Source of the DNA: Clavibacter sepedonicus
Lineage (GTDB): Bacteria; Actinomycetota; Actinomycetes; Actinomycetales; Microbacteriaceae
Assembly: GCF_000069225.1 (NCBI RefSeq)
Contig: NC_010407.1
Coordinates: 1,426,001 to 1,490,000 of the forward strand
DNA: 64,000 nucleotides
Direction: 5' to 3'
The position numbers were made by a program, and so were the translations under genes. Of this stretch, positions 1 to 64,000 are shown in pieces (the first letter of the stretch is position 1; each line of letters begins with the position of its first letter). A model generated the notes under the pieces. The model made no database searches. It saw only the letters and a list, made by a program, of their open reading frames with translations, and was not told the origin of the DNA.

Positions 1-1318
1 GCGGTCCGGTCGAGGCGTACACGGTCACGGTGGATCCCTGGTCGACGGGCGTCCCGGATGCCGGGACGCTGCGCGTCACGTGCCCCACCTCGACGTCCAC
101 GCTCGGCTCCTCCGCGCGCGCGACGACGAAGCCCTGCCCCTGTAGGGTCCCCGCCGCGTCGTCGACGGCCATCGCCGTGACGGAGGGCACGGGCGCGCGC
201 GCGCCCGGGCCCTGGCCGTAGTACCAGCCCGTGCCGCCGGCGACGGCGGCGAGCATCACGACGAGGAGCGCGAGCATCCAGCCGCGCGAACGACGACGCG
301 ATCCGGCCGCCGCGAGCGCGACGACGGACTCCGGCTCGGTGCGCTCGGTCTCCTGCCGCGTCATGACGAGAGGTCCGCCCACCACCTGCGTCTCGCCGGT
401 CGTGACGGGCGGGAGCGCGGGGGCGCTCGGGAAGACGACGGTGCGCTGGAGCGGCGCCGGGTCGCCCGACCGCGCGTCGAGCCGGTTCTGCACGGCGTAG
501 AGCTCATCGAGGAGCGCCCGGGCGTCGCGGGGACGCTGCTCGGGGTCCCGCGCGGTCGCCCACAGCACCAGCTCGTCGAGCTCGACGGGGACGGACGCGT
601 TGGCCGTGCTGGGGGTCGGCACCTGGTCGTTCGCGTGCTGGTAGGCGATCTGCATGGGCTGCTCGCCCTTGAACGGCTGCTCGCCCGCGAGCATCTCGTA
701 CATCATGATGCCGACCGCGTAGATGTCGCTGCGGGTGTCGGCAATGCCCCGGGTGACGAGCTCGGGGGAGAGGTAGGCGATGGTCCCGAGGAGCGCCTGC
801 CCCGTCGCGGTGTTCGCGCTGACGGCGCGCGCGAGGCCGAAGTCGCCGATCTTGATGCGCCCGTCGTCGGCCAGCAGCACGTTCTCGGGCTTCAGGTCGC
901 GGTGGACGATGCCGGCCTTGTGCGCGGCGGCGAGGCCCGAGAGCACGGCCTCGAGGATGTCGAGGGTCTGCTCGGGCGTCAGCCGCTCGTACTCCTGCAG
1001 CAGCTCGCGCAGCGTCATCCCGGGGAGGTACTCCATGACCAGGTACGCCATGTCCGAGTCCTGGCCCTGGTCGAACACGTTGACGACGTTGGGGTGCGCC
1101 AGCCGCGCGGCCGAGCGCGCCTCCTGGATGAAGCGGTCACGGAACGCGCTGTCGTCGGCGAGGTGGCCGTGCATCACCTTGACGGCGACGCGACGCTCGA
1201 GCCGGAGGTCGGTGGCGACGTAAACCGTCGCCATCCCGCCGCGCGCGATGCGGGACCTGACCTGGTACCGACCGTCGAGGAGACGGCCGATCATGGGGTC
1301 GGTCGGGCTGGAGGTCAC
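1..1318 (-). CDS. PASTA-type serine/threonine protein kinase (PknL/PknB-like), 3' end cut off by the window
   Basis: Membrane receptor-type kinase that phosphorylates proteins of growth and cell wall synthesis. The GTG start at 1318 gives a protein beginning VTSSPTDPMIGRLLDGRYQV. The kinase domain covers about residues 12-270, with glycine-rich loop RIARGGMATVY, VAVK lysine, catalytic HRDLKPEN and DFGLA. A linker follows, then one transmembrane helix (MLALLVVMLAAVAGG, about residue 355) and the beginning of an extracellular PASTA repeat (PSVTAMAVDDAAGTLQGQGF), before the sequence runs out at base 1. PASTA modules bind muropeptides in this family. Its nearness to an Rv2175c-like gene and a polyprenyl synthase matches the mycobacterial pknL locus, so PknL is the best comparison, but the number of PASTA repeats cannot be seen. 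Confidence 0.93.
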   Translation of the reverse strand, partial: MTSSPTDPMIGRLLDGRYQVRSRIARGGMATVYVATDLRLERRVAVKVMHGHLADDSAFRDRFIQEARSAARLAHPNVVNVFDQGQDSDMAYLVMEYLPGMTLRELLQEYERLTPEQTLDILEAVLSGLAAAHKAGIVHRDLKPENVLLADDGRIKIGDFGLARAVSANTATGQALLGTIAYLSPELVTRGIADTRSDIYAVGIMMYEMLAGEQPFKGEQPMQIAYQHANDQVPTPSTANASVPVELDELVLWATARDPEQRPRDARALLDELYAVQNRLDARSGDPAPLQRTVVFPSAPALPPVTTGETQVVGGPLVMTRQETERTEPESVVALAAAGSRRRSRGWMLALLVVMLAAVAGGTGWYYGQGPGARAPVPSVTAMAVDDAAGTLQGQGFVVARAEEPSVDVEVGHVTRSVPASGTPVDQGSTVTVYASTGP

Positions 1319-1400
1319 TGGTCGATTCTAGGGATCGCCGGTGCCGAGGCCTCCCCGGCACACCGGTGCGCCGCCGCCCGTGTGCGCGTGCGGATCCGCG

Positions 1401-2681
1401 TCAGCCGATCTCGTCGAGCCACGCCCAGGCGGAGGCCTCCCACTTGGCGTAGGCATCCGGGTACGCGGAGTACTGGACGGCCTGCGCGGCCTGGGTGACG
1501 GTCATCGACTTCCATCCCGCGATGTCGAGGAGGCCGCGCGTGGCTCCGGGGTTCGGGTTGACGCTGCCGCCGAAGAAGGCGCGCGCCGCGTACACGGGGT
1601 CGTTGAGCTGAGCGGGCTGGCCCCAACCCTGGCTCGGGCGCTGCTGGAACAGCCCGATCGAGTCGCGGTCACCCCAGTCGAGGTTGCGGAGCGTCGACTC
1701 CTGCGCAGCGGTCGCGAGCGCGATGACGAGCCCGTAGTCGCTGACGCCGGCCGAGCGCCCGACCTGGACGATGACGCGCGCGTTGCTCCGCATCTCGTCG
1801 GTCATGATCGTGGTCCCGTCGAGCGACGCGACCTGCACCACGGCGGTCGACGCGTGCGGGATGGTGAGCTTGCTGCCCGCGTAGATGATGCTCGACCAGT
1901 TGAGGCCGTTGGCGTTGAGGAGGTCCTGGACGGTGACCCCGGACTTCGTCGCGATGCTGTGCAGGGTGTCGCCGGTCGCGATCGTGTACGTCCCGGAGAG
2001 GCCCTGCTTCGCGGCGGGGGATGCGCTGGTCGGGGTCGCGGGCGTCGCCGGCGCCGCGGAGGATCCCGCTCCCGGGATCGTGAGGCGGTTGCCGGGGAAG
2101 ATCGTGCTCGTGGCCTGGAGGCCGTTCGCCTGGAGTACCGACGACGTCGAGACGCCGTGCTTGCCGGCGATGCCGGTCACCGTGTCGCCCGCCACGACCG
2201 TGTAGCTCGCGCTGGATCCGGTCGGCGCGGCGACGGGAGCCGCCGTCGAGGAGCCGGAGCCGGAGCCGCCGAGCGTGAGCGTCTGGCCGGGGAAGATCGT
2301 GGTCTTCCAGCCAAGGCCGTTCTGCGCGAGGACGGATGCGGTGGAGAGGCCGAACTGCCCGGCGATGCTCGAGACCGTGTCGCCCTGCTCGACGACGTAC
2401 GTGGAGGGCGCGGCCACGGTGGGGGCCGCTGCCGGGGCTGCCGTCGGAGCGGCGACGCGGGGGAGCTTGGTCTGCGTCGGGCCGGACTTGGCCTTCGGCA
2501 CGCGCTTGACGGGTGCGGCTTCGGCAGGTGTCGCCATGCCGAGGCTCACCGCGAGGGAGCCGACGAGCACGATGGGCATGGTCGCGAGGAGCGCCTTGGA
2601 GCGGCGATTCGCCGAGCGTCCTGTGGCGGTGTCCGAGGACCGGCTGGGGTCCCGAGGAGAGGTGGGTTCGGTCATGGGCAT
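1401..2681 (-). CDS. secreted LysM-repeat protein with C-terminal transglycosylase-like domain
   Basis: Probable peptidoglycan-binding wall hydrolase of 426 residues. An N-terminal hydrophobic segment (about residues 31-55, ALLATMPIVLVGSLAVSLGM, then ATPAEA) looks like a signal peptide or anchor. Three LysM modules follow (YVVEQGDTVSSIAGQFG, YTVVAGDTVTGIAGKHG, YTIATGDTLHSIATKSG), each ending in a PG..L(T/K) motif and separated by Ala/Pro/Ser linkers. The C-terminal 130 residues (MRSNARVIVQVGRSAGVSDYGLVIALATAAQESTL, cut here) resemble a lysozyme-like/SLT fold with a glutamate after AAQ as candidate catalytic acid. The ATG at 2681 has a GGAG nine bases upstream. It is transcribed away from the Rv2175c-like gene. 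The exact bond cleaved cannot be told. Confidence 0.88.
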   Translation of the reverse strand: MPMTEPTSPRDPSRSSDTATGRSANRRSKALLATMPIVLVGSLAVSLGMATPAEAAPVKRVPKAKSGPTQTKLPRVAAPTAAPAAAPTVAAPSTYVVEQGDTVSSIAGQFGLSTASVLAQNGLGWKTTIFPGQTLTLGGSGSGSSTAAPVAAPTGSSASYTVVAGDTVTGIAGKHGVSTSSVLQANGLQATSTIFPGNRLTIPGAGSSAAPATPATPTSASPAAKQGLSGTYTIATGDTLHSIATKSGVTVQDLLNANGLNWSSIIYAGSKLTIPHASTAVVQVASLDGTTIMTDEMRSNARVIVQVGRSAGVSDYGLVIALATAAQESTLRNLDWGDRDSIGLFQQRPSQGWGQPAQLNDPVYAARAFFGGSVNPNPGATRGLLDIAGWKSMTVTQAAQAVQYSAYPDAYAKWEASAWAWLDEIG

Positions 2682-2893
2682 GCTGGTCTACTCCGGCCGT
2701 CGTGCTCGATTCCCTGATGCAGGTGTTCCACGTTAACACGCAGCGAGAGGAAAGGGCACATAAGGGACGGATGTGACTGGAGTGAACAGCGACATGCGTC
2801 TTCGGCGGATAGGCAGACGAACGGCATCGTCGAGCGCCCCGCGCCCGCACGCCCGGTGCCGACGTCGACTCAGGACGTGCCAGCATGTGAGGC
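2682..2893. promoter_or_regulatory. divergent intergenic region between the LysM gene and the Rv2175c-like gene
   Basis: This 212-base gap must hold promoters for both divergent genes. It is richer in A/T than its surroundings around 2725-2790. A GTGTT/AACAC inverted repeat spaced by seven bases lies at about 2727-2743. No convincing -35/-10 pair could be assigned on either strand, and no riboswitch-like structure was recognised. Confidence 0.4.
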
Positions 2894-3235
2894 GTGAACG
2901 AGCCCTATGCCGACCGTGAGTGGTTGACCGTCCCCGATCTCGTCGACCTCCTGGGTCTCACCGTCAGCCGCGTGCGCCGGCTCATCGAGGACAGGCGCCT
3001 GCTGGCGGTCCGCCTCGACGGCGTGCTCAAGGTGCCGGCCGTGTTCCTGCGCGACGGCGAGCCGCTGTCCGAGCTCCGGGGCACCGTCATCGTGCTCGGC
3101 GACAACGGCTTCACCGACGAGGAGGCCATGCACTGGCTCCTCACGGAGGAGCCCAGCCTCGGCGCGGCCCCCGTGGACGCCCTGCTCGCCGGACGCAAGG
3201 CCGAGGTGCGACGGGTCGCCCAGGCCAGCGCCTGA
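2894..3235 (+). CDS. Rv2175c-like DNA-binding protein
   Basis: Small 113-residue protein with an N-terminal winged/MerR-like helix-turn-helix (EWLTVPDLVDLLGLTVSRVRRLIEDRRLLAVR) and a C-terminal domain with the conserved FTDEEAMHWLLTEEPSLG pattern of the Rv2175c family. In Mycobacterium tuberculosis Rv2175c is a DNA-binding substrate of kinase PknL. Here a PASTA kinase lies two genes away, so a kinase-substrate link is plausible. The GTG start at 2894 gives the usual family length. The target DNA is unknown. Confidence 0.88.
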   Translation: MNEPYADREWLTVPDLVDLLGLTVSRVRRLIEDRRLLAVRLDGVLKVPAVFLRDGEPLSELRGTVIVLGDNGFTDEEAMHWLLTEEPSLGAAPVDALLAGRKAEVRRVAQASA

Positions 3236-3287
3236 CCCGCGTCCGCGTCCACGCCGCGTCGTGAGCGGCGACCCCGTCGCCGTCGTC

Positions 3288-4409
3288 TCAGGTGACGCGA
3301 CGGGTGACGCTGTCGACGAGGAGCTCGAGCTGGTTCCTCGCGCGGGCCCCGATCGGTGCGTCACGCAGCGCCGCCAGGGACTCCCGCACGTAGCGCGCGA
3401 TCATCCCCTCGACCTCGTCGAGGGCACCGCTCTCGCGCAGGACCGACTGGAGCGCCCGGATCTGCTCGTCGTCGAGGTCCGCATCCCCGAGGAGCGCGTC
3501 GACCGTCCGGCGCACCCCGTCCGGCAGCCGACGTCGGGCCAGCGCGATGAGGACCGTGCGCTTGCCCTCCCGGAGATCGTCGCCGCTCGGCTTCCCGGTC
3601 ACGGCGCTGTCGCCGAAGACGCCGAGCACGTCATCGCGCAGCTGGAACGCGATGCCGAGCGGCAGTCCGACGGCTCGGAGCGCCGCGACCTGCTCGGGCG
3701 TCGCGCCCGCCAGGCTCGCGCCGACGACGAGCGGAGCCTCGATGCTGTACTTCGCGGACTTGTAGACGATCACGTTGTGGGCACGGGCGAGCGTGTCGTC
3801 CTCGGGGACGGTCGGCCACGCGACCTCCTCGAGCACGTCGAGGTACTGGCCGAGCGTGACCTGGGTCCGCATCGTCGCGAGCTCCGCGCGGGTGGCACGG
3901 GCGGCGGACCCGTCCGCGAGCGCCAGGAGCGAGTCGATGAGCAGCTCGTCGCTCCATCCCAGGAGGAGGTCGCCGAGGAGGGTCGCCCCGGCCTCGCCGA
4001 AGCCCGCCGACGATCCGCCCCAGCCGCTCGCCGCGTGCAGCGCCTCGAAGCGGCGGTGCGCAGCGGGACGGCCTCGCCGCGTGTCGGAGCGGTCGATGAT
4101 GTCGTCGTGGATGAGGGCCGCGGCGTGGAAGATCTCGAGGCCCGCGGCGACGCCGACCACCGCGCGGTACCCCGGTCGCTCCTCGCCCTGCGGGCGTCCG
4201 GCGGGAGAGGGCTCGAGGTCGATGACCGACCGCCAGCCCCAGTAGCAGAACTGCGCGCGGAAGCGCTTCCCGCCTCTCAGCAGATCCGAGGAGAACTCCT
4301 GGATGGGCACAAGATCCGGGCTGATCTCCCGGAGTCCCGCCGCCTGCGCCGTCAGGAAGTCGTCGAGGCGGGTCTGGACGTGGCTGACGAGGCGGTCGCT
4401 TTCGGGCAC
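3288..4409 (-). CDS. idsA: polyprenyl diphosphate synthase (geranylgeranyl diphosphate synthase type)
   Basis: Trans-prenyltransferase of 373 residues that condenses isopentenyl diphosphate with allylic diphosphates to make C15-C20 or longer prenyl chains for carotenoids, quinones or carrier lipids. The first aspartate-rich motif is HDDIIDRSDTRRG (about residue 115) and the second is FQLRDDVLGVFGD (about residue 255); GGKRFRAQ is the family's early signature. Chain length cannot be read from sequence alone. The GTG start at 4409 is preceded by TAGGCT and six bases, suggesting a leaderless transcript. The symbol follows the actinobacterial ids naming and the synteny with mycobacterial idsA2. 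Confidence 0.9.
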   Translation of the reverse strand: MPESDRLVSHVQTRLDDFLTAQAAGLREISPDLVPIQEFSSDLLRGGKRFRAQFCYWGWRSVIDLEPSPAGRPQGEERPGYRAVVGVAAGLEIFHAAALIHDDIIDRSDTRRGRPAAHRRFEALHAASGWGGSSAGFGEAGATLLGDLLLGWSDELLIDSLLALADGSAARATRAELATMRTQVTLGQYLDVLEEVAWPTVPEDDTLARAHNVIVYKSAKYSIEAPLVVGASLAGATPEQVAALRAVGLPLGIAFQLRDDVLGVFGDSAVTGKPSGDDLREGKRTVLIALARRRLPDGVRRTVDALLGDADLDDEQIRALQSVLRESGALDEVEGMIARYVRESLAALRDAPIGARARNQLELLVDSVTRRVT

Positions 4410-4421
4410 CCGCCTAGCCTA
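4410..4421 (-). promoter_or_regulatory. candidate leaderless -10 element of the polyprenyl synthase gene
   Basis: Read on the minus strand the sequence is TAGGCT-AGGCGG-GTG, a TANNNT hexamer six bases before the start codon, the spacing expected when transcription begins at the first base of the start codon. Confidence 0.5.
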
Positions 4422-4437
4422 GCCAGGGGCAGGGAGC

Positions 4438-4443
4438 TAGAAT
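4438..4443 (+). promoter_or_regulatory. candidate -10 element TAGAAT upstream of the DUF3040 gene
   Basis: TAGAAT is one base away from the consensus TATAAT. A start around 4450 would place the first transcribed base at the GTG of a tiny open reading frame. No clear -35 is visible. Confidence 0.5.
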
Positions 4444-4449
4444 CCACAG

Positions 4450-4479
4450 GTGAACACCAACGCGTCGTCCCGAGCCTGA
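4450..4479 (+). CDS. possible 9-codon leaderless upstream reading frame
   Basis: GTG at 4450 opens the peptide VNTNASSRA and stops with TGA at 4477-4479, eight bases before the ATG of the DUF3040 gene. It starts six bases after the -10 candidate TAGAAT. If translated, ribosomes ending here could reinitiate on the downstream gene, whose own ribosome-binding site (AGGGGAA) overlaps the stop region. It is too short for codon statistics, so its reality rests on position only. Confidence 0.35.
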   Translation: MNTNASSRA

Positions 4480-4486
4480 GGGGAAC

Positions 4487-4882
4487 ATGATGCCGCTTTC
4501 CGAGCAAGAGCAGCGCCTGCTGGAGGAGATGGAGCGCAGTCTCTATCGCAACGACGCAGACTTCGTGGCGACCGTCAGCGGCCGACGCAGCAGACCCAAC
4601 TACACGATGGTCGTGGTCGGCGTCCTGGTCATCGTCCTCGGCATCGCTGCCCTGGCAGCAGGCGTCATCACCAAGCTGGCCATCATCGGCATCCTCGGCT
4701 TCGCGATCCCGATCATCGGGGCGCTCCTCATCTTCAGCCCGCGCGATGCGGCCGCCGATGCGTCGGCCCCGACCCCGCCCCGGGCCGCTGGCCGCGGTCC
4801 CGGCAAGCGACCCGCCTCGTCGTCCTCCTTCATGGACCGCATCAACGAGCGCTGGGAGAAGCGCCAGGGCGGTCAGGACTGA
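4487..4882 (+). CDS. DUF3040 small membrane protein
   Basis: Protein of 131 residues. The soluble N-terminus (MPLSEQEQRLLEEMERSLYRNDADF) is the hallmark of the actinobacterial DUF3040 family. Two transmembrane helices follow (about residues 44-64 and 66-87), then a basic Pro/Ala-rich tail. The function of the family is not known. A second in-frame ATG directly follows the first, so the true start could be 4490. It sits just before the dcw cluster but is separated from it by a strong terminator. Confidence 0.88.
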   Translation: MMPLSEQEQRLLEEMERSLYRNDADFVATVSGRRSRPNYTMVVVGVLVIVLGIAALAAGVITKLAIIGILGFAIPIIGALLIFSPRDAAADASAPTPPRAAGRGPGKRPASSSSFMDRINERWEKRQGGQD

Positions 4883-4923
4883 CCTCCACCTGAGGCGGTC
4901 CTCCACCGCCCTCCACTCGACCC

Positions 4924-4958
4924 GAAGGGGCCGATCCCGAACCGGGATCGGCCCCTTC
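4924..4958 (+). terminator. strong hairpin terminator after the DUF3040 gene
   Basis: Perfect 16-base stem (GAAGGGGCCGATCCCG and its complement) with a 3-base loop AAC. Only a weak T-rich tail (TTCTCGTG) follows. It insulates the dcw cluster from upstream transcription. Confidence 0.85.
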
Positions 4959-5154
4959 TCGTGTCCCCAGCACCATCCGCATCTCTCCCCGGCGCTCCCC
5001 GTGCGGTCCCTCGACCGCTCGCGGGGCGCTTCTGCGTGTCCGCGGCGCGCCGGTCGCGTGATTCCCCTCCACATCCCTCCCCTCGGCACAAACCCCGTAT
5101 CCGCGGGCATCGGGGGACACGCGCCGCGTATTTGCCTCGCATCCCTGGCGGTGA
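4959..5154 (+). other. gene-free upstream region of the dcw cluster
   Basis: Together with the preceding terminator and the following MraZ boxes this makes a 338-base gap (4883-5220). No coding sequence is convincing on either strand. The mraZ promoter presumably lies in its right part, but no canonical -35/-10 pair could be assigned with confidence. Confidence 0.5.
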
Positions 5155-5180
5155 GTGGAGGGCTGTGGAGTAAAGTGGAG
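5155..5180 (+). promoter_or_regulatory. MraZ operator: three GTGGAG boxes at 10-base spacing
   Basis: GTGGAG occurs at 5155, 5165 and 5175, exactly one helical turn apart, 40 bases before the mraZ start. MraZ proteins from other bacteria bind arrays of TGGGN or GTGG-type direct repeats with the same 10-base spacing in front of their own gene, so this is a confident autoregulatory site. Confidence 0.85.
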
Positions 5181-5220
5181 CAAGTCCTGAACCACGGCCG
5201 GAGAGACAGGGGGTGTCGGT

Positions 5221-5652
5221 GTGTTCCTCGGCACCCATTCGCCTCGTCTCGACGACAAGGGGCGGCTCATCCTCCCCGCGAAGTTCCGCGACGAGCTCGA
5301 GGGCGGCGTCGTCATGACGCGCGGCCAGGACCGCTGCATCTACGTGTTCACGACGCGCGAGTTCGAGGAGCTGCACGACCGGATGCGCCAGGCCCCGCTC
5401 GCGAGCAAGCAGGCGCGCGACTACATGCGCGTCTTCCTGTCCGGGGCGAACGCCGAGACGCCGGACAAGCAGCACCGCATCACCATCCCGCAGGCTCTGC
5501 GCACCTACGCGGGCCTCGACCGCGAGCTCGCGGTCATCGGCGCGGGCAGCCGCGTCGAGATCTGGGACGCCGGCACGTGGGACGAGTACCTCACCGCCAA
5601 CGAGAGCGCGTTCGCCGACACCGCGGAGGAGGTGATCCCCGGCCTGTTCTGA
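5221..5652 (+). CDS. mraZ: transcriptional regulator MraZ
   Basis: First gene of the division and cell wall cluster, 143 residues. It carries two AbrB/MazE-like halves, each with the DxKGR/DxxxR type signature: [17 protein letters not shown] near residue 10 and [13 protein letters not shown] near residue 82. MraZ forms ring-shaped oligomers and binds direct repeats upstream of its own gene, matching the GTGGAG array at 5155-5180. The GTG start at 5221 gives the normal family length and the canonical MFLGTH beginning. It is followed after about 100 bases by rsmH. Confidence 0.97.
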
Positions 5653-5755
5653 CCCCGGCCCCTGACTCCCAGCCGTCCGACGCCCTGCCGCACTTCCCCG
5701 GTGGCAGGTCGGGACGGATGGGGATCAGGAGCCGCGGACAGGGCAGCGGGATGCC

Positions 5756-6712
5756 ATGGCCCTCGACGACATCCACACCCCCGTCCTCCTCGAGCGGTGC
5801 CTCGAGCTGCTCGCCCCCGCCCTCCAGGGCGAGGGCGCCGTCCTGGTCGACGCCACCCTCGGGATGGCCGGCCACTCCGAAGCGTTCCTCGACGCGCTGC
5901 CCGGGCTGCGCCTGGTCGGCCTCGACCGCGACCCGGACGCCCTCGCCATCGCGGGGGAGCGGCTCGCCCGCTTCGGCGACCGGGTGCACCTCGTGCACAC
6001 CGTCTACGACGGGATCGGCCGGGCGCTCGACGGGCTCGGCATCGGCGAGGTCCAGGGAGTGTTCTTCGACCTCGGCGTCTCGTCCCTCCAGCTCGACCGC
6101 GTCGAGCGCGGCTTCTCGTACTCGCAGGACGCGCCCCTCGACATGCGCATGGACGGGACCGCGGGCCTCACCGCCGCGCAGGTGGTGGCGGAGTACGACG
6201 AGCTCGAGCTGCGCCGGATCTTCTACGACTACGGCGAGGAGAAGCTCGCCCCGCGCTACGCGAGCCGCATCGTCCAGGCCCGCGAGGTGGAGCCGATCAC
6301 CACGTCGGCGCGGCTGGTGGAGATCATCCAGCAGGCCACGCCCGCCGCGGTGCAGCGGGCCGGGCACCCGGCCAAGCGCGTGTTCCAGGCGCTGCGCATC
6401 GAGGTCAACCAGGAGCTGAGCGTCCTGGCGCGCGCCATGCCGGCTGCGATCGACCGGCTCGCCGTCGGCGGTCGCGTGGTCGTCGAGTCGTACCAGTCGC
6501 TCGAGGACCGCATCGTGAAGCGCGAGCTGCGCGTGCGGTCCACCAGCACCGCGCCCGTCGGCCTCCCCGTCGAGCTCCCCGAGCACCGTCCCGAGCTGAA
6601 GCTCCTCGTCCGCGGCGCCGAGCTCGCGGACCAGCACGAGATCGCCCAGAACCCCCGCGCCGCTTCCGTCCGGTTGCGCGCCGCCGAACGAGCCAGGAGG
6701 CGACACGCATGA
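5756..6712 (+). CDS. rsmH: 16S rRNA (cytosine-1402-N4)-methyltransferase
   Basis: Also called MraW. It uses S-adenosylmethionine to methylate N4 of C1402 in the ribosomal decoding centre. The 318 residues start [19 protein letters not shown] and show the SAM-binding [16 protein letters not shown] (about residue 35), [12 protein letters not shown] and the family signature [16 protein letters not shown] (about residue 118). The C-terminal [16 protein letters not shown] and [15 protein letters not shown] stretches are also typical. Its stop overlaps the ftsL start by four bases (ATGA), implying translational coupling. Confidence 0.97.
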
Positions 6713-7383
6713 CCGATGCAGCACGCGCGACCGCGCGTCCCCGGATCCGGCCGTCCGCCGAGCCGCCCACCCGCCACATCGAGGTCGTCGCCACCCGCGG
6801 CCAGCGCCGCGCCCGTCCGCGCACCGTCTACGCCGTGATCGTCGTGGGCGGGCTCTTCGTCGTCCTCCTCGCGCAGCTGCTGCTCTCCATCGGCCTGTCC
6901 GACGGGGCGTACGCGATCCAGTCCCTCCAGCAGCAGCAGAAGGAGCTCGACCGCACGCACCAGGCGCTCACCGAGGACGTCGACAGGCTGTCGTCCCCGC
7001 AGAACCTGGCACGGAACGCCCAGGCGCTGGGCATGGTGGCGAGCGCATCGCCCTCCTTCCTCTCCCTCGACGGCACCATCCAGGGCACGCCGCAGGCGAA
7101 GGACGGCGCCACGACGGCGCTGACGGCGGACACGCTCATCGGCAACTCGCTCCTCTCCGGCGTCCCGCTCACCATCGAGAGCGACCCGGCCAAGCGCGCG
7201 GCCGCCCTCCAGGCCGCGACCGCGCAGGACGGCGCGGCCGCTGTCGACCCGGGCTCCGCGATCCCCGGGTCCGCGGAGTCCGCCGGCGGTGTGACCGCCG
7301 GGACCCCGAGCGCGCCTCCCGTGTCGGGCGCGGCCTCCGGGCTAGCGTCGGCCACGGCGATCCCGACCCCGCAGACCCGCTGA
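6709..7383 (+). CDS. ftsL: FtsL-like cell division protein
   Basis: Bitopic division protein expected to bind FtsQ/DivIC and activate septal FtsWI. It has 224 residues: a basic cytoplasmic N-terminus, a single transmembrane helix (about residues 43-64, [20 protein letters not shown]), a short coiled coil ([25 protein letters not shown]) and the [10 protein letters not shown] motif typical of FtsL/DivIC proteins. A 120-residue tail rich in Ala, Ser, Thr and Pro follows, longer than in model FtsL proteins. Identification rests on position between rsmH and ftsI plus topology, because FtsL sequences diverge strongly. Confidence 0.85.
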
Positions 7384-7388
7384 CGCCG

Positions 7389-7398
7389 CCCCCCCCCC
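7389..7398. repeat. homopolymer tract of ten C
   Basis: A run of ten cytosines lies just after the ftsL stop and about 77 bases before the ftsI start, in an otherwise short intergenic gap. Such tracts are prone to replication slippage and to sequencing error. Confidence 0.8.
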
Positions 7399-7475
7399 GA
7401 GGGGCAGCGGCCACCGCACGACACCGCTCCGACGGAGCACCGCACCGCATCGCAGGCATCGAGAGGAACTACCGA

Positions 7476-9257
7476 GTGAGCACGATCTCGAACCGACGGC
7501 GCATCGCCTTCTCCCTCATCGCGATCCTCGCCGTCATCGGGGTCTTCGTGGTCAAGCTCATCGACATCCAGGTCGTGCAGGCCACGGAGCTCAACGAGGA
7601 GGCGCTCGGCAAGCGGGCGATCTCGCAGACGCTCCCCGGCGTGCGCGGCAGCATCTACGACGCGGACGGCAAGGTGCTCGCGGACAGCGTCCTCCGCTAC
7701 GACGTGACGATGGACCCCTCCAAGGCCGGCGACTTCACCCGGACCGTGACGGGCGACGACGGCAAGCCGGTCAAGCAGGACGTCTCGCTCGCCGACGCGG
7801 AGGCGCAGCTGGGCGCGATCACCGGGCAGAAGCCCGAGGAGATCGACGGGCTCATCACGGGCGCGCTCGCCAAGGACCCGAAGTCGCTCTTCGGCTACGT
7901 GACCAAGGGCGTCGACGTCGACGCGTACCTGGCCATCCGGGACCTCAAGATCCCGTGGATCTACTTCCAGGCCGTCTCGAGCCGCACCTACCCCAACGGG
8001 CAGATCGCGGGCAGCATCCTCGGGTACATCGCGGGCGACGGGACGGTCAAGGCCGGGCTCGAGCAGGAGTACGACTCGTGCCTCGCCGCCCAGGACGGCG
8101 CCCAGACCTACGAGCGCGGCGCGGACGGCGTGCCCATCGCCGGCAGCACCGTCACGCAGAAGCCCGCCGTCGACGGCAGCGACGTGATGACCAACATCGA
8201 CACCGACCTCGAGTACTTCGCGCAGACCGCGGTCGCCGAGCAAGCCGTGAAGGTGGGCGCCGACTACGGGCACGCGACCATCGTCGAGGTGAAGACGGGC
8301 AAGGTCCTCGCGGTCGCCGAGTATCCGTCCGTCGACCCCAACGACGTGTCCGCCACGAAGCCCGAGGACCGGGGGAGCCGGGCGTTCAGCTCGCCGTTCG
8401 AGCCCGGATCCACGCTCAAGGCCGTGACCGCCGCCGCCCTCCTCGACTCGGGCAAGGCCGATGCCGGCACGCACGTGGTGGCGCCCTACACGTTCACCCG
8501 TCCGAACGTGAAGCTCAGCGACAGCTACGTGCACCCCGACCTCCACTTCACGCTCGCGGGCGTGCTCATGGACTCCTCGAACACGGGCATCTCGGCGCTC
8601 GGCGAGCGCCTGTCGGCCTCCGACCGCTACGACTACCTCAAGGCGTTCGGCGTCGGCGAGAAGACGGCCATCGACTTCCCCGGCGAGAGCAGCGGCCTCG
8701 TCCGCCCCTGGCAGGAGTGGGACCCGCAGACCAACTACGCGACCATGTTCGGCCAGGGCCTCACGACGACGGCGCTCCAGGTCGCGAGCATCTACCAGAC
8801 CATCGGCAACCACGGCGTGAAGCTGCCGCTGTCGCTCGTCTCCGGCTGCAAGGCCGCCGACGGGACCGTGACGGACCAGCCGGACACGACCGGCACGCAG
8901 GTCATCTCGCCCCAGGCCGCCGACTCGACCGTCAACATGCTCGAGACGGTCGTCACCGACGGCCACCTCTCCAAGGACCTCACGATCCCGGGCTACCGGG
9001 TCGCCGCGAAGTCGGGCACGGCGCAGGTCGCGGAGGCCGACGGCAAGTACGGCAAGAACTACCTGGTGTCGATCGCGGGCCTCGCGCCGGCCGAGGACCC
9101 CCAGTACGTCGTGTCGATCAGCCTGGCCAATCCGGATACCATGAAGTCCTCGGCGGCCGCGGCGCCGGTCTTCCAGAAGATCATGTCCCAGGTACTGAAG
9201 ACCTACCGGGTCCCGCCCTCCAGCGTGCCGTCCCCGAACCTCCCGACGACCTACTGA
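7476..9257 (+). CDS. ftsI: septal peptidoglycan transpeptidase (class B penicillin-binding protein)
   Basis: Cross-links peptidoglycan at the division septum together with FtsW. It has 593 residues, one N-terminal transmembrane helix (about 11-30), a dimerisation domain (GVRGSIYDADGKVLADS) and a C-terminal transpeptidase domain. The active-site serine is in STLK (S312), with SSN at 367 and KSGTA at 512. No C-terminal PASTA domains are present, unlike some Gram-positive relatives. The GTG start at 7476 fits the family and is preceded by a GAGAGGAA ribosome-binding site. murE begins four bases after the stop. Confidence 0.96.
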   Translation: MSTISNRRRIAFSLIAILAVIGVFVVKLIDIQVVQATELNEEALGKRAISQTLPGVRGSIYDADGKVLADSVLRYDVTMDPSKAGDFTRTVTGDDGKPVKQDVSLADAEAQLGAITGQKPEEIDGLITGALAKDPKSLFGYVTKGVDVDAYLAIRDLKIPWIYFQAVSSRTYPNGQIAGSILGYIAGDGTVKAGLEQEYDSCLAAQDGAQTYERGADGVPIAGSTVTQKPAVDGSDVMTNIDTDLEYFAQTAVAEQAVKVGADYGHATIVEVKTGKVLAVAEYPSVDPNDVSATKPEDRGSRAFSSPFEPGSTLKAVTAAALLDSGKADAGTHVVAPYTFTRPNVKLSDSYVHPDLHFTLAGVLMDSSNTGISALGERLSASDRYDYLKAFGVGEKTAIDFPGESSGLVRPWQEWDPQTNYATMFGQGLTTTALQVASIYQTIGNHGVKLPLSLVSGCKAADGTVTDQPDTTGTQVISPQAADSTVNMLETVVTDGHLSKDLTIPGYRVAAKSGTAQVAEADGKYGKNYLVSIAGLAPAEDPQYVVSISLANPDTMKSSAAAAPVFQKIMSQVLKTYRVPPSSVPSPNLPTTY

Positions 9258-9260
9258 GAG

Positions 9261-10814
9261 ATGAGGGCGATGACCTTCCCTGCCACTCCCGCCCTCCGCC
9301 CCGAGCATCCCGTCGCACGGTCGCTGTCCGGCCTGGTGAGCGACTTCGCGCTCGACGTCGTCGGCGACGTGGACGACGTGGAGGTCACCGGCGTGACCCT
9401 GTCCTCCTCCGACGTGCAACCGGGTGACCTCTACGTGGGGCTCCGCGGCGTGCGCGTGCACGGCGCGCGCTTCGCCTCCGACGCGGCCGCCAGCGGCGCG
9501 GTCGCGGTGCTCACCGACCCCGACGGGCTCGCCGAGGCGCGGGACTCCGGCCTGCCGGTGATCCTCACCCCCGACCCCCGTGCGGCCCTCGGCGACATCG
9601 CCGCGTGGGTCCACCGCTCGGCGGAGAACCCGGCGACGCTGTACGGGGTCACAGGCACGAACGGCAAGACGAGCGTGGTCTACCTGCTCGACGGGTTGCT
9701 CCGCCAGCTCGGCGTCGTGACCGGGCTCACGTCGACGGCCGAGCGCCGCATCGGCGAGGAGAGCATCACCAGCCGGCTCACCACGCCCGAGGCGAGCGAG
9801 CTGCACGCGCTCCTCGCCCGCATGCGCGAGGCCGAGGTCCGAGCCGTCACGATCGAGGTCTCGGCGCAGGCCCTCACGCGGCACCGCGTCGACGGCCTCG
9901 TGTTCGACGTGGCCGCGTTCATCAACCTGAGCCACGACCACCTCGATGACTACGCGGACTTCGAGGAGTACTTCGAGGCCAAGGCCGCGTTCTTCGACCC
10001 CGACCGCGCGCGCCGCGGCGTCGTCTCGCTGGACACGGTGTGGGGGCAGCGCATCGTGGAGCAGTCCCGGATCCCGATGACCACCATCTCCGCCCAGCCC
10101 GGCATCGAGGCCGACTGGAGGGTCACCGTGCTCGAGCAGACGCCCGACTCGACCGGCTTCCGCCTCGAGGGGCCCGACAACCGCGTGCTCGTCTCCAGCG
10201 TGCCCGTGCCCGGCTGGTTCATGGCCGCCAACGCGGGGCTCGCCATCGTGATGCTCGTCGAGTCCGGCTACGACCTCGACGCGGTCGCCCACGTGCTCGA
10301 CCGCGACGGCGGCATCCAGGCGTACATCCCGGGTCGCGCCGAGCGGGTGTCCGGCGACACCGGGCCCCTCTTCTTCGTCGACTACGGGCACACCCCGGAC
10401 GCGTTCGAGCAGACCCTGCAGGCGCTCCGGCCGTTCACGCCCGGCAAGCTCGTGATGGTGTTCGGCGCCGACGGCGACCGCGACACGACGAAGCGCGCGG
10501 AGATGGGCGCCATCGCGGCCCGCCTCGCGGACGTCGTGGTCATCACCGACTACCACCCCCGCTACGAGGACCCGGCGTCCATCCGGGCGAGCCTCATCGC
10601 GGGCGCGCGGGCCGCGGTGCCCGACCGCGAGATCCACGAGGTGCCCGACCCCGCCACCGCGATCCGCACCGCGGTGTCGCTGGTCGGCGAGGGGGACACC
10701 ATCCTCGTCGCCGGACCCGGGCACGAGGACTACCACGAGGTGGCCGGGAAGAAGATCCCGTTCTCCGCCCGTGACGACGCGCGCGCGGCCCTCCGCGACG
10801 CAGGCTGGAGCTGA
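9261..10814 (+). CDS. murE: UDP-N-acetylmuramoyl-dipeptide ligase adding the third amino acid
   Basis: ATP-dependent Mur ligase that adds the diamino acid at position 3 of the stem peptide. It has 517 residues with an N-terminal UDP-binding domain (VTLSSSDVQPGDLYVGLRG), P-loop GTNGKTS at about 132-138, central SAQALTRHRVDG and HDHLDDY, and a C-terminal domain ending VAGPGHEDYHEV. At residues 430-438 the motif reads DYHPRYEDP where mDAP-adding enzymes have DNPR. This suggests a different diamino acid, possibly the 2,4-diaminobutyrate known from type-B walls of Microbacteriaceae. ATG at 9270 is an alternative start. It is in the tight murE-murF run. Confidence 0.95.
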   Translation: MRAMTFPATPALRPEHPVARSLSGLVSDFALDVVGDVDDVEVTGVTLSSSDVQPGDLYVGLRGVRVHGARFASDAAASGAVAVLTDPDGLAEARDSGLPVILTPDPRAALGDIAAWVHRSAENPATLYGVTGTNGKTSVVYLLDGLLRQLGVVTGLTSTAERRIGEESITSRLTTPEASELHALLARMREAEVRAVTIEVSAQALTRHRVDGLVFDVAAFINLSHDHLDDYADFEEYFEAKAAFFDPDRARRGVVSLDTVWGQRIVEQSRIPMTTISAQPGIEADWRVTVLEQTPDSTGFRLEGPDNRVLVSSVPVPGWFMAANAGLAIVMLVESGYDLDAVAHVLDRDGGIQAYIPGRAERVSGDTGPLFFVDYGHTPDAFEQTLQALRPFTPGKLVMVFGADGDRDTTKRAEMGAIAARLADVVVITDYHPRYEDPASIRASLIAGARAAVPDREIHEVPDPATAIRTAVSLVGEGDTILVAGPGHEDYHEVAGKKIPFSARDDARAALRDAGWS

Positions 10815-10815
10815 C

Positions 10816-12225
10816 ATGATCGCCCTCACCCTCGCCGAGATCGCCGAGGCGGTCGACGGCCGCCTCCTGCTGCGCGGCGACGCGACCGCGCAGACCGTCG
10901 TCGACGGCGTCGTCGACACCGACAGCCGGCTCATCGGGCCCGGCGGGATCTTCGTCGCCAAGCCCGGCGAGGAGACCGACGGCCACCTGTTCGCGCCCTG
11001 GGCCGTCGAGGCCGGCGCCGCGCTGCTCCTCGTCGAGCGCGAGCTCGACCTGCCCGTGCCCCAGGTGCTCGTGCCCGACGTCGTCGACGCGCTCGGCCGG
11101 CTGGCGCACGAGGTCGTCGCGCGGGTGCGCGCGCTCGGCGAGCTCCGGATGGTCGCGGTCACCGGGTCCAACGGCAAGACCACGACCAAGAACCTGCTCC
11201 ACGCGATCCTCGAGACCCAGGGCGAGACCGTGTCGCCCGTCGCGTCGTTCAACAACGAGGTCGGCGCGCCGCTCACGATGCTCAAGGTGACGCGCTCGAC
11301 GCGGTTCCTGGTCGCCGAGATGGGCGCGAGCGGTCTCGGGGAGATCACGCGCCTGATCCGCATGGCGAAGCCCGACGTCGGCATCGTGCTCACCGTGGGC
11401 CTCGCGCACGCCGGCGGCTTCGGCGGCATCGAGCGGACGCTCGTGACGAAGACGGAGATGGTCAAGGACCTCCTGCCCGAGGACACCGCCGTGCTCAACG
11501 CGGACGACCCGAGGGTCGCGTCCATGAGCGACAAGACCCAGGCGCCCGTGCTCTGGTTCGGCCGGGACGCCCGCGCCGCCGTCCGCGCGACCGACATCGT
11601 CGCGTCCGCCGCGGGCACGACCTTCACGCTGCACCTGCCCGACGGATCCACCCGTCCCGTGTCCTTCCGCGTGCTCGGCGAGCACCACGTCACCAACGCG
11701 CTGGCCGCCGCGGCGGGAGCGTGGGCGCTCGGCGTCGACGGCGACGCCATCGTCTCCGCCCTGCAGACCGTGCAGCGTGCCGAGCGGTGGCGCATGGAGG
11801 TGCTCGGCGGCAACGGCGTGACCGTGATCAACGACGCCTACAACGCGAGCCCCGACTCCATGGCCGCCGCCCTCCGCACCCTCGCGCAGATCCGCGGCCC
11901 GGAGCAGCGCACGGTCGCCGTCCTCGGCGAGATGAGCGAGCTCGGAGAGTTCTCCGAGGAGGAGCACGACCGCGTGGGCCTCCTCGCGGTGCGCCTCAAC
12001 ATCGGCCAGCTCGTCGTGGTGGGCCGCCCCGCGCGCCGCCTGCACCTCGAGGCCATCGGGCAGGGGTCATGGGACGGCGAGTCGATCTTCGCCGAGGACG
12101 CGGCCGAGGCCCGCGAGATCCTCGACGGGATCCTCCGCGACGGCGACCTCGTGCTCGTGAAGTCCTCGAACTCCGCGGGACTCCGCTTCCTCGGGGACGA
12201 GCTGGGGGAGAAGTACTCGTGGTAG
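10816..12225 (+). CDS. murF: UDP-MurNAc-tripeptide:D-Ala-D-Ala ligase
   Basis: Adds the D-Ala-D-Ala dipeptide to the UDP-MurNAc tripeptide, completing the cytoplasmic precursor. It has 469 residues with an N-terminal [19 protein letters not shown] domain, P-loop [11 protein letters not shown] (about residue 115), [11 protein letters not shown], and the C-terminal [12 protein letters not shown] signature. The chosen ATG at 10816 lies one base after the murE stop; an upstream in-frame start would overlap murE by 44 bases and add residues not expected in the family. mraY starts inside its 3' end. Confidence 0.96.
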
Positions 12226-13328
12226 CCCTCCTCGGCGCGGGCGCCATCTCGCTCGTCTTCACGCTCTTCCTGACGCCGCTGTTCATCAAGCTGTTCCACC
12301 GGCTGCAGTGGGGCCAGTTCATCCGCGACGACGGTCCGCAGTCGCACCACACCAAGCGCGGCACCGCGACCATGGGCGGCATCGTCATCATCCTGGCGAG
12401 CGTCATCGGCTACTTCGCGGGCCACCTGCTCACGTGGGACGGGATCCGCTTCGACCCCGTGACGCCGTCGGGCCTCCTCGTCGTGTTCATGATGGTCGGC
12501 CTCGGCTTCGTCGGGTTCCTCGACGACTACCTGAAGACCCGCAAGCAGCAATCCCTCGGGCTCGGCGGCTGGCAGAAGATCGCCGGCCAGGTCATCGTCG
12601 CCACCGTGTTCGCGGTGCTCGCCATCACGCTGCGCGACCCGGTGTCGGGCCTCACGCCGGCGTCGACCGCCATCAGCCTGTTCCGCGACCTGCCGCTCGA
12701 CTTCATGGCGCTCGGCGCGGTCATCGGCACGGGCCTGTTCATCGTCTGGATCTGCCTCATCGTCGCCAGCGCCTCCAACGGCGTGAACGTGGCCGACGGG
12801 CTCGACGGGCTCGCGGCCGGAGCGTCGATCTTCTCGATCGGCTCGTACGTGATCATCGGCTTCTGGCAGTTCAACCAGTCGTGCGACAGCGTCTCCAGCT
12901 ACCAGAACGAGTACCGCTGCTACGAGGTGGCGAGTCCGCTCGACCTCGCGATCATCGCGGCCTCCATCGTCGGCGCCCTCATCGGCTTCCTCTGGTGGAA
13001 CACCTCGCCCGCGCAGATCTTCATGGGCGACACCGGCTCCCTCGGCCTCGGCGGCGCCCTGGCGGCCCTCGCGATCCTCAGCCGCACCGAGCTGCTGCTC
13101 GTCTTCATCGGCGGCCTGTTCGTGATCGTCGCGGGCTCGGTGGTGCTGCAGCGCGCCTACTTCAAGATCACCAAGGGCAAGCGCATCTTCCTCATGAGCC
13201 CGCTCCACCACCACTTCGAGCTCAAGGGCTGGGCCGAGGTCACGGTCGTCGTGCGCTTCTGGATCATCGCCGGCCTGCTGGTCGCGGCGGGCGTCGGCAC
13301 CTTCTACCTGGAATGGATCACGCAGTAG
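12219..13328 (+). CDS. mraY: phospho-MurNAc-pentapeptide translocase
   Basis: Integral membrane enzyme that transfers phospho-MurNAc-pentapeptide to undecaprenyl phosphate, making lipid I. It has 369 residues and about ten transmembrane helices. Signatures are [11 protein letters not shown] (cytoplasmic loop), [16 protein letters not shown] with the catalytic aspartates, [14 protein letters not shown] and the HHHFELKGW loop near the C-terminus. The GTG start at 12219 overlaps the murF stop by seven bases. An insertion containing cysteines ([16 protein letters not shown]) lies in an extracytoplasmic loop, as in other actinobacterial MraY proteins. Confidence 0.96.
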
Positions 13329-13330
13329 AG

Positions 13331-14875
13331 ATGACGGACGCTCCCCTCCACGACGGCCAGGCGCACGCGCGACCCGACTACCTGCACAGCTGGCACGACG
13401 ACTGGACGGGCCTCCGCGTCGCGGTCCTCGGCCTCGGCCGCACGGGCTTCTCGGTGGCCGACACCCTGATCGAGCTCGGCGCGGACGTGCTCGTGGTCGC
13501 CGCCGACACGTCACCCGAGCGGCTGGCGCTGCTCGACGTGATCGGCGGGCGCCTGGTGCGCCCCACCGACGAGGAGCCCGTGCCCGCCGAGCTCGTGGCC
13601 TTCGCACCCGAGCTCGTGGTGGTGTCGCCCGGCTACGCGCCCACCCACCCGCTGCCCGCGTGGGCGACGGACGCGGGGATCCCGCTGTGGGGCGACATCG
13701 AGCTCGCCTGGCGCGTGCGCGACAAGACGGGCACGCCCGCCGAGTGGATCACCATCACCGGCACTAACGGCAAGACCACGACCACGCAGCTCACGGCAGC
13801 TCTCCTCCAGGAGGGTGGCGTCCGCGCGGTCCCGTGCGGGAACATCGGCCTGCCCGTGCTCGACGTGGTCCGCCACCCGGACGGCTTCGACGTGCTCGTC
13901 GTCGAGCTCTCGAGCCACCAGCTGCACTACATGCGCGAGGTGCGGCCGTACTCGAGCGCCTTCCTCAACCTGGCCGACGACCACCTCGAGTGGCACGGAT
14001 CCCGGCAGGCGTACGCCGCCGCCAAGGGCCGCGTCTACGCCGACACGCGCGTCGCGTGCGTCTACAACCGCGCCGACCGCGCCACCGAGGACGCCCTCCG
14101 CCACGCCAACGTCCAGGACGGCGCGCGCGCCATCGGGTTCGGGCTCGACGCGCCGGGGCCGAGCGACCTCGGCATCGTCGACGACATCCTCTGCGACCGC
14201 GCGTTCCTGGAGGAGCGGTTCACGAGCGCCCTCGAGCTGACCACGCTCGACGAGCTGCGCGCGGTCGGGCTGGCCGCCCCGCACATCGTGCAGAACGTCC
14301 TGGCCGCGGCCGCCCTTGCCCGGTCCTATGGCGTCTCGCCGGCGGTCGTGCGGCAGGCGCTCCAGCGCTTCGAGCTCGACAGCCACCGCATCGAGCGGAT
14401 CGGGGAGCGCGACGGCGTCGCGTTCGTCGACGACTCGAAGGCCACCAACCCGCACGCCGCGTCCGCGTCGCTCGCGGCGTTCCCCTCGGTGGTGTGGCTC
14501 GTCGGCGGCCTCCTCAAGGGCGTCGAGCTCGACGACCTGATCCGGGCGCACGCGGCACGCCTACGCGCCGCGATCGTGATCGGCGTCGAGCGTGCCGAGC
14601 TGCTCGCGGCATTCGCGCGACACGCGCCCGACGTCACGGTCCTCGAGGTGGCCGAGAGCGACACTGATGAGGTCATGCGGTCCGCCGTGCGGCTCGCGGC
14701 GGGCGTGGCCCGGGAGGGCGACACCGTCCTGCTGGCCCCGGCGGCGGCATCCATGGACCAATTCACCGACTACGCCGATCGCGGACGCCGATTCCGGGCC
14801 GCGGTCGACCACCACCTGGGAGGTGCGGCGGATGACACTGCCCCCGAGAACGACGCGGACCCCTCGCGCGGCTGA
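13331..14875 (+). CDS. murD: UDP-N-acetylmuramoyl-L-alanine (or glycine):D-glutamate ligase
   Basis: Adds D-glutamate as the second stem residue. It has 514 residues with an N-terminal Rossmann-like domain (VAVLGLGRTGFSVADTL), P-loop GTNGKTTTTQL (about residue 145), VELSSHQL, ADDHLEWHGS and C-terminal DDSKATNPHAASASL with the conserved KATN. Walls of Microbacteriaceae usually have glycine rather than L-alanine at position 1, so the natural acceptor may be UDP-MurNAc-Gly; this is inference from the family. The start ATG is two bases after mraY, and ftsW begins 44 bases before its stop. Confidence 0.95.
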   Translation: MTDAPLHDGQAHARPDYLHSWHDDWTGLRVAVLGLGRTGFSVADTLIELGADVLVVAADTSPERLALLDVIGGRLVRPTDEEPVPAELVAFAPELVVVSPGYAPTHPLPAWATDAGIPLWGDIELAWRVRDKTGTPAEWITITGTNGKTTTTQLTAALLQEGGVRAVPCGNIGLPVLDVVRHPDGFDVLVVELSSHQLHYMREVRPYSSAFLNLADDHLEWHGSRQAYAAAKGRVYADTRVACVYNRADRATEDALRHANVQDGARAIGFGLDAPGPSDLGIVDDILCDRAFLEERFTSALELTTLDELRAVGLAAPHIVQNVLAAAALARSYGVSPAVVRQALQRFELDSHRIERIGERDGVAFVDDSKATNPHAASASLAAFPSVVWLVGGLLKGVELDDLIRAHAARLRAAIVIGVERAELLAAFARHAPDVTVLEVAESDTDEVMRSAVRLAAGVAREGDTVLLAPAAASMDQFTDYADRGRRFRAAVDHHLGGAADDTAPENDADPSRG

Positions 14876-16121
14876 CGCGCCGGGCCTCCGCGGTCCGCGC
14901 ACCCCGCAGGCGACCGACGAGCCCACGCAGGAGGGGACGCAGCGCCGCGGCCTCGCCGCGCGGATCCACCTCGGCCGCGCCTTCCACGCGGAGAGCGGCT
15001 CCTACTTCCTGCTGCTCGGCACGACGCTCTTCCTCGTGGTCTTCGGTCTGGTGATGGTGCTGTCGTCGTCGAGCATCGACTCGTTCGTGGCCGGCGGCGG
15101 CTTCTTCGGCATCTTCCTCAAGCAGGGCATGTTCGCGCTCATCGGCGTGCCGCTCATGCTCCTGGTCTCGCTGGTGCCGCCCATGTTCTGGAAGCGCTGG
15201 GCGTGGGTGCTCCTCCTCGCGGCATCCGCCGTGCAGCTGCTCGTCTTCGGCCCCATGGGCGTGAAGGTCGGCGAGAACATCGGCTGGATCCGCATCGCCG
15301 GCACCACGTTCCAGCCCGCCGAGCTCATCAAGGTGGGCCTCGTGATCTGGTTGGCGTTCATCCTCGCGAGGAAGCGCCACCTGCTGCGCACCTGGCCGCA
15401 CATCCTCATCCCCGTGCTGCCCGTCGCGGGCGGGGCCGTCGGCCTCGTCGCGCTCGGGGGCGACCTGGGGACCGTCATCATCATGGCGAGCATCGTGCTC
15501 GGCGCCCTGTTCTTCGCGGGCATCCCCATCGGCAAGCTCACGCTCATGCTCACGATCGGCTCCGTGCTCGCCGTGCTCATGACCGTCATCAGCGACAGCC
15601 GCATGCGCCGCGTCACCGAGTTCCTCACCGGCCAGTGCGACTACGCGGGCGGCTGCTGGCAGTCGACCCACGGCCTGTACGCGCTGGCGGCCGGCGGGAT
15701 CTTCGGCGTCGGCCTCGGCAACTCGAAGGCCAAGTGGATGTGGCTGCCCGAGGCCGACAACGACTACATCTTCGCGATCATCGGCGAGGAGCTCGGCCTC
15801 ATCGGCGCGATCGTCGTCATCCTCCTGTTCGTGGTCCTCGCCATCGGCTTCATCCGCGTGATCCGCGCCAACACCGACACGTTCGCCCGCGTCGCGACGG
15901 GCGCCGTCATGACGTGGATCATCGTGCAGGCGTTCGTGAACATCGGCGTGGTGCTGAACCTGCTCCCGGTGCTCGGGGTGCCGTTGCCGTTCGTGTCGTC
16001 CGGAGGCTCGTCGCTCGTGACGACGCTCGTCGCGATGGGCATCGTGCTGGGCTTCGCGCGGCGGCCCACGACGGAGGAGTCGCCCGACGTCGTGCCCGCC
16101 GTCATCGGGATGCGCTCGTGA
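14832..16121 (+). CDS. ftsW: septal peptidoglycan polymerase FtsW (SEDS family)
   Basis: Glycosyltransferase that polymerises lipid II at the septum together with FtsI. It has 429 residues with a basic cytoplasmic N-terminus of about 50 residues and roughly ten transmembrane helices. Signatures are [38 protein letters not shown], the catalytic-loop region [21 protein letters not shown], and [12 protein letters not shown] near the end. The start ATG at 14832 is chosen for the GGGAGG site eight bases upstream, which places the beginning inside murD. The stop overlaps murG by four bases. Confidence 0.95.
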
Positions 16122-17221
16122 CCGTCTACCTGCTCGCCGGCGGCGGCACCGCGGGGCACGTGAATCCGCTGCTCGCTGTGGCCGACGAGCTGCGCGCCCG
16201 CGAGCCGGGGTCGACGATCCTCGTCCTCGGCACGCGCGAGGGCCTCGAGTCGCGGCTCGTCCCGGCGCGCGGCTACGAGCTGCTGACCATCGCGCGCCTG
16301 CCGTTCCCGCGTCGCCCGAACGGTGCTGCCGTGCGCTTCGCGCCGGCGTTCACGCGGGCCGTCGGGCAGATCCGCCGCATGATCGCCGAGCGCGGCGTCG
16401 ACGTGGTGGTCGGCTTCGGCGGCTACGCGGCCGCGCCCGCCTACCTCGCCGCGCGCCGCTCGGGGGTCCCCGTCGTCGTCCACGAGGCCAACGCGTCGCC
16501 CGGGCTCGCCAACCGGCTGGGCGCCCGCGTCGCGACCGCCGTGGGGATCACGTTCCCCGGCACGGCGCTCGGCCCGCGCGCCGAGGTCGTCGGCATGCCG
16601 CTCCGCCGCGAGATCGCGACCCTCGACCGCGACGCCGTCCGCGACGCCGCGCGCGCCGAGCTCGGCCTCGACGCCGACCGGCCGACGTTGCTCGTCACGG
16701 GCGGATCCACGGGCGCCCGCAGCCTCAACCGCACGGTGGTGCAGGTGGCCGAGCGCATCACGGCGACGGGCGCGCAGATCCTCCACATCGTCGGCGGCGC
16801 ACAGGAGTTCACCGACCCGGGCGTCGAGCGCTACCACGTGGTCGGCTACTCCGACCGGATGGAGCTCGCCATCGCCGCGGCCGACCTCGTCGTCTCCCGC
16901 GCGGGCGCCGGCGCCCTGTCCGAGCTCACTGCCGTCGGCATCCCCGCGGTCTACGTGCCGTACCCGGTCGGGAACGGCGAGCAGGCCGTCAACGTCCGCG
17001 GCGTCGTCGCGGCCGGCGGCGGGATCGTCGTGGCCGACGCCGACTTCACCCCCGACTGGGTGCTCGCGCACGTCGTCCCGCTCCTGTCCGACCCGGCGGC
17101 GCTCGCGCGCATGTCCGAGGCGGCGGCCTCCGTCGGCACGCGCGACGGCGCGGCCCGCATGGCCGACCTCGTCCGCGACGCCGTCGCGTCCCGACCCTCC
17201 CGGCCCGCCGTGCGGCGCTGA
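16118..17221 (+). CDS. murG: UDP-GlcNAc:lipid I N-acetylglucosaminyltransferase
   Basis: Peripheral membrane GT-B glycosyltransferase converting lipid I into lipid II. It has 367 residues. The N-terminal glycine-rich loop is [17 protein letters not shown], followed by [16 protein letters not shown] and [14 protein letters not shown]. The C-terminal UDP-GlcNAc site includes [26 protein letters not shown] and GNGEQAVN. The GTG start at 16118 overlaps the ftsW stop (GTGA). Confidence 0.96.
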
Positions 17222-17268
17222 CCGCGCGCCGCCGCCCGCCCGCTTCCCACCTCCCGAGGAGACCGCAC

Positions 17269-18699
17269 GTGATCGCACCCGACCTGACCATGGACATCCC
17301 GACCGAGCTCGGGCGCGTCCACTTCGTGGGCATCGGCGGGTCCGGCATGAGCGGGATCGCCCGCCTGTTCCTCGCCGCCGGGCACCGCGTCACCGGATCC
17401 GACTCTCGCGACTCCGACGCCGTGCAGGCGCTCCGGGAGCTGGGCGCCGAGATCCACGTCGGCCACGACGCCGCGCACGTGGGCGACGCCGACGCGCTCG
17501 TCGTCACGGGCGCGCTCTGGCAGGACAACCCCGAGTACGTGCTCGCGAAGGAGCGGGGCCTGCCGATCCTGCACCGCTCGCAGGCGCTCGCCTGGCTCAT
17601 CTCGGGGCAGCGCCTCGTCGCGGTCGCCGGCGCCCATGGCAAGACCACCTCGACGGGCATGATCGTCACCGCGCTCCTCGAGGCGGGCCGCGACCCGTCC
17701 TTCGTGAACGGCGGCGTGATCGGCGGCATCGGCGTCTCGAGCGCCCCCGGATCCGAGGAGCTGTTCGTCGTCGAGGCCGACGAGTCCGACGGCTCGTTCC
17801 TCCTCTACGACACGGCCGTCGCGCTCATCACGAACGTCGACGCCGACCACCTCGACCACTACGGCTCGCACGAGGCCTTCGACGACGCGTTCGTGCGCTT
17901 CGCGAGCGCCGCCTCGGAGCTCGTCGTCATCTCCAGCGACGACCCCGGCGCGCGCCGCGTGACCGCCCGCATCGAGGGCCGCGTCGTGACCTTCGGCGAG
18001 GACCCCGCCGCCGACATCCGGATCACCGACATCGTCACCGACGGCCCCGTCGCCTTCACCCTCACGCACGACGGCGTCTCCCGCCGTGCCGCGCTCCGCG
18101 TCCCCGGACGCCACAACGCGATCAACGCCGCGGGCGCCTACGCCGTGCTCGTGGGCCTCGGCGTGGATCCCGACGACGCCATCGCCGGCCTGGCCGGCTT
18201 CTCCGGCACCAGCCGGCGCTTCGAGCTGCACGCGGAGGTCCGCGGCGTCAGCGTCTACGACGACTACGCGCACCACCCCACCGAGGTCCGCGCGGCGCTC
18301 GAGGCCGCGCGCACGGTCGTGGGGGAGGGGCGCATCATCGCCGTCCACCAGCCGCACCTCTACAGCCGCACGCAGATGATGGCCGGCGACTTCGCGCGCG
18401 TCTACGAGGAGCTGGCCGACCACACGATCGTGCTCGACGTCTTCGGCGCCCGCGAGGACCCGATCCCGGGCGTCACCGGCGCCCTCGTCTCCGAGCGCTT
18501 CGCCGATGCGAGCCACGTCGACTACCTGCCCGACTGGCAGCAGGCCGCCGACCGCGCGGCCGAGATCGCGCGGGACGGCGACTTCATCGTGACCCTCAGC
18601 TGCGGCGACGTGTACCGGATCATCCCGCAGGTGATCGGCGCCCTCGAGCGTCCCGCCGGATCCGCGCAGCCCGCCGCGTCCTCCCGGCCCCGCGAGTGA
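17269..18699 (+). CDS. murC: UDP-N-acetylmuramate:amino acid ligase
   Basis: Attaches the first stem amino acid to UDP-MurNAc. It has 476 residues with an N-terminal [16 protein letters not shown] nucleotide-binding loop, P-loop [11 protein letters not shown] (about residue 123), [22 protein letters not shown], and C-terminal [14 protein letters not shown] and [13 protein letters not shown] motifs. Glycine instead of L-alanine is possible in this family of bacteria and cannot be settled by eye. The GTG start at 17269 is preceded by GAGGAG; the stop overlaps ftsQ by four bases. Confidence 0.96.
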
Positions 18700-19946
18700 A
18701 GCGGCCCGAGGGCTTCGACCGGCCGCGGGTCCCGAAGCCGCCCGCGCCCGACGCCCCCACCGGCTCGGCCGAGGCGGAGGCCCGTGGTCGCCGCGGATCC
18801 CGCCCCGCCGCGCCCGTGACGCCCACGCCCCCGCCCGCGACGCGCGCGCCCACATCCCCCGCGACGCCCGCCCCCACGCCGCCCGCGCCCCCGCGCCCCC
18901 GCGCGGCCTGGCGCGACGACGACGAGCCCGACACCGAGCCGATCGTCCTGCCGCACCTCGCGCAGGCGCCGGTCGAGGCACCGCCCGTGCCGCGCACGGG
19001 CCGCGAGCCCGAGACGTCCCGCACCGGCGGCCTGGCCGGGCGGCTCGGCGCACGGGCGCGCCGGACCGCGGAGACCGCGGCCGCCGCGAAGCCGCTCCGC
19101 CGACGCACCCACGCGGACGTGGACGGGGAACCCACGCCCCGGTCCCACCGCCCCGCCCGCCCCGCGAGCGCGGCCACCGGCGACGCGGAGGCGCGCCGCC
19201 AGCTGCGGCGAGCCCGTCGCGAGCGGCAGCGCTACGAGCGCCAGGAGGTGCGCCGCTTCACCCAGCGCACCCGTCGTCGCCGCGCCGGGCTCCTCGGCGC
19301 GCTCGGCGCCGTCCTCACCCTGGCGATCGTCGTCGGCATCGCCGTGTACTCGCCGCTGCTCGCCCTCCGCACCGTCGAGGTGGAGGGCGCCGACCGCGTC
19401 TCGCCGCAGAGCATCCAGGCGGCGCTCTCCGACCAGGTCGGCACGCCGCTCCCGCTCGTCGACCTCGACCGCGTCGGGGACGAGCTCCGCGCGTTCCCCC
19501 TCATCCGCAGCTACAGCACCGAGAGCCGCCCCCCGTCGACGCTCGTGATCCGCATCGTCGAGCGCACGCCCGTGGCCGTGATCCAGTCGGGCGCGGGCTT
19601 CGACCTCGTGGATCCCGCGGGCATCACGATCGAACGCGCCACGGCGCGCCCCGACGGCTACCCGCTCATCGACCTGCCGAGCGCGGACTTCTCGTCCCCT
19701 CGCTTCCAGGCCGCGGCCGCCGTGCTCGTGGCGCTGCCCGCGGACTTCCTGCCGCAGGTCGACAGCATCCAGGCGAACACGACCGACGACGTGATGCTCA
19801 CCCTCCGCAGCGGCAAGAAGGTGCTGTGGGGGAGCGGCGAGCGCTCGGTCGACAAGGCGCAGGTGCTGCAGGCGCTCGTGAAGGCCCGCGGCGACGTGGG
19901 CTCCTACGACGTGTCGGCACCCGACGCGCCCGTCGCCGGACCCTGA
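18696..19946 (+). CDS. ftsQ: cell division protein FtsQ (POTRA domain)
   Basis: Bitopic division protein that recruits FtsL and other divisome parts. It has 416 residues. The first 190 are cytoplasmic and extremely rich in Pro, Ala and Arg, longer than in model bacteria. A transmembrane helix follows (about 197-217, [21 protein letters not shown]), then the POTRA domain ([20 protein letters not shown]) and the FtsQ beta domain ([26 protein letters not shown]). The GTG start at 18696 overlaps the murC stop. The gene is followed by a 137-base gap that holds the ftsZ promoter region. Confidence 0.92.
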
Positions 19947-20034
19947 TCCCGACCGGCCTTCGCGACACGCGGCACGGGAGTCGTCTCCCCGACCCCGAGC
20001 CCCCTAACGTCGGGATCAGGAAATGCATACTGAG

Positions 20035-20058
20035 TAAACTCTAAGCCTCCACCGGAGG
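20035..20058 (+). promoter_or_regulatory. candidate ftsZ promoter -10 and leader inverted repeat
   Basis: TAAACT at 20035-20040 is a plausible -10 element, without a clear -35. CCTCC-ACC-GGAGG at 20046-20058 forms a small inverted repeat at the expected transcription start. Its core CTCCACCGGAG also occurs in front of erpA. The ribosome-binding site GCGGAGG lies at about 20071-20077. Confidence 0.4.
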
Positions 20059-20083
20059 TCGAAGGTTCTAGCGGAGGCCCGTC

Positions 20084-21223
20084 GTGTCGAACAACCAGAA
20101 CTACCTCGCCGTCATCAAGGTCGTCGGCATCGGCGGTGGCGGCGTGAACGCCGTGAACCGCATGATCGAGCTGGGTCTGCGGGGCGTGGAGTTCATCGCG
20201 ATCAACACCGACGCGCAGGCGCTGCTCATGAGCGACGCCGACGTCAAGCTCGACGTCGGCCGCGAGATCACCCGCGGCCTCGGCGCGGGCGCCGACCCCG
20301 AGGTCGGCCGTCGCGCCGCCGAGGACCACGCGGAGGAGATCGAGGAGGCGCTGGCCGGCGCGGACATGGTCTTCGTCACCGCGGGCGAGGGCGGCGGCAC
20401 CGGCACCGGCGGCGCGCCCGTCGTGGCCCGCATCGCGAAGTCGATCGGCGCGCTCACCATCGGCGTCGTCACGAAGCCGTTCGGCTTCGAGGGCAAGCGC
20501 CGCTCGGCGCAGGCCGAGCTCGGCGTGGCGACGCTGAAGAACGAGGTCGACACGCTCATCGTCGTCCCGAACGACCGCCTGCTGGAGATCAGCGACCGCG
20601 GCATCAGCATGCTCGAGGCTTTCGCGACCGCCGACCAGGTGCTCCTCGCGGGCGTCCAGGGCATCACCGACCTCATCACGACCCCCGGCCTCATCAACCT
20701 CGACTTCGCCGACGTCAAGTCGGTGATGCAGGGCGCCGGATCGGCCCTCATGGGCATCGGGTCGTCCCGCGGCGCCGACCGGTCCATCAAGGCCGCCGAG
20801 CTCGCGGTCGCGTCGCCGCTGCTCGAGGCGAGCATCGAGGGCGCGCACGGCGTGCTGCTCTCGATCCAGGGCGGATCCAACCTCGGCATCTTCGAGATCA
20901 ACGACGCGGCCAAGCTCGTGCAGGAGGCCGTGCACCCCGAGGCCAACATCATCTTCGGCGCGGTCATCGACGACACCCTCGGCGACGAGGTGCGCGTCAC
21001 CGTCATCGCCGCGGGCTTCGACGGCGGCGAGCCGGCCTCCAAGGTCGAGAACCGCCGCAGCGGCTTCGTCGCCGCGGGCGGAGGAGCGGTCGCCGCTCCC
21101 GAGGCCGTCGAGTCCGCGCCTGCCCGCCCGCACGCGGAGGCGCCCGTCGCGTCCGTCCCCGCGAGCGACCCGACGTTCGAGGACGACGGCGACGACCTGG
21201 ACATCCCCGACTTCCTGAAGTGA
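20084..21223 (+). CDS. ftsZ: cell division GTPase FtsZ
   Basis: Tubulin-like GTPase that forms the division ring and organises septal wall synthesis. It has 379 residues. Visible are the N-terminal [18 protein letters not shown], the GTP-binding tubulin signature GGGTGTG at residues 103-109, and the T7 loop [11 protein letters not shown] that completes the active site. A variable linker follows, then the conserved C-terminal peptide [15 protein letters not shown] end ([10 protein letters not shown]), the docking site for SepF and FtsW in actinobacteria. The GTG start at 20084 gives the standard [13 protein letters not shown] beginning. There is no ftsA nearby, as normal for actinobacteria. 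Confidence 0.98.
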
Positions 21224-21951
21224 GCGACGCCCCGCTGACCGGCGGCGCGCACGCGTCGGACGCCGACCCCGGCGAGGCCCACCCCGGCCTCGCCGAGCGG
21301 TGGGCGTCCGTGCAGGCGGACGTCGCCGACGGGATCCGCGCCGCGGGCCGCCGACCCGACGAGGTCACGACGATCGTCGTCACCAAGTTTCAGCCGGTCT
21401 CCCTCCTCCGCGCCCTCGTCGACCTCGGCGTCCGCGACCTCGGCGAGAGCCGCCACCAGGAGGCGCAGGGCAAGGCCGCGGAGCTCGAGGGCTCGGGTGT
21501 CGCCTGGCACTTCGTCGGCCAGCTCCAGGGCAAGAAGGCCAGGCAGGTGAGGCGCTACGCCTCGGTGATCCACTCCGTCGACCGCCCCTCCCTGATCGAT
21601 GCCCTGTCCTCCGACGAGCAGGAGACGCGCGTGTTCCTGCAGGTCAACCTCACGGCCGACGAGGGGCGCGGCGGCGTCCCGCCCGCCGAGGCCGAGGCCC
21701 TCGCGGAGCACGCGGCGGCCGCCCCCGGCATCCGCGTCCTCGGCGTCATGGCGGTCGCCCCCGACGACGGCGAGCCCCGGCGCGCGTTCGCGCGCCTGCG
21801 CGGCATCTCCGACGACGTGCGCCGCATCCTGCCCGACGCGCGCGCCATCTCCGCCGGCATGTCCGGCGACCTCCGCGAGGCGCTCCTCGAGGGCGCGACA
21901 CACCTTCGGATCGGTTCGGCAATCACGGGAAAGCGACCCGGCGGCCCTTAA
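21220..21951 (+). CDS. YggS/PROSC-family pyridoxal phosphate homeostasis protein
   Basis: Single-domain alanine-racemase-fold protein that binds PLP and is thought to buffer the cofactor and amino acid pools. It has 243 residues; the PLP lysine is K56 in [10 protein letters not shown]. Other signatures are [39 protein letters not shown] and [27 protein letters not shown]. The GTG start at 21220 overlaps the ftsZ stop by four bases. The YfiH-type gene often found between ftsZ and this gene in other actinobacteria is absent here. Confidence 0.94.
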
Positions 21952-21996
21952 TGTCGACAGTGCGGTCCGGTTCGTCAGGCCGAAACGGAAAGAGGA

Positions 21997-22494
21997 ATGA
22001 TGGCCAACCCACTTCGCAAGACCATGGTGTACCTGGGACTCGCCGACGAGGAGCTCGACTACCAGCAGGGGCAGCAGCCCGCGCAGCAGCAGCAGTCGCC
22101 TGTGCAGGCCGTCCCGACGCCCGTCCCCGCTCCCCAGCAGCAGGCCAAGCGCGCACCCGTCACCCCCCTGCACAAGCCCTCGACCACCACAAGGAATGCG
22201 GCGCCGGCTGAAATGAACGAGATCCTCACCGTCCACCCCAAGGCCTACAAGGACGCGCAGGTCATCGCCGAGAACTTCCGCGAGGGCGTGCCGGTCATCA
22301 TCAACCTCTCGCAGATGACGGACGACGACGCGCGCCGCCTCATCGACTTCGCCAGCGGCCTGTCCATCGGCCTCTACGGCAAGATCGAGCGCGTGACCGC
22401 CAAGGTCTTCCTCCTGTCGCCGTCGCACGTCGCCGTGTCCGGCGAGCAGTCGGCCACCGAGGCCGAGGTCGAGGCCTCCTTCTTCGGACGCTGA
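21997..22494 (+). CDS. sepF: cell division protein SepF
   Basis: Membrane-binding FtsZ anchor, essential in actinobacteria lacking FtsA. It has 165 residues. The N-terminal amphipathic region ([17 protein letters not shown]) is followed by a Gln/Pro-rich linker ([13 protein letters not shown]) and the globular SepF domain ([32 protein letters not shown], cut here). Two consecutive ATG codons are possible; the second (22000) sits better behind the AAAGAGG site. A TAATGT at 21949-21954, overlapping the yggS stop, could be its own -10 element. Confidence 0.95.
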
Positions 22495-22511
22495 TCCACC
22501 GCGCCCCCGAG

Positions 22512-22551
22512 ATGGCGGGCGCCGACGGGACCTCCCATCGGCGCCCGCCAT
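22512..22551 (+). terminator. hairpin terminator after sepF
   Basis: Perfect 14-base stem ATGGCGGGCGCCGA/TCGGCGCCCGCCAT with further GGGA/TCCC pairing inside the loop. It ends only ten bases before the yggT start codon, so yggT must either be expressed by read-through or from a promoter immediately downstream of or inside the hairpin. Confidence 0.7.
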
Positions 22552-22561
22552 ACTTCTGTCC

Positions 22562-22861
22562 GTGCTCATCGTCACCATCATCGCCACCGTCCTGTGGTTC
22601 GCCCTCCTGGCGTTCATCATCTGCATGTGGGGCCGGTTCGTCCTCGACCTGGTCCAGTCGCTGTCCCGGCAGTGGCGTCCGCGCGGTGCGATGCTCATCG
22701 TCGCCGAGGCCTCGTACACGGTCACGGATCCGCCCATCGGCCTCGTCCGCCGGCTCATCCCGCCGCTGCGCCTCGGCCCGGTCGCGCTCGACTTCGGCTG
22801 GATGATCACCATGCTCGTGGCGATCATCCTGTTCAACGTCGCCAGCGGCTTCATCCGCTGA
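22562..22861 (+). CDS. YggT-family membrane protein
   Basis: Protein of 99 residues with two transmembrane segments (about residues 2-24 and 76-96) separated by a soluble loop containing the family motif EASYTVTDPPIGLVRRLIPP. YggT-family proteins accompany sepF and divIVA in many Gram-positive dcw clusters; their precise role is unclear, with links to osmotic tolerance and division reported for some. The GTG start at 22562 lies seven bases after CATACT, a weak leaderless -10 candidate. Confidence 0.9.
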   Translation: MLIVTIIATVLWFALLAFIICMWGRFVLDLVQSLSRQWRPRGAMLIVAEASYTVTDPPIGLVRRLIPPLRLGPVALDFGWMITMLVAIILFNVASGFIR

Positions 22862-22921
22862 CCCACGGGCGCCGCGTCCGCTGATCCGCGCGCGGGTCCC
22901 CGGAGCGATGCGTTCCGCTGA

Positions 22922-22969
22922 TAACGTTGGGTCGCACGTTGTCCCGAATCCCCGTCCGCACCTGCGGAC
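22922..22969 (+). promoter_or_regulatory. candidate divIVA promoter and leader hairpin
   Basis: TAACGT at 22922-22927 is a possible -10 element. GTCCGCA-CC-TGCGGAC at 22954-22969 forms a 7-base-stem hairpin in the putative 5' leader. The ribosome-binding site AGAGGTGG is at about 22987-22994. Confidence 0.35.
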
Positions 22970-23000
22970 CCCGCTCTACGCACAAAAGAGGTGGCAGGCC

Positions 23001-23651
23001 ATGGCTCTCACTCCTGAAGACGTCGTCAACAAGCGTTTCCAGCCGACCAAGTTCCGCGAGGGATACGACCAGGACGAGGTCGACGACTTCCTCGACGAGG
23101 TGGTCGTCGAGCTGCGACGCCTCCACCAGGAGAACGAGGAGCTGCGCCAGCGCCTCGGCTCGGGCGACGCCGCCCCGGCCGCGACGACGGTCATCGACAC
23201 CCCCGCGCCCGCCGCGGTCGAGCAGGCCCCCGTCGTCGTCGAGCCCGAGCCCACGCCGGAGCCCGAGCCGGCCCCGGTCGTCGCCCAGGCGCCCGCCGCT
23301 GCCCCCGCCGCGGACGAGGACGACGAGACCTCCAGCACCAGCAGCCTCCTCAAGCTCGCCCGCAAGCTCCACGAGGAGCACGTCCGCGAGGGCATCGAGA
23401 AGCGCGACGCGCTCGTCGCCGAGGCGCACGCCACCGCCGCGCGCATCGCCGCCGAGGCCGAGGCCGAGCAGCGCTCGAAGACCGCCATTTTGGAGAAGGA
23501 GCGCCAGGTCCTCGAGGGCCGCATCGACGAGCTCCGCACGTTCGAGCGCGAGTACCGCACGAAGCTCAAGGGCTACATCGAGGGCCAGCTCCGCGAGCTC
23601 GACTCCGCCGGTTCCACCGAGGCGCCCGCCACCGCCTCGTTCGGCAACTAG
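23001..23651 (+). CDS. divIVA: DivIVA/Wag31 polar growth protein
   Basis: Coiled-coil scaffold that marks cell poles and directs tip growth in actinobacteria. It has 216 residues. The conserved N-terminal DivIVA domain is MALTPEDVVNKRFQPTKFRE (then GYDQDEVDDFLDEVVVELRRL). A Pro/Glu/Ala-rich linker (about residues 55-110) separates it from a C-terminal coiled coil (LLKLARKLHEEHVREGIEKR and onward). The ATG at 23001 is chosen for the canonical beginning and its ribosome-binding site; a longer in-frame reading from 22908 adds non-family residues. DivIVA homologues are common targets of PASTA kinases such as the one at base 1. Confidence 0.96.
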   Translation: MALTPEDVVNKRFQPTKFREGYDQDEVDDFLDEVVVELRRLHQENEELRQRLGSGDAAPAATTVIDTPAPAAVEQAPVVVEPEPTPEPEPAPVVAQAPAAAPAADEDDETSSTSSLLKLARKLHEEHVREGIEKRDALVAEAHATAARIAAEAEAEQRSKTAILEKERQVLEGRIDELRTFEREYRTKLKGYIEGQLRELDSAGSTEAPATASFGN

Positions 23652-23792
23652 CACCGCACCACCCGCACGCCCGACGGCGGCGTGGGACTCAGGCTCCAGC
23701 GAGCCACGGGGTCCCGCGTCGCCGTCGTCGTTCGCGCAGCCACCGTCACCGCTGCACCGCCAGCACCGCATCGCACCGGAAGAGGTCACCCG
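23652..23792 (+). other. intergenic gap where lspA is often found
   Basis: The 141 bases between divIVA and the pseudouridine synthase contain no convincing reading frame. In many actinobacteria the signal peptidase II gene lspA occupies this place, so it has been moved or lost from the cluster here. Confidence 0.6.
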
Positions 23793-24710
23793 ATGGAGCA
23801 CCGCACCATGCCCGTCCCCGACGGACTCGACGGGCAGCGCGTCGACGTGGGCCTCGCCCGGCTCCTCGGCTTCTCCCGCAGCTTCGCGGCCGAGGTCGCG
23901 GAGGCCGGCGGCGTCACGCAGGACGGGCGCGAGGCCGGCAAGTCCGACCGGCTCGTCGGCGGATCCATGCTCGCCGTCAGCTGGCAGCCGAGGCAGGAGC
24001 CGTCGGTCGTGCCGCTCGCGGTCCCCGACCTCGGCATCGTGCACGACGACGACGACATCGTCGTCGTCGACAAGCCCGTCGGCGTCGCGGCCCACCCGAG
24101 CGTCGGCTGGACCGGGCCCACCGTCCTCGGCGCGCTGGCCGCCGCCGGCTTCCGCCTGAGCACATCCGGCGCGGAGGAGCGGCAGGGCATCGTGCACCGG
24201 CTGGACGCGGGCACCAGCGGCCTGATGGTCGTGGCCAAGACCGAGCGCGCCTACACGGAGCTCAAGCGGCAGTTCCACGACCGCGAGGTCGAGAAGGTCT
24301 ACCACGCGGTCGTGCAGGGTCATCCGGATCCGCTCGCGGGCACCATCGACGCGCCCATCGGCCGCCACCCCCGCAGCGACTGGAAGTTCGCGGTCACCGC
24401 CGACGGCAAGCCGTCCGTCACGCACTACGAGACGCTCGAGGCGTTCCGGCGCGCGGCGCTGCTCGAGGTGCACCTGGAGACGGGCCGCACCCACCAGATC
24501 CGCGTGCACATGGCCGCCCAGCGCCACCCCTGCGTGGGCGACGCGATGTACGGCGCCGACCCCACCATCTCGGCCCAGCTCGGCCTCCAGCGGCAGTGGC
24601 TGCACGCGATGCGGCTCGACATCACGCACCCCGCCACGGGCGATCGTGCGTCGTTCTCGAGCACCTACCCGGCCGACCTGCAGCACGCGCTGGACGTCCT
24701 GCAGGACTGA
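23793..24710 (+). CDS. RluD-type 23S rRNA pseudouridine synthase
   Basis: Converts specific uridines in large-subunit rRNA to pseudouridine. It has 305 residues with an N-terminal S4 RNA-binding domain ([21 protein letters not shown]) and a catalytic domain with [19 protein letters not shown] (catalytic aspartate in HRLDAGTSG, about residue 138) and [13 protein letters not shown]. The ATG at 23793 follows a GGAAGAGG site; the longer reading frame from 23682 adds unlikely residues. RluD targeting helix 69 is the usual role, but specificity is not provable by eye. Confidence 0.93.
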
Positions 24711-24746
24711 CGCGCGACACGCCCGGAGCGCCTCCGGGAGCCTGCC

Positions 24747-24752
24747 TATGAT
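24747..24752 (+). promoter_or_regulatory. candidate -10 element TATGAT of dnaE
   Basis: TATGAT is one base from TATAAT and lies 35 bases before the dnaE GTG. AGAAGAG near 24777 can act as ribosome-binding site. Confidence 0.45.
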
Positions 24753-24786
24753 TGCTGCACCGCCGACCGATCAGTAGAAGAGACCC

Positions 24787-27700
24787 GTGCCCCGCAACGA
24801 CTCGTTCGTCCACCTCCACGTCCACAGCGAGTACTCCATGCTCGACGGGGCGGCCCGCGTCGGCCCGCTCGTGCAGGCAGCGGCCGAGCAGGGGATGCCG
24901 GCCGTCGCGATCACCGACCACGGCAACGTGTTCGGCGCGTTCGACTTCTGGAAGCAGGCGAAGGCCGCGGGCGTCAAGCCCATCATCGGCACCGAGGCGT
25001 ACATCACACCGGGCACCCACCGCGGCGACCGCACCCGCATCCGGTGGGGCAATGGCGGCCAGGATGACGTCTCCGGATCCGGCGCGTACACGCACCTGAC
25101 GATGCTCGCCGAGACGACCGAGGGCATGCACAACCTGTTCCGGCTCTCGTCGCGCGCCTCGCTCGAGGGCTACTACTTCAAGCCCCGCATGGACCGGGAG
25201 CTCCTCAGTACCTACGCCAAGGGCCTCATCGCCACCACCGGCTGCCCGTCCGGCGAGGTGCAGACGCGCCTCCGGCTCGGCCAGTACGACGAGGCCGTGA
25301 AGGCCGCCGCGGACTTCCGCGACATCTTCGGGGCCGAGAACTACTTCTGCGAGGTCATGGACCACGGGCTCGGCATCGAGCGCCGCATCATGACCGACCT
25401 CCACCGCCTGGCGAAGGACCTCGGCCTCCCGCTCGTCGCCACCAACGACCTGCACTACACGCACGAGCACGACGCGACGAGCCACGCGGCGCTCCTCTGC
25501 GTCCAGTCCGGCACGACGCTCGACGACCCCAACCGCTTCAAGTTCGACGCCGACGAGTTCTACCTGAAGACCGCGCAGCAGATGCGCCACCTCTTCCGCG
25601 ACCACGAGGAGGCGTGCGACAACACGCTCCTCATCGCCGAGCGGTGCGACGTCCAGTTCAACGAGTCCGCCAACTACATGCCGCGCTACCCCGTGCCCGA
25701 GGGCGAGAGCGAGCAGACCTGGTTCGTCAAGGAGGTCGAGCGCGGCCTCGTCAGGCGCTACCCGCGCGGCTTCTCCGACGACGTGCGCAAGCGTGCCGAC
25801 TACGAGGTCGGGGTCATCGCGCAGATGGGATTCCCGGGCTACTTCCTCGTCGTCGCGGACTTCATCAACTGGTCGAAGGAGAACGGGATCCGCGTGGGCC
25901 CCGGCCGCGGATCCGGCGCCGGCTCGATGGTCGCGTACGCCATGGGCATCACCGACCTCGACCCGCTGGAGCACGGCCTGCTGTTCGAGCGGTTCCTCAA
26001 CCCCGACCGCGTCTCCATGCCCGACTTCGACGTCGACTTCGACGACCGTCGCCGCGGCGAGGTCATCCGCTACGTGACCGACAAGTACGGCGACGAGCGC
26101 GTGGCGCAGATCGTCACGTACGGCACCATCAAGGCGAAGCAGGCGCTGAAGGACTCGAGCCGCGTGCTCGGCTACCCGTTCTCCATGGGCGACAAGCTCA
26201 CCAAGGCCATGCCGCCCGCGATCATGGGCAAGGACATCCCGCTGTCCGGCATCCTCGACACCGAGCACCCGCGCTACCGCGAGGCCGGCGACTTCCGCGA
26301 GGTGCTCGCGATGGACCCGGAGGCGCAGAAGGTCTTCGAGACCGCGCAGGGGATCGAGAACCTCAAGCGCCAGTGGGGCGTGCACGCGGCCGGCGTCATC
26401 ATGTCGAGCGAGCCGCTCATCGACATCATCCCGATCATGAAGCGGGAGCAGGACGGCCAGATCGTCACGCAGTTCGACTACCCCGCGTGCGAGTCGCTCG
26501 GCCTCATCAAGATGGACTTCCTGGGGCTGCGCAACCTCACGATCATCGACGACGCGCTCAACAACATCGAGTCGAACCGCGGCGAGAAGCTCGTGCTCGA
26601 GGACCTGGGCCTCGACGACCAGGGGGCGTACGACCTGCTCGCCCGCGGCGACACCCTCGGCGTCTTCCAGCTCGACGGCGGTCCCATGCGCTCGCTCCTG
26701 CGCATGATGAAGCCCGACAACTTCGAGGACATCTCGGCCGTCATCGCGCTCTACCGCCCCGGCCCCATGGGCGCGAACTCGCACACGAACTACGCGCTGC
26801 GGAAGAACGGGCTGCAGGAGATCACCCCGATCCACCCGGAGCTCGAGGAGCCGCTGCGCGAGGTGCTCGGCACCACGCACGGCCTCATCGTGTACCAGGA
26901 GCAGGTCATGTCGGTGGCGCAGAAGCTCGCGGGCTTCACGCTCGCGCAGGCCGACCTCCTGCGGCGCGCGATGGGCAAGAAGAAGAAGTCCGAGCTCGAC
27001 AAGCAGTTCGAGGGCTTCTCGCAGGGCATGAAGGACAACGGCTACTCGATGGCCGCGGTGAAGGCGCTCTGGGACATCCTGCTGCCGTTCTCCGACTACG
27101 CCTTCAACAAGGCGCACTCCGCGGCGTACGGCGTCGTCTCCTACTGGACCGCCTACCTCAAGGCCCATTACCCGGCCGAGTACATGGCGGCGCTGCTCAC
27201 GAGCGTCGGCGACTCCAAGGACAAGATGGCGCTGTACCTCAACGAGTGCCGCCGCATGGGGATCAAGGTCCTCCCGCCGGACGTCAACGAGTCGATCGGC
27301 TTCTTCGCGGCGGCCGGGGCCGACATCCGCTTCGGGCTGGGCGCTGTGCGCAACGTCGGCGCGAACGTGGTCGAGGCGCTCCGCGGCGCCCGCACCGAGC
27401 AGGGCGCATTCGAGTCGTTCGACGACTTCCTCAAGAAGGTCCCGCTGCCGGTCGCCAACAAGCGGACGGTCGAGTCGCTCATCAAGGCCGGCGCGTTCGA
27501 CTCGCTGGGCGACACCCGCCGGGCGCTGCTCGAGGTGCACGAGGGCATGATCGACGCCTCCGTCAGCGACAAGCGCGCGGCCATGAACGGGCAGGTCGGC
27601 TTCGACTTCGACAGCCTCTGGGACGAGCCGCAGCACGCGCGCAAGGTGCCCGAGCGGCCCGAGTGGGCGAAGCGCGACAAGCTCGCGTTCGAGCGCGAGA

Positions 27701-28299
27701 TGCTCGGCCTCTACGTCTCCGACCACCCGCTCGCGGGGCTCGAGATCCCGCTGGCGAAGCTCGCCTCGACGGGCATCGCCGAGCTGCTGGCGACGGACGC
27801 GTCGATGGACGGGGAGACGGTCACGCTGGCCGGGCTCCTCACGAGCGTCCAGCACCGCACCGCGCGGAACTCGGGCAACCAGTACGGCATGGTGCAGCTC
27901 GAGGACTTCGGCGGCGAGATCACCTGCATGTTCATGGGCAAGGCGTACCAGGAGTTCGCGCCCGCCCTCCAGAGCGACACCGTCGTGGTGATCCGCGGCC
28001 GGGTCTCCACGCGCGACGACGGCATGAACATCCACGCGTTCTCGATGTTCCAGCCCGACCTCGGGCAGAGCCTCGGCTCCGGGCCCCTCCTCATCAGCCT
28101 CGCGGAGAACCGGGCGACCACGGAGACCGTCATGGGTCTCAACGACGTGCTCATCCGCCACTCGGGCGACACCGAGGTGCGGCTCCAGCTCGTGAAGGGC
28201 GACAGCGGGCGGGTGTTCGAGATCCCGTACCCGGTCACGGTGAGCGCGGACCTCTACGGCGAGCTCAAGTCGCTGCTCGGGCCGAACTGCCTGGGGTGA
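24787..28299 (+). CDS. dnaE: DNA polymerase III alpha subunit
   Basis: Catalytic subunit of the replicative polymerase. It has 1170 residues, a normal length for DnaE1. The N-terminal PHP domain begins FVHLHVHSEYSMLDGAARV and contains AITDHGNVFGAFDFW. The polymerase palm holds GPGRGSGAGSMVAYAMGI (about residue 373) and the catalytic aspartates in MPDFDVDFDD (about residue 411). Later come LGVFQLDGGPMRSLL, AYRPGPMG-type YRPGPMG, FNKAHSAAYGVVSYWTAYLK and an OB-fold region (VTLAGLLTSVQHRTARNSG). Intact PHP histidines suggest retained proofreading as reported for mycobacterial DnaE1. The GTG start at 24787 fits the family. Confidence 0.97.
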   Translation: MPRNDSFVHLHVHSEYSMLDGAARVGPLVQAAAEQGMPAVAITDHGNVFGAFDFWKQAKAAGVKPIIGTEAYITPGTHRGDRTRIRWGNGGQDDVSGSGAYTHLTMLAETTEGMHNLFRLSSRASLEGYYFKPRMDRELLSTYAKGLIATTGCPSGEVQTRLRLGQYDEAVKAAADFRDIFGAENYFCEVMDHGLGIERRIMTDLHRLAKDLGLPLVATNDLHYTHEHDATSHAALLCVQSGTTLDDPNRFKFDADEFYLKTAQQMRHLFRDHEEACDNTLLIAERCDVQFNESANYMPRYPVPEGESEQTWFVKEVERGLVRRYPRGFSDDVRKRADYEVGVIAQMGFPGYFLVVADFINWSKENGIRVGPGRGSGAGSMVAYAMGITDLDPLEHGLLFERFLNPDRVSMPDFDVDFDDRRRGEVIRYVTDKYGDERVAQIVTYGTIKAKQALKDSSRVLGYPFSMGDKLTKAMPPAIMGKDIPLSGILDTEHPRYREAGDFREVLAMDPEAQKVFETAQGIENLKRQWGVHAAGVIMSSEPLIDIIPIMKREQDGQIVTQFDYPACESLGLIKMDFLGLRNLTIIDDALNNIESNRGEKLVLEDLGLDDQGAYDLLARGDTLGVFQLDGGPMRSLLRMMKPDNFEDISAVIALYRPGPMGANSHTNYALRKNGLQEITPIHPELEEPLREVLGTTHGLIVYQEQVMSVAQKLAGFTLAQADLLRRAMGKKKKSELDKQFEGFSQGMKDNGYSMAAVKALWDILLPFSDYAFNKAHSAAYGVVSYWTAYLKAHYPAEYMAALLTSVGDSKDKMALYLNECRRMGIKVLPPDVNESIGFFAAAGADIRFGLGAVRNVGANVVEALRGARTEQGAFESFDDFLKKVPLPVANKRTVESLIKAGAFDSLGDTRRALLEVHEGMIDASVSDKRAAMNGQVGFDFDSLWDEPQHARKVPERPEWAKRDKLAFEREMLGLYVSDHPLAGLEIPLAKLASTGIAELLATDASMDGETVTLAGLLTSVQHRTARNSGNQYGMVQLEDFGGEITCMFMGKAYQEFAPALQSDTVVVIRGRVSTRDDGMNIHAFSMFQPDLGQSLGSGPLLISLAENRATTETVMGLNDVLIRHSGDTEVRLQLVKGDSGRVFEIPYPVTVSADLYGELKSLLGPNCLG

Positions 28300-28337
28300 T
28301 CCGCGGGCTCGGGTCCCCGGGCGCGGGCGCGCCGGAC

Positions 28338-28412
28338 GCCGGAGCCAGGGAAGCCGGCGCCAGTGAGGCCGGCGCCAGACAAGCCTGCGCCAGACAAGCC
28401 GGCGTTCAGGCC
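28338..28412. repeat. five tandem copies of a 15-base repeat
   Basis: Units start at 28338, 28353, 28368, 28383 and 28398, with consensus GCCGGCGCCAGACAA and two to six differences per copy. The array fills most of the gap between dnaE and the convergent flavin reductase gene and its last unit covers the reductase stop codon. Neighbouring inverted GCCGGC cores also allow small hairpins, so it may serve as a bidirectional terminator. Confidence 0.85.
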
Positions 28413-28921
28413 TCGGCGCCCGGCCGCAGGTAGCGGCGCGCGTGGTACAGGAGCGGTTCGTCGTCCACGCCCGTGCCGCCGTCCTCGATCCGCACGATGA
28501 CGACGATCGCGCCGTGCACGTGCACCCGCTCGACGATCCGGGCGACCAGGAGCGCCGTCCCGCCCGTCAGCACGGGCAGGCCGTGCGGACCGGGGGACCA
28601 GTGGTCTCCCGCGAACCGCTCGGCCGCCGGGCCGCTGAGCCGCTCCGCGAGGTGCCGGTCGCGCGCGCCGAGCACGTGGATCGCGACGTGGTCGGCCGCG
28701 GTGATGGCGGCGGCGCTCGACGCCGTGCGCGCGAGGCTGAAGCTGGCGAGCGGCGGATCCGCCGACACGGAGGCGAGCGACGTCGCCGTGAACCCGACGG
28801 GGGAGCCGTGCGCGTCGTGCGTCGTGACGACCGCGACGCCCGCGGCATGGCGCCGGAACGCAGCTCGGAAGGCGGCGAGGCCGTCGGCCTCGGCGAGCGT
28901 GGTGGCGGGGTGCGCGTCCAT
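28406..28921 (-). CDS. flavin reductase (FMN-binding) domain protein
   Basis: Protein of 171 residues of the flavin reductase-like/styrene monooxygenase component family, which supply reduced flavin to partner monooxygenases. Typical motifs are FRRHAAGVAVVTTHDAHGSPVGFTATSLASVSADPPL (shown in two parts: FRRHAAGVAVVTTHDAHG and GFTATSLASVSADPPL), and later FAGDHWSPGPHGLPVLTG. The ATG at 28921 gives the usual length; TAGCGT eight bases upstream could be a leaderless -10. No partner monooxygenase is adjacent, so the physiological substrate is unknown. Confidence 0.87.
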   Translation of the reverse strand: MDAHPATTLAEADGLAAFRAAFRRHAAGVAVVTTHDAHGSPVGFTATSLASVSADPPLASFSLARTASSAAAITAADHVAIHVLGARDRHLAERLSGPAAERFAGDHWSPGPHGLPVLTGGTALLVARIVERVHVHGAIVVIVRIEDGGTGVDDEPLLYHARRYLRPGAEA

Positions 28922-28964
28922 GCCTGGAGACGCTAGCCGCCGGATCCGCCCGGCGCCCGCTCGG

Positions 28965-28970
28965 TAGACT
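28965..28970 (+). promoter_or_regulatory. candidate -10 element TAGACT of hisD
   Basis: TAGACT is followed after nine bases by the double ATG of hisD. The spacing allows a leaderless or nearly leaderless transcript, although GGAG in the spacer could also serve as a ribosome-binding site. Confidence 0.4.
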
Positions 28971-28979
28971 TCCGGAGTC

Positions 28980-30287
28980 ATGATGCGCATCCAGGACCTC
29001 CGCGGCACCACGCCCAGCACCGCCGATCTGCTCGACCTCCTCCCGCGTCCGGTCACGGACGTCGCCGTCGCGCTCGACGTGGCGCGCGAGCTCGTCGAGG
29101 ACGTGCGCACGCGGGGGAGCGCCGCCCTGCTCGACCAGGCGGAGCGGCTCGACCGGGTCCGCCCGGAGTCCCTGCGGGTCCCCGCCGAGGCCATCGCCGA
29201 CGCGGTCGAAGGCCTCGACCCGGCCGTCCGCGCCGCCCTCGAGGAGGCGATCCGCCGCGTGCGCGTCGGCTCCGCGGCGCAGGTCCCGCCCGAGACGACC
29301 ACCACGGTCGTGCGCGGCGGCACCATCGTCCAGCGCTGGCAGCCCGTCCGCCGCGTGGGCCTCTACGTGCCGGGCGGCAAGGCCGTCTACCCGTCGAGCG
29401 TCGTGATGAACGTCGTCGCCGCGCAGGTCGCGGGAGTGGCCAGCATCGCGCTCGCGTCGCCTGCGCAGGCCGCGCACGGCGGATCGGTGCACCCCGTCAT
29501 CCTCGGCGCTGCCGGCCTCCTCGGCGTCGACGAGGTCTACGCGATGGGCGGCGCGGGGGCCATCGGCGCGTTCGCGCACGGCGTGCCGGACCTCGGCCTC
29601 GAGCCGGTCGACGTCGTCACCGGGCCCGGCAACATCTACGTCGCCGCGGCGAAGCGCGTCGTCCGCGGCGTGACGGGCATCGACTCCGAGGCGGGCACGA
29701 CCGAGATCCTCGTGATCGCCGACGCGCACGCCGACGCCCGCCTCGTGGCCGCCGACCTCGTCAGCCAGGCCGAGCACGACGAGATGGCGGCGTCCGTCCT
29801 CGTCACCGACTCGCCCGAGCTCGCGCGCGCGGTCGACGCCGAGGTGGAGGCGCTGGCCGCGACCACGGAGCACGCGGCCCGCGTCGGCCAGGCGCTCACC
29901 GGACCGCAGTCGGCCATCCTCGTGGTCGACGACCTCGCGACGGCGGCCCGCTACAGCGACGCGTACGGCCCCGAGCACCTCTCCGTCCAGACGGCCGACC
30001 CCGACGCCCTCCTCGCGCACCTGCACAGTGCCGGCGCGATCTTCCTCGGGCCGCACTCGCCCGTGAGCCTCGGCGACTACCTCGCCGGGTCGAACCACGT
30101 GCTCCCCACGGGCGGCCAGGCCCGCTTCGGCTCCGGCCTCGGCGCGTACACGTTCCTCCGCCCGCAGCAGGTCGTGCGCTACGACGCCGACGCGCTGCGC
30201 GACGCCGAGCCGATGATCGTCGCGCTCAGCCGGGCCGAGGACCTGCCCGCGCACGGCGACGCGGTGACCGCGCGCCTGACACGCTGA
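28980..30287 (+). CDS. hisD: histidinol dehydrogenase
   Basis: Catalyses the last two steps of histidine synthesis, the NAD-dependent oxidation of histidinol to histidine. It has 435 residues, normal for the family. Signatures are [35 protein letters not shown] (about residue 212), [15 protein letters not shown], and GPEHLSVQT near residue 330. Zinc-ligand and catalytic glutamate-histidine regions look intact. No other his genes are next to it, so in this window it is detached from a his operon, or the operon is elsewhere. nrdR follows 17 bases later. Confidence 0.96.
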
Positions 30288-30304
30288 CGTATCCTGGCCA
30301 CACG

Positions 30305-30778
30305 ATGTTCTGCCCCTTCTGCCGCCACCCCGACTCCCGCGTCGTCGACTCCCGCACGAGCGACGACGGCCTGTCGATCCGCCGGCGCCGGCAGTGCCCG
30401 GAGTGCGGCCGCCGCTTCAGCACCACCGAGACCGCGAGCCTCAGCGTGATCAAGCGCAACGGCGTCGTCGAGCCCTTCAGCCGGGAGAAGATCGTCACGG
30501 GCGTCCGAAAGGCCTGCCAGGGGCGTCCCGTCACCGACACGGATCTCGCGGTCCTCGCGCAGCGCGTCGAGGAGGCGATCCGGGCCACCGGCGCGTCGCA
30601 GATCGAGGCGAACGACATCGGCCTGTCGATCCTCCCGCCGCTCCGCGAGCTCGACGAGGTCGCGTACCTCCGCTTCGCCAGCGTGTACCAGGGCTTCGAC
30701 TCGCTCGACGACTTCGAGGCCGCCATCGCGCAGCTCCGCGTCGCGCACGCCGCGACGCCCGACGCCGACGCGCTCTGA
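30305..30778 (+). CDS. nrdR: transcriptional repressor NrdR
   Basis: Zinc-finger and ATP-cone regulator of ribonucleotide reductase genes. It has 157 residues: N-terminal zinc ribbon [17 protein letters not shown] with CxxC pairs (second pair CPECGRRF) and an ATP-cone domain ([20 protein letters not shown]). NrdR senses dATP/ATP and binds paired NrdR boxes; none was found in this window, so its targets lie elsewhere. TATCCT nine bases before the ATG could be a nearly leaderless -10. Confidence 0.97.
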
Positions 30779-30797
30779 CCCGCCGCGGGACGTCCGT

Positions 30798-30828
30798 CCG
30801 TCCTGCAGGACGGCGCCTTCGCAGGCGC
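30798..30828 (+). terminator. two adjacent inverted repeats between nrdR and pyrD
   Basis: CCGTCCTGCAGGACGG (30798-30813) is a perfect 16-base palindrome. GCGCCT-TCGC-AGGCGC (30813-30828) is a hairpin with a stable tetraloop. Together they probably end nrdR transcription. The pyrD -10 candidate begins one base later. Confidence 0.6.
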
Positions 30829-30834
30829 TAGCCT
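30829..30834 (+). promoter_or_regulatory. candidate leaderless -10 element TAGCCT of pyrD
   Basis: TAGCCT lies seven bases before the pyrD ATG at 30842, so the transcript would begin at or next to the start codon. No ribosome-binding site is present. Confidence 0.5.
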
Positions 30835-30841
30835 GGTGCCG

Positions 30842-31876
30842 ATGTATCCCCTCCTCTTCCGCACGGTCCTGTCGCGCATGGACCCGGAGGACGCCCACCA
30901 CCTCGCGTCCACGGCCATCTCCCTCCTCCCGCCGTCCGGCCTCGGCTGGATCGCCCGGCGGCTGACGGCACCCGATCCGTCGCTCGCGGTCGACACCCTC
31001 GGCCTCCGCTTCCCGTCCCCGTTCGGCGTCGCCGCCGGCTTCGACAAGGACGCGCGGGCCGTCCTCGGCCTCGGCCAGCTCGGCTTCGGCCACGTGGAGG
31101 TCGGCACGGTCACCGCCGAGGCGCAGCCGGGCAACCCGCGACCTCGCCTGTTCCGCCTGATCGAGGATCGCGCCGTCATCAACCGCATGGGCTTCAACAA
31201 CGGGGGAGCCGCGGCCCTCGCCGACCGGCTCCGTCGCCTGCGGACCCGTCGGGACCGGCCCGTGATCGGCGTCAACATCGGCAAGACCCGGGTGGTCGCG
31301 GTCGAGGACGCCGTGGCCGACTACGTGCGGACGACCCGCCTGGTCGCCCCCGTGGCCGACTACCTCGCGGTCAACGTCAGCTCGCCCAACACGCCGGGTC
31401 TCCGCGGCCTGCAGGAGATCGACCTGCTGCGACCGCTGCTCACGAGCATCCGCGACGCGGCGGACGGTGTGCCCGTCCTCGTCAAGATCGCGCCCGACCT
31501 GCAGGACGCGGAGGTGGAGCGGATCGCCGAGCTCGCGACGGAGCTGGGCCTCGCGGGCGTGATCGCCACGAACACCACGCTGTCCCGCGCTGATCTGCGC
31601 ACCGACGCCGCGGTCGTCGAGGCCGCCGGCGCGGGCGGGCTGTCCGGTGCGCCGCTGGCCCCGCGCGCGCTCGAGGTGCTCCGGATCCTGCGCCGGGTGC
31701 TGCCCTCCGACGCGTGCATCATCTCCGTCGGCGGAGTCGACACCGCCGACGACGTGCAGTCGCGTCTCGATGCGGGCGCGACGCTCGTGCAGGGCTACAC
31801 GGCATTCCTCTACCGCGGCCCGCTCTGGGCACGGTCGATCAACGCCGGTCTCGCCCGGATCCGTCGCCCGCGCTGA
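30842..31876 (+). CDS. pyrD: dihydroorotate dehydrogenase (quinone), class 2
   Basis: Membrane-associated flavoprotein that oxidises dihydroorotate to orotate in pyrimidine synthesis, passing electrons to quinone. It has 344 residues from the ATG at 30842. Class 2 features are the N-terminal helical extension (MYPLLFRTVLSRMDPEDAHHLA), FGVAAGFDKDA, NRMGFNNGG, YLAVNVSSPNTPGLRGLQ with the catalytic serine, and GLSGAPLAPRALEVL. A GTG two codons upstream (30836) is less likely because it would lie inside the presumed promoter. Confidence 0.95.
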   Translation: MYPLLFRTVLSRMDPEDAHHLASTAISLLPPSGLGWIARRLTAPDPSLAVDTLGLRFPSPFGVAAGFDKDARAVLGLGQLGFGHVEVGTVTAEAQPGNPRPRLFRLIEDRAVINRMGFNNGGAAALADRLRRLRTRRDRPVIGVNIGKTRVVAVEDAVADYVRTTRLVAPVADYLAVNVSSPNTPGLRGLQEIDLLRPLLTSIRDAADGVPVLVKIAPDLQDAEVERIAELATELGLAGVIATNTTLSRADLRTDAAVVEAAGAGGLSGAPLAPRALEVLRILRRVLPSDACIISVGGVDTADDVQSRLDAGATLVQGYTAFLYRGPLWARSINAGLARIRRPR

Positions 31877-31882
31877 AGCGCG

Positions 31883-31897
31883 CGCACCGCCGGTGCG
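31883..31897. terminator. small bidirectional hairpin between convergent pyrD and the DUF3043 gene
   Basis: CGCACC-GCC-GGTGCG forms a 6-base stem in the 30-base gap between the two stop codons. It is short and has no T run, so efficiency is uncertain. Confidence 0.4.
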
Positions 31898-31906
31898 TGT
31901 AGGCGA

Positions 31907-32500
31907 TCAGCTGAAGGTGACCTTCTCACGCCGCTTCACCTGCGGCTTGGGCAGGCGCATCGGGCGCATCTGGATGGTGCGCATGCCCGTGTACCAGCGG
32001 ATCCCGCGCTCGACCCGGTCGGCGCCGACGCGCGCGGTGATGGCGGCCCGCACGCGGCGCCCGGTGAGGTACGCGTCGATGATCGCCGCGATGACGAACA
32101 CGTAGATCGACAGCAGCGGGATGGCCGAGAGGCTCGGCACGACGAAGGTCAGCACCACGACGACGCCCATCACGGGCAGCAGGAACTCGCCTACGCTCCA
32201 GCGCGCGTCCACGATGTCGCGGGCGTAGCGCTTCTGCGGGCCCTTGTCGCGGACGGGCAGGTAGCGCTCGTCGCCGGCGGCCATCCCGGCGTTGGCCCGG
32301 GCGCGAGCCTCGCGCGCCTTCTCCTTCGCCTGCTGCGCCGCCAGCTTGCGATCCTGCGGCACGAGCGGGCGGAGGTTCGCGGCCTCGCGCTCCCGACGGG
32401 TCGGGGTGGGGCCCTTCTTCCCGTCGGCCGTGCGACCGTCGACGGCCGCCGTGGCGCTCGTCTCGGAGGGGGTCTCTGCGGGGGTCTGCTGCTTCGCCAC
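31907..32500 (-). CDS. DUF3043 membrane protein
   Basis: Protein of 197 residues, conserved in actinobacteria but without known function. The N-terminal half is charged and contains the family motif GPTPTRREREAANLRPLVP. Two transmembrane helices follow (about residues 108-127 and 130-148), then a basic tail with RWYTGMRTIQMRPMRLPKP. The GTG start at 32500 is supported by an AAGGACGAGAG region upstream; longer reading through 32854 would run into the divergent peptidase gene. Confidence 0.87.
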   Translation of the reverse strand: MAKQQTPAETPSETSATAAVDGRTADGKKGPTPTRREREAANLRPLVPQDRKLAAQQAKEKAREARARANAGMAAGDERYLPVRDKGPQKRYARDIVDARWSVGEFLLPVMGVVVVLTFVVPSLSAIPLLSIYVFVIAAIIDAYLTGRRVRAAITARVGADRVERGIRWYTGMRTIQMRPMRLPKPQVKRREKVTFS

Positions 32501-32527
32501 GTCTCTCGTCCTTGCCTGGAGTGAATC

Positions 32528-32533
32528 TAAGAT
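32528..32533 (+). promoter_or_regulatory. candidate leaderless -10 element TAAGAT of the M20 peptidase gene
   Basis: TAAGAT lies seven bases before the ATG at 32541; no ribosome-binding site is visible in the spacer. The same 40-base gap must also hold the promoter of the divergent DUF3043 gene (TAGATT is present on the other strand). Confidence 0.5.
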
Positions 32534-32540
32534 TACCTGC

Positions 32541-33962
32541 ATGACGCCTCCCGACACCTCCGCAGACGCCGTGACCGCACCGGACCAGGAGGTCGTCGAC
32601 CGGCTCGCCGCCGCCGTCGCGGGCGGGCTGCCCACCACGATCGCCGACCTCTCGGCGCTCGTGCGCATCCCCTCCGTGTCCTGGCCGGCCTTCGATCCCA
32701 CGCATGTCGTCGCCAGCGCCGATGCCGTCGCCGGCCTCCTCGCCGGGCTCGGCGTCTTCGACGACGTCTCCGTCCACCGGGCGACGACCCCCTCGGGCGA
32801 CGCGGGCCAGCCCGCGGTGCTCGCGACGCGCGCCGCACGGAACGGCAAGCCCACCGTCCTCCTCTACGCGCACCACGACGTGCAGCCCCCCGGAGCGGAC
32901 GAGCATTGGGAGACCCTGCCCTTCGAGCCCACCCTGCGCGGCGACCGCCTGCACGGGCGGGGCGCGTCCGACGACAAGGCCGGCATCATGACGCACGTCG
33001 CGGCCATCCGCGCGCTCGTCGAGGCGGAGGGCGACGACCTCGACCTCGGCCTCGCCGTCTTCATCGAGGGGGAGGAGGAAGCGGGATCCCGCTCCTTCTC
33101 CGACTTCCTCGCGACGCACCACGATGCCCTGGCCGCGGACGTCATCGTCGTCGCCGACAGCGACAACTGGGATGTGGACACCCCCTCCATCACCATCGCC
33201 CTCCGCGGCAACGTCACGTTCCGCCTCACGGTGCGCACGCTCGACCTCGCCTCGCACTCGGGCATGTTCGGCGGCGCCGTTCCCGACGCGATGATGGCGG
33301 CCGTCCGCCTCCTCGACTCGCTCTGGGACGCCGACGGCTCCGTCGCCGTCGCGGGTCTCGCCTCCACGGAGATGGCGACGCCCGCCTACGACGACGCCCG
33401 CCTGGCCGAGGAGGCGGCGCTCCTGCCCGGCGTCTCGCCGATCGGCACCGGCCCGATCCTCACGCGCCTGTGGGCGCAGCCCGCCATCACGGTCACGGGC
33501 ATCGACGCCCCGTCGGTCGCCAACGCGAGCAACACGCTCCTCCCCGAGGTGTCGGTCCGCATCAGCGCGCGGATCGCCCCGGGGCAGACGGCCGCGGACG
33601 CGTACCGCGCCCTCGAGGCGCACGTCGAGGCGCACCGTCCCTTCGGCGCGCATGTGGAGATCAGCGACGTCGACCAGGGCGATCCCTTCCTCGTCGACAC
33701 GACCGGCTGGGCGATGGCCGAGGCCACGGCGGCGATGACCGCCGGCTGGGGCCGCGCGCCCGTCCAGGCCGGGATCGGCGGATCCATCCCGTTCATCGCC
33801 GACCTCGTGCAGGCCTTCCCCTCCGCGCAGATCCTCGTCACCGGCGTGGAGGACCCCGACACCCGCGCGCACAGCCCGAACGAGTCGCAGCACCTCGGCG
33901 TGCTCAAGCGGGCGATCCTCAGCGAGGCCGTGCTGCTCTCGCGCATCGCCCGCCGCGGCTGA
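32541..33962 (+). CDS. M20-family metallopeptidase/dipeptidase
   Basis: Zinc-dependent exopeptidase-like protein of 473 residues. Metal and catalytic motifs are LLYAHHDVQPPG (about residue 112), GRGASDDKAGI with bridging aspartate, FIEGEEEAGS with catalytic glutamates, and a C-terminal HSPNESQH histidine. A lid/dimerisation domain inserts in the middle (NVTFRLTVRTLDLASHSGMFGG). The overall form resembles carnosinase-type dipeptidases of the M20 family. The natural substrate cannot be deduced. Confidence 0.92.
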   Translation: MTPPDTSADAVTAPDQEVVDRLAAAVAGGLPTTIADLSALVRIPSVSWPAFDPTHVVASADAVAGLLAGLGVFDDVSVHRATTPSGDAGQPAVLATRAARNGKPTVLLYAHHDVQPPGADEHWETLPFEPTLRGDRLHGRGASDDKAGIMTHVAAIRALVEAEGDDLDLGLAVFIEGEEEAGSRSFSDFLATHHDALAADVIVVADSDNWDVDTPSITIALRGNVTFRLTVRTLDLASHSGMFGGAVPDAMMAAVRLLDSLWDADGSVAVAGLASTEMATPAYDDARLAEEAALLPGVSPIGTGPILTRLWAQPAITVTGIDAPSVANASNTLLPEVSVRISARIAPGQTAADAYRALEAHVEAHRPFGAHVEISDVDQGDPFLVDTTGWAMAEATAAMTAGWGRAPVQAGIGGSIPFIADLVQAFPSAQILVTGVEDPDTRAHSPNESQHLGVLKRAILSEAVLLSRIARRG

Positions 33963-34045
33963 CGGTCGCGGACAGCCCCGCCGGACGCAGGACGGATCGG
34001 GCAGGCCGGCGGGAACACCCGGGTGACTCCCGTGGTTGCACGACG

Positions 34046-34062
34046 TAGACTCCACCGGAGTC
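34046..34062 (+). promoter_or_regulatory. candidate erpA promoter with overlapping palindrome
   Basis: TAGACT (34046-34051) is a -10 candidate. The palindromic GACTCC-ACC-GGAGTC (34048-34062) overlaps it, so a regulator bound there would block the polymerase. The core CTCCACCGGAG is shared with the ftsZ leader. Confidence 0.4.
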
Positions 34063-34097
34063 GCCCGACCGCATACGCCACCACCCGAGGAGTGCTC

Positions 34098-34460
34098 ATG
34101 ACCGACACCACGCTGACCGAGACCGCCGAGGCGGCCCACCGCGTCGGACTCACGGACACCGCGGCGAGCAAGGTCAAGAGCCTGCTCCAGCAGGAGGGCC
34201 GCGAGGACCTCCGCCTCCGCGTCGCCGTCCAGCCCGGCGGCTGCTCCGGCCTCATCTACCAGCTTTACTTCGACGAGCGCGAGCTCGACGGCGACGCCAC
34301 GGTCGACTTCGACGGCGTCGAGGTCATCGTCGACAAGATGAGCGTGCCGTACCTCGACGGCGCCACGATCGACTTCGAGGACACCATCCAGAAGCAGGGC
34401 TTCACCATCGACAACCCGAACGCGGGCGGCTCGTGCGCCTGCGGTGACTCGTTCCACTGA
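34098..34460 (+). CDS. erpA: iron-sulfur cluster insertion protein (HesB/IscA/ErpA type)
   Basis: A-type carrier of 120 residues that delivers Fe-S clusters to apoproteins. Cluster-binding cysteines are in VQPGGCSGLIYQL (about residue 53) and GGSCACGDSFH at the C-terminus. The fold motif VGLTDTAASKVKSLLQQEG begins the domain. The ATG at 34098 follows GAGGAG. The position just before ctaC is common in actinobacteria, although the proteins are not functionally tied. ErpA is preferred over IscA by this context, with moderate certainty. Confidence 0.9.
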   Translation: MTDTTLTETAEAAHRVGLTDTAASKVKSLLQQEGREDLRLRVAVQPGGCSGLIYQLYFDERELDGDATVDFDGVEVIVDKMSVPYLDGATIDFEDTIQKQGFTIDNPNAGGSCACGDSFH

Positions 34461-34489
34461 CACACGGAACGGTAAGCGGATCTGAGCCC

Positions 34490-34535
34490 GGAAACCCGGG
34501 CCTCGGGCAGGGAGTCGTCCATCGGGCGGCTCCCT
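34490..34535 (+). terminator. imperfect hairpins after erpA
   Basis: GAGCCCGG-GAAA-CCCGGGCCTC forms a stem with one bulge, and AGGGAG...CTCCCT closes a second stem just downstream. They lie between erpA and the ctaC promoter. Confidence 0.4.
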
Positions 34536-34541
34536 GTCGCG

Positions 34542-34547
34542 TAATGT
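34542..34547 (+). promoter_or_regulatory. candidate -10 element TAATGT of the cytochrome oxidase operon
   Basis: TAATGT lies about 38 bases before the ctaC GTG. An AAGGGT ribosome-binding site follows at about 34573. Confidence 0.4.
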
Positions 34548-34584
34548 GGAACCCGTCACATCCGGTTCTTCGAAGGGTCTGCAC

Positions 34585-35496
34585 GTGCGCTTCACTCGCC
34601 GTCAACGTTGGCTGACGATCCCCGTCGCCCTGGGCATCTCGATACTCCTCGCGGGGTGCACGCAGCAGCAGCTCCAGGGCTTCCTGCCGACGGAGCCGGG
34701 CACGACCAACCACGTCGACTCGGTCATCGGCCTCTGGGTCACCGCCTGGATCGTCCTCCTCGCCGTGGGAGTCCTCACCTGGGGCCTCACCATCTGGGCC
34801 GCGGTCGTGTACCGCCGCCGCAAGGGCCAGACGGGCCTTCCCGTGCAGATGCGCTACAACATGCCGATCGAGATCTTCTACACGATCGTGCCGCTGATCC
34901 TCGTCCTCGGCTTCTTCGCCTTCACGGCCAAGGACCAGGCCGCCATCGAGGCGCGGTTCGACAAGCCCGAGGTCAAGGTCCAGGTCTTCGGCAAGCAGTG
35001 GGCCTGGGACTTCAACTACCTCGGCGGCGAGACCGAGGCGGGCCAGCCCATCGAGGGCGGCGCGTACGAGCAGGGCGTCCAGGCCGTCGACGACCCCAAC
35101 GGCCCGCAGGGCTCCATCGACAAGGACAAGCTCCCCACGCTCTACCTGCCGGTCAACACCAAGGTCGAGCTCGAGCTCAACACGCGTGACACGCTGCACT
35201 CCTTCTGGGTGGTGGACTTCCTCTACAAGAAGGACCTCATCTCCGGCAAGACGAACTACATGACGTTCATCCCGGAGAAGGAGGGGACGTACATGGGCAA
35301 GTGCGCCGAGCTCTGCGGCGAGTACCACTCCCTCATGCTGTTCCAGGTCAAGGTCGTCTCCGTCGACGAGTACAACGCCTACATCGAGAAGCAGAAGGCG
35401 GCCGGGTTCGCGGGAGACCTCGGCAAGGACTACGACCGCCTGCAGAACCTCCCCGGCACCGACGTGCCGGCCACCACCGAGTCGGCCGAGAAGTAG
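34585..35496 (+). CDS. ctaC: cytochrome c oxidase subunit II
   Basis: Carries the CuA centre that accepts electrons from cytochrome c and passes them to subunit I of the aa3 oxidase. It has 303 residues. The N-terminus is a lipoprotein-type signal with lipobox LLAGC (cysteine about residue 24). Two transmembrane helices follow (about 50-75 and 95-118), then the cupredoxin domain with QWAWDFNYLGGE and the CuA site CAELCGEYHSLM. The GTG at 34585 is chosen because it gives the short signal peptide and has AAGGGT upstream. ctaD starts 12 bases after the stop. Confidence 0.96.
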   Translation: MRFTRRQRWLTIPVALGISILLAGCTQQQLQGFLPTEPGTTNHVDSVIGLWVTAWIVLLAVGVLTWGLTIWAAVVYRRRKGQTGLPVQMRYNMPIEIFYTIVPLILVLGFFAFTAKDQAAIEARFDKPEVKVQVFGKQWAWDFNYLGGETEAGQPIEGGAYEQGVQAVDDPNGPQGSIDKDKLPTLYLPVNTKVELELNTRDTLHSFWVVDFLYKKDLISGKTNYMTFIPEKEGTYMGKCAELCGEYHSLMLFQVKVVSVDEYNAYIEKQKAAGFAGDLGKDYDRLQNLPGTDVPATTESAEK

Positions 35497-35508
35497 GGCG
35501 CACACACC

Positions 35509-37254
35509 GTGACATCGACACTCAACCGTCCCACCGCGATCCCCGCGGGTCAGGCGAAGGTCCTCCAGGACTCCGGCAAGGCCGAACGGCGTGGCAACGT
35601 CGTCGTCAACTGGATCACGTCCACTGACCACAAGACCATCGGGTACCTCTACCTGATCACGTCGTTCCTCTACTTCTGCCTCGGCGGCGTGATGGCGCTC
35701 GTCATCCGCGCCCAGCTCTTCGAGCCGGGCCTGCACGTGGTGGAGACCAAGGAGCAGTACAACCAGCTCTTCACGATGCACGGCACGATCATGCTGCTGA
35801 TGTTCGCGACGCCGCTGTTCGCCGGCTTCGCCAACGTGCTCATGCCGCTGCAGATCGGTGCTCCCGACGTCGCGTTCCCGCGTCTCAACGCGTTCGCGTA
35901 CTGGCTGTTCAACTTCGGATCCCTCATCGCGGTCGCCGGATTCCTCACGCCCGCTGGTGCGGCCTCCTTCGGATGGTTTGCCTACGCGCCCCTGTCGAGC
36001 ACGACGTTCTCGCCAGGGTTGGGAGGCAATCTCTGGGTGATGGGCCTGGCGCTCAGCGGTTTCGGCACCATCCTCGGCGCGGTCAACTTCGTGACGACGA
36101 TCATCACGATGCGCGCCCCCGGCATGACCATGTTCCGCATGCCGATCTTCACGTGGAACATCCTCGTGACGTCGATCCTCGTGCTGATGGCGTTCCCGGT
36201 CCTGGCCGCCGCGCTCTTCGGACTCGGCGCCGACCGCATCTTCGACGCGCACATCTACGACCCGGCAAACGGCGGTGCCATCCTGTGGCAGCACCTCTTC
36301 TGGTTTTTCGGGCACCCCGAGGTCTACATCATCGCGCTGCCGTTCTTCGGCATCGTGTCGGAGGTCTTCCCGGTCTTCAGCCGCAAGCCGATCTTCGGGT
36401 ACAAGACGCTCGTGTACGCGACCATCTCCATCGCGGCCCTGTCGGTCACGGTGTGGGCGCACCACATGTACGTCACCGGATCCGTCCTGCTGCCGTTCTT
36501 CTCGCTCATGACCATGCTCATCGCGGTCCCGACCGGCGTGAAGATCTTCAACTGGATCGGCACCATGTGGCGCGGATCGGTGACGTTCGAGACGCCCATG
36601 CTCTGGGCCATCGGCTTCCTCATCACGTTCACGTTCGGCGGCCTCACGGGCATCATCCTGGCGTCGCCCCCGCTCGACTTCCACGTGTCCGACACATACT
36701 TCGTCGTGGCGCACTTCCACTACGTGGTCTTCGGCACCGTCGTGTTCGCCATGTTCTCCGGCTTCTACTTCTGGTGGCCCAAGTGGACGGGCACGATGCT
36801 CAACGAGCGCCTCGGCAAGGTCCACTTCTGGCTCCTGTTCATCGGCTTCCACACGACGTTCCTCATCCAGCACTGGCTGGGCGTCATGGGCATGCCGCGT
36901 CGGTATGCGACGTACCAGCCCGAGGACGACTTCACGTGGATGAACCAGCTGTCCACGATCGGCGCCGGCATCCTCGCTCTGTCGATGATCCCGTTCTTCC
37001 TGAACGTCTGGATCACCGCCCGCACAGCGCCGCGCGTCACGGTCAACGACCCGTGGGGCTACGGCCGCTCGCTCGAGTGGGCCACGTCCTGCCCGCCGCC
37101 GCGGCACAACTTCACGTCCATCCCGCGGATCCGATCGGAGGCCCCAGCCTTCGACCTCAACCACCCCGAGGCGGGCATCCCCGTGGGAATCGGTCCGGCG
37201 AAGGACGCTCCCGATGCCGCGACCTACGACATCTCCAGCGACAAGGTGAAGTGA
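35509..37254 (+). CDS. ctaD: cytochrome c oxidase subunit I
   Basis: Catalytic haem a/a3-CuB subunit of the proton-pumping aa3 oxidase. It has 581 residues and twelve transmembrane helices. Haem a ligand region [11 protein letters not shown], CuB ligands in FGHPEVYI (with the cross-linked His-Tyr pair) and [11 protein letters not shown]-channel threonine region and the HFHYVVFGT haem ligands are all present. The C-terminal end is hydrophilic. The GTG start at 35509 fits the family. Confidence 0.98.
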
Positions 37255-37255
37255 C

Positions 37256-37672
37256 GTGCGCGCCAATAGGAACCTCTTCTACGTCCTCGCGGTCTTCTTC
37301 GCCATCGCGGCGGCCGCATACACGATCTGGCACCTGATCGACCAGAACACGGTCGAGTGGGTCGGGACTCTGGCCATCGCCCTGTCGGGTGTCCTCGCGG
37401 CATTCATCGGCTTCTTCGTGGCTCGCCTCTACGCGGCGCAGAACGGCGAGCTCCCGGAGGACCGCAGCGACGCCAACGTTGACGACGGCGACCCGGAGCT
37501 CGGCTTCTTCAGCCCGTGGAGCTGGTGGCCCGTGATCCTCGCGGCCGGTGCCGCGTCGGTGTTCCTCGGCCTCGCCGTCGGCATCTGGATCGCGATCATC
37601 GGCGGTGGTCTCGCGATCATCGCGCTCGTGGGGTGGACCTACGAGTACTACCGCGGCTACTTCGCGCGCTGA
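37256..37672 (+). CDS. ctaF: actinobacterial cytochrome c oxidase subunit IV
   Basis: Small integral membrane subunit found only in actinobacterial aa3 oxidases. It has 138 residues with transmembrane helices at about 5-25, 35-57, and two closely spaced ones at about 85-120; a charged loop (PEDRSDANVDDGDPELGFFSPWSWWP) separates the halves. GTG at 37256 starts one base after the ctaD stop. Confidence 0.93.
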   Translation: MRANRNLFYVLAVFFAIAAAAYTIWHLIDQNTVEWVGTLAIALSGVLAAFIGFFVARLYAAQNGELPEDRSDANVDDGDPELGFFSPWSWWPVILAAGAASVFLGLAVGIWIAIIGGGLAIIALVGWTYEYYRGYFAR

Positions 37673-37676
37673 TCCC

Positions 37677-38114
37677 ATGGTCGACATCCGGCACGCGCAG
37701 GCATCCGACGGGGACGCGGTCTTCGCCCTGTGCCAGCAGCTCGACATGATCAACGCTCCGGCGACCCGGGATGACTTCGACGTCACCTTCTCCCACATCC
37801 TGCGCGCGAACAAGGACGTCGGCCGCGACGTCCTGCTCGTCGCAGAGGAGGCGGGCACCGTCGTCGGGTATGCGTACCTCGTCGTGAGCCGCCTCCTCTA
37901 CGCGGGCGGGCTCAGTGCACACCTCGAGGAGCTCGTCGTCGACAAAGATGCGCGGAGCGGCGGCACGGGCTCTGCGCTCGTGCGGGCGGTCGAGCGGCTC
38001 TGCGGTGACCGCGGCGTCGGACAGATCACCATGAGCACTCGACGTGCCGGGGAGTTCTACAAGAGGCTGGGCTACGAGCGCACGGCGGAGTTCTACAAGA
38101 AGCTCCTGCGCTAG
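37677..38114 (+). CDS. GNAT-family acetyltransferase
   Basis: Protein of 145 residues with the N-acetyltransferase fold: VDIRHAQASDGDAVFALCQQL, LLVAEEAGTVVGYAYL, a central HLEELVVDKDARSGGTGSALV with the acetyl-CoA pyrophosphate-binding loop (R-x-x-G-x-G/A reads RSGGTGSAL), and AGEFYKRLGYERTAEFY at the end. It starts four bases after ctaF, so it may be transcribed with the oxidase genes. Its TAG stop lies in the left CTAG target copy of the adjacent IS element; before the insertion the same codon would have ended the gene, so the protein is complete. The substrate is unknown. Confidence 0.9.
   Translation: MVDIRHAQASDGDAVFALCQQLDMINAPATRDDFDVTFSHILRANKDVGRDVLLVAEEAGTVVGYAYLVVSRLLYAGGLSAHLEELVVDKDARSGGTGSALVRAVERLCGDRGVGQITMSTRRAGEFYKRLGYERTAEFYKKLLR
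38111..38114. repeat. left target-site duplication CTAG of the IS element
   Basis: CTAG here and at 39170-39173 flanks the perfect outer inverted repeats. The flanking bases allow GCTAGG on the left and CCTAGG on the right, resembling the NCTAGN target described for Bordetella IS481. Confidence 0.75.
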
Positions 38115-38142
38115 GTGTAGTTCCTCGGGAGGTTGTGAACGC
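38115..38142 (+). repeat. left terminal inverted repeat of the IS481 element
   Basis: 28 bases matching the right end (39142-39169, reverse strand) at 25 positions; the three mismatches are clustered at positions 11, 12 and 14. Confidence 0.9.
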
Positions 38143-38155
38143 TGGGGCGGATAGC

Positions 38156-38210
38156 GAAGACCTCCGGGACGATGTGAGTTACCAAGCACACGTCATCACC
38201 GGAGGTCTTC
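38156..38210 (+). promoter_or_regulatory. inverted repeat that can sequester the transposase ribosome-binding site
   Basis: GAAGACCTCCGG (38156-38167) is perfectly complementary to CCGGAGGTCTTC (38199-38210), with a 31-base loop. The right arm contains the ribosome-binding site GGAGG (38201-38205) and ends directly before the GTG start. In transcripts entering from outside, both arms would pair and hide the site; in shorter transcripts starting inside the loop the site would be free. Confidence 0.65.
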
Positions 38211-39173
38211 GTGACTCACGCTAATGCCCCGTTCGCTCCCGTGGGCAGGCTTCGGCTTGCCCGGTTGATCGTTGAGGACGGGTGGCCGGTCCGGCGTGCG
38301 GCGGAGAGGTTCCAGTGCTCGCCCGCGACCGCGTCGAGATGGGCTCGCCGGTATCGGGCCGGGTTGCCGATGACGGACCGCTCATCCCGCCCGCACCGGC
38401 AACCGACCCGCACGAGTCAGCGTCGGGAGCGGCGGATCATCGCGCTGAGATTCACTCGCCGGTGGGGCCCGCACCGCATCAGCTATCACCTCCGCGTTCC
38501 GCGTTCGACGGTCGAGCGGGTGCTGAACCGGTATCGGATGCCGTTGCTCGAGCACGTCGATCTGAGCACCGGGCTCCCTGCCCGGCGGTCTCCTGCCCGA
38601 CGCTACGAGCACTCCTCGCCGGGAGATCTGGTCCACGTCGACATCAAGAAGCTCGGCCGCATCCCGGACGGCGGCGGGCACCGAGTCCTCGGCAGAGCGG
38701 CCGGCCGGAGGAACACTCCCCGGACCGGGCGGGGATACGCGTTCCTGCATCACGCCGTGGATGACCACTCCCGACTGGCGTACTCCGAGATCCTCACCGA
38801 CGAGCGCAAGGAGACCGCTGCCGCGTTCTGGGCCCGCGCGAACGCGTTCTTCACCGCCGCGGGCATCACCGTGATCCGTGTCCTGACGGACAACGGCTCC
38901 TGCTACCGCTCCCACGCCTTCACCGAGGCGCTCGGCACCATCGCCCACACACGCACCCGCCCGTACCGGCCCCAGACGAACGGGAAGGTCGAGCGCTTCA
39001 ACCGCACCCTCGCCACGGAATGGGCTTACGCCCATCCCTATCGCACCGACGAGGCCCGCGCCGCGACCTACCCTGCCTGGCTGCATCACTACAACCACCA
39101 CCGCCCCCACACCGGCATCGGCGGACTCACGCCCGCCGAACGCGTTCACAACCTCACTGGGAACTACACCTAG
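38211..39173 (+). CDS. IS481-family DDE transposase
   Basis: Transposase of 320 residues. N-terminal helix-turn-helix motifs (RLRLARLIVEDGWPVRRAAER, WGPHRISYHLRVPRSTVERVL) precede the rve integrase core. Catalytic residues are the aspartate in GDLVHVDIKKLG (about residue 145), the aspartate in RVLTDNGSCYRSH (about 226) and the glutamate in TNGKVERFNRTLA (about 262). The C-terminal HHRPHTGIGGLTPAERV motif is typical. The reading frame runs through the right inverted repeat and its TAG stop (39171-39173) lies in the target duplication, outside the element proper. Confidence 0.95.
   Translation: MTHANAPFAPVGRLRLARLIVEDGWPVRRAAERFQCSPATASRWARRYRAGLPMTDRSSRPHRQPTRTSQRRERRIIALRFTRRWGPHRISYHLRVPRSTVERVLNRYRMPLLEHVDLSTGLPARRSPARRYEHSSPGDLVHVDIKKLGRIPDGGGHRVLGRAAGRRNTPRTGRGYAFLHHAVDDHSRLAYSEILTDERKETAAAFWARANAFFTAAGITVIRVLTDNGSCYRSHAFTEALGTIAHTRTRPYRPQTNGKVERFNRTLATEWAYAHPYRTDEARAATYPAWLHHYNHHRPHTGIGGLTPAERVHNLTGNYT
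39142..39169 (-). repeat. right terminal inverted repeat of the IS481 element
   Basis: Complement of the left repeat with 25 of 28 matching bases; it also codes for the last residues of the transposase (HNLTGNYT). Confidence 0.9.
39170..39173. repeat. right target-site duplication CTAG of the IS element
   Basis: This CTAG contains the stop codon of the transposase on the plus strand (TAG 39171-39173) and that of the neighbouring minus-strand gene (TAG read from 39172 to 39170). Confidence 0.75.
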
Positions 39174-39823
39174 GCGCGGAGCACGGCGCGGAGCGCCGAG
39201 GGGACGCGGCGCGGGTCGCCGGCGAGCTCGGCGAGCGAGCCGTCGAGCGGATCCTCGTCGAACACCGCGAGCTCGCGGGCGACCGCGTCCTGCCGCACGG
39301 ACGCGTCGCGTGCCGTGACGTCGCGCGCGGGGGATCCCGTCGCCCGGGCGTCCTCCAGCGCGAGGCCGGCGGTCGCGGGGGAGGCGCCGAGGGCGAGCGC
39401 CACGTCGCGCGCGATGTGCGCCGTCATGAGCTCGTCGAAGAAGCCGGCCGTCGTGTCGGGCGTGCGGCGGACGAGCGCCCACGCGCCCTCGGGACCGAAG
39501 TGGTGCGCGAGCGCCGCCTTCACGATGACGGCGAGCGGGCGGAGGTCCGGCACCGGGGCGGGATCGGGCGCGGCATCGTCCGCGGTCGTCGTCCCGGCGG
39601 ACGGGGCGACCGGCTCGGCCTTGTGCGCGGGCACGTGGGTCGGCCGCACGGACCCGCCGTGGAGCCGGGCCGCGATGGCGGCCAGCTCGCCGGTGGCGGT
39701 CGAGACGACGGGTGCCGGGGGAGCTGGCGGCCCGGCGACGGATCGCGGTCCCGCCTGCCGCGGATCGGACGCCGCGGGCGCGGCCTCGGTCGGGACGGAC
39801 TTGCCTCTGCGCCACCGGAACAT
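39170..39823 (-). CDS. hypothetical protein of 217 residues
   Basis: Not recognised. The ATG at 39823 is selected because GGGGAGG stands nine bases upstream. The protein begins MFRWRRGKSVPTEAAPAAS, has a low-complexity Ala/Pro/Asp-rich first half (to about residue 90) and a more structured second half with PLAVIVKAALAHHFGPEGAW, LVRRTPDTTAGFFDELMTAH and IARDVALALGASPATAGLAL. No signal peptide or transmembrane helix is evident. Codon use looks native (strong G/C at third positions). The stop TAG is supplied by the CTAG at the IS junction, so the gene seems complete. Confidence 0.65.
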   Translation of the reverse strand: MFRWRRGKSVPTEAAPAASDPRQAGPRSVAGPPAPPAPVVSTATGELAAIAARLHGGSVRPTHVPAHKAEPVAPSAGTTTADDAAPDPAPVPDLRPLAVIVKAALAHHFGPEGAWALVRRTPDTTAGFFDELMTAHIARDVALALGASPATAGLALEDARATGSPARDVTARDASVRQDAVARELAVFDEDPLDGSLAELAGDPRRVPSALRAVLRA

Positions 39824-39920
39824 GATCCACGGCCTCCCCGATCGCACCGCCGCGATCAGGATCATCATCGTGGGCGACACGCCCGGGTTGTCCCGCGACA
39901 CGCCGGGGATCCCGGGCGTT

Positions 39921-39936
39921 GCCCCCGCGCGGGGGC
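39921..39936. repeat. perfect 16-base palindrome
   Basis: GCCCCCGCGCGGGGGC lies upstream of the 217-residue hypothetical gene, close to another inverted pair (ACGCCCGGG/CCCGGGCGT, about 39881-39919). These structures fill the 190-base gap between the two minus-strand genes and may be regulatory or termination signals. Confidence 0.5.
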
Positions 39937-39952
39937 GACGAAGACCGGCCTG

Positions 39953-39988
39953 CCGGCGGGTGCGCACGACGACGCGCGCACCCGCCGG
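39953..39988 (-). terminator. hairpin terminator after the 62-residue protein gene
   Basis: Perfect 13-base stem CCGGCGGGTGCGC/GCGCACCCGCCGG with a 10-base loop, 26 bases downstream of the stop codon of the minus-strand small gene. Confidence 0.7.
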
Positions 39989-40014
39989 ATGCGCGCGTCG
40001 TCGTGGTTGGGCGG

Positions 40015-40203
40015 CTAGTTGCCGATCTGCCCGTCGCGCGAGTCCTCGATGACGGTGCCAACGGCGATCGCCACGGTGATGCCCCAGCTGAGCCACATGA
40101 GGCCGAGCTTCCAGTCGCGCGGACCCCGACGGGTCGTCTGGAGCGTGCTCCAGCCGCCGACGAGGGCGCTGAGGACGCTGCCGTTCAGGATGTACTTGCG
40201 CAT
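40015..40203 (-). CDS. small membrane protein of 62 residues, unknown function
   Basis: Not recognised. The product starts MRKYILNGSVLSALVGGWST and contains one probable transmembrane helix (about residues 33-52, LGLMWLSWGITVAIAVGTVI) followed by a short acidic tail EDSRDGQIGN. The ATG at 40203 is preceded by a good GGGAGGTG ribosome-binding site, and a strong hairpin follows the stop, which together argue that it is a real gene. It could be cotranscribed with the downstream 217-residue gene only by read-through. Confidence 0.7.
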   Translation of the reverse strand: MRKYILNGSVLSALVGGWSTLQTTRRGPRDWKLGLMWLSWGITVAIAVGTVIEDSRDGQIGN

Positions 40204-40365
40204 GACACCTCCCAGTGTGCTTCCACGGTACCGGGATCCGACCGCCGAGTCCGTCGCCCGGTCGTGTGCGCGCGCTCCGAACCACGCGGCGTCCCCTTAC
40301 CGCAGGCGGTGCGGACTCCCGGCGGCCGGTGAGTACAGTGATCGCGGATCAGACAGGAGGCGCCC

Positions 40366-41520
40366 GTGCGCACAGCCCTCATCGGGGTGGTGCTCCTCGT
40401 CGTCGGCGCCGTCGCCGTGGCCACCGGAGCCCTCCCGCTCGACGACCTCGGCGTCCTGTACGAGCGGGTCTGGCCGATCCTCCTCTTCGTGGTCGCCATC
40501 ACCGTGGTCACCGAGCTCGCCAGCGAGGCGGGCCTGTTCACCTGGATCGCCGAGCGCGCCGCCGGCCTCGGCCGCGGACGCACGTGGGCCCTCTGGCTCG
40601 CGACCGTGCTCCTCGCCTGCCTCTGCACGATCTTCCTGTCGCTCGACACGACCGCCGTGCTGCTCACGCCCGTGGTCGTCGTGCTCGCCCGGCACTGCGG
40701 GCTCCCGCCGCTCCCGTTCGCACTGACCACCGTGTGGCTCGCCAACACCGCGTCGCTCCTGCTGCCCGTCTCGAACCTCACGAACCTGCTCGCGGAGCAC
40801 GAGCTCGGCGGCCTCGGCCCCGCCGGGTTCGCGGCGCTCACGGTCGCGCCCGCGCTCGTCGCCATCGCCGTGCCCGTGCTCGCGATCCTCGTGATCCACC
40901 GCAAGGACCTCTTCACCCGCTACGAGGTCGGGGCACCGACCGCGCCGACCGACCGCGTGCTCCTCGTGGGCAGCGCTGTGGTCGTGGGGCTCCTCGTGCC
41001 CGCGCTCGTCTCGGGCGTCGAGGTGTGGATCCCCGCGCTCGCCGCGGCCGTCGTGCTCGCGATCCTCACGGCCGTCCGCCGGCCCCGCGTCCTCCGGCTC
41101 GGGCTTCTGCCGTGGCAGCTCGTGGTGTTCGCCTCGGGCCTCTTCATCGTGATGGAGGCCGCGCAGTCGCTCGGGCTCACCGCCGTGATGGCCGCCGTCT
41201 CGGGCCAAGGGCAGGACGCCGGGGCGCTCTTCCGGCTCGCGGGCGTCGCGACGCTCAGCGCCAACGCCGTCGACAACCTGCCGGCCTACCTCGCGCTCGA
41301 GCCGGTCGCGGGATCCCCGGAGCGGCTCGTCGCGATCCTCGTGGGCGTGAACGCCGGCCCGCTCATCACCCCGTGGGCCTCGCTCGCGACGCTGCTCTGG
41401 CACGAGCGGCTCGTGAGCATGGGGGTCCATATCAAGTGGTCGCGATACATGCTGCTGGGGCTCGTGGTCGCGCCCCTCACGGTCGGCCTTGCGATGCTCG
41501 CGTTCGTGCTCACGCACTGA
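40366..41520 (+). CDS. ArsB/SLC13-type (ion transporter superfamily) permease
   Basis: Integral membrane protein of 384 residues with about eleven transmembrane helices. It belongs to the ArsB/NhaD/citrate (IT) superfamily: IFLSLDTTAVLLTPVVVVLAR in the first half and NAVDNLPAYLALEPVAG in the second are the paired re-entrant motifs, and NTASLLLPVSNLTNLL resembles the NTxSLLLP(V/I)SNLTN signature of ArsB-type transporters. Arsenite export is one possibility, but no arsR or arsC gene is nearby, so dicarboxylate or other anion transport is equally possible. The GTG at 40366 follows an AGGAGG site. Confidence 0.85.
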   Translation: MRTALIGVVLLVVGAVAVATGALPLDDLGVLYERVWPILLFVVAITVVTELASEAGLFTWIAERAAGLGRGRTWALWLATVLLACLCTIFLSLDTTAVLLTPVVVVLARHCGLPPLPFALTTVWLANTASLLLPVSNLTNLLAEHELGGLGPAGFAALTVAPALVAIAVPVLAILVIHRKDLFTRYEVGAPTAPTDRVLLVGSAVVVGLLVPALVSGVEVWIPALAAAVVLAILTAVRRPRVLRLGLLPWQLVVFASGLFIVMEAAQSLGLTAVMAAVSGQGQDAGALFRLAGVATLSANAVDNLPAYLALEPVAGSPERLVAILVGVNAGPLITPWASLATLLWHERLVSMGVHIKWSRYMLLGLVVAPLTVGLAMLAFVLTH

Positions 41521-41553
41521 CCGGGCGGCCGCAGCTGGCAGGCCGCTGGCAGT

Positions 41554-41586
41554 CTGACCGATCGTGCAGGGACTGACCGATCGGTC
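41554..41586 (+). promoter_or_regulatory. TetR-type operator upstream of the tetR gene
   Basis: CTGACCGATCG occurs twice, at 41554-41564 and 41573-41583 (19-base spacing). The second copy extends into the perfect palindrome GACCGATCGGTC (41575-41586), four bases before the -10 candidate TAGGCT. Confidence 0.7.
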
Positions 41587-41590
41587 GACA

Positions 41591-41596
41591 TAGGCT
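41591..41596 (+). promoter_or_regulatory. candidate leaderless -10 element TAGGCT of the tetR gene
   Basis: TAGGCT is separated from the GTG start at 41603 by six bases, with no ribosome-binding site, the pattern of leaderless transcripts in actinobacteria. Confidence 0.55.
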
Positions 41597-41602
41597 CTCC
41601 GG

Positions 41603-42181
41603 GTGACCCGATCCCCCCGCGCATCCGCCGGCGACGAGCTCCGCACCATCGCGGCGGCGCGCTTCGCCCGCGACGGGTTCCAGGCCACCTCGCTGCAGCA
41701 GATCGCGGACGAGGCGGGCTACTCGAAGTCCAGCGTGCTCTACCACTTCGCCTCCAAGGAGGCGCTGCTGGACGCCCTGCTCGAGCCGACCATCGACGCG
41801 CTCGCCGGCGTCATCGAGCGCGCCGACTCCATCCGCGGGGACGAGGACGCGAGGCGCCAGTTCGTCGAGCGCTTCATCGACTTCCTCTTGCTGCACCGGC
41901 ACGAGGTGGCGCTGTTCATCACGCAGGGCCGCTCGCTCGGGCACCTCGCGGTGATCGAGCGCGCCAACGACCTCGTGCGCACGCTCGGCGAGACCGCGGG
42001 CGCGCTCGACAGCACCCTCGACCAGCTGCGCTTCGGCGTGGCTCTCGGCGGCGCGGCGTACATCCTCGCCGCGAGCGACGACTGGTCCACCAACGAACCG
42101 CTGCCCGACGACGAGATCAGGGCTGCTCTCGTCGTGGTCGTGGGGGAGCTCCTCGCCCCCCTCGGCACTCGCTCCGCCTGA
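41603..42181 (+). CDS. TetR-family transcriptional regulator
   Basis: Protein of 192 residues with an N-terminal TetR DNA-binding domain (LRTIAAARFARDGFQATSLQ, then QIADEAGYSKSSVLYHFASKEALL) and a ligand-binding all-helical C-terminus. It is followed after 45 bases by an MMPL exporter and a YhgE-type gene, so it most likely represses this operon and itself through the palindrome at 41575-41586. The inducer is unknown; a lipophilic or toxic substrate of the exporter is a reasonable guess. Confidence 0.9.
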   Translation: MTRSPRASAGDELRTIAAARFARDGFQATSLQQIADEAGYSKSSVLYHFASKEALLDALLEPTIDALAGVIERADSIRGDEDARRQFVERFIDFLLLHRHEVALFITQGRSLGHLAVIERANDLVRTLGETAGALDSTLDQLRFGVALGGAAYILAASDDWSTNEPLPDDEIRAALVVVVGELLAPLGTRSA

Positions 42182-42226
42182 TCCCCGCTCCGCACCAGCA
42201 CGTCCCCACGCAAGGAGAGCCAGCCC

Positions 42227-45169
42227 ATGGCCACGCTTCTGTACCGGCTCGGCCGGATCTCGTTCCTCCACCCGTGGCGCGTCGTCGCCGCGTGGATCCT
42301 CGTCCTCGGCATCCTGCTCGGCGGCGGCCTCGCGCTCGGCGGCAAGACCCAGGAGTCGTTCTCGATCCCGGGCACCGAGTCGCAGGAGGTCATCGACCGG
42401 CTCGCCGCCGTGTTCCCGCAGGCCGCGGGCGCGAGCGCGCAGATCGTGACCGAGGCACCGGCCGGCGCGAAGGTCACCGACGACGCCGACAAGGCCGCGA
42501 TCGAGGCGACCGCGAAGGCCGCGGGCGAGGTCGACGGCGTCGCGACGGCGCTCTCGCCCTTCTCCGAGTACGCGAGCGACGCCGTGTCCGACGACGGCAC
42601 CGTGGCGATCACGACCGTGCAGTTCTCCGGGCAGAGCGACCAGGTGACCACCGCGACGCTCGACGCGCTGAAGGAGTCGGCGCAGGCGGCCGAGGACGCG
42701 GGGCTCACGGTCTCGTTCGGCGGCCAGGTCTTCCAGGACATCCACTACGGAGTGACCGTGACGGAGGCGTTCGGCGTGCTCTTCGCGGGCCTCGTGCTCG
42801 TGCTCACCTTCGGCTCGATGCTCGCGGCCGGGCTGCCGCTCATCGGCGCGCTGGTCGGGGTGGCCGCGTCCGCGGGCGCGCTGCTGGCCGCGTCGAAGTT
42901 CGTCACGGTGTCGAGCGCGTCGCCGCTGCTCGCGGTGATGATCGGCCTCGCGGTCGGCATCGACTACGCGCTCTTCATCCTCATGCGGCACCGCACGCAG
43001 CTCGCCAACGGCATGCCCGTCGAGCGCTCGGCGTCGACCGCGGTGGCGACGGCAGGCAGCGCCGTGATCTTCGCGGGCGTGACGGTGATCATCGCGCTGC
43101 TGGGGCTCCTCGTGGTGCAGATCCCGTTCCTCACGGTGATGGGACTCGGCGCGGCGTTCGCGGTGCTGCTCGCCATGGGCGTCGCGACGACCCTGCTGCC
43201 GGCGATGCTCGGCCTCGCGGGGGAGCGCCTCCGGCCGAAGGAGGGCTCGCGGGCCGCCCGCCGCGCGAAGGCGCAGTCCGAGGGGACGCAGCGCACGCTC
43301 GGCGCGCGATGGGTGAAGATCGTCACGAAGGTGCCGATCATCCCCGTCGTGATCGTGATCGGCATCGCCGGCCTCCTCGCCGTGCCCGCGTCGCAGCTGC
43401 AGCTCGGGCTGCCGAGCGGGGCGACCGAGCCCGCCGGATCCACCAGCCGCGTCGCGTACGACACCGTCTCCGACGCGTTCGGACCGGGCCACAACGGGCC
43501 GCTCGTCGTGCTCGTCGACATCACGCAGACCACCGACCCGATCGGGGTGCTCGGGGAGATCGGCGACGAGATCCGCGGGCTCGACGACGTGGCCTTCGTC
43601 GGCACCGGCACGCCGAACCCGTCGGTCGACACCGCGATCATCCAGGTGCTGCCGGACAGCCCGCCCGAGTCCGCGGAGACGACCGCGCTCATGCAGTCGA
43701 TCCGCGACCTCGCGCCCGGCCTCCACGACCGCTACGACACCCGTGTCTCCGTCACGGGCACGACCGCGGTGCAGAACGACATCTCGCAGCGGCTCGACCA
43801 GGCGCTCGTGCCGTTCGGCATCGTGGTGGTGGGGCTGTCGATCATCCTGCTGATGATCGTGTTCCGCTCGATCTTCGTGCCGATCAAGGCGGCCGTCGGC
43901 TTCCTGCTGAGCGTCGTCGTGTCGTTCGGCACCGTGGTCCTGATCTTCCAGGACGGCGCGTTCGCGGACGTCCTCGGGGTGACGCCGGGCCCGATCCTGA
44001 GCTTCATGCCGATCCTGCTCATGGCGATCCTGTTCGGGCTCGCCATGGACTACGAGGTGTTCCTCGTCTCCGGGATGCGTGAGGACTTCGTGCACCACGG
44101 CGATGCGAAGCGCGCCATCGTCACCGGCTTCTCGGGCGCGGCCCGCGTCGTGACGGCGGCCGCCCTCATCATGTTCTTCGTCTTCGCGGCCTTCGTGCCC
44201 GAGGGCGCGGGCGTGATCAAGACCATCGCGCTCGGGCTCGCGGTCGGCATCTTCTTCGACGCCTTCCTCGTGCGCATGACCCTGGTGCCCGCGGCCATGG
44301 CGCTGCTCGGGAAGCGGGCGTGGTGGATCCCGCGCTGGCTCGACCGGATCCTGCCCGACGTCGACATCGAGGGCGAGGGCCTCCGCGAGCGCCAGGACGA
44401 CGTGGACTGGGCCCGGGCGTCCGGCGCCGCCGTCGCGACCGAGCGGCTCGTCGTGGGGGTGCCGGGCCGACGGCTCGCGCCCGTCGACCTCAGCGCACCG
44501 GCCGGATCCCTCGTGCTCGTCGAGGGCGACGTCGCCGACCGGCGCCTCCTCGGGGCGACGCTCGGCGCCCGGCTCGCGCCGCTGTCCGGCCGCGCGCACG
44601 TCGCCGGGCACCCGCTCGCCTCGGAGGCCGGCCGCGTGCTCACGAGCGTGGCGATGGCCGACCTCGGCCGCGTCGACCGGGTGGACTCGGGGGTGACCGT
44701 GGGCGACCTGCTCACGGAGCGCATCGACCTGTCGGAGCCGATGGGCCGCCGCCGCGGCGCCCGCGCGCGCCAGGCGGAATGGCTCGGCCGGATCGACCAG
44801 GCGGCCGACGCCGCGGGGGCCCGCCGCATCGGCGCCGACGACCCCGTCGGATCCCTCCTGCCGCTCGAGCGCGCCATCGCCCTGACCGCCGTCGCCGCCT
44901 CGGGGCGCGCCCCGGTGCTCGTGCTCGACGTGGTGGATCCCTTCCCGGACGCCGCCGCCGAGCGCGCGTTCCTCGCCGCCCTGCCCGCCCTCGTGCACGA
45001 GAGCACGACCGTCCTGCTGGGCGCGCCGTGGTTCCCGGACGAGCACGGGATCCCGGGCAGGCCCACCGTGCGCCTCCGCCTCCACGCGGAGGATGCGCCC
45101 GCTCCCGACGCCGACGAGCGCCCCGACACCGACCAGCCCGTCACGACCGGCAAGGAGACCCGCCGATGA
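42227..45169 (+). CDS. MMPL-family RND exporter with C-terminal degenerate ABC-ATPase-like domain
   Basis: Protein of 980 residues. Residues 1 to about 715 are a standard MMPL/RND transporter with twelve predicted transmembrane helices: first helix WRVVAAWILVLGILLGGGLAL, proton-relay-type segments GLAVGIDYALFILMRHRTQ and FGLAMDYEVFLVSGMREDF, and two extracytoplasmic domains. Residues about 725-980 are soluble and recall an ABC nucleotide-binding domain: LVVGVPGRRLAPVDLSAPAG, then GSLVLVEGDVADRRLL where a Walker A would be, LLPLERAIALTAVAASGRAP like a signature-to-Walker B helix, and VLVLDVVDPFPDAAAERAFL like Walker B. Lysine of Walker A and catalytic glutamate are missing. The ATG has an AAGGAG site; the stop overlaps the next gene by four bases. 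Confidence 0.92.
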   Translation: MATLLYRLGRISFLHPWRVVAAWILVLGILLGGGLALGGKTQESFSIPGTESQEVIDRLAAVFPQAAGASAQIVTEAPAGAKVTDDADKAAIEATAKAAGEVDGVATALSPFSEYASDAVSDDGTVAITTVQFSGQSDQVTTATLDALKESAQAAEDAGLTVSFGGQVFQDIHYGVTVTEAFGVLFAGLVLVLTFGSMLAAGLPLIGALVGVAASAGALLAASKFVTVSSASPLLAVMIGLAVGIDYALFILMRHRTQLANGMPVERSASTAVATAGSAVIFAGVTVIIALLGLLVVQIPFLTVMGLGAAFAVLLAMGVATTLLPAMLGLAGERLRPKEGSRAARRAKAQSEGTQRTLGARWVKIVTKVPIIPVVIVIGIAGLLAVPASQLQLGLPSGATEPAGSTSRVAYDTVSDAFGPGHNGPLVVLVDITQTTDPIGVLGEIGDEIRGLDDVAFVGTGTPNPSVDTAIIQVLPDSPPESAETTALMQSIRDLAPGLHDRYDTRVSVTGTTAVQNDISQRLDQALVPFGIVVVGLSIILLMIVFRSIFVPIKAAVGFLLSVVVSFGTVVLIFQDGAFADVLGVTPGPILSFMPILLMAILFGLAMDYEVFLVSGMREDFVHHGDAKRAIVTGFSGAARVVTAAALIMFFVFAAFVPEGAGVIKTIALGLAVGIFFDAFLVRMTLVPAAMALLGKRAWWIPRWLDRILPDVDIEGEGLRERQDDVDWARASGAAVATERLVVGVPGRRLAPVDLSAPAGSLVLVEGDVADRRLLGATLGARLAPLSGRAHVAGHPLASEAGRVLTSVAMADLGRVDRVDSGVTVGDLLTERIDLSEPMGRRRGARARQAEWLGRIDQAADAAGARRIGADDPVGSLLPLERAIALTAVAASGRAPVLVLDVVDPFPDAAAERAFLAALPALVHESTTVLLGAPWFPDEHGIPGRPTVRLRLHAEDAPAPDADERPDTDQPVTTGKETRR

Positions 45170-47061
45170 CCACCCGCACCGTACGCCGACGGCTCGCCGT
45201 CGCCCTCGTCGCGATCGTGCCCCTCGCGGTCGCCGGCCTCTTCATCGGCTCGCTCTCCGACGTGGCGAAGGGCGTCGAGCGCGTGCCCGCCGCCATCGTC
45301 AACCAGGACGAGATCGTGCAGCAGAAGGCCGCGGACGGCACCGAGTCGCCCGTGCTCGCGGGCCGCCTGCTCGTCACGCAGCTGACCAGCGACGACAACC
45401 AGGCCTTCGACTGGACCATCACCAACGCCGACGAGGCCCAGCGGATGCGCGACGACGGCGAGGTCTACGCGGTGCTGACGGTGCCGAAGGACTTCTCCGC
45501 GTCGATCGTGTCGCTGTCGACGGACGCCCCGAAGCGGGCCGACATCAGCGTGAAGACGGACGACGCGCACGGCTACCTGACGGGCGCGGCCACGCAGGCC
45601 GTGGGCGTCGGCATGACGAGCGTGTTCGGCAACGCCATCACCTCGCAGTTCGTCTCCGGCATCTACACGACGTTCGGCGGCCTCAAGGGATCGCTCACGG
45701 ACGCGGGGGCGGGCGCCGACAAGCTGGCCGACGGCGCCACCCAGCTCTCCTCCGGCGCGACGACGCTCGGCGATGGGATCACGCAGCTCGGCGACGGCGT
45801 CGGGCAGTCCCAGCAGGGGGCGTCGAAGCTGGCGGACGGGCTCGGCACGTACACGGGTGGCGTCTCGCAGCTCTCCTCCGGGCTCGACCGGCTGCAGACC
45901 GGTGCCGCGGGGCTGTCGCAGGTCTCCGACGGCGTCGGGCAGTACGCGGGCGGTGCCGGGCAGATCGCGGCGCAGGTCCAGGGGATCCGGCAGCAGCTCG
46001 CCGCGAACCCGCAAAGCGCGCCCATCGCGGCGCAGCTCGAGCCGCTCGAGCAGGGGCTCGACCAGTACGCGGCGCAGGGGCAGACCCTCGCGACGCAGGC
46101 GGCCGCCGGGATCCAGGGCGTGCAGCAGGGCATCGGGCAGAGCGCGTCCGGCGCGTCGCAGCTCGCGGCCAACGGCGGAGCGCTCGTCTCGGGCGCGCGC
46201 CAGCTCAGCGACGGCCTCGGCCAGCTGCGCATCGGAACGACCTCGGCGGCGACGGGTGCGGGCGACCTCGCCACCGGCGCGGACGCGCTGTCCTCCGGCG
46301 CGACCGAGCTCGGCACCGGCCTCACGCAGGGCGCGGAGCAGATCCCGTCGCTCGACGCCGACCAGGCGTCCCAGGCGTCGGGCGTCGTCGCGGATCCGGT
46401 CGGCCTCACGGTCGAGCGCGAGAACGAGATCGGCAACCCGGGCGACGCGATCGCCGCGATCTTCGTGCCCATCGGCCTCTGGCTCGGCGCGTTCGCGACC
46501 TTCCTCGTGCTGCGCCCGGCGGCCCGCCGGCTGCTCGCGTCGTCGGCCGCGACCGGCCGCGTGATGGGGCGCGTGCTCGCGCGCGCCGCCCTCATCGCGC
46601 TCGCCCAGGTCGTCCTGCTCGTGGCGCTCGTGCACGCCGCCCTCGGGCTCTCCCTCGCGCTGCTGCCCGCCACCCTCGGGTTCGCCGCGGTCGCCGCGGC
46701 GGCCTTCACGGCGATCCACTACCTGCTCCGGCAGGCGTTCGGCCGGGCCGGGCTCGTGGTGTCGCTGATCCTGCTGGCCATCCAGGCCGCGGCGATGGGC
46801 GGCGTGATCCCGCTGCAGCTCGTGGCCGCGCCGTTCCAGGCGATCAGCCCGTTCCTGCCGCTCACCTACGCGGCGTCGGGGATGCAGGCGATCATCGCGG
46901 GTGGCGCCCCGGGGGTGGCGTGGAGCGCGGCGGGCGTGCTGGCGGTGTTCCTGCTGCTGAGCCTCGCGGTCTCGTACCTGGTGACGCGGCACTCGCGTCG
47001 GGCGAGGAGCCTCGGGCTCGTGCCCGGGGCGTCGCCGGCCTCGGTCGCCGTCGCCGTCTGA
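45166..47061 (+). CDS. YhgE/Pip-domain ABC-2 type membrane protein
   Basis: Protein of 631 residues. An N-terminal transmembrane helix (about 10-30) precedes the extracytoplasmic Pip domain (VPAAIVNQDEIVQQKAADG). A long repeated helical segment follows, with many SGA-x-x-L and DG-x-x-QL units (LADGATQLSSGATTLGDGIT), about residues 185-400. Five or six transmembrane helices form the C-terminal ABC-2 permease-like part. Such proteins resemble phage infection protein and permeases of peptide or protein export such as type VII secretion accessories. Start codon overlap with the MMPL gene (ATGA) implies the two work together, perhaps in lipid or wall-polymer export. Confidence 0.9.
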   Translation: MTTRTVRRRLAVALVAIVPLAVAGLFIGSLSDVAKGVERVPAAIVNQDEIVQQKAADGTESPVLAGRLLVTQLTSDDNQAFDWTITNADEAQRMRDDGEVYAVLTVPKDFSASIVSLSTDAPKRADISVKTDDAHGYLTGAATQAVGVGMTSVFGNAITSQFVSGIYTTFGGLKGSLTDAGAGADKLADGATQLSSGATTLGDGITQLGDGVGQSQQGASKLADGLGTYTGGVSQLSSGLDRLQTGAAGLSQVSDGVGQYAGGAGQIAAQVQGIRQQLAANPQSAPIAAQLEPLEQGLDQYAAQGQTLATQAAAGIQGVQQGIGQSASGASQLAANGGALVSGARQLSDGLGQLRIGTTSAATGAGDLATGADALSSGATELGTGLTQGAEQIPSLDADQASQASGVVADPVGLTVERENEIGNPGDAIAAIFVPIGLWLGAFATFLVLRPAARRLLASSAATGRVMGRVLARAALIALAQVVLLVALVHAALGLSLALLPATLGFAAVAAAAFTAIHYLLRQAFGRAGLVVSLILLAIQAAAMGGVIPLQLVAAPFQAISPFLPLTYAASGMQAIIAGGAPGVAWSAAGVLAVFLLLSLAVSYLVTRHSRRARSLGLVPGASPASVAVAV

Positions 47062-47147
47062 TGATCCGCCTCGGCGGCCGGTCCTCGTGGGCCGGTCGCC
47101 GGGCGGATCCATGCAAGCCCGTGCCCGTCGCGATGCCCGTATCCGCC

Positions 47148-47162
47148 TGAGAACCATTCTCA
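47148..47162 (+). promoter_or_regulatory. Zur-box-like palindrome
   Basis: TGAGAA-CCA-TTCTCA is a perfect inverted repeat (extended to 17 bases with the outer C and G). It matches the TGAAAATCATTTTCA core of actinobacterial Zur operators, as I recall it, at 12 of 15 positions. It ends 13 bases before the ATG of the AztD-like gene, where a repressor would block transcription. Confidence 0.6.
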
Positions 47163-47175
47163 GAAAACGGGCACC

Positions 47176-48485
47176 ATGCGCATCCCCTCCTCGTCGCCGC
47201 CGGCGTCACCGCCCTCGGCCTCCTCGCGGGCTCGCTCGCGGCATCCGCCCCCGCCGCCGACGCGGCCCCTCGCGCCCGCTGGCTGCTCGTGGCCGACCCG
47301 TCCGCTCACGCCGTCTCCGTCGTGGACGACTCGACCGGGCGCATCACCGGCGCGCTGCCGGGCGCGGCCCTGGGCACGCACGCGGGCGTGATCCAGATGG
47401 GCCACGGCCGGGTGGCCTTCGTCGACGAGTCCGGGCCCCGCCTCGACGTGGTCGACATCGCCTCGTCCGGCGTCCTGCGCATCGCGTCCTCCACCCCGAT
47501 CCCCGCGGTCGCCGGCACGTGGACCCGGGCCGGCTGGATCGCCGACGACCCCGGCCACCGCTTCGTCGCGGTGGGCTCCGACATCGACGGATCCACCACG
47601 CAGCAGGTCACGGTCGTCGACACCCGGGGGCACGTGGCGCGCACCGCGACCATCCGCACCAGCGAGGTGACGCTCGCCACGACGGGGGCGCGCGGCACCG
47701 AGGAGATGGAGACCTTCCTCGTCGGCTCGCCGCTGCGGCTCGTCGTGACGGCGGGCGGGCGATTCGACTCCTACGACGTGGCGGCCATCCTCCGTGGTGA
47801 CACGGCTCCCGCGCCCGTCGCCACGACCCCGCTCGGCGCGTACCCGCACGGCCCGGTCGCCGACGCGCGCGGCACCGCGATCGGCTCGACGCTCCACGAC
47901 GGGATCGAGACGGTGCCGCTCACGCGCGGCGGGTTCGGCGCCTCCATCGCGCGCCCCTACCCCGAGCCCGCCGTGCAGAGCTACCGGCCGCGCATGGCGC
48001 CGGACGGCGAGACGGCCGTGGGCACGCAGACCGGCACGGGTCCGGGTGCGCCCACCCTGCTGACGTCGTCGTCGATGCACGGCGCGGGCGTCGCGAGCGT
48101 GGCCCTCGGGTCGGGCACGTCCACGCGGGCGGTCGTCACGCCCGGGTACGCCGCGGCGGTCGTGACCGCGGGCGGCGTCGACACGCTCTCCCTCGTCGCC
48201 CGCGGCCGCGCGGGCCTGTACGACGGCACGGTCACCACCGTGCGGCTCCCGGCCCTCGGCCAGTCGCCGGGCGCCGGATCCGCCGCGCGCTTCCTCGCCG
48301 CGTCCGACGACGGCTCGGAGCTGTTCCTGTCCCGGGCGGGCACGGGATCCGTCCTCGAGATCGACGTCGCGGGCACGACGGCGACCGTCCGCGGCACGAT
48401 CGCCGTCCCGTCCGCTCTCGCGGACGGCGGCTACCTCGCCACGGTGGACCCGCACCAGCGGCCCTACGACCTCAGCGGGCGCTGA
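47176..48485 (+). pseudogene. secreted AztD-like beta-propeller protein, apparent frameshift in the signal peptide
   Basis: The main reading frame is continuous from about 47187 to the stop at 48485 and encodes a signal peptide core (LLVAAGVTALGLLAGS, then LAASAPAADAAPRAR) followed by a roughly 400-residue repeat protein with WLLVADPSAHAVSVVDDSTG and several AVGSDIDGS/FLAASDDGSELFLSRAG-like blades of a beta-propeller. The matching start ATG CGC ATC at 47176 is in another frame: one base is missing in the CCCC run at 47184-47187; five C would give MRIPLLVAAG. Without the shift the first in-frame start is GTG at 47289, which loses the signal peptide. The protein resembles zinc metallochaperone AztD, and the Zur-like box supports a zinc role. 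A sequencing error is possible. Confidence 0.7.
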
Positions 48486-48504
48486 CCGCGGATCCCGCCC
48501 GCAC

Positions 48505-48548
48505 GCACGACGAGGGCCGCCCGGACATCCGGGCGGCCCTCGTCGTGC
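48505..48548. terminator. strong bidirectional hairpin terminator
   Basis: Twenty-one perfectly paired bases (GCACGACGAGGGCCGCCCGG on the left arm plus A) and a 2-base CA gap, in practice a 20-base stem with a CAT-type loop. It lies between the convergent AztD-like and ABM genes and can serve both. Confidence 0.85.
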
Positions 48549-48561
48549 GTCGTGCGGGTCG

Positions 48562-48864
48562 CTACAGCGCGAGCGCGATGCGCCCGCTGAACACGCGGGT
48601 CACGGGCGGAGCGGCCAGCACCTCGCCGAGGCGGGCGGCGCCTTCGGGCGTGGCGCGCCAGGCGACGTACGCGTCGTGGTCGGCGGTCGACGCCCACTGC
48701 TCCACGACGATCATGCGGGCCGGGTCGGCGTCGTCGACGAGGACGTCGAGGCCCTCGTTGCCCGCGAAGGCGCGGGTGGCCTGGAGGGTCTCGGCGAGGA
48801 CGTCGGCGACGTCGGCCAGGCGGCTCTCGTCGACCTGGATCTCGAGGTGCACGGTGGTGCTCAT
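48562..48864 (-). CDS. antibiotic biosynthesis monooxygenase (ABM) domain protein
   Basis: Small dimeric ferredoxin-like fold protein of 100 residues: MSTTVHLEIQVDESRLADV, LVDDADPARMIVVEQWASTA and DHDAYVAWRATPEGAARLGEV are typical ABM segments. Members include heme-degrading enzymes, quinone monooxygenases and simple stress proteins, so the reaction cannot be named. The ATG at 48864 gives the normal domain length. Confidence 0.85.
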   Translation of the reverse strand: MSTTVHLEIQVDESRLADVADVLAETLQATRAFAGNEGLDVLVDDADPARMIVVEQWASTADHDAYVAWRATPEGAARLGEVLAAPPVTRVFSGRIALAL

Positions 48865-49056
48865 GGTGTCTCCGGTCCCGACGGCGGGCGGGCGGGGCCG
48901 CGCGCGACGTCGATCATGTGCGGGGACGATCCCCTCGTCCATCCAACCCCTCGCGGGTGCGCGGCAGTCCCGACCGGCGCGGGCGGGCGTGTCGGCCGAG
49001 GACGGGGCCGACCGTCGGGCGGGCGACGCGGGCGCGGGATCGGGACGCTCCGCGGA

Positions 49057-49932
49057 TCACCTGTCGCGGCGGAGGGCGGTGCGGAGCCGCTGGTACCCGG
49101 ACACCACGGGCGGCGCGACGGGCGTCTTCTCCGGCGCGGTGTCGAGTCGGAGCTGTCGCTGCGCGAACTCGCGCGTCTCGATGAGCATGGCGAGCCGCTG
49201 GTCCTCGGTCTTGGCCTTGCGGGTGTTGACCTCGGCGACGACGCCGCCCTGCCAACCCTGCTCGGCGAGCCAGCGCAGCGTCTCCGCGACGGGCTGCGTG
49301 CCGCGGCCGGGGAGGAGGTGCTCGTCGAGGATGCGGCCGTCGTCCTGCGAGCCGGAGCCGTCGCAGAGGTGCACGTGGCGCAGGCGCGGTCCGAGGGCCT
49401 TGGCCATCTCGAGCGTGTCCTGGCCGGAGAGGGAGGCGTGCGAGAAGTCGAGCGTGGTGGCGCCGCAGTCCATGTCCCGCGGATCCCATCCGGGGGAGTA
49501 CGCCTTCATGCTGCGGCCGGCGACCTGCCACGGGAACATGTTCTCGACCGCGATCTCGACGCCGGTCTCCGCCTGGATGGAGCGCACGATGTCGAGGAAC
49601 GACTCGGCGTAGCCGGCCTGCCAGCGGAACGGCGGGTGCACGACGACGGCGGGCGCGCCCACGGCACGGGCGAGCTCGGCGGACCGCTCCAGCTTCACCT
49701 TCGGGTCCCGGCCCCACACGAAGTGCGTGAGCAGCAGGACGGGCGCGTGGATGGAGAGGATCGGTAGGCCGTGCTTCTCCGTCAGGGCGCGCAGGGCGTC
49801 GGCGTCCTGGGTGACCTCGTCGTTCGTCACCATGATCTCGACGCCGTCGAATCCGGCGCGCTTGGCCATGACGAAGGCGTTCTCGACGGGCTGGGGGTAC
49901 ACGCAGGTCGTGCTCATGCCTACTCGGATCAC
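49057..49932 (-). CDS. sugar phosphate isomerase/epimerase-like TIM-barrel protein
   Basis: Protein of 291 residues of the xylose-isomerase-like (AP endonuclease 2) superfamily: IRVGMSTTCVYPQPVENAFV as first strand, FDGVEIMVTNDEV, LSIHAPVLLLTHFVWG, VVVHPPFRWQAGYAESF, VENMFPWQVAGRSM, LDFSHASLSGQDTLEMA, HVHLCDGSGSQDDGRILDEH and VVAEVNTRKA carry the metal-binding Glu, Asp and His residues of the barrel. The GTG at 49932 includes the first strand, so it is preferred over the ATG at 49917. The substrate is unknown; the divergent neighbour is a fructosamine-kinase-like gene. Confidence 0.88.
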   Translation of the reverse strand: MIRVGMSTTCVYPQPVENAFVMAKRAGFDGVEIMVTNDEVTQDADALRALTEKHGLPILSIHAPVLLLTHFVWGRDPKVKLERSAELARAVGAPAVVVHPPFRWQAGYAESFLDIVRSIQAETGVEIAVENMFPWQVAGRSMKAYSPGWDPRDMDCGATTLDFSHASLSGQDTLEMAKALGPRLRHVHLCDGSGSQDDGRILDEHLLPGRGTQPVAETLRWLAEQGWQGGVVAEVNTRKAKTEDQRLAMLIETREFAQRQLRLDTAPEKTPVAPPVVSGYQRLRTALRRDR

Positions 49933-50039
49933 GTCGGCGAGCGTACCTGCCGCCGCTGGGCCGGAGGGGTACACGGGCGGTCCGGCGCGTGTCGGATGCG
50001 CGACGCGGACAGCCGCGGTCGGCATGCTGGATCGGACGG

Positions 50040-50063
50040 GAGGGCGGCGGCAGCGCCGCCCTC
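50040..50063 (+). other. leader hairpin before the fructosamine kinase gene
   Basis: GAGGGCGGCG-GCAG-CGCCGCCCTC, a perfect 10-base stem with a tetraloop, located four bases before the ribosome-binding site GAGAGGGAG. It could protect or regulate the mRNA or be part of a promoter region; no T run follows. Confidence 0.5.
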
Positions 50064-50080
50064 GATGAGAGGGAGCGGGC

Positions 50081-50905
50081 ATGGCGGCTGCGGGATCGGG
50101 CGGGCACGGGAGCACTGACGCGTTCCGGAAGGAGCGGCTCGACGCGCCGCGCGGCTTCTTCGAGGCCGAGGCCGCGGGGCTCGCCTGGCTGGCGGAGGTG
50201 GAGCCCGCCGGGGGCGCGCGCGTGGTACTGGTGCTCGACGTCGCGCCCGGCCGCATCGAGCTCGAGCGCCTCGCGCCCGCCCGGCCGACCCGGGACGCCG
50301 CCCGCGCGCTCGGCGCGGCGCTCGCCGTCACGCACGACGCCGGCGCGCCCGCCTTCGGGTCCCCGCCCGCCGGGCTCGACGGCCCGGCCTTCATCGGCCG
50401 ACAGTCGCTCTCGGTGCTCGCCGGCGCCGATGCCGGGGACGACCCGGGGGAGGGCTGGGGCGCCTGGTACGCCCGCGAGCGCGTGCTGCCGTACCTCCGT
50501 CGCGCGGTCGACGCCGGCAACGCGACCTCCGCGCAGGCGGCCGACGTGGAGCGGGCTTGCGACCTCGCCGCCGACGGCCGGTTCGACGACCCGGCGCCGC
50601 CCGCGCGGATCCACGGCGACCTCTGGTCGGGCAACGTGCAGTGGACGGACACCGGTGCCGTCCTCATCGACCCGGCCGCCCACGGCGGCCACCGCGAGAC
50701 CGACCTCGCGATGCTCGCGCTCTTCGGCTGCCCCGGCATCGACGACGTCCTCGGCGCGTACGCGGACACCGGATCCCTCGGCGCCGGCTGGCGCGCCCGC
50801 ATGCCGCTGCACCAGCTGCATCCGCTCGCCGTGCACGCCGCGTCGCACGGACCGTCCTACGGCGACGCGCTGCACGACGCGGCCCGCGCGGTGCTCCGGA
50901 TGTGA
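50081..50905 (+). CDS. fructosamine kinase-family protein
   Basis: Protein of 274 residues of the fructosamine/ketosamine-3-kinase family, which phosphorylates sugar adducts of amines and so repairs glycation. Visible are the N-terminal EAAGLAWLAEVEPAGGARVV strand region, QSLSVLAGADAGDD, the catalytic HGDLWSGNVQW (aspartate about residue 181) and the metal-binding LIDPAAHGGHRETDLAML. The ATG at 50081 has GAGGGAG upstream. Its lysine-ATP site is not obvious to the eye, so activity is likely but not proven. Confidence 0.9.
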   Translation: MAAAGSGGHGSTDAFRKERLDAPRGFFEAEAAGLAWLAEVEPAGGARVVLVLDVAPGRIELERLAPARPTRDAARALGAALAVTHDAGAPAFGSPPAGLDGPAFIGRQSLSVLAGADAGDDPGEGWGAWYARERVLPYLRRAVDAGNATSAQAADVERACDLAADGRFDDPAPPARIHGDLWSGNVQWTDTGAVLIDPAAHGGHRETDLAMLALFGCPGIDDVLGAYADTGSLGAGWRARMPLHQLHPLAVHAASHGPSYGDALHDAARAVLRM

Positions 50906-50923
50906 CGCCGACGGACGAGAGAC

Positions 50924-50940
50924 CCCCGGTCAGGCCGGGG
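50924..50940 (+). terminator. short hairpin after the fructosamine kinase gene
   Basis: CCCCGG-TCAGG-CCGGGG, a 6-base GC stem 16 bases after the stop codon (TGA 50903-50905), just before the otsA control region. Confidence 0.45.
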
Positions 50941-50947
50941 TGAGGCT

Positions 50948-50975
50948 GGTACCCTGGACCCACCGAGCAGGTACC
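50948..50975 (+). promoter_or_regulatory. two GGTACC palindromes upstream of otsA
   Basis: GGTACC occurs at 50948-50953 and 50970-50975, exactly 22 bases (two helical turns) apart, in the short gap before otsA. A TANNNT hexamer (TACCCT, 50950-50955) overlaps the first. This is a candidate operator/promoter arrangement. Confidence 0.4.
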
Positions 50976-51005
50976 ACAGAGCTCTGCGCAACCGAGACGG
51001 GAACC

Positions 51006-52610
51006 GTGACTCCGCCACCCTCATCCACGCCCTCCGCGACCGAGCCGACGACCGAGCCGAGAACCGCCGACGCGCACGACGGCGACGTCGAGCCCGGCGC
51101 CTACGACCTCGTCGTCGTGTCCAACCGCCTCCCCGTCGACCGCGTGGTCGCGGCCGACGGCACCACCTCCTGGCGGCACTCGCCGGGCGGCCTGGTCACG
51201 GCGCTCGAGCCCGTGATGCGCGCCAACGAGGGCGCGTGGGTCGGCTGGCCGGGCATCGCCGACCACGACGTCGAGCCGTTCGTCGACGCCGGCATCTCGA
51301 TCATCCCCGTCACGCTCACCGAGCAGGACCTCGCCGAGTACTACGAGGGCTTCTCCAACGACACCCTGTGGCCGCTGTACCACGACGTCATCGCGCAGCC
51401 GAGCTACCACCGCGAGTGGTGGGACACCTACGTGACGGTCAACCAGCGCTTCGCCGACGCCGCCGCGAAGGCCGCCGCGCCCGGCGCCACCGTGTGGGTC
51501 CAGGACTACCAGCTGCAGCTCGTGCCGAAGATGCTCCGCGAGCAGCGGCCGGACCTCACCATCGGGTTCTTCAACCACATCCCGTTCCCGCCCTACGGCA
51601 TCTACTCGCAGCTGCCCTGGCGCACGCAGATCATCGAGGGGCTGCTGGGCGCCGACGTCATCGGCTTCCAGCGCGTCGCCGACGCCGGCAACTTCACGCG
51701 CGCGGTCCGGCGGCTCTTCGGGTACACGACCCGCGGATCCACCGTCGACGTGCCCGTGCGCGGCGGCATCCCGCTCACCGTCCCCGGCACGAAGCCGTCG
51801 AAGCCCGTGCGCGAGCTGCGCACGCGCCAGGTCGTCGCCAAGCACTACCCGATCTCGATCGACGCGCGCAGCTACGAGGAGATGGCCAAGGACCCCGCCA
51901 TCCAGGAGCGCGCCCGCCAGATCCGCGCGGATCTCGGCGACCCGAAGACGATCCTGCTCGGCGTCGACCGGCTCGACTACACGAAGGGCATCGGCCACCG
52001 CCTGAAGGCGTTCGGCGAGCTCCTCGCCGAGGGCCGCGTCACGGTGGAGGACGCGACGCTCGTGCAGGTGGCGAGCCCCAGCCGCGAGCGCGTGGAGACG
52101 TACAAGCAGCTCCGCGACGAGATCGAGCTCACGGTCGGCCGCATCAACGGCGACTACGGCTCCATCAGCCACACCGCCATCAGCTACCTGCACCACGGGT
52201 ACCCGCGCGAGGAGATGGTGGCGCTCTGCCTCGCGGCCGACGTCATGCTCGTCACCGCCCTCCGCGACGGGATGAACCTCGTCGCCAAGGAGTACGTGGC
52301 CACCAAGCACTCGAACGAGGGCGTGCTCGTGCTCAGCGAGTTCGCGGGCGCCGCGGACGAGCTGAAGGCCGCGCTCCTCGTGAACCCGCACGACATCGAG
52401 GGCCTCAAGGAGGCGATCCTCCGTGCCATCGAGATGCCGAAGGCCGAGCAGCGCAAGCGCATGCGGTCGCTCCGCAAGCGCGTGTTCGAGAACGACGTGA
52501 CGGCCTGGTCGAGCTCGTTCCTCGCCGACCTCGGGCGCACGCACGCCGCCTCGATCCACGAGGGACCCGACGAAGAGGTCGTCGAGCCGCTCATGGACGA
52601 GGGCTGGTAG
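51006..52610 (+). CDS. otsA: trehalose-6-phosphate synthase
   Basis: GT20 glycosyltransferase joining UDP- (or GDP/ADP-) glucose and glucose-6-phosphate to trehalose-6-phosphate. It has 534 residues: a 30-residue low-complexity N-terminus, then YDLVVVSNRLPVDR, SPGGLVTALEPVM, WVGWPG, VWVQDYQLQLVPKML, FFNHIPFPPYGIYSQLPW, GVDRLDYTKGIGHRLKAF and VTALRDGMNLVAKEYVA, the complete set of OtsA motifs. The GTG at 51006 is the first start that does not run into the previous gene. otsB follows five bases after the stop. Confidence 0.96.
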   Translation: MTPPPSSTPSATEPTTEPRTADAHDGDVEPGAYDLVVVSNRLPVDRVVAADGTTSWRHSPGGLVTALEPVMRANEGAWVGWPGIADHDVEPFVDAGISIIPVTLTEQDLAEYYEGFSNDTLWPLYHDVIAQPSYHREWWDTYVTVNQRFADAAAKAAAPGATVWVQDYQLQLVPKMLREQRPDLTIGFFNHIPFPPYGIYSQLPWRTQIIEGLLGADVIGFQRVADAGNFTRAVRRLFGYTTRGSTVDVPVRGGIPLTVPGTKPSKPVRELRTRQVVAKHYPISIDARSYEEMAKDPAIQERARQIRADLGDPKTILLGVDRLDYTKGIGHRLKAFGELLAEGRVTVEDATLVQVASPSRERVETYKQLRDEIELTVGRINGDYGSISHTAISYLHHGYPREEMVALCLAADVMLVTALRDGMNLVAKEYVATKHSNEGVLVLSEFAGAADELKAALLVNPHDIEGLKEAILRAIEMPKAEQRKRMRSLRKRVFENDVTAWSSSFLADLGRTHAASIHEGPDEEVVEPLMDEGW

Positions 52611-52615
52611 CGCGC

Positions 52616-53443
52616 GTGGCCGAGCTGACCACCGACATCCAGGCCAAAGGAGGCCGCGGGTTCCCCGGCCGCCTGTTCGAGGCGCTCACCGAGCTCGCGC
52701 GCACCCCGCGCCTGCTGGTCGCGCTCGACTTCGACGGCACGCTCGCCCCGGAGGTCGACGACCCCGAGAAGGCGCGCGCGGTCCCCGAGGCCCGCGCCGC
52801 GGTGCTCGCGCTGCTCGCCCTGCCGCGGACGCGCGTCGCGCTCGTGTCCGGTCGCGCGCTCCGGAGCCTCGAGGCCGTGGCCGACCTGCCGGACGACGTG
52901 CTGCTCGTCGGGTCGCACGGGGTGGAGATCCGCCTCGACACCGACGACATCGAGCTCACCCTCGACGAGGGCGAGCTCGCCCAGCGCGGCGTGCTGTCCG
53001 ACGTGCTCGGCCAGGTCGCCGACTCGCTCGACGAGGTCTGGATCGAGGAGAAGCCCGCGGGCTTCGCCCTCCACACGCGCCTCGCCACCGAGAAGCACAG
53101 CCGCATCGCGCACCTCGTCGCCACGCAGGAGGCGCACGCCGAGGTCGAGGGCCTCAAGGTGCGCTCGGGCAAGGACGTGCTGGAGTTCAGCGTCCGGCAC
53201 GCCACCAAGGGCGAGGCGGTCGAGCACCTGCGCCGGTACGCCGAGGCGACGGCCGTCTTCTACGCGGGCGACGACGTCACCGACGAGGACGCGTTCGCCG
53301 CGCTCCAGGCCGGCGACCTCGGGCTCAAGAGCGGCACGGGCGCCACGGCGGCGGACTTCCGCGTCGACGGCCCGCACGACGTCGCGCGCGTGCTCCAGGT
53401 GCTCGCCGACCTCCGCGCCGAGCCGGCCGTCCATCCCGACTGA
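52616..53443 (+). CDS. otsB: trehalose-6-phosphate phosphatase
   Basis: HAD-superfamily phosphatase that removes phosphate from trehalose-6-phosphate, completing the OtsAB route to trehalose, an osmolyte and, in some actinobacteria, precursor of wall glycolipids. It has 275 residues with nucleophile motif LLVALDFDGTLAPEVDDP (aspartates about residue 40), VALVSGRALRSL, GSHGVEIRL, and C-terminal AVFYAGDDVTDEDAF with the acidic metal ligands. The GTG at 52616 is five bases after otsA. Confidence 0.94.
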   Translation: MAELTTDIQAKGGRGFPGRLFEALTELARTPRLLVALDFDGTLAPEVDDPEKARAVPEARAAVLALLALPRTRVALVSGRALRSLEAVADLPDDVLLVGSHGVEIRLDTDDIELTLDEGELAQRGVLSDVLGQVADSLDEVWIEEKPAGFALHTRLATEKHSRIAHLVATQEAHAEVEGLKVRSGKDVLEFSVRHATKGEAVEHLRRYAEATAVFYAGDDVTDEDAFAALQAGDLGLKSGTGATAADFRVDGPHDVARVLQVLADLRAEPAVHPD

Positions 53444-53460
53444 GGCGGCCGCCCCGGTCT

Positions 53461-53483
53461 CTCAGGTAGGGCTCAGGTAGACT
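53461..53483 (+). promoter_or_regulatory. mrp operon promoter with CTCAGGTAG direct repeats
   Basis: CTCAGGTAG is repeated at 53461-53469 and 53472-53480 (11-base spacing). The second copy runs into TAGACT (53478-53483), a good -10 candidate 34 bases before the mrpA GTG. The repeats could be an operator or a -35-like duplication. Confidence 0.45.
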
Positions 53484-53517
53484 GGGGAAATAGCCGACTC
53501 GCGAGAGGAGACCGCAC

Positions 53518-56500
53518 GTGATCGTCCTCCTCGCGGTGTTCCTGCTTGCCTCCGTCGGCATCCCCCTCCTCGCCCGCGTGCTCGGCGTGCGCGCGTTCGT
53601 CGTCGCCGCCCTCGTGCCGGCGGCCGCCTTCGCCTACACGATCGCGCAGGGCCCGACCGTGCTGCCCGACGGCGAGGTCGTCGAGCGCGTCGAGTGGATC
53701 CCGTCGCTCGGCATCACGCTCGACATGCGGATGGATGCGCTGTCCTGGCTCCTCTCCCTCGTCGTCACGGGCGTCGGCGCCCTGGTGCTCCTCTACTGCG
53801 CGCGCTACTTCCGCAGCTCGGAGGAGGGCCTCGGCCGGTTCGCGGGGCTCCTCGTCGCGTTCGCGGGCGTCATGTTCGGTCTCGTCCTCGCCGACGACGT
53901 CTTCGTGCTCTTCACCTTCTGGGAGGCGACGAGCGTCCTCTCCTACCTCCTCATCGGCCACTACACCGGCAAGAAGGCGAGCCGCGGCGCCGCGCTGCAG
54001 GCGCTCCTCGTCACCACGGCGGGCGGGCTCGCGATGCTCGTGGGCCTCGTCATCCTGTCGGTCACCGGGGGCACCACGAGCCTCGCCGCGCTCGTGGCCG
54101 ACCCGCCCGGCGGCCCGCTGATCCCCGTCGCGATCGTGCTGATCCTCCTCGGCGCGCTCTCGAAGTCCGCCCTCGTGCCGTTCCACTTTTGGCTGCCCGC
54201 CGCCATGGCCGCGCCGACCCCGGTGAGCGCGTACCTGCACGCCGCCGCCATGGTGAAGGCCGGCATCTACCTCATCGCGCGCCTCGCGCCCGGCTACGCC
54301 GACGTGCCCGGTTGGCGCGTGCTGCTCGTGGCGCTCGGCGTCGCGACGATGCTCGTCGGCGGCTGGCGCGCGCTGAAGCAGATGGACCTCAAGCTCGTCC
54401 TCGCGTACGGCACGGTCAGCCAGCTGGGGTTCCTCACCGTGGTGGTCGGCTACGGCACGCGCGACGCCGCGCTCGCGGGCGTCGCCCTACTGCTCGCGCA
54501 TGCGCTGTTCAAGGCGACCCTGTTCCTCGTCGTGGGCGTCGTCGACCACCGGGCCGGGACACGTGACCTCCGCAAGATCAGCGGGCTCGGCCGGAAGGCC
54601 CCCGTGCTCGCGGTCATCGCGGCCCTCGCGCTCGCCTCGATGGCGGGCCTGCCGCCCTTCCTCGGCTTCGTCGCGAAGGAGGCCGTGCTCACGGCGCTCC
54701 TGACCGACGCGGAGCAGGGCGGCGGGCTCGGCTGGGTCGCGCTCGTCGGCGTCTCCGTCGGCTCCTGCCTCACCGTCGCCTACAGCGCGCGCTTCATGTG
54801 GGGCGCGTTCGCCCGCAAGCGGGGCGTGGCCGAGGTCCAGCCCGTGCACGAGCACCTCGACTTCCTCGTGCCGCCGGCCGTGCTCGCCGTCACCGGCCTC
54901 GTGCTCGGGTTCCTCGCCTCCTCCGTCGACGGCTGGATCGCGGGATACGCGGACACGCTCCCGGCCGTGAGCGCCGGCGCCTCCGGGGAGCCCGACCACA
55001 CGTACCACCTCGCGCTCTGGCACGGGATCGAGCCGGCGCTCCTCATCTCCGCGGGCACGCTCGTGGTCGGCCTCACGATGTTCCGCCTCCGCGACGGGGT
55101 CTTCGCGCTGCAGTCGCGCGTGCCGTCCTGGATCGACGCGGCCCGCATCTACTGGGCGTCGATGCGGCTCATCGACCGGGTCGCCGCGCGCACCACCGCG
55201 ACCACCCAGCGCGGCTCGCTGCCGTTCTACCTCGGCGTGATCCTGCTCGTGCTCATCGGCTCGGTCGGATCCGCGCTCGCGCTCAACCGCTCCTGGCCGA
55301 CCACCGCCGTGCCCTTCGACCATCCGGCGCAGCCCGTGATCGGCGTCGTGATGATCGTCGCCGCGATCGCCGCCGCCCGCGCAGGCAAGCGCTTCCAGGC
55401 CGTCGTGCTCGTGGGCGTCACGGGCTACGGCATGGCCGCGCTCTTCGCCCTGCACGGCGCGCCCGACCTCGCGCTCACGCAGGTGCTCATCGAGACGATC
55501 ACGCTCGTGGCCTTCGTCCTCGTGCTCCGCCGCCTGCCCGTGCGGCTGGGGGAGCGGAACCGGTCGGTGCACCCGATCTGGCGCGCCTCCATCGGCATCG
55601 CGGTCGCCGCCCTCATGTCCACCGTCGCGGTCGTCGCGCTCGGCGCCCGCGTCGCGTCGCCCATCTCGCTGGAGTTCCCGCGCCTCGCATACGAGCAGGG
55701 CCACGGCAGCAACGTCGTCAACGTCACGCTGGTCGACCTCCGCGGCTGGGACACCATGGGCGAGATCTCGGTGCTCATCGTCGCGGCCACGGGCGTCGCG
55801 AGCCTCATCTTCCTCAACCGCCGCACCGACTCCCTGCCGCGCCTCACCGCGCCGTCGCGCCGCAGCCTCATCGCGCGGCTCGCCGGACGGCGCGACCCGC
55901 AGGGCGCCGAGGCGCCGCTCGAGGTCGAGCACGGCGTCGGTGGGCCGCGCATGGACGCGCGCGACGCGGTCACGGACTCGCACCGCGACCAGCGCAGCCC
56001 GTGGCTCCTCGCGGGCCGCACGCTCGCGCCGCAGAACCGGTCGATCCTCCTCGAGGTCGTCGTCCGGCTCCTCTTCCACAGCCTCATTGTTGTGTCCGTC
56101 TACCTGCTGTTCGCGGGCCACAACCTGCCGGGCGGCGGATTCGCCGGCGGGCTCCTCGCGGGCATGGCCCTCGTCGCGCGGTACCTCGCGGGCGGCCGCT
56201 ACGAGCTCGGGGCCGCCGCGCCCGTCGACGCCGGACGCGTGCTCGGCACGGGCCTCGTCTTCGCGGTCGGCACGGCGGTCGTCCCGCTGGTCTTCGGCGC
56301 CGACGCGCTCACCTCCACGTGGATCGACACCGAAGTGCCCTTCGTCGGCCACGTCGAGTTCGTCACGAGCACCTTCTTCGACGTCGGCGTCTACCTCGTC
56401 GTCGTCGGCCTCACGCTCGACGTGCTCCGCAGCCTCGGCGCGGAGGTCGACCGCCAGGTGGAGAGCGACCGGACGGTCGAGCAGGGAGCGGACGGCATGG

Positions 56501-56526
56501 AGACCGAGCAGGGGGTGAGCGTGTGA
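53518..56526 (+). CDS. mrpA: Mrp Na+/H+ antiporter subunit A fused to subunit B
   Basis: Largest subunit of the multi-subunit cation/proton antiporter (also Mnh/Sha). It has 1002 residues. Residues 1-780 are a NuoL-like MrpA core with about twenty transmembrane helices: FTFWEATSVLSYLLIGHYTG with the functional glutamate, ALSKSALVPFHFWLPAAMAA with lysine, and LLAHALFKATLFLVVGVVDH. A DUF4040-like region (GAPDLALTQVLIETITLVAFVL) follows. Residues about 835-975 are an MrpB domain (LLFHSLIVVSVYLLFAGHNLPGGGFAGGLLAG in part). GTG start with GAGAGGAG upstream. The stop overlaps mrpC by four bases. Confidence 0.95.
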   Translation: MIVLLAVFLLASVGIPLLARVLGVRAFVVAALVPAAAFAYTIAQGPTVLPDGEVVERVEWIPSLGITLDMRMDALSWLLSLVVTGVGALVLLYCARYFRSSEEGLGRFAGLLVAFAGVMFGLVLADDVFVLFTFWEATSVLSYLLIGHYTGKKASRGAALQALLVTTAGGLAMLVGLVILSVTGGTTSLAALVADPPGGPLIPVAIVLILLGALSKSALVPFHFWLPAAMAAPTPVSAYLHAAAMVKAGIYLIARLAPGYADVPGWRVLLVALGVATMLVGGWRALKQMDLKLVLAYGTVSQLGFLTVVVGYGTRDAALAGVALLLAHALFKATLFLVVGVVDHRAGTRDLRKISGLGRKAPVLAVIAALALASMAGLPPFLGFVAKEAVLTALLTDAEQGGGLGWVALVGVSVGSCLTVAYSARFMWGAFARKRGVAEVQPVHEHLDFLVPPAVLAVTGLVLGFLASSVDGWIAGYADTLPAVSAGASGEPDHTYHLALWHGIEPALLISAGTLVVGLTMFRLRDGVFALQSRVPSWIDAARIYWASMRLIDRVAARTTATTQRGSLPFYLGVILLVLIGSVGSALALNRSWPTTAVPFDHPAQPVIGVVMIVAAIAAARAGKRFQAVVLVGVTGYGMAALFALHGAPDLALTQVLIETITLVAFVLVLRRLPVRLGERNRSVHPIWRASIGIAVAALMSTVAVVALGARVASPISLEFPRLAYEQGHGSNVVNVTLVDLRGWDTMGEISVLIVAATGVASLIFLNRRTDSLPRLTAPSRRSLIARLAGRRDPQGAEAPLEVEHGVGGPRMDARDAVTDSHRDQRSPWLLAGRTLAPQNRSILLEVVVRLLFHSLIVVSVYLLFAGHNLPGGGFAGGLLAGMALVARYLAGGRYELGAAAPVDAGRVLGTGLVFAVGTAVVPLVFGADALTSTWIDTEVPFVGHVEFVTSTFFDVGVYLVVVGLTLDVLRSLGAEVDRQVESDRTVEQGADGMETEQGVSV

Positions 56527-57080
56527 GCGTCTCCGTCACCCTCATCGTGATCATGGCCGCGCTGTACGCCACGGGCATCTACCTCATGCTCGAGCGCAGC
56601 ATGACGCGCGTGCTCCTCGGCTTCCTGCTGGTGGGCAACGCGACCAACATCCTCATCCTCATCATGTCCGGACGCGTGGGGCTCGCGCCGATCTACGACC
56701 CGGACGTGGATCCGTCGGAGTACGCCGACCCGCTGCCCCAGGCCCTCATCCTCACGGCCATCGTCATCACCTTCGGCGTCTCGGCCTTCCTCATGGCGCT
56801 CATCTACCGCTCCTGGCGGCTGGCCAACGCCGACGTGGTGACGGACGACGAGGACGACCTCGCGATGCGCGGCCCCCGCACGGGACTCGGCGAGGAGCCG
56901 ACCGTCCCCGACGACGACGACACCGAGTTCGGCACCAACGCCGAGGCCGCGATCGCGTCCGCCCGGAAGCTCCGCGACAACCGATCCGACCTGGAAGAGG
57001 CCATCGACGACTCCGCCGACGACGACGACCGCGACTTCCGCACGCAGCGCGCCGAGAAGCGGACGGGGGACGACCGATGA
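56523..57080 (+). CDS. mrpC: Mrp antiporter subunit C
   Basis: NuoK-like subunit with three transmembrane helices: about 6-24, 30-50 and 73-96 (ALILTAIVITFGVSAFLMAL). It has 185 residues, about 70 more than a typical MrpC; the extra C-terminal tail is strongly acidic (PTVPDDDDTEFGTNAEAA, DDSADDDDRDFRTQ) and predicted cytoplasmic. The GTG start at 56523 overlaps the mrpA stop. Confidence 0.93.
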   Translation: MSVSVTLIVIMAALYATGIYLMLERSMTRVLLGFLLVGNATNILILIMSGRVGLAPIYDPDVDPSEYADPLPQALILTAIVITFGVSAFLMALIYRSWRLANADVVTDDEDDLAMRGPRTGLGEEPTVPDDDDTEFGTNAEAAIASARKLRDNRSDLEEAIDDSADDDDRDFRTQRAEKRTGDDR

Positions 57081-58669
57081 CGATCTTCCAGACGCTCATC
57101 CCGCTCGTCGTGCTCGTGCCGCTGCTGGGTGCGGCCGCTGCCCTCGTCGCCGCGCGCCAGCGCCGCCTGCAGGTCGCCGTCTCGGTGCTCGCGCTCGTGA
57201 TCGTCGTCGCGCTCAGCGCCGTGCTCCTCGTGCTCGTCGACCAGCAGGGCGGCCAGTCCGTCGAGGTCGGCGGGTGGGCCGCGCCCTTCGGCATCGTGCT
57301 CGTGGTCGACCGGCTGTCGGCGCTCATGCTGCTGATCTCGTCGATCGTGCTGCTCGCCGTGCTCATGTTCTCGATCGGCCAGGGCCTCGAGGACGGCGAC
57401 GGCGAGACGCCGGTGTCCATCTTCAACCCGACGTACCTGATCCTGGCGGCGGGGGTCTTCAACGCCTTCGTCGCGGGCGACCTCTTCAACCTCTACGTCG
57501 GGTTCGAGATCCTCCTCGTGGCGAGCTACGTGCTGCTGACGCTCGGCGGCACGGAGGCGCGCATCCGCGCGGGCGTCACGTACATCGTGGTGAGCCTCGT
57601 CTCGTCGATGCTGTTCCTCGCCTCCATCGCCATGATCTACGGCGCGCTCGGCACGGTGAACATCGCGCAGATCTCGGTGCGGCTCGACGAGATCCCGCCG
57701 GACGTGCAGCTGATCCTGCACATCATGCTGCTGGTCGCGTTCGGCATCAAGGCGGCCGTCTTCCCGCTGTCGTTCTGGCTGCCGGACTCCTACCCGACGG
57801 CGCCCGCGCCCGTGACCGCGGTGTTCGCGGGGCTCCTCACCAAGGTCGGCGTCTACGCGATCCTCCGCACGGAGACGGTCATGTTCCCGACCGACCAGCT
57901 CTCCACGGCGCTCATGGTGGTCGCGGCGCTCACGATGGTCATCGGCATCCTCGGCGCGGTCGCCCAGGCCGACATCAAGAGGCTGCTCTCGTTCACGCTC
58001 GTGAGCCACATCGGCTACATGATCTTCGGCATCGCGCTCAACACGGTGGCGGGCATGACCGCGACCATCTACTACGTGATCCACCACATCGTCGTGCAGA
58101 CGACGCTGTTCCTCGCCTCCGGCCTCATCGAGCGCACGGGCGGCAGCACCTCGATCAACAGGCTCGGCGGCCTGCTCAAGGCGGCGCCCGTGATGGCGAT
58201 CCTGTTCTTCATCCCCGCGCTCAACCTCGGAGGCATCCCCCCGTTCTCGGGCTTCATCGGCAAGGTCGCGCTCTTCGACTCGGGTGCCGAGGTCGGCGGC
58301 TGGCTCACGTACGCGGTCATCGCGGCGGGCGCCGCCACGAGCCTCCTCACGCTCTACGCCCTCGCCCGCGTCTGGAACATGGCGTTCTGGCGCGGCGCCG
58401 AGGAGGTCGAGGACTACGAGTCGCCACTGCTCGACCAGCTCTCCGAGCGGCCGGGCGGCGAGGCCGTGACGACCGTGCGGAAGACGCCCGTGCTCATGAC
58501 GGGCGCGACGGCGGGCATGGTCGTCGTGAGCGTGACGCTCACCGTCTTCGCGGGTCCCGTGTACGCCCTCGCCGAGCGTGCGGGCGAGAGCCTCACCGGC
58601 CCCGGGTCCGGCAACGGATCCGGCGAGCTCGGCTACGTCGAGACCGTCTTCCCGGGAGGCGTCGAATGA
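57077..58669 (+). CDS. mrpD: Mrp antiporter subunit D
   Basis: NuoM/N-like membrane subunit of 530 residues with about fourteen transmembrane helices. LYVGFEILLVASYVLLTLGG carries the conserved functional glutamate, and LVAFGIKAAVFPLSFWLPDSYPTAP holds the lysine of the proton path. The later MVIGILGAVAQADIKRLLSF and HHIVVQTTLFLASGLIE also match. The ATG at 57077 overlaps the mrpC stop. The last residues extend slightly past the usual end. Confidence 0.95.
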   Translation: MTIFQTLIPLVVLVPLLGAAAALVAARQRRLQVAVSVLALVIVVALSAVLLVLVDQQGGQSVEVGGWAAPFGIVLVVDRLSALMLLISSIVLLAVLMFSIGQGLEDGDGETPVSIFNPTYLILAAGVFNAFVAGDLFNLYVGFEILLVASYVLLTLGGTEARIRAGVTYIVVSLVSSMLFLASIAMIYGALGTVNIAQISVRLDEIPPDVQLILHIMLLVAFGIKAAVFPLSFWLPDSYPTAPAPVTAVFAGLLTKVGVYAILRTETVMFPTDQLSTALMVVAALTMVIGILGAVAQADIKRLLSFTLVSHIGYMIFGIALNTVAGMTATIYYVIHHIVVQTTLFLASGLIERTGGSTSINRLGGLLKAAPVMAILFFIPALNLGGIPPFSGFIGKVALFDSGAEVGGWLTYAVIAAGAATSLLTLYALARVWNMAFWRGAEEVEDYESPLLDQLSERPGGEAVTTVRKTPVLMTGATAGMVVVSVTLTVFAGPVYALAERAGESLTGPGSGNGSGELGYVETVFPGGVE

Positions 58670-59340
58670 GCCCCCGCAAGGCCAGGGCCCGCGCCGAGCG
58701 GCTCTCGCTCCTCGTGCAGCTGCCGCTCCTCGTCTGGCTCGTGATCCTCTGGCTCCTGCTCTGGGGCCACGTCACGGTGATCTCGGTGGTCACCGGCATC
58801 GTCCTGGCGCTGCTCGTCACGCGCGTGTTCTACCTGCCGCCGGTCGAGCTGTCCGGCCGGTTCGACATCCGCTGGGCGGCCATCCTGCTCGGCCACTTCG
58901 CGGTCGACCTCGTGCGCGCGTCGTTCCAGGTCGCCGCCATGGCCTTCGACTGGCGCCGCGTGCCGGTCAACTCGGTCATCGCGGTGCACCTGCACACCCG
59001 CAGCGACTTCGTCATGACGCTCACGGCCGAGCTCGTGTCGCTCGTGCCGGGCTCGATCGTCGTCGAGGCCGACCGGGAGCGCTCGATCCTCTACCTCCAC
59101 GCGCTCGGCACCTCCACGCCGGAGGAGGTGGAGCGCGTCCGGGAGACCACCCTGCAGGTCGAGAGCCGCATCGTCTTCACGCTCGGCACCGCCGACGACG
59201 TGTGGCGCGTCAACCGCGACCGGCGCGAGTCCGGCCGCGAGCCGCTGCTGCAGACCCGCACGCAGCGCGCGCACGAGCTGGTGCGCGACCGCGACCTCGA
59301 AGCGGGGCTCATCACCACCACGGGGGAGGAGCTCGCATGA
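58666..59340 (+). CDS. mrpE: Mrp antiporter subunit E
   Basis: Small subunit of 224 residues. Two closely spaced transmembrane helices near the N-terminus (about 16-34 and 38-56) are followed by the conserved GHFAVDLVRASFQVAAMAF and a soluble domain (LTAELVSLVPGSIVVEADRE and ILYLHALG). The last 50 residues are a charged extension beyond the family's usual length. ATG at 58666 overlaps the mrpD stop. Confidence 0.92.
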   Translation: MSPRKARARAERLSLLVQLPLLVWLVILWLLLWGHVTVISVVTGIVLALLVTRVFYLPPVELSGRFDIRWAAILLGHFAVDLVRASFQVAAMAFDWRRVPVNSVIAVHLHTRSDFVMTLTAELVSLVPGSIVVEADRERSILYLHALGTSTPEEVERVRETTLQVESRIVFTLGTADDVWRVNRDRRESGREPLLQTRTQRAHELVRDRDLEAGLITTTGEELA

Positions 59341-59612
59341 GCATCGTGATGCAGGTCGGCTGGGTCGTCGTCGGCGCCCTGTTCTTCTCGACCGCCGCGA
59401 TGGCGCTCGTGCGCATCGTTCGCGGCCCGAGCATCCTCGACCGGATCATCGCGTCCGACGTGCTGCTCACCACGCTCATCTGCGTGCTCGGCGCCGAGAT
59501 GGTCTACAACGGCCACACCCGCACGGTGCCCGTGATGCTCGTGCTCGCGATGACCGCGTTCCTCGCCACGGTGGCCGTCGCCCGCTACGTCTCGAAGCAG
59601 GACCCGTCGTGA
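59337..59612 (+). CDS. mrpF: Mrp antiporter subunit F
   Basis: Three-helix subunit of 91 residues, normal length. The motif VRIVRGPSILDRIIASDVLLT (in two parts here: VRIVRGPSILDRIIASD, VLLT) is the family hallmark. ATG at 59337 overlaps the mrpE stop and its own stop overlaps the mrpG start, completing the coupled series. Confidence 0.93.
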   Translation: MSIVMQVGWVVVGALFFSTAAMALVRIVRGPSILDRIIASDVLLTTLICVLGAEMVYNGHTRTVPVMLVLAMTAFLATVAVARYVSKQDPS

Positions 59613-60187
59613 ACGGCATCCTCGTGTCCGGCCCGCTTGCCGACGCCCTCGACGTCGTGAGCCTCGTGCTCCTCATCCTCGGCGGCGTGCTCTCGGTGGC
59701 CGCGGGCGTCGGGCTCCTGCGCTTCCCGGATCCGCTCGCCCGCATGCACGCGGCCACCAAGCCGCAGATCCTCGGCGTGATCCTCGTGCTCCTGGCGCTC
59801 GCCCTGCAGTCGCAGAGCCTCAGCACGGTCGCGATGCTCGTCCCGGTGCTCCTCTTCCAGATGCTCACGGCGCCGATATCCGCGCACATGGTCGGCCGCG
59901 CGGGCTACCGCCTCCGCCACTTCCTCCGCGAGGACCTCCTCGTCGACGAGCTCGAGGAGGCGATCGACCGTGCGCACGACGAGCTGCGCGAGGCCGACGA
60001 GGTGGACGCGTCGACGCTGCCCGTCGGTTCCGCGGAGAACATCGCCGCCGAGGAGGCGGGCCACGTCACCGGCGGCGCGGGGCCCCGTGACGCGGAGTCG
60101 CACCTGGCTCCGACGACCGCGGTCCCGGGTCCCGACGGCCGCGACGGCGACGCGGACGCGGCCCGCCTGCCCCCGGGCATCGGCTGA
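59609..60187 (+). CDS. mrpG: Mrp antiporter subunit G
   Basis: Last subunit of the antiporter, 192 residues with three transmembrane helices in the first 105 (SLVLLILGGVLSVAAGVGLL, ILGVILVLLALALQ, MLVPVLLFQMLTAPISAHM). GLLRFPDPLARMHAATKPQ is the conserved MrpG motif. About 70 C-terminal residues form an acidic, probably disordered cytoplasmic tail not usual in short MrpG proteins. GTG start at 59609. Confidence 0.92.
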   Translation: MNGILVSGPLADALDVVSLVLLILGGVLSVAAGVGLLRFPDPLARMHAATKPQILGVILVLLALALQSQSLSTVAMLVPVLLFQMLTAPISAHMVGRAGYRLRHFLREDLLVDELEEAIDRAHDELREADEVDASTLPVGSAENIAAEEAGHVTGGAGPRDAESHLAPTTAVPGPDGRDGDADAARLPPGIG

Positions 60188-60244
60188 CCCGCACGCGGGC
60201 CCGCACGTCGCCCCAGGAGGCCGGGACTGCTCCACGGCAGGACA

Positions 60245-60250
60245 TAAACT
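60245..60250 (+). promoter_or_regulatory. candidate leaderless -10 element TAAACT of ilvD
   Basis: TAAACT is exactly six bases before the ATG at 60257, and no ribosome-binding site lies between, so ilvD is probably translated from a leaderless mRNA and no attenuator leader is possible at this promoter. Confidence 0.55.
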
Positions 60251-60256
60251 CATGCC

Positions 60257-61951
60257 ATGCCTGAGATCGACATGAAGCCCCGGAGCCGCGACGTCACCGA
60301 CGGGATCGAGGCCACGTCCTCGCGGGGCATGCTCCGCGCCGTCGGGATGGGCGACGAGGACTGGGAGAAGCCCCAGATCGGCGTCGCCAGCTCCTGGAAC
60401 GAGGTCACCCCCTGCAACCTCAGCCTCGACCGCCTCGCGCAGGGCGCCAAGGAGGGCGTCCACGCGGGCGGCGGCTACCCGCTCCAGTTCGGCACCATCT
60501 CCGTCAGCGACGGCATCGCGATGGGCCACGAGGGCATGCACTTCTCGCTCGTCTCGCGCGAGGTCATCGCCGACAGCGTCGAGACCGTGATGATGGCCGA
60601 GCGCCTCGACGGATCCGTCCTCCTCGCTGGCTGCGACAAGTCGCTGCCCGGCATGCTCATGGCCGCGGCCCGCCTCGACCTCTCCTCCGTGTTCCTCTAC
60701 GCGGGATCCATCGCCCCCGGCTGGGTGAAGCTCTCCGACGGCACGGAGAAGGAGGTCACCATCATCGACGCCTTCGAGGCCGTCGGCGCGTGCAAGGCCG
60801 GCACGATGAGCCAGGAGGACCTGACCCGCATCGAGAAGGCCATCTGCCCGGGCGAGGGAGCCTGCGGCGGCATGTACACCGCGAACACCATGGCGAGCGT
60901 CGCCGAGGCCCTCGGCATGAGCCTCCCGGGATCCGCCGCCCCGCCGAGCGCCGACCGCCGCCGCGACTACTTCGCGCACCGCTCGGGCGAGGCCGTCGTC
61001 AACCTCATCGCGAAGGGCATCACCGCGCGCGACATCATGACCAAGGAGGCGTTCGAGAACGCCATCTCCGTGGTCATGGCGTTCGGCGGATCCACCAACG
61101 CGGTCCTTCACCTCCTCGCCATCGCGCGGGAGGCCGAGGTCGACCTGCAGCTGTCCGACTTCAACCGCATCGCCGACCGCGTGCCGCACCTCGGCGACCT
61201 CAAGCCGTTCGGCCGCTTCGTCATGAACGACGTCGACCGCGTCGGCGGCGTCCCCGTGGTCATGAAGGCGCTGCTCGACGCGGGCCTCCTGCACGGCGAC
61301 GTCATGACCGTCACCGGCCGCACCATGCGCGAGAACCTCGAGGCGATGGACCTCGCGGACCTCGACGGCACGGTCATCCGCAAGATGGACGACCCCATCC
61401 ACGCCACCGGCGGCATCAGCGTGCTGCACGGCTCGCTCGCCCCCGAGGGCGCCGTCGTCAAGACCGCCGGTTTCGACCTCGACGTGTTCGAGGGCCCGGC
61501 CCGCGTCTTCGAGCGCGAGCGCGCCGCCATGGACGCGCTCACCGAGGGCCGCATCTCGAAGGGCGACGTCATCGTCATCCGCTACGAGGGCCCCAAGGGC
61601 GGCCCCGGCATGCGCGAGATGCTCGCCATCACGGGCGCCATCAAGGGAGCCGGCCTCGGCAAGGATGTACTACTCTTGACGGACGGTCGATTCTCAGGCG
61701 GCACAACCGGACTGTGCATCGGCCACATGGCTCCCGAAGCGGTGGACGCAGGTCCCGTCGCCTTCGTGCGCGATGGAGACCGGATCCGCGTCGACATCGC
61801 CGCTCGCACGCTCGACCTACTGGTCGACGAGGCCGAGCTCGCCGCCCGCCGTGAGGGGTGGGCACCTCTCCCGCCGCGCTACACGCGCGGAGTCCTCGCC
61901 AAGTACGCCAAGCTCGTGCACTCGGCCGCCGAGGGCGCGATCACGGGATGA
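60257..61951 (+). CDS. ilvD: dihydroxy-acid dehydratase
   Basis: Fe-S enzyme of branched-chain amino acid synthesis that dehydrates dihydroxy-isovalerate and its methyl homologue to keto acids. It has 564 residues. Cluster and active-site motifs are [36 protein letters not shown], and [20 protein letters not shown]; later [19 protein letters not shown] is also diagnostic. The ATG at 60257 gives the family's usual beginning. The stop overlaps the first ilvB start candidate. Confidence 0.97.
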
Positions 61952-63831
61952 CCCCCTCCTCACCTCCAGCACCATCAGCCAGGAATCGCGCACCCATGCC
62001 AGCTCTGCCCACCCCGCCCCCCACGCCGCAGGCGCCGACCGCCCACCAGGGCGACGAGATCCTCACGGGGGCCCAGGCGGTCGTCCGCACCCTCGAGCTC
62101 CTCGGTGTCGACGACATCTTCGGCCTCCCCGGCGGCGCCATCCTCCCCACCTACGACCCGCTCATGGACTCGACGAAGCTGCGCCACATCCTCGTCCGCC
62201 ACGAGCAGGGCGCCGGTCACGCCGCCGAGGGCTACGCGTCCTCGAGCGGACGCACCGGCGTTTGCATCGCGACCTCCGGTCCCGGCGCCACGAACCTGGT
62301 CACGGCCATCGCAGATGCCTACATGGACTCGGTGCCGCTCCTCGCGATCACGGGCCAGGTCTTCTCCACCCTCATGGGCACCGACGCCTTCCAGGAGGCC
62401 GACATCGTGGGCATCACGATGCCCATCACGAAGCACAGCTTCCTGGTGACGCGGCCCGAGGACATCCCGTCGACCATCGCGTCGGCCTACCACATCGCCT
62501 CCACGGGCCGCCCGGGCCCCGTGCTCGTCGACATCACCAAGGACGCGCAGCAGCTCGAGGCGCCGTTCCACTGGCCGCCGAAGATCGACCTGCCCGGCTA
62601 CCGTCCCGTCGCCAAGGCCCACGGCAAGCAGATCCAGGCCGCCGCGCAGCTGCTGGTCGAGGCGAAGAAGCCCGTCCTCTACGTGGGCGGCGGCGTGATC
62701 CGCGCCAAGGCGCACGAGGAGCTCCTCGCGCTGGCCGAGGCGGTCGGCGCCCCCGTCGTCACGACGCTCATGGCGCGCGGCGCGTTCCCCGACTCCCACC
62801 CGCAGCAGCTCGGCATGCCCGGGATGCACGGCACGGTCCCCGCGGTGCTCGCGCTGCAGGAGTCCGACCTGCTCGTGTCCCTCGGCGCCCGGTTCGACGA
62901 CCGGGTCACGGGCAAGGCGTCGCTCTTCGCGCCGAACGCGAAGGTCGTCCACGTCGACGTGGACCCGGCCGAGATTTCCAAGATCCGCATCGCCGACGTC
63001 CCGATCGTGGGCGACGCGAAGGACGTCATCGCCGACCTCGCGGTCGCGTTCCGCGAGGCGAAGGCCGCCTCCGCGGTCGAGCAGGACATCGCCGACTGGT
63101 GGACCTACCTCGACGGCCTCCGCGAGGAGTTCCCGCTCGGCTACACGCCGCCCGAGGACGGCCAGCTCGCGCCGCAGTACGTCATCCAGCGCATCGGCGA
63201 GATCACGGGGCCGGAGGGCGTGTTCGCCTCGGGCGTCGGCCAGCACCAGATGTGGGCGGCGCAGTTCATCAAGTACGAGCGCCCCAACTCGTGGCTCAAC
63301 TCCGGCGGGGCCGGCACCATGGGCTACTCGGTGCCCGCCGCGATGGGCGCCAAGGTCGCCCAGCCGGACCGCCACGTGTGGGCCATCGACGGCGACGGCT
63401 GCTTCCAGATGACCAACCAGGAGCTCGCCACCTGCACGATCAACGACATCCCGATCAAGGTCGCGATCATCAACAACTCGTCGCTCGGCATGGTGCGCCA
63501 GTGGCAGACCCTCTTCTACGAGGGCCGCTACTCGAACACCGACCTCAACACGGGAGGCGGCACGCGCATGGTGCCCGACTTCGTGAAGATGGCCGACGCG
63601 TACGGCGCCCTCGGGATCCGCGTGACGAAGCCCGAGGAGGTGGACGACGCGATCCGCCTGGCGCTCGCCACCAACGACCGGCCCGTCGTCATTGACTTCG
63701 TGGTCAGCCGCGACGCGATGGTGTGGCCGATGGTGCCGCAGGGTCTCAGCAACAGCGCCGTGCAGTACGCCCGCGACCACGCGCCCGACTGGGACGACGA
63801 CCTCGCGGAGACCGGGAGGACCGAGAAGTGA
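61948..63831 (+). CDS. ilvB: acetolactate synthase large (catalytic) subunit
   Basis: Thiamine diphosphate enzyme making acetolactate and acetohydroxybutyrate, first common step of valine, leucine and isoleucine synthesis. It has 627 residues from ATG 61948, which overlaps the ilvD stop (ATGA); ATG 61996 (611 residues) is equally possible and closer to the family length. Motifs: [31 protein letters not shown] with the catalytic glutamate, FAD/quinone-fold middle domain, and ThDP site [20 protein letters not shown] with [12 protein letters not shown]. It forms a complex with the small subunit encoded next. Confidence 0.96.
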
Positions 63832-64000
63832 GCCACATCCTGAGCCTCCTGGTGGAGGACAAGCCCGGACTCCTCACCCGCGTCGCGGGCCTGTTCGCCC
63901 GCCGCGGCTTCAACATCGAGTCGCTCGCGGTCGGTGCGAGCGAGATCGAGGGCCTCTCCCGCATCACGGTCGTCGTGGACGTCGAGGCGCTGCCGCTCGA
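63828..64000 (+). CDS. ilvN: acetolactate synthase small (regulatory) subunit, cut by the window end
   Basis: The first 57 residues show the ACT domain [20 protein letters not shown], then [19 protein letters not shown], which binds valine for feedback inhibition. The GTG start at 63828 overlaps the ilvB stop by four bases. The rest of the gene lies beyond base 64000. Confidence 0.95.

What the first reader, a model, noticed from the sequence alone, without database searches (positions are those of the whole stretch)
44398..45169. MMPL exporter carries a C-terminal degenerate ABC-ATPase-like domain
The last 255 residues of the MMPL protein (42227-45169) are soluble and not part of the RND fold. 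They contain, in ABC order, a strand/loop region at the Walker A position (GSLVLVEGDVADRRLL, no GKS/T lysine), a helix ending LLPLERAIALTAVAASGRAP where the signature helix would lead to Walker B, and VLVLDVVDPFPD as a Walker B-like strand without catalytic glutamate, then a STTVLLGAP strand like an H-loop region without histidine. The next gene is a four-base-coupled YhgE/Pip ABC-2 permease-like protein. A proton-driven RND pump fused to a dead ATPase and paired with an ABC-2 type partner suggests a composite export machine.
Basis: partly seen in the sequence, partly recalled or inferred. Interest (0 to 1): 0.72.

Follow-up and report, generated by a model that had tools for sequence, protein, structure and literature searches.

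The report
Membrane pump carrying dead ATPase domain
A proton-driven membrane pump (MMPL) has, fused to its tail, an ATP-motor domain that has lost its ATP-handling parts, and the next gene encodes the membrane protein (YhgE) that relatives of this domain sit beside, which suggests that two kinds of transporter have merged into one machine.

The parts
41603..42181 (+). TetR-family regulator, first gene of the TetR-MMPL-YhgE cluster
   Evidence: Pfam TetR_N 8.4e-14; a TetR relative precedes in 45 of 46 fusion loci, the other (L042) being cut by a contig end
42227..44392 (+). MMPL/RND transporter body (residues 1-722)
   Evidence: Pfam MMPL 1.4e-86; 12 hydrophobic segments by a crude hydropathy scan and two Asp-Tyr pairs
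42962..42967 (+). Asp246-Tyr247, candidate proton-relay pair in the first repeat
   Evidence: sequence; role recalled from MmpL3 work
44048..44053 (+). Asp608-Tyr609, candidate proton-relay pair in the second repeat
   Evidence: sequence; role recalled from MmpL3 work
44393..45166 (+). C-terminal degenerate ABC nucleotide-binding domain (residues 723-980; the last ~20 residues modelled with low confidence)
44525..44545 (+). Walker A position, GDVADRR: one residue shorter than canonical, Lys and Ser/Thr replaced by Arg-Arg
   Evidence: alignment with 7 canonical ABC ATPases; helix starts at residue 47 of the tail in the model
44855..44869 (+). signature (LSGGQ) position, LLPLE
   Evidence: alignment
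44915..44932 (+). Walker B position, VLVLDV: Asp kept, catalytic Glu absent
   Evidence: alignment
45020..45031 (+). H-loop position, GAPW: no His
   Evidence: alignment
45166..47061 (+). YhgE/Pip-family ABC-2-like membrane protein; its start overlaps the MMPL stop by four bases
   Evidence: TIGR03062 1.1e-46 and TIGR03061 2.3e-34, both over cut-off; Pfam ABC2_membrane_3 1e-15

Best explanation
The tail is a pseudo-NBD: the NBD subunit of an actinobacterial YhgE ABC-2-like system that became joined to the C-terminus of an MMPL (RND) pump. Because the motifs for ATP binding and hydrolysis are gone but fold and sequence are kept, it most likely works as a non-catalytic adaptor. It docks on the cytoplasmic face of YhgE, as an NBD docks on its permease, and so holds YhgE next to the MMPL pump; the pump's Asp-Tyr proton relay supplies the energy, and YhgE, with its long Leu-x-x-Gly repeat region (probably outside the membrane), acts as partner or conduit. 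The cargo is probably lipidic or hydrophobic. Shown: ABC fold and homology, motif loss, conserved gene order, kinship with the YhgE-linked NBD family, purifying selection. Inferred: docking, energy coupling, topology, cargo.
For: ABC NBD fold and profile homology. YhgE directly downstream in 46 of 46 first-fetched fusions, window included, and in 19 of 19 Walker-A-bearing fusions of the named-genome scan. Stand-alone relatives directly upstream of YhgE: 8 of 11 short ORFs (the other 3 are ordinary LSGGQ-type ABC genes without YhgE), 13 of 18 NBD loci without MMPL (the other 5 are ordinary ABC genes), 37 of 40 in the named scan with the other 3 at contig ends. Of 28 YhgE loci that I picked from a YhgE search of the family, leaving out loci already known for the tail, 27 have an NBD-like gene or MMPL-fused tail directly upstream: 8 fused, 19 stand-alone. 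dN/dS of the tail 0.088, 0.136 and 0.109, against 0.067-0.102 for MMPL and 0.089-0.116 for YhgE. Both Asp-Tyr pairs are present in MMPL. Catalytic motifs lost.
Against: No physical interaction was tested and no complex was predicted. Six of 64 aligned fused tails lack the helical subdomain with the signature region (L139, L141, L179, L199, L200, L207) and a seventh (L202) does not align there, which weakens a canonical coupling-helix docking mode for those. Phylum-wide, YhgE can do without an NBD: 14 of 35 genomes examined had none directly upstream, 9 of them with tandem YhgE genes. The tail's non-synonymous rate (dN 0.029-0.038) is above that of MMPL (0.014-0.021) and YhgE (0.019-0.022).
Confidence: 0.6

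Rival explanations
1. The pseudo-NBD is a cytoplasmic regulatory lid of the MMPL pump itself: it folds back on the pump and gates it or senses a ligand, and YhgE merely shares the gene cluster.
For: The tail is covalently part of MMPL and conserved; MmpL pumps do bind soluble cytoplasmic partners, e.g. MmpL5-AcpM (PMC11633376, abstract and outline only).
Against: Stand-alone members of the domain family sit beside YhgE without an MMPL gene in the stretches seen, and every fusion locus looked at has YhgE next to it.
Confidence: 0.2
2. The domain still binds a nucleotide or another phosphate ligand in an unusual way (Arg in place of the Walker A Lys) and acts as a switch, not as a motor.
For: Arg stands at the Lys column in 50 of 64 fused tails and in 10 of 23 stand-alone NBDs, and the Walker B Asp is kept in 59 of 64 fused tails, though in only 10 of 23 stand-alone NBDs. 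Fusions in Aeromicrobium, Planobispora and one Propionibacteriaceae MAG keep a Walker A with GKT.
Against: In the window the loop is one residue shorter and the Ser/Thr is gone; the model starts the helix inside the former P-loop.
Confidence: 0.15
3. Relic: the tail is a decaying remnant without a function of its own.
For: Some lineages have truncated tails; the tail changes somewhat faster than the rest of the protein.
Against: dN/dS near 0.1; confident fold; near-invariant positions across 46 tails.
Confidence: 0.04

Closest known systems
ABC transporter nucleotide-binding domains (Pfam PF00005; EcfA, FtsE, CbiO, ABCA-type NBDs)
   Same: fold, order of elements, Walker B Asp, residual sequence similarity over most of the domain
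   Different: no Walker A Lys/Ser, no LSGGQ, no catalytic Glu, no H-loop His; covalently attached to an RND pump
MmpL/RND exporters such as MmpL3 and MmpL4/5
   Same: MMPL domains, 12 hydrophobic segments, Asp-Tyr pairs
   Different: carries a pseudo-NBD at the C-terminus; gene neighbour is YhgE; scores far below the MmpL3 equivalog cut-off (204 against 1400 bits)
YhgE/Pip (phage infection protein) family, TC 9.B.74 (PMC3924187, passages seen); kin of B. subtilis YueB and staphylococcal EsaA (recalled; EsaA N-terminal model hit below cut-off)
   Same: YhgE N- and C-terminal domains, Leu-x-x-Gly repeats, ABC-2-like membrane part
   Different: here beside an NBD-like partner, stand-alone or fused to MMPL; as I recall, firmicute Pip, YueB and EsaA are not known to use one
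ABC exporters with degenerate ATP sites
   Same: permease plus NBD gene pair, part of the ATP-site motifs lost
   Different: here every motif of both site halves is lost, whereas known degenerate-site exporters (recalled) keep one working site

Membership tests
ABC nucleotide-binding domain | ABC NBD fold | tested here: met
ABC nucleotide-binding domain | sequence homology | tested here: met
   profile of 46 tails against PDB: EcfA1 1.9e-6. The single sequence is below detection in Pfam; 6 of 46 tails hit ABC_tran at E up to 1, best only 0.012
ABC nucleotide-binding domain | Walker A GxxGxGK[ST] | tested here: not met
   window has GDVADRR; 56 of 64 fused tails lack GK[ST]
ABC nucleotide-binding domain | LSGGQ signature | tested here: not met
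   0 of 87 YhgE-linked NBDs (7 of them have no residues in those columns), 7 of 7 canonical controls
ABC nucleotide-binding domain | Walker B Asp plus catalytic Glu | tested here: not met
   Asp kept in the window and in 59 of 64 fused tails; Glu in 0 of 87
ABC nucleotide-binding domain | ATP binding or hydrolysis | not testable with these tools
   no biochemistry
MMPL/RND transporter | MMPL domains and proton-relay Asp-Tyr pairs | tested here: met
   Pfam 1.4e-86, two stretches; D246-Y247 and D608-Y609
MmpL3 equivalog | NCBIfam curated cut-off | tested here: not met
   204 bits against 1400
YhgE/Pip family (next gene) | TIGR03061 and TIGR03062 over cut-off | tested here: met
   118.4 against 96.15 and 159.1 against 102.2 bits
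ABC-2 exporter (NBD plus YhgE) | permease paired with a catalytically competent NBD | tested here: not met
   by motif only: no YhgE-linked NBD aligned has a signature motif or catalytic Glu
composite MMPL/pseudo-NBD/YhgE complex | physical contact between tail and YhgE | not tested
   no complex was predicted here

The most novel reading that the evidence does not exclude
An RND-ABC hybrid exporter: a proton-driven MMPL pump grips an ABC-2-like YhgE permease through a covalently attached dead NBD, so that proton-driven motion of one transporter superfamily is passed to the permease of another. More widely, many actinobacterial YhgE/Pip proteins would be ABC-2 permeases whose NBD partners have lost the ATP-hydrolysis motifs.
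Probability: 0.4. Interest if true: 0.85.

Novelty: new variant of a known kind. Interest (0 to 1): 0.7.

Why it matters
RND pumps run on protons and ABC transporters on ATP; a single polypeptide with an RND pump and an ABC NBD fold joins two superfamilies that are taught as separate. The graded series (NBD with Walker A beside YhgE; NBD with Walker A fused to MMPL; fused NBD without Walker A; fused NBD without helical subdomain) makes it possible to test how an ATP motor is retired and reused as a coupling part. It also gives the poorly understood YhgE/Pip proteins (known, as I recall, as phage receptors) a partner and a place near ABC-2 permeases.

Tried and rejected
Single-sequence searches of the tail in Pfam, NCBIfam and PDB gave nothing useful (best PDB hit E 0.36 to a histidine kinase construct); only profiles and structure revealed the kinship. 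Assembly artefact: rejected, the fusion is in two congeneric genomes (95 and 93% identity in the tail) and in many other genera. Chance resemblance: rejected. An active ATPase: rejected for the window by motif. Ordinary ABC genes hit by the same searches (L078, L080, L086; L134, L135, L137, L138, L140) served as negative controls: none of the 8 has a YhgE hit in its stretch. In the named-genome scan the 20 weaker loci (L302-L304, L306-L322, E 7e-8 or worse) showed no YhgE hit, and 7 of them no NBD hit either. My NBD profiles also hit ordinary ABC proteins (e.g. in L334), so 'NBD-like' rests on position and motifs too. The quick tree (SH-aLRT only; 7 fused tails that do not fill the helical region were dropped before it, 87 rows left) leaves open whether the fused clades with and without Walker A come from one fusion; the similar linker (Gly-Glu-x-Leu, then Trp) hints at one. 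The second pseudo-NBD clade has weak sequence evidence alone (PDB profile best E 7.5e-4, ribosomal proteins from 0.13), stronger with hhalign (97%, 8.6e-11) and its model. Papers: nine answered searches (listings and abstract starts seen) showed no description of an MMPL-NBD fusion or of NBD-YhgE pairs; subscription papers are largely outside that library, and only the top rows of long result lists were seen.

The survey of YhgE across the phylum is partial: 43 of 246 genomes had a hit; I looked at loci of 35 of the 43; 21 had an NBD directly upstream at a locus seen, 14 had none. In the family survey the 28 loci were my own pick from the printed part of a longer list.

Full report
Observation. 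The MMPL gene 42227-45169 encodes 980 residues; Pfam finds only MMPL. A crude hydropathy scan finds no membrane segment in residues 723-980. YhgE begins at 45166, overlapping the stop codon by four bases, and a TetR gene (41603-42181) precedes.

Motifs. Aligned with seven canonical ABC ATPases (counts), 0 of 87 YhgE-linked NBDs (64 fused, 23 stand-alone) has an SGG-type signature (7 fused tails have no residues in those columns) and 0 of 87 the catalytic Glu. GK[ST] stands in 8 of 64 fused and 5 of 23 stand-alone, GR[ST] in 10 of 23 stand-alone. Canonical controls: 7 of 7 for Lys, signature and Glu, 6 of 7 for the H-loop His. One of the 64 fused tails has a His in the H-loop column, none of the 23 stand-alone. 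The window reads G-DVADRR at Walker A, one residue short. The 87 are not independent: many are close kin.

Origin. Stand-alone relatives sit directly upstream of YhgE: 8 of the 11 short ORFs (the other three are ordinary ABC genes without YhgE), and 13 of 18 loci without MMPL (the other five are ordinary ABC genes without YhgE). In that scan, 59 loci at tblastn E 3e-12 or better comprise 19 fusions (13 titled Aeromicrobium, 3 near isolates or MAGs, 2 Planobispora, 1 Propionibacteriaceae MAG) and 40 stand-alone; 56 of 59 show YhgE downstream and the other three (L268, L272, L290) lie at contig ends. That scan searched for Walker-A-bearing relatives, so it says nothing on how common loss is. Fused tails without the helical subdomain exist (L139, L141, L179, L199, L200, L207; L202 unclear). 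A quick tree groups the YhgE-linked NBDs apart from the seven canonical ones (99), the fused tails without Walker A (100) and with it (100); how these two and one stand-alone group branch is unresolved.

Constraint. Between the window's genome and two congeneric ones, and between those two, the tail's dN/dS is 0.088, 0.136 and 0.109, against 0.067-0.102 for the MMPL body and 0.089-0.116 for YhgE; the tail's dN is higher than theirs.

How general the link is. In 28 loci that I picked from a YhgE search of the family (printed list, loci already known for the tail left out), 27 have an NBD directly upstream (8 fused to MMPL, 19 stand-alone); L210 has only TetR. Across the phylum, of 35 genomes examined out of 43 with a hit, 21 have one and 14 do not; nine of the 14 have tandem YhgE genes. 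The window's own genome holds a second YhgE (G000:C2 2275111-2277108) with a stand-alone Walker-A-less NBD just upstream (L214), whose model also matches ABC NBDs (pLDDT 80.2; heme exporter HrtBA 3.7e-9).

Mechanism. Shown: fold, homology, motif loss, gene order, kinship with YhgE-linked NBDs, constraint. Inferred: that the pseudo-NBD docks YhgE to MMPL; that protons through D246/Y247 and D608/Y609 drive export; that cargo is hydrophobic. A hint on cargo and co-regulation: in Saccharopolyspora hirsuta a YhgE gene and an MMPL gene with neighbouring locus tags (F1721_04135, F1721_04140) rose 3.82- and 3.33-fold with cholesterol (PMC9782250, passages seen); whether that MMPL has the tail was not tested. 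The Pip family is TC 9.B.74, with putative ABC-2 transporters among its homologues (PMC3924187, passages seen).

Organism. 3 kb of another contig of the same genome are 99.2% identical to a Clavibacter sepedonicus plasmid, and the replicon lengths (the contigs C1 and C3 and the genome total) are those I recall for that species, a crop pathogen that I recall as being on control lists.

Verdict. A real, widespread and, in the papers I could search, undescribed architecture: an RND pump fused to an ABC pseudo-NBD, next to YhgE.

Noticed in passing
L214:776-1459 (own genome, G000:C2 just upstream of 2275111): The same genome has a second YhgE gene with a stand-alone pseudo-NBD of another clade, whose Walker A is replaced by an AETExRP-type motif and Walker B by a SPxRHGG-type motif; the clade recurs in the family.
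   Followed up: yes
L330, L331, L332, L334, L335, L336, L337, L340, L341: Tandem YhgE gene pairs without an NBD-like gene directly upstream, possibly heterodimers.
   Followed up: partly
L139, L141, L179, L199, L200, L207 (L202 unclear): MMPL-fused tails that have lost the helical subdomain and the signature region.
   Followed up: partly
L122, L123, L124, L126, L127, L128, L129: Seven large genomes of one unnamed genus (my guess: Streptomyces) have an NBD-YhgE-TetR cluster without an MMPL hit nearby; the Walker A of each reads GPSGxGRT.
   Followed up: partly
L290:4917-5702: A YhgE-type NBD gene is split over two reading frames near a contig end; only described.
   Followed up: no
window 40366-41520 (+): A 384-aa hydrophobic ORF upstream of the TetR gene, likely a permease; not searched.
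   Followed up: no
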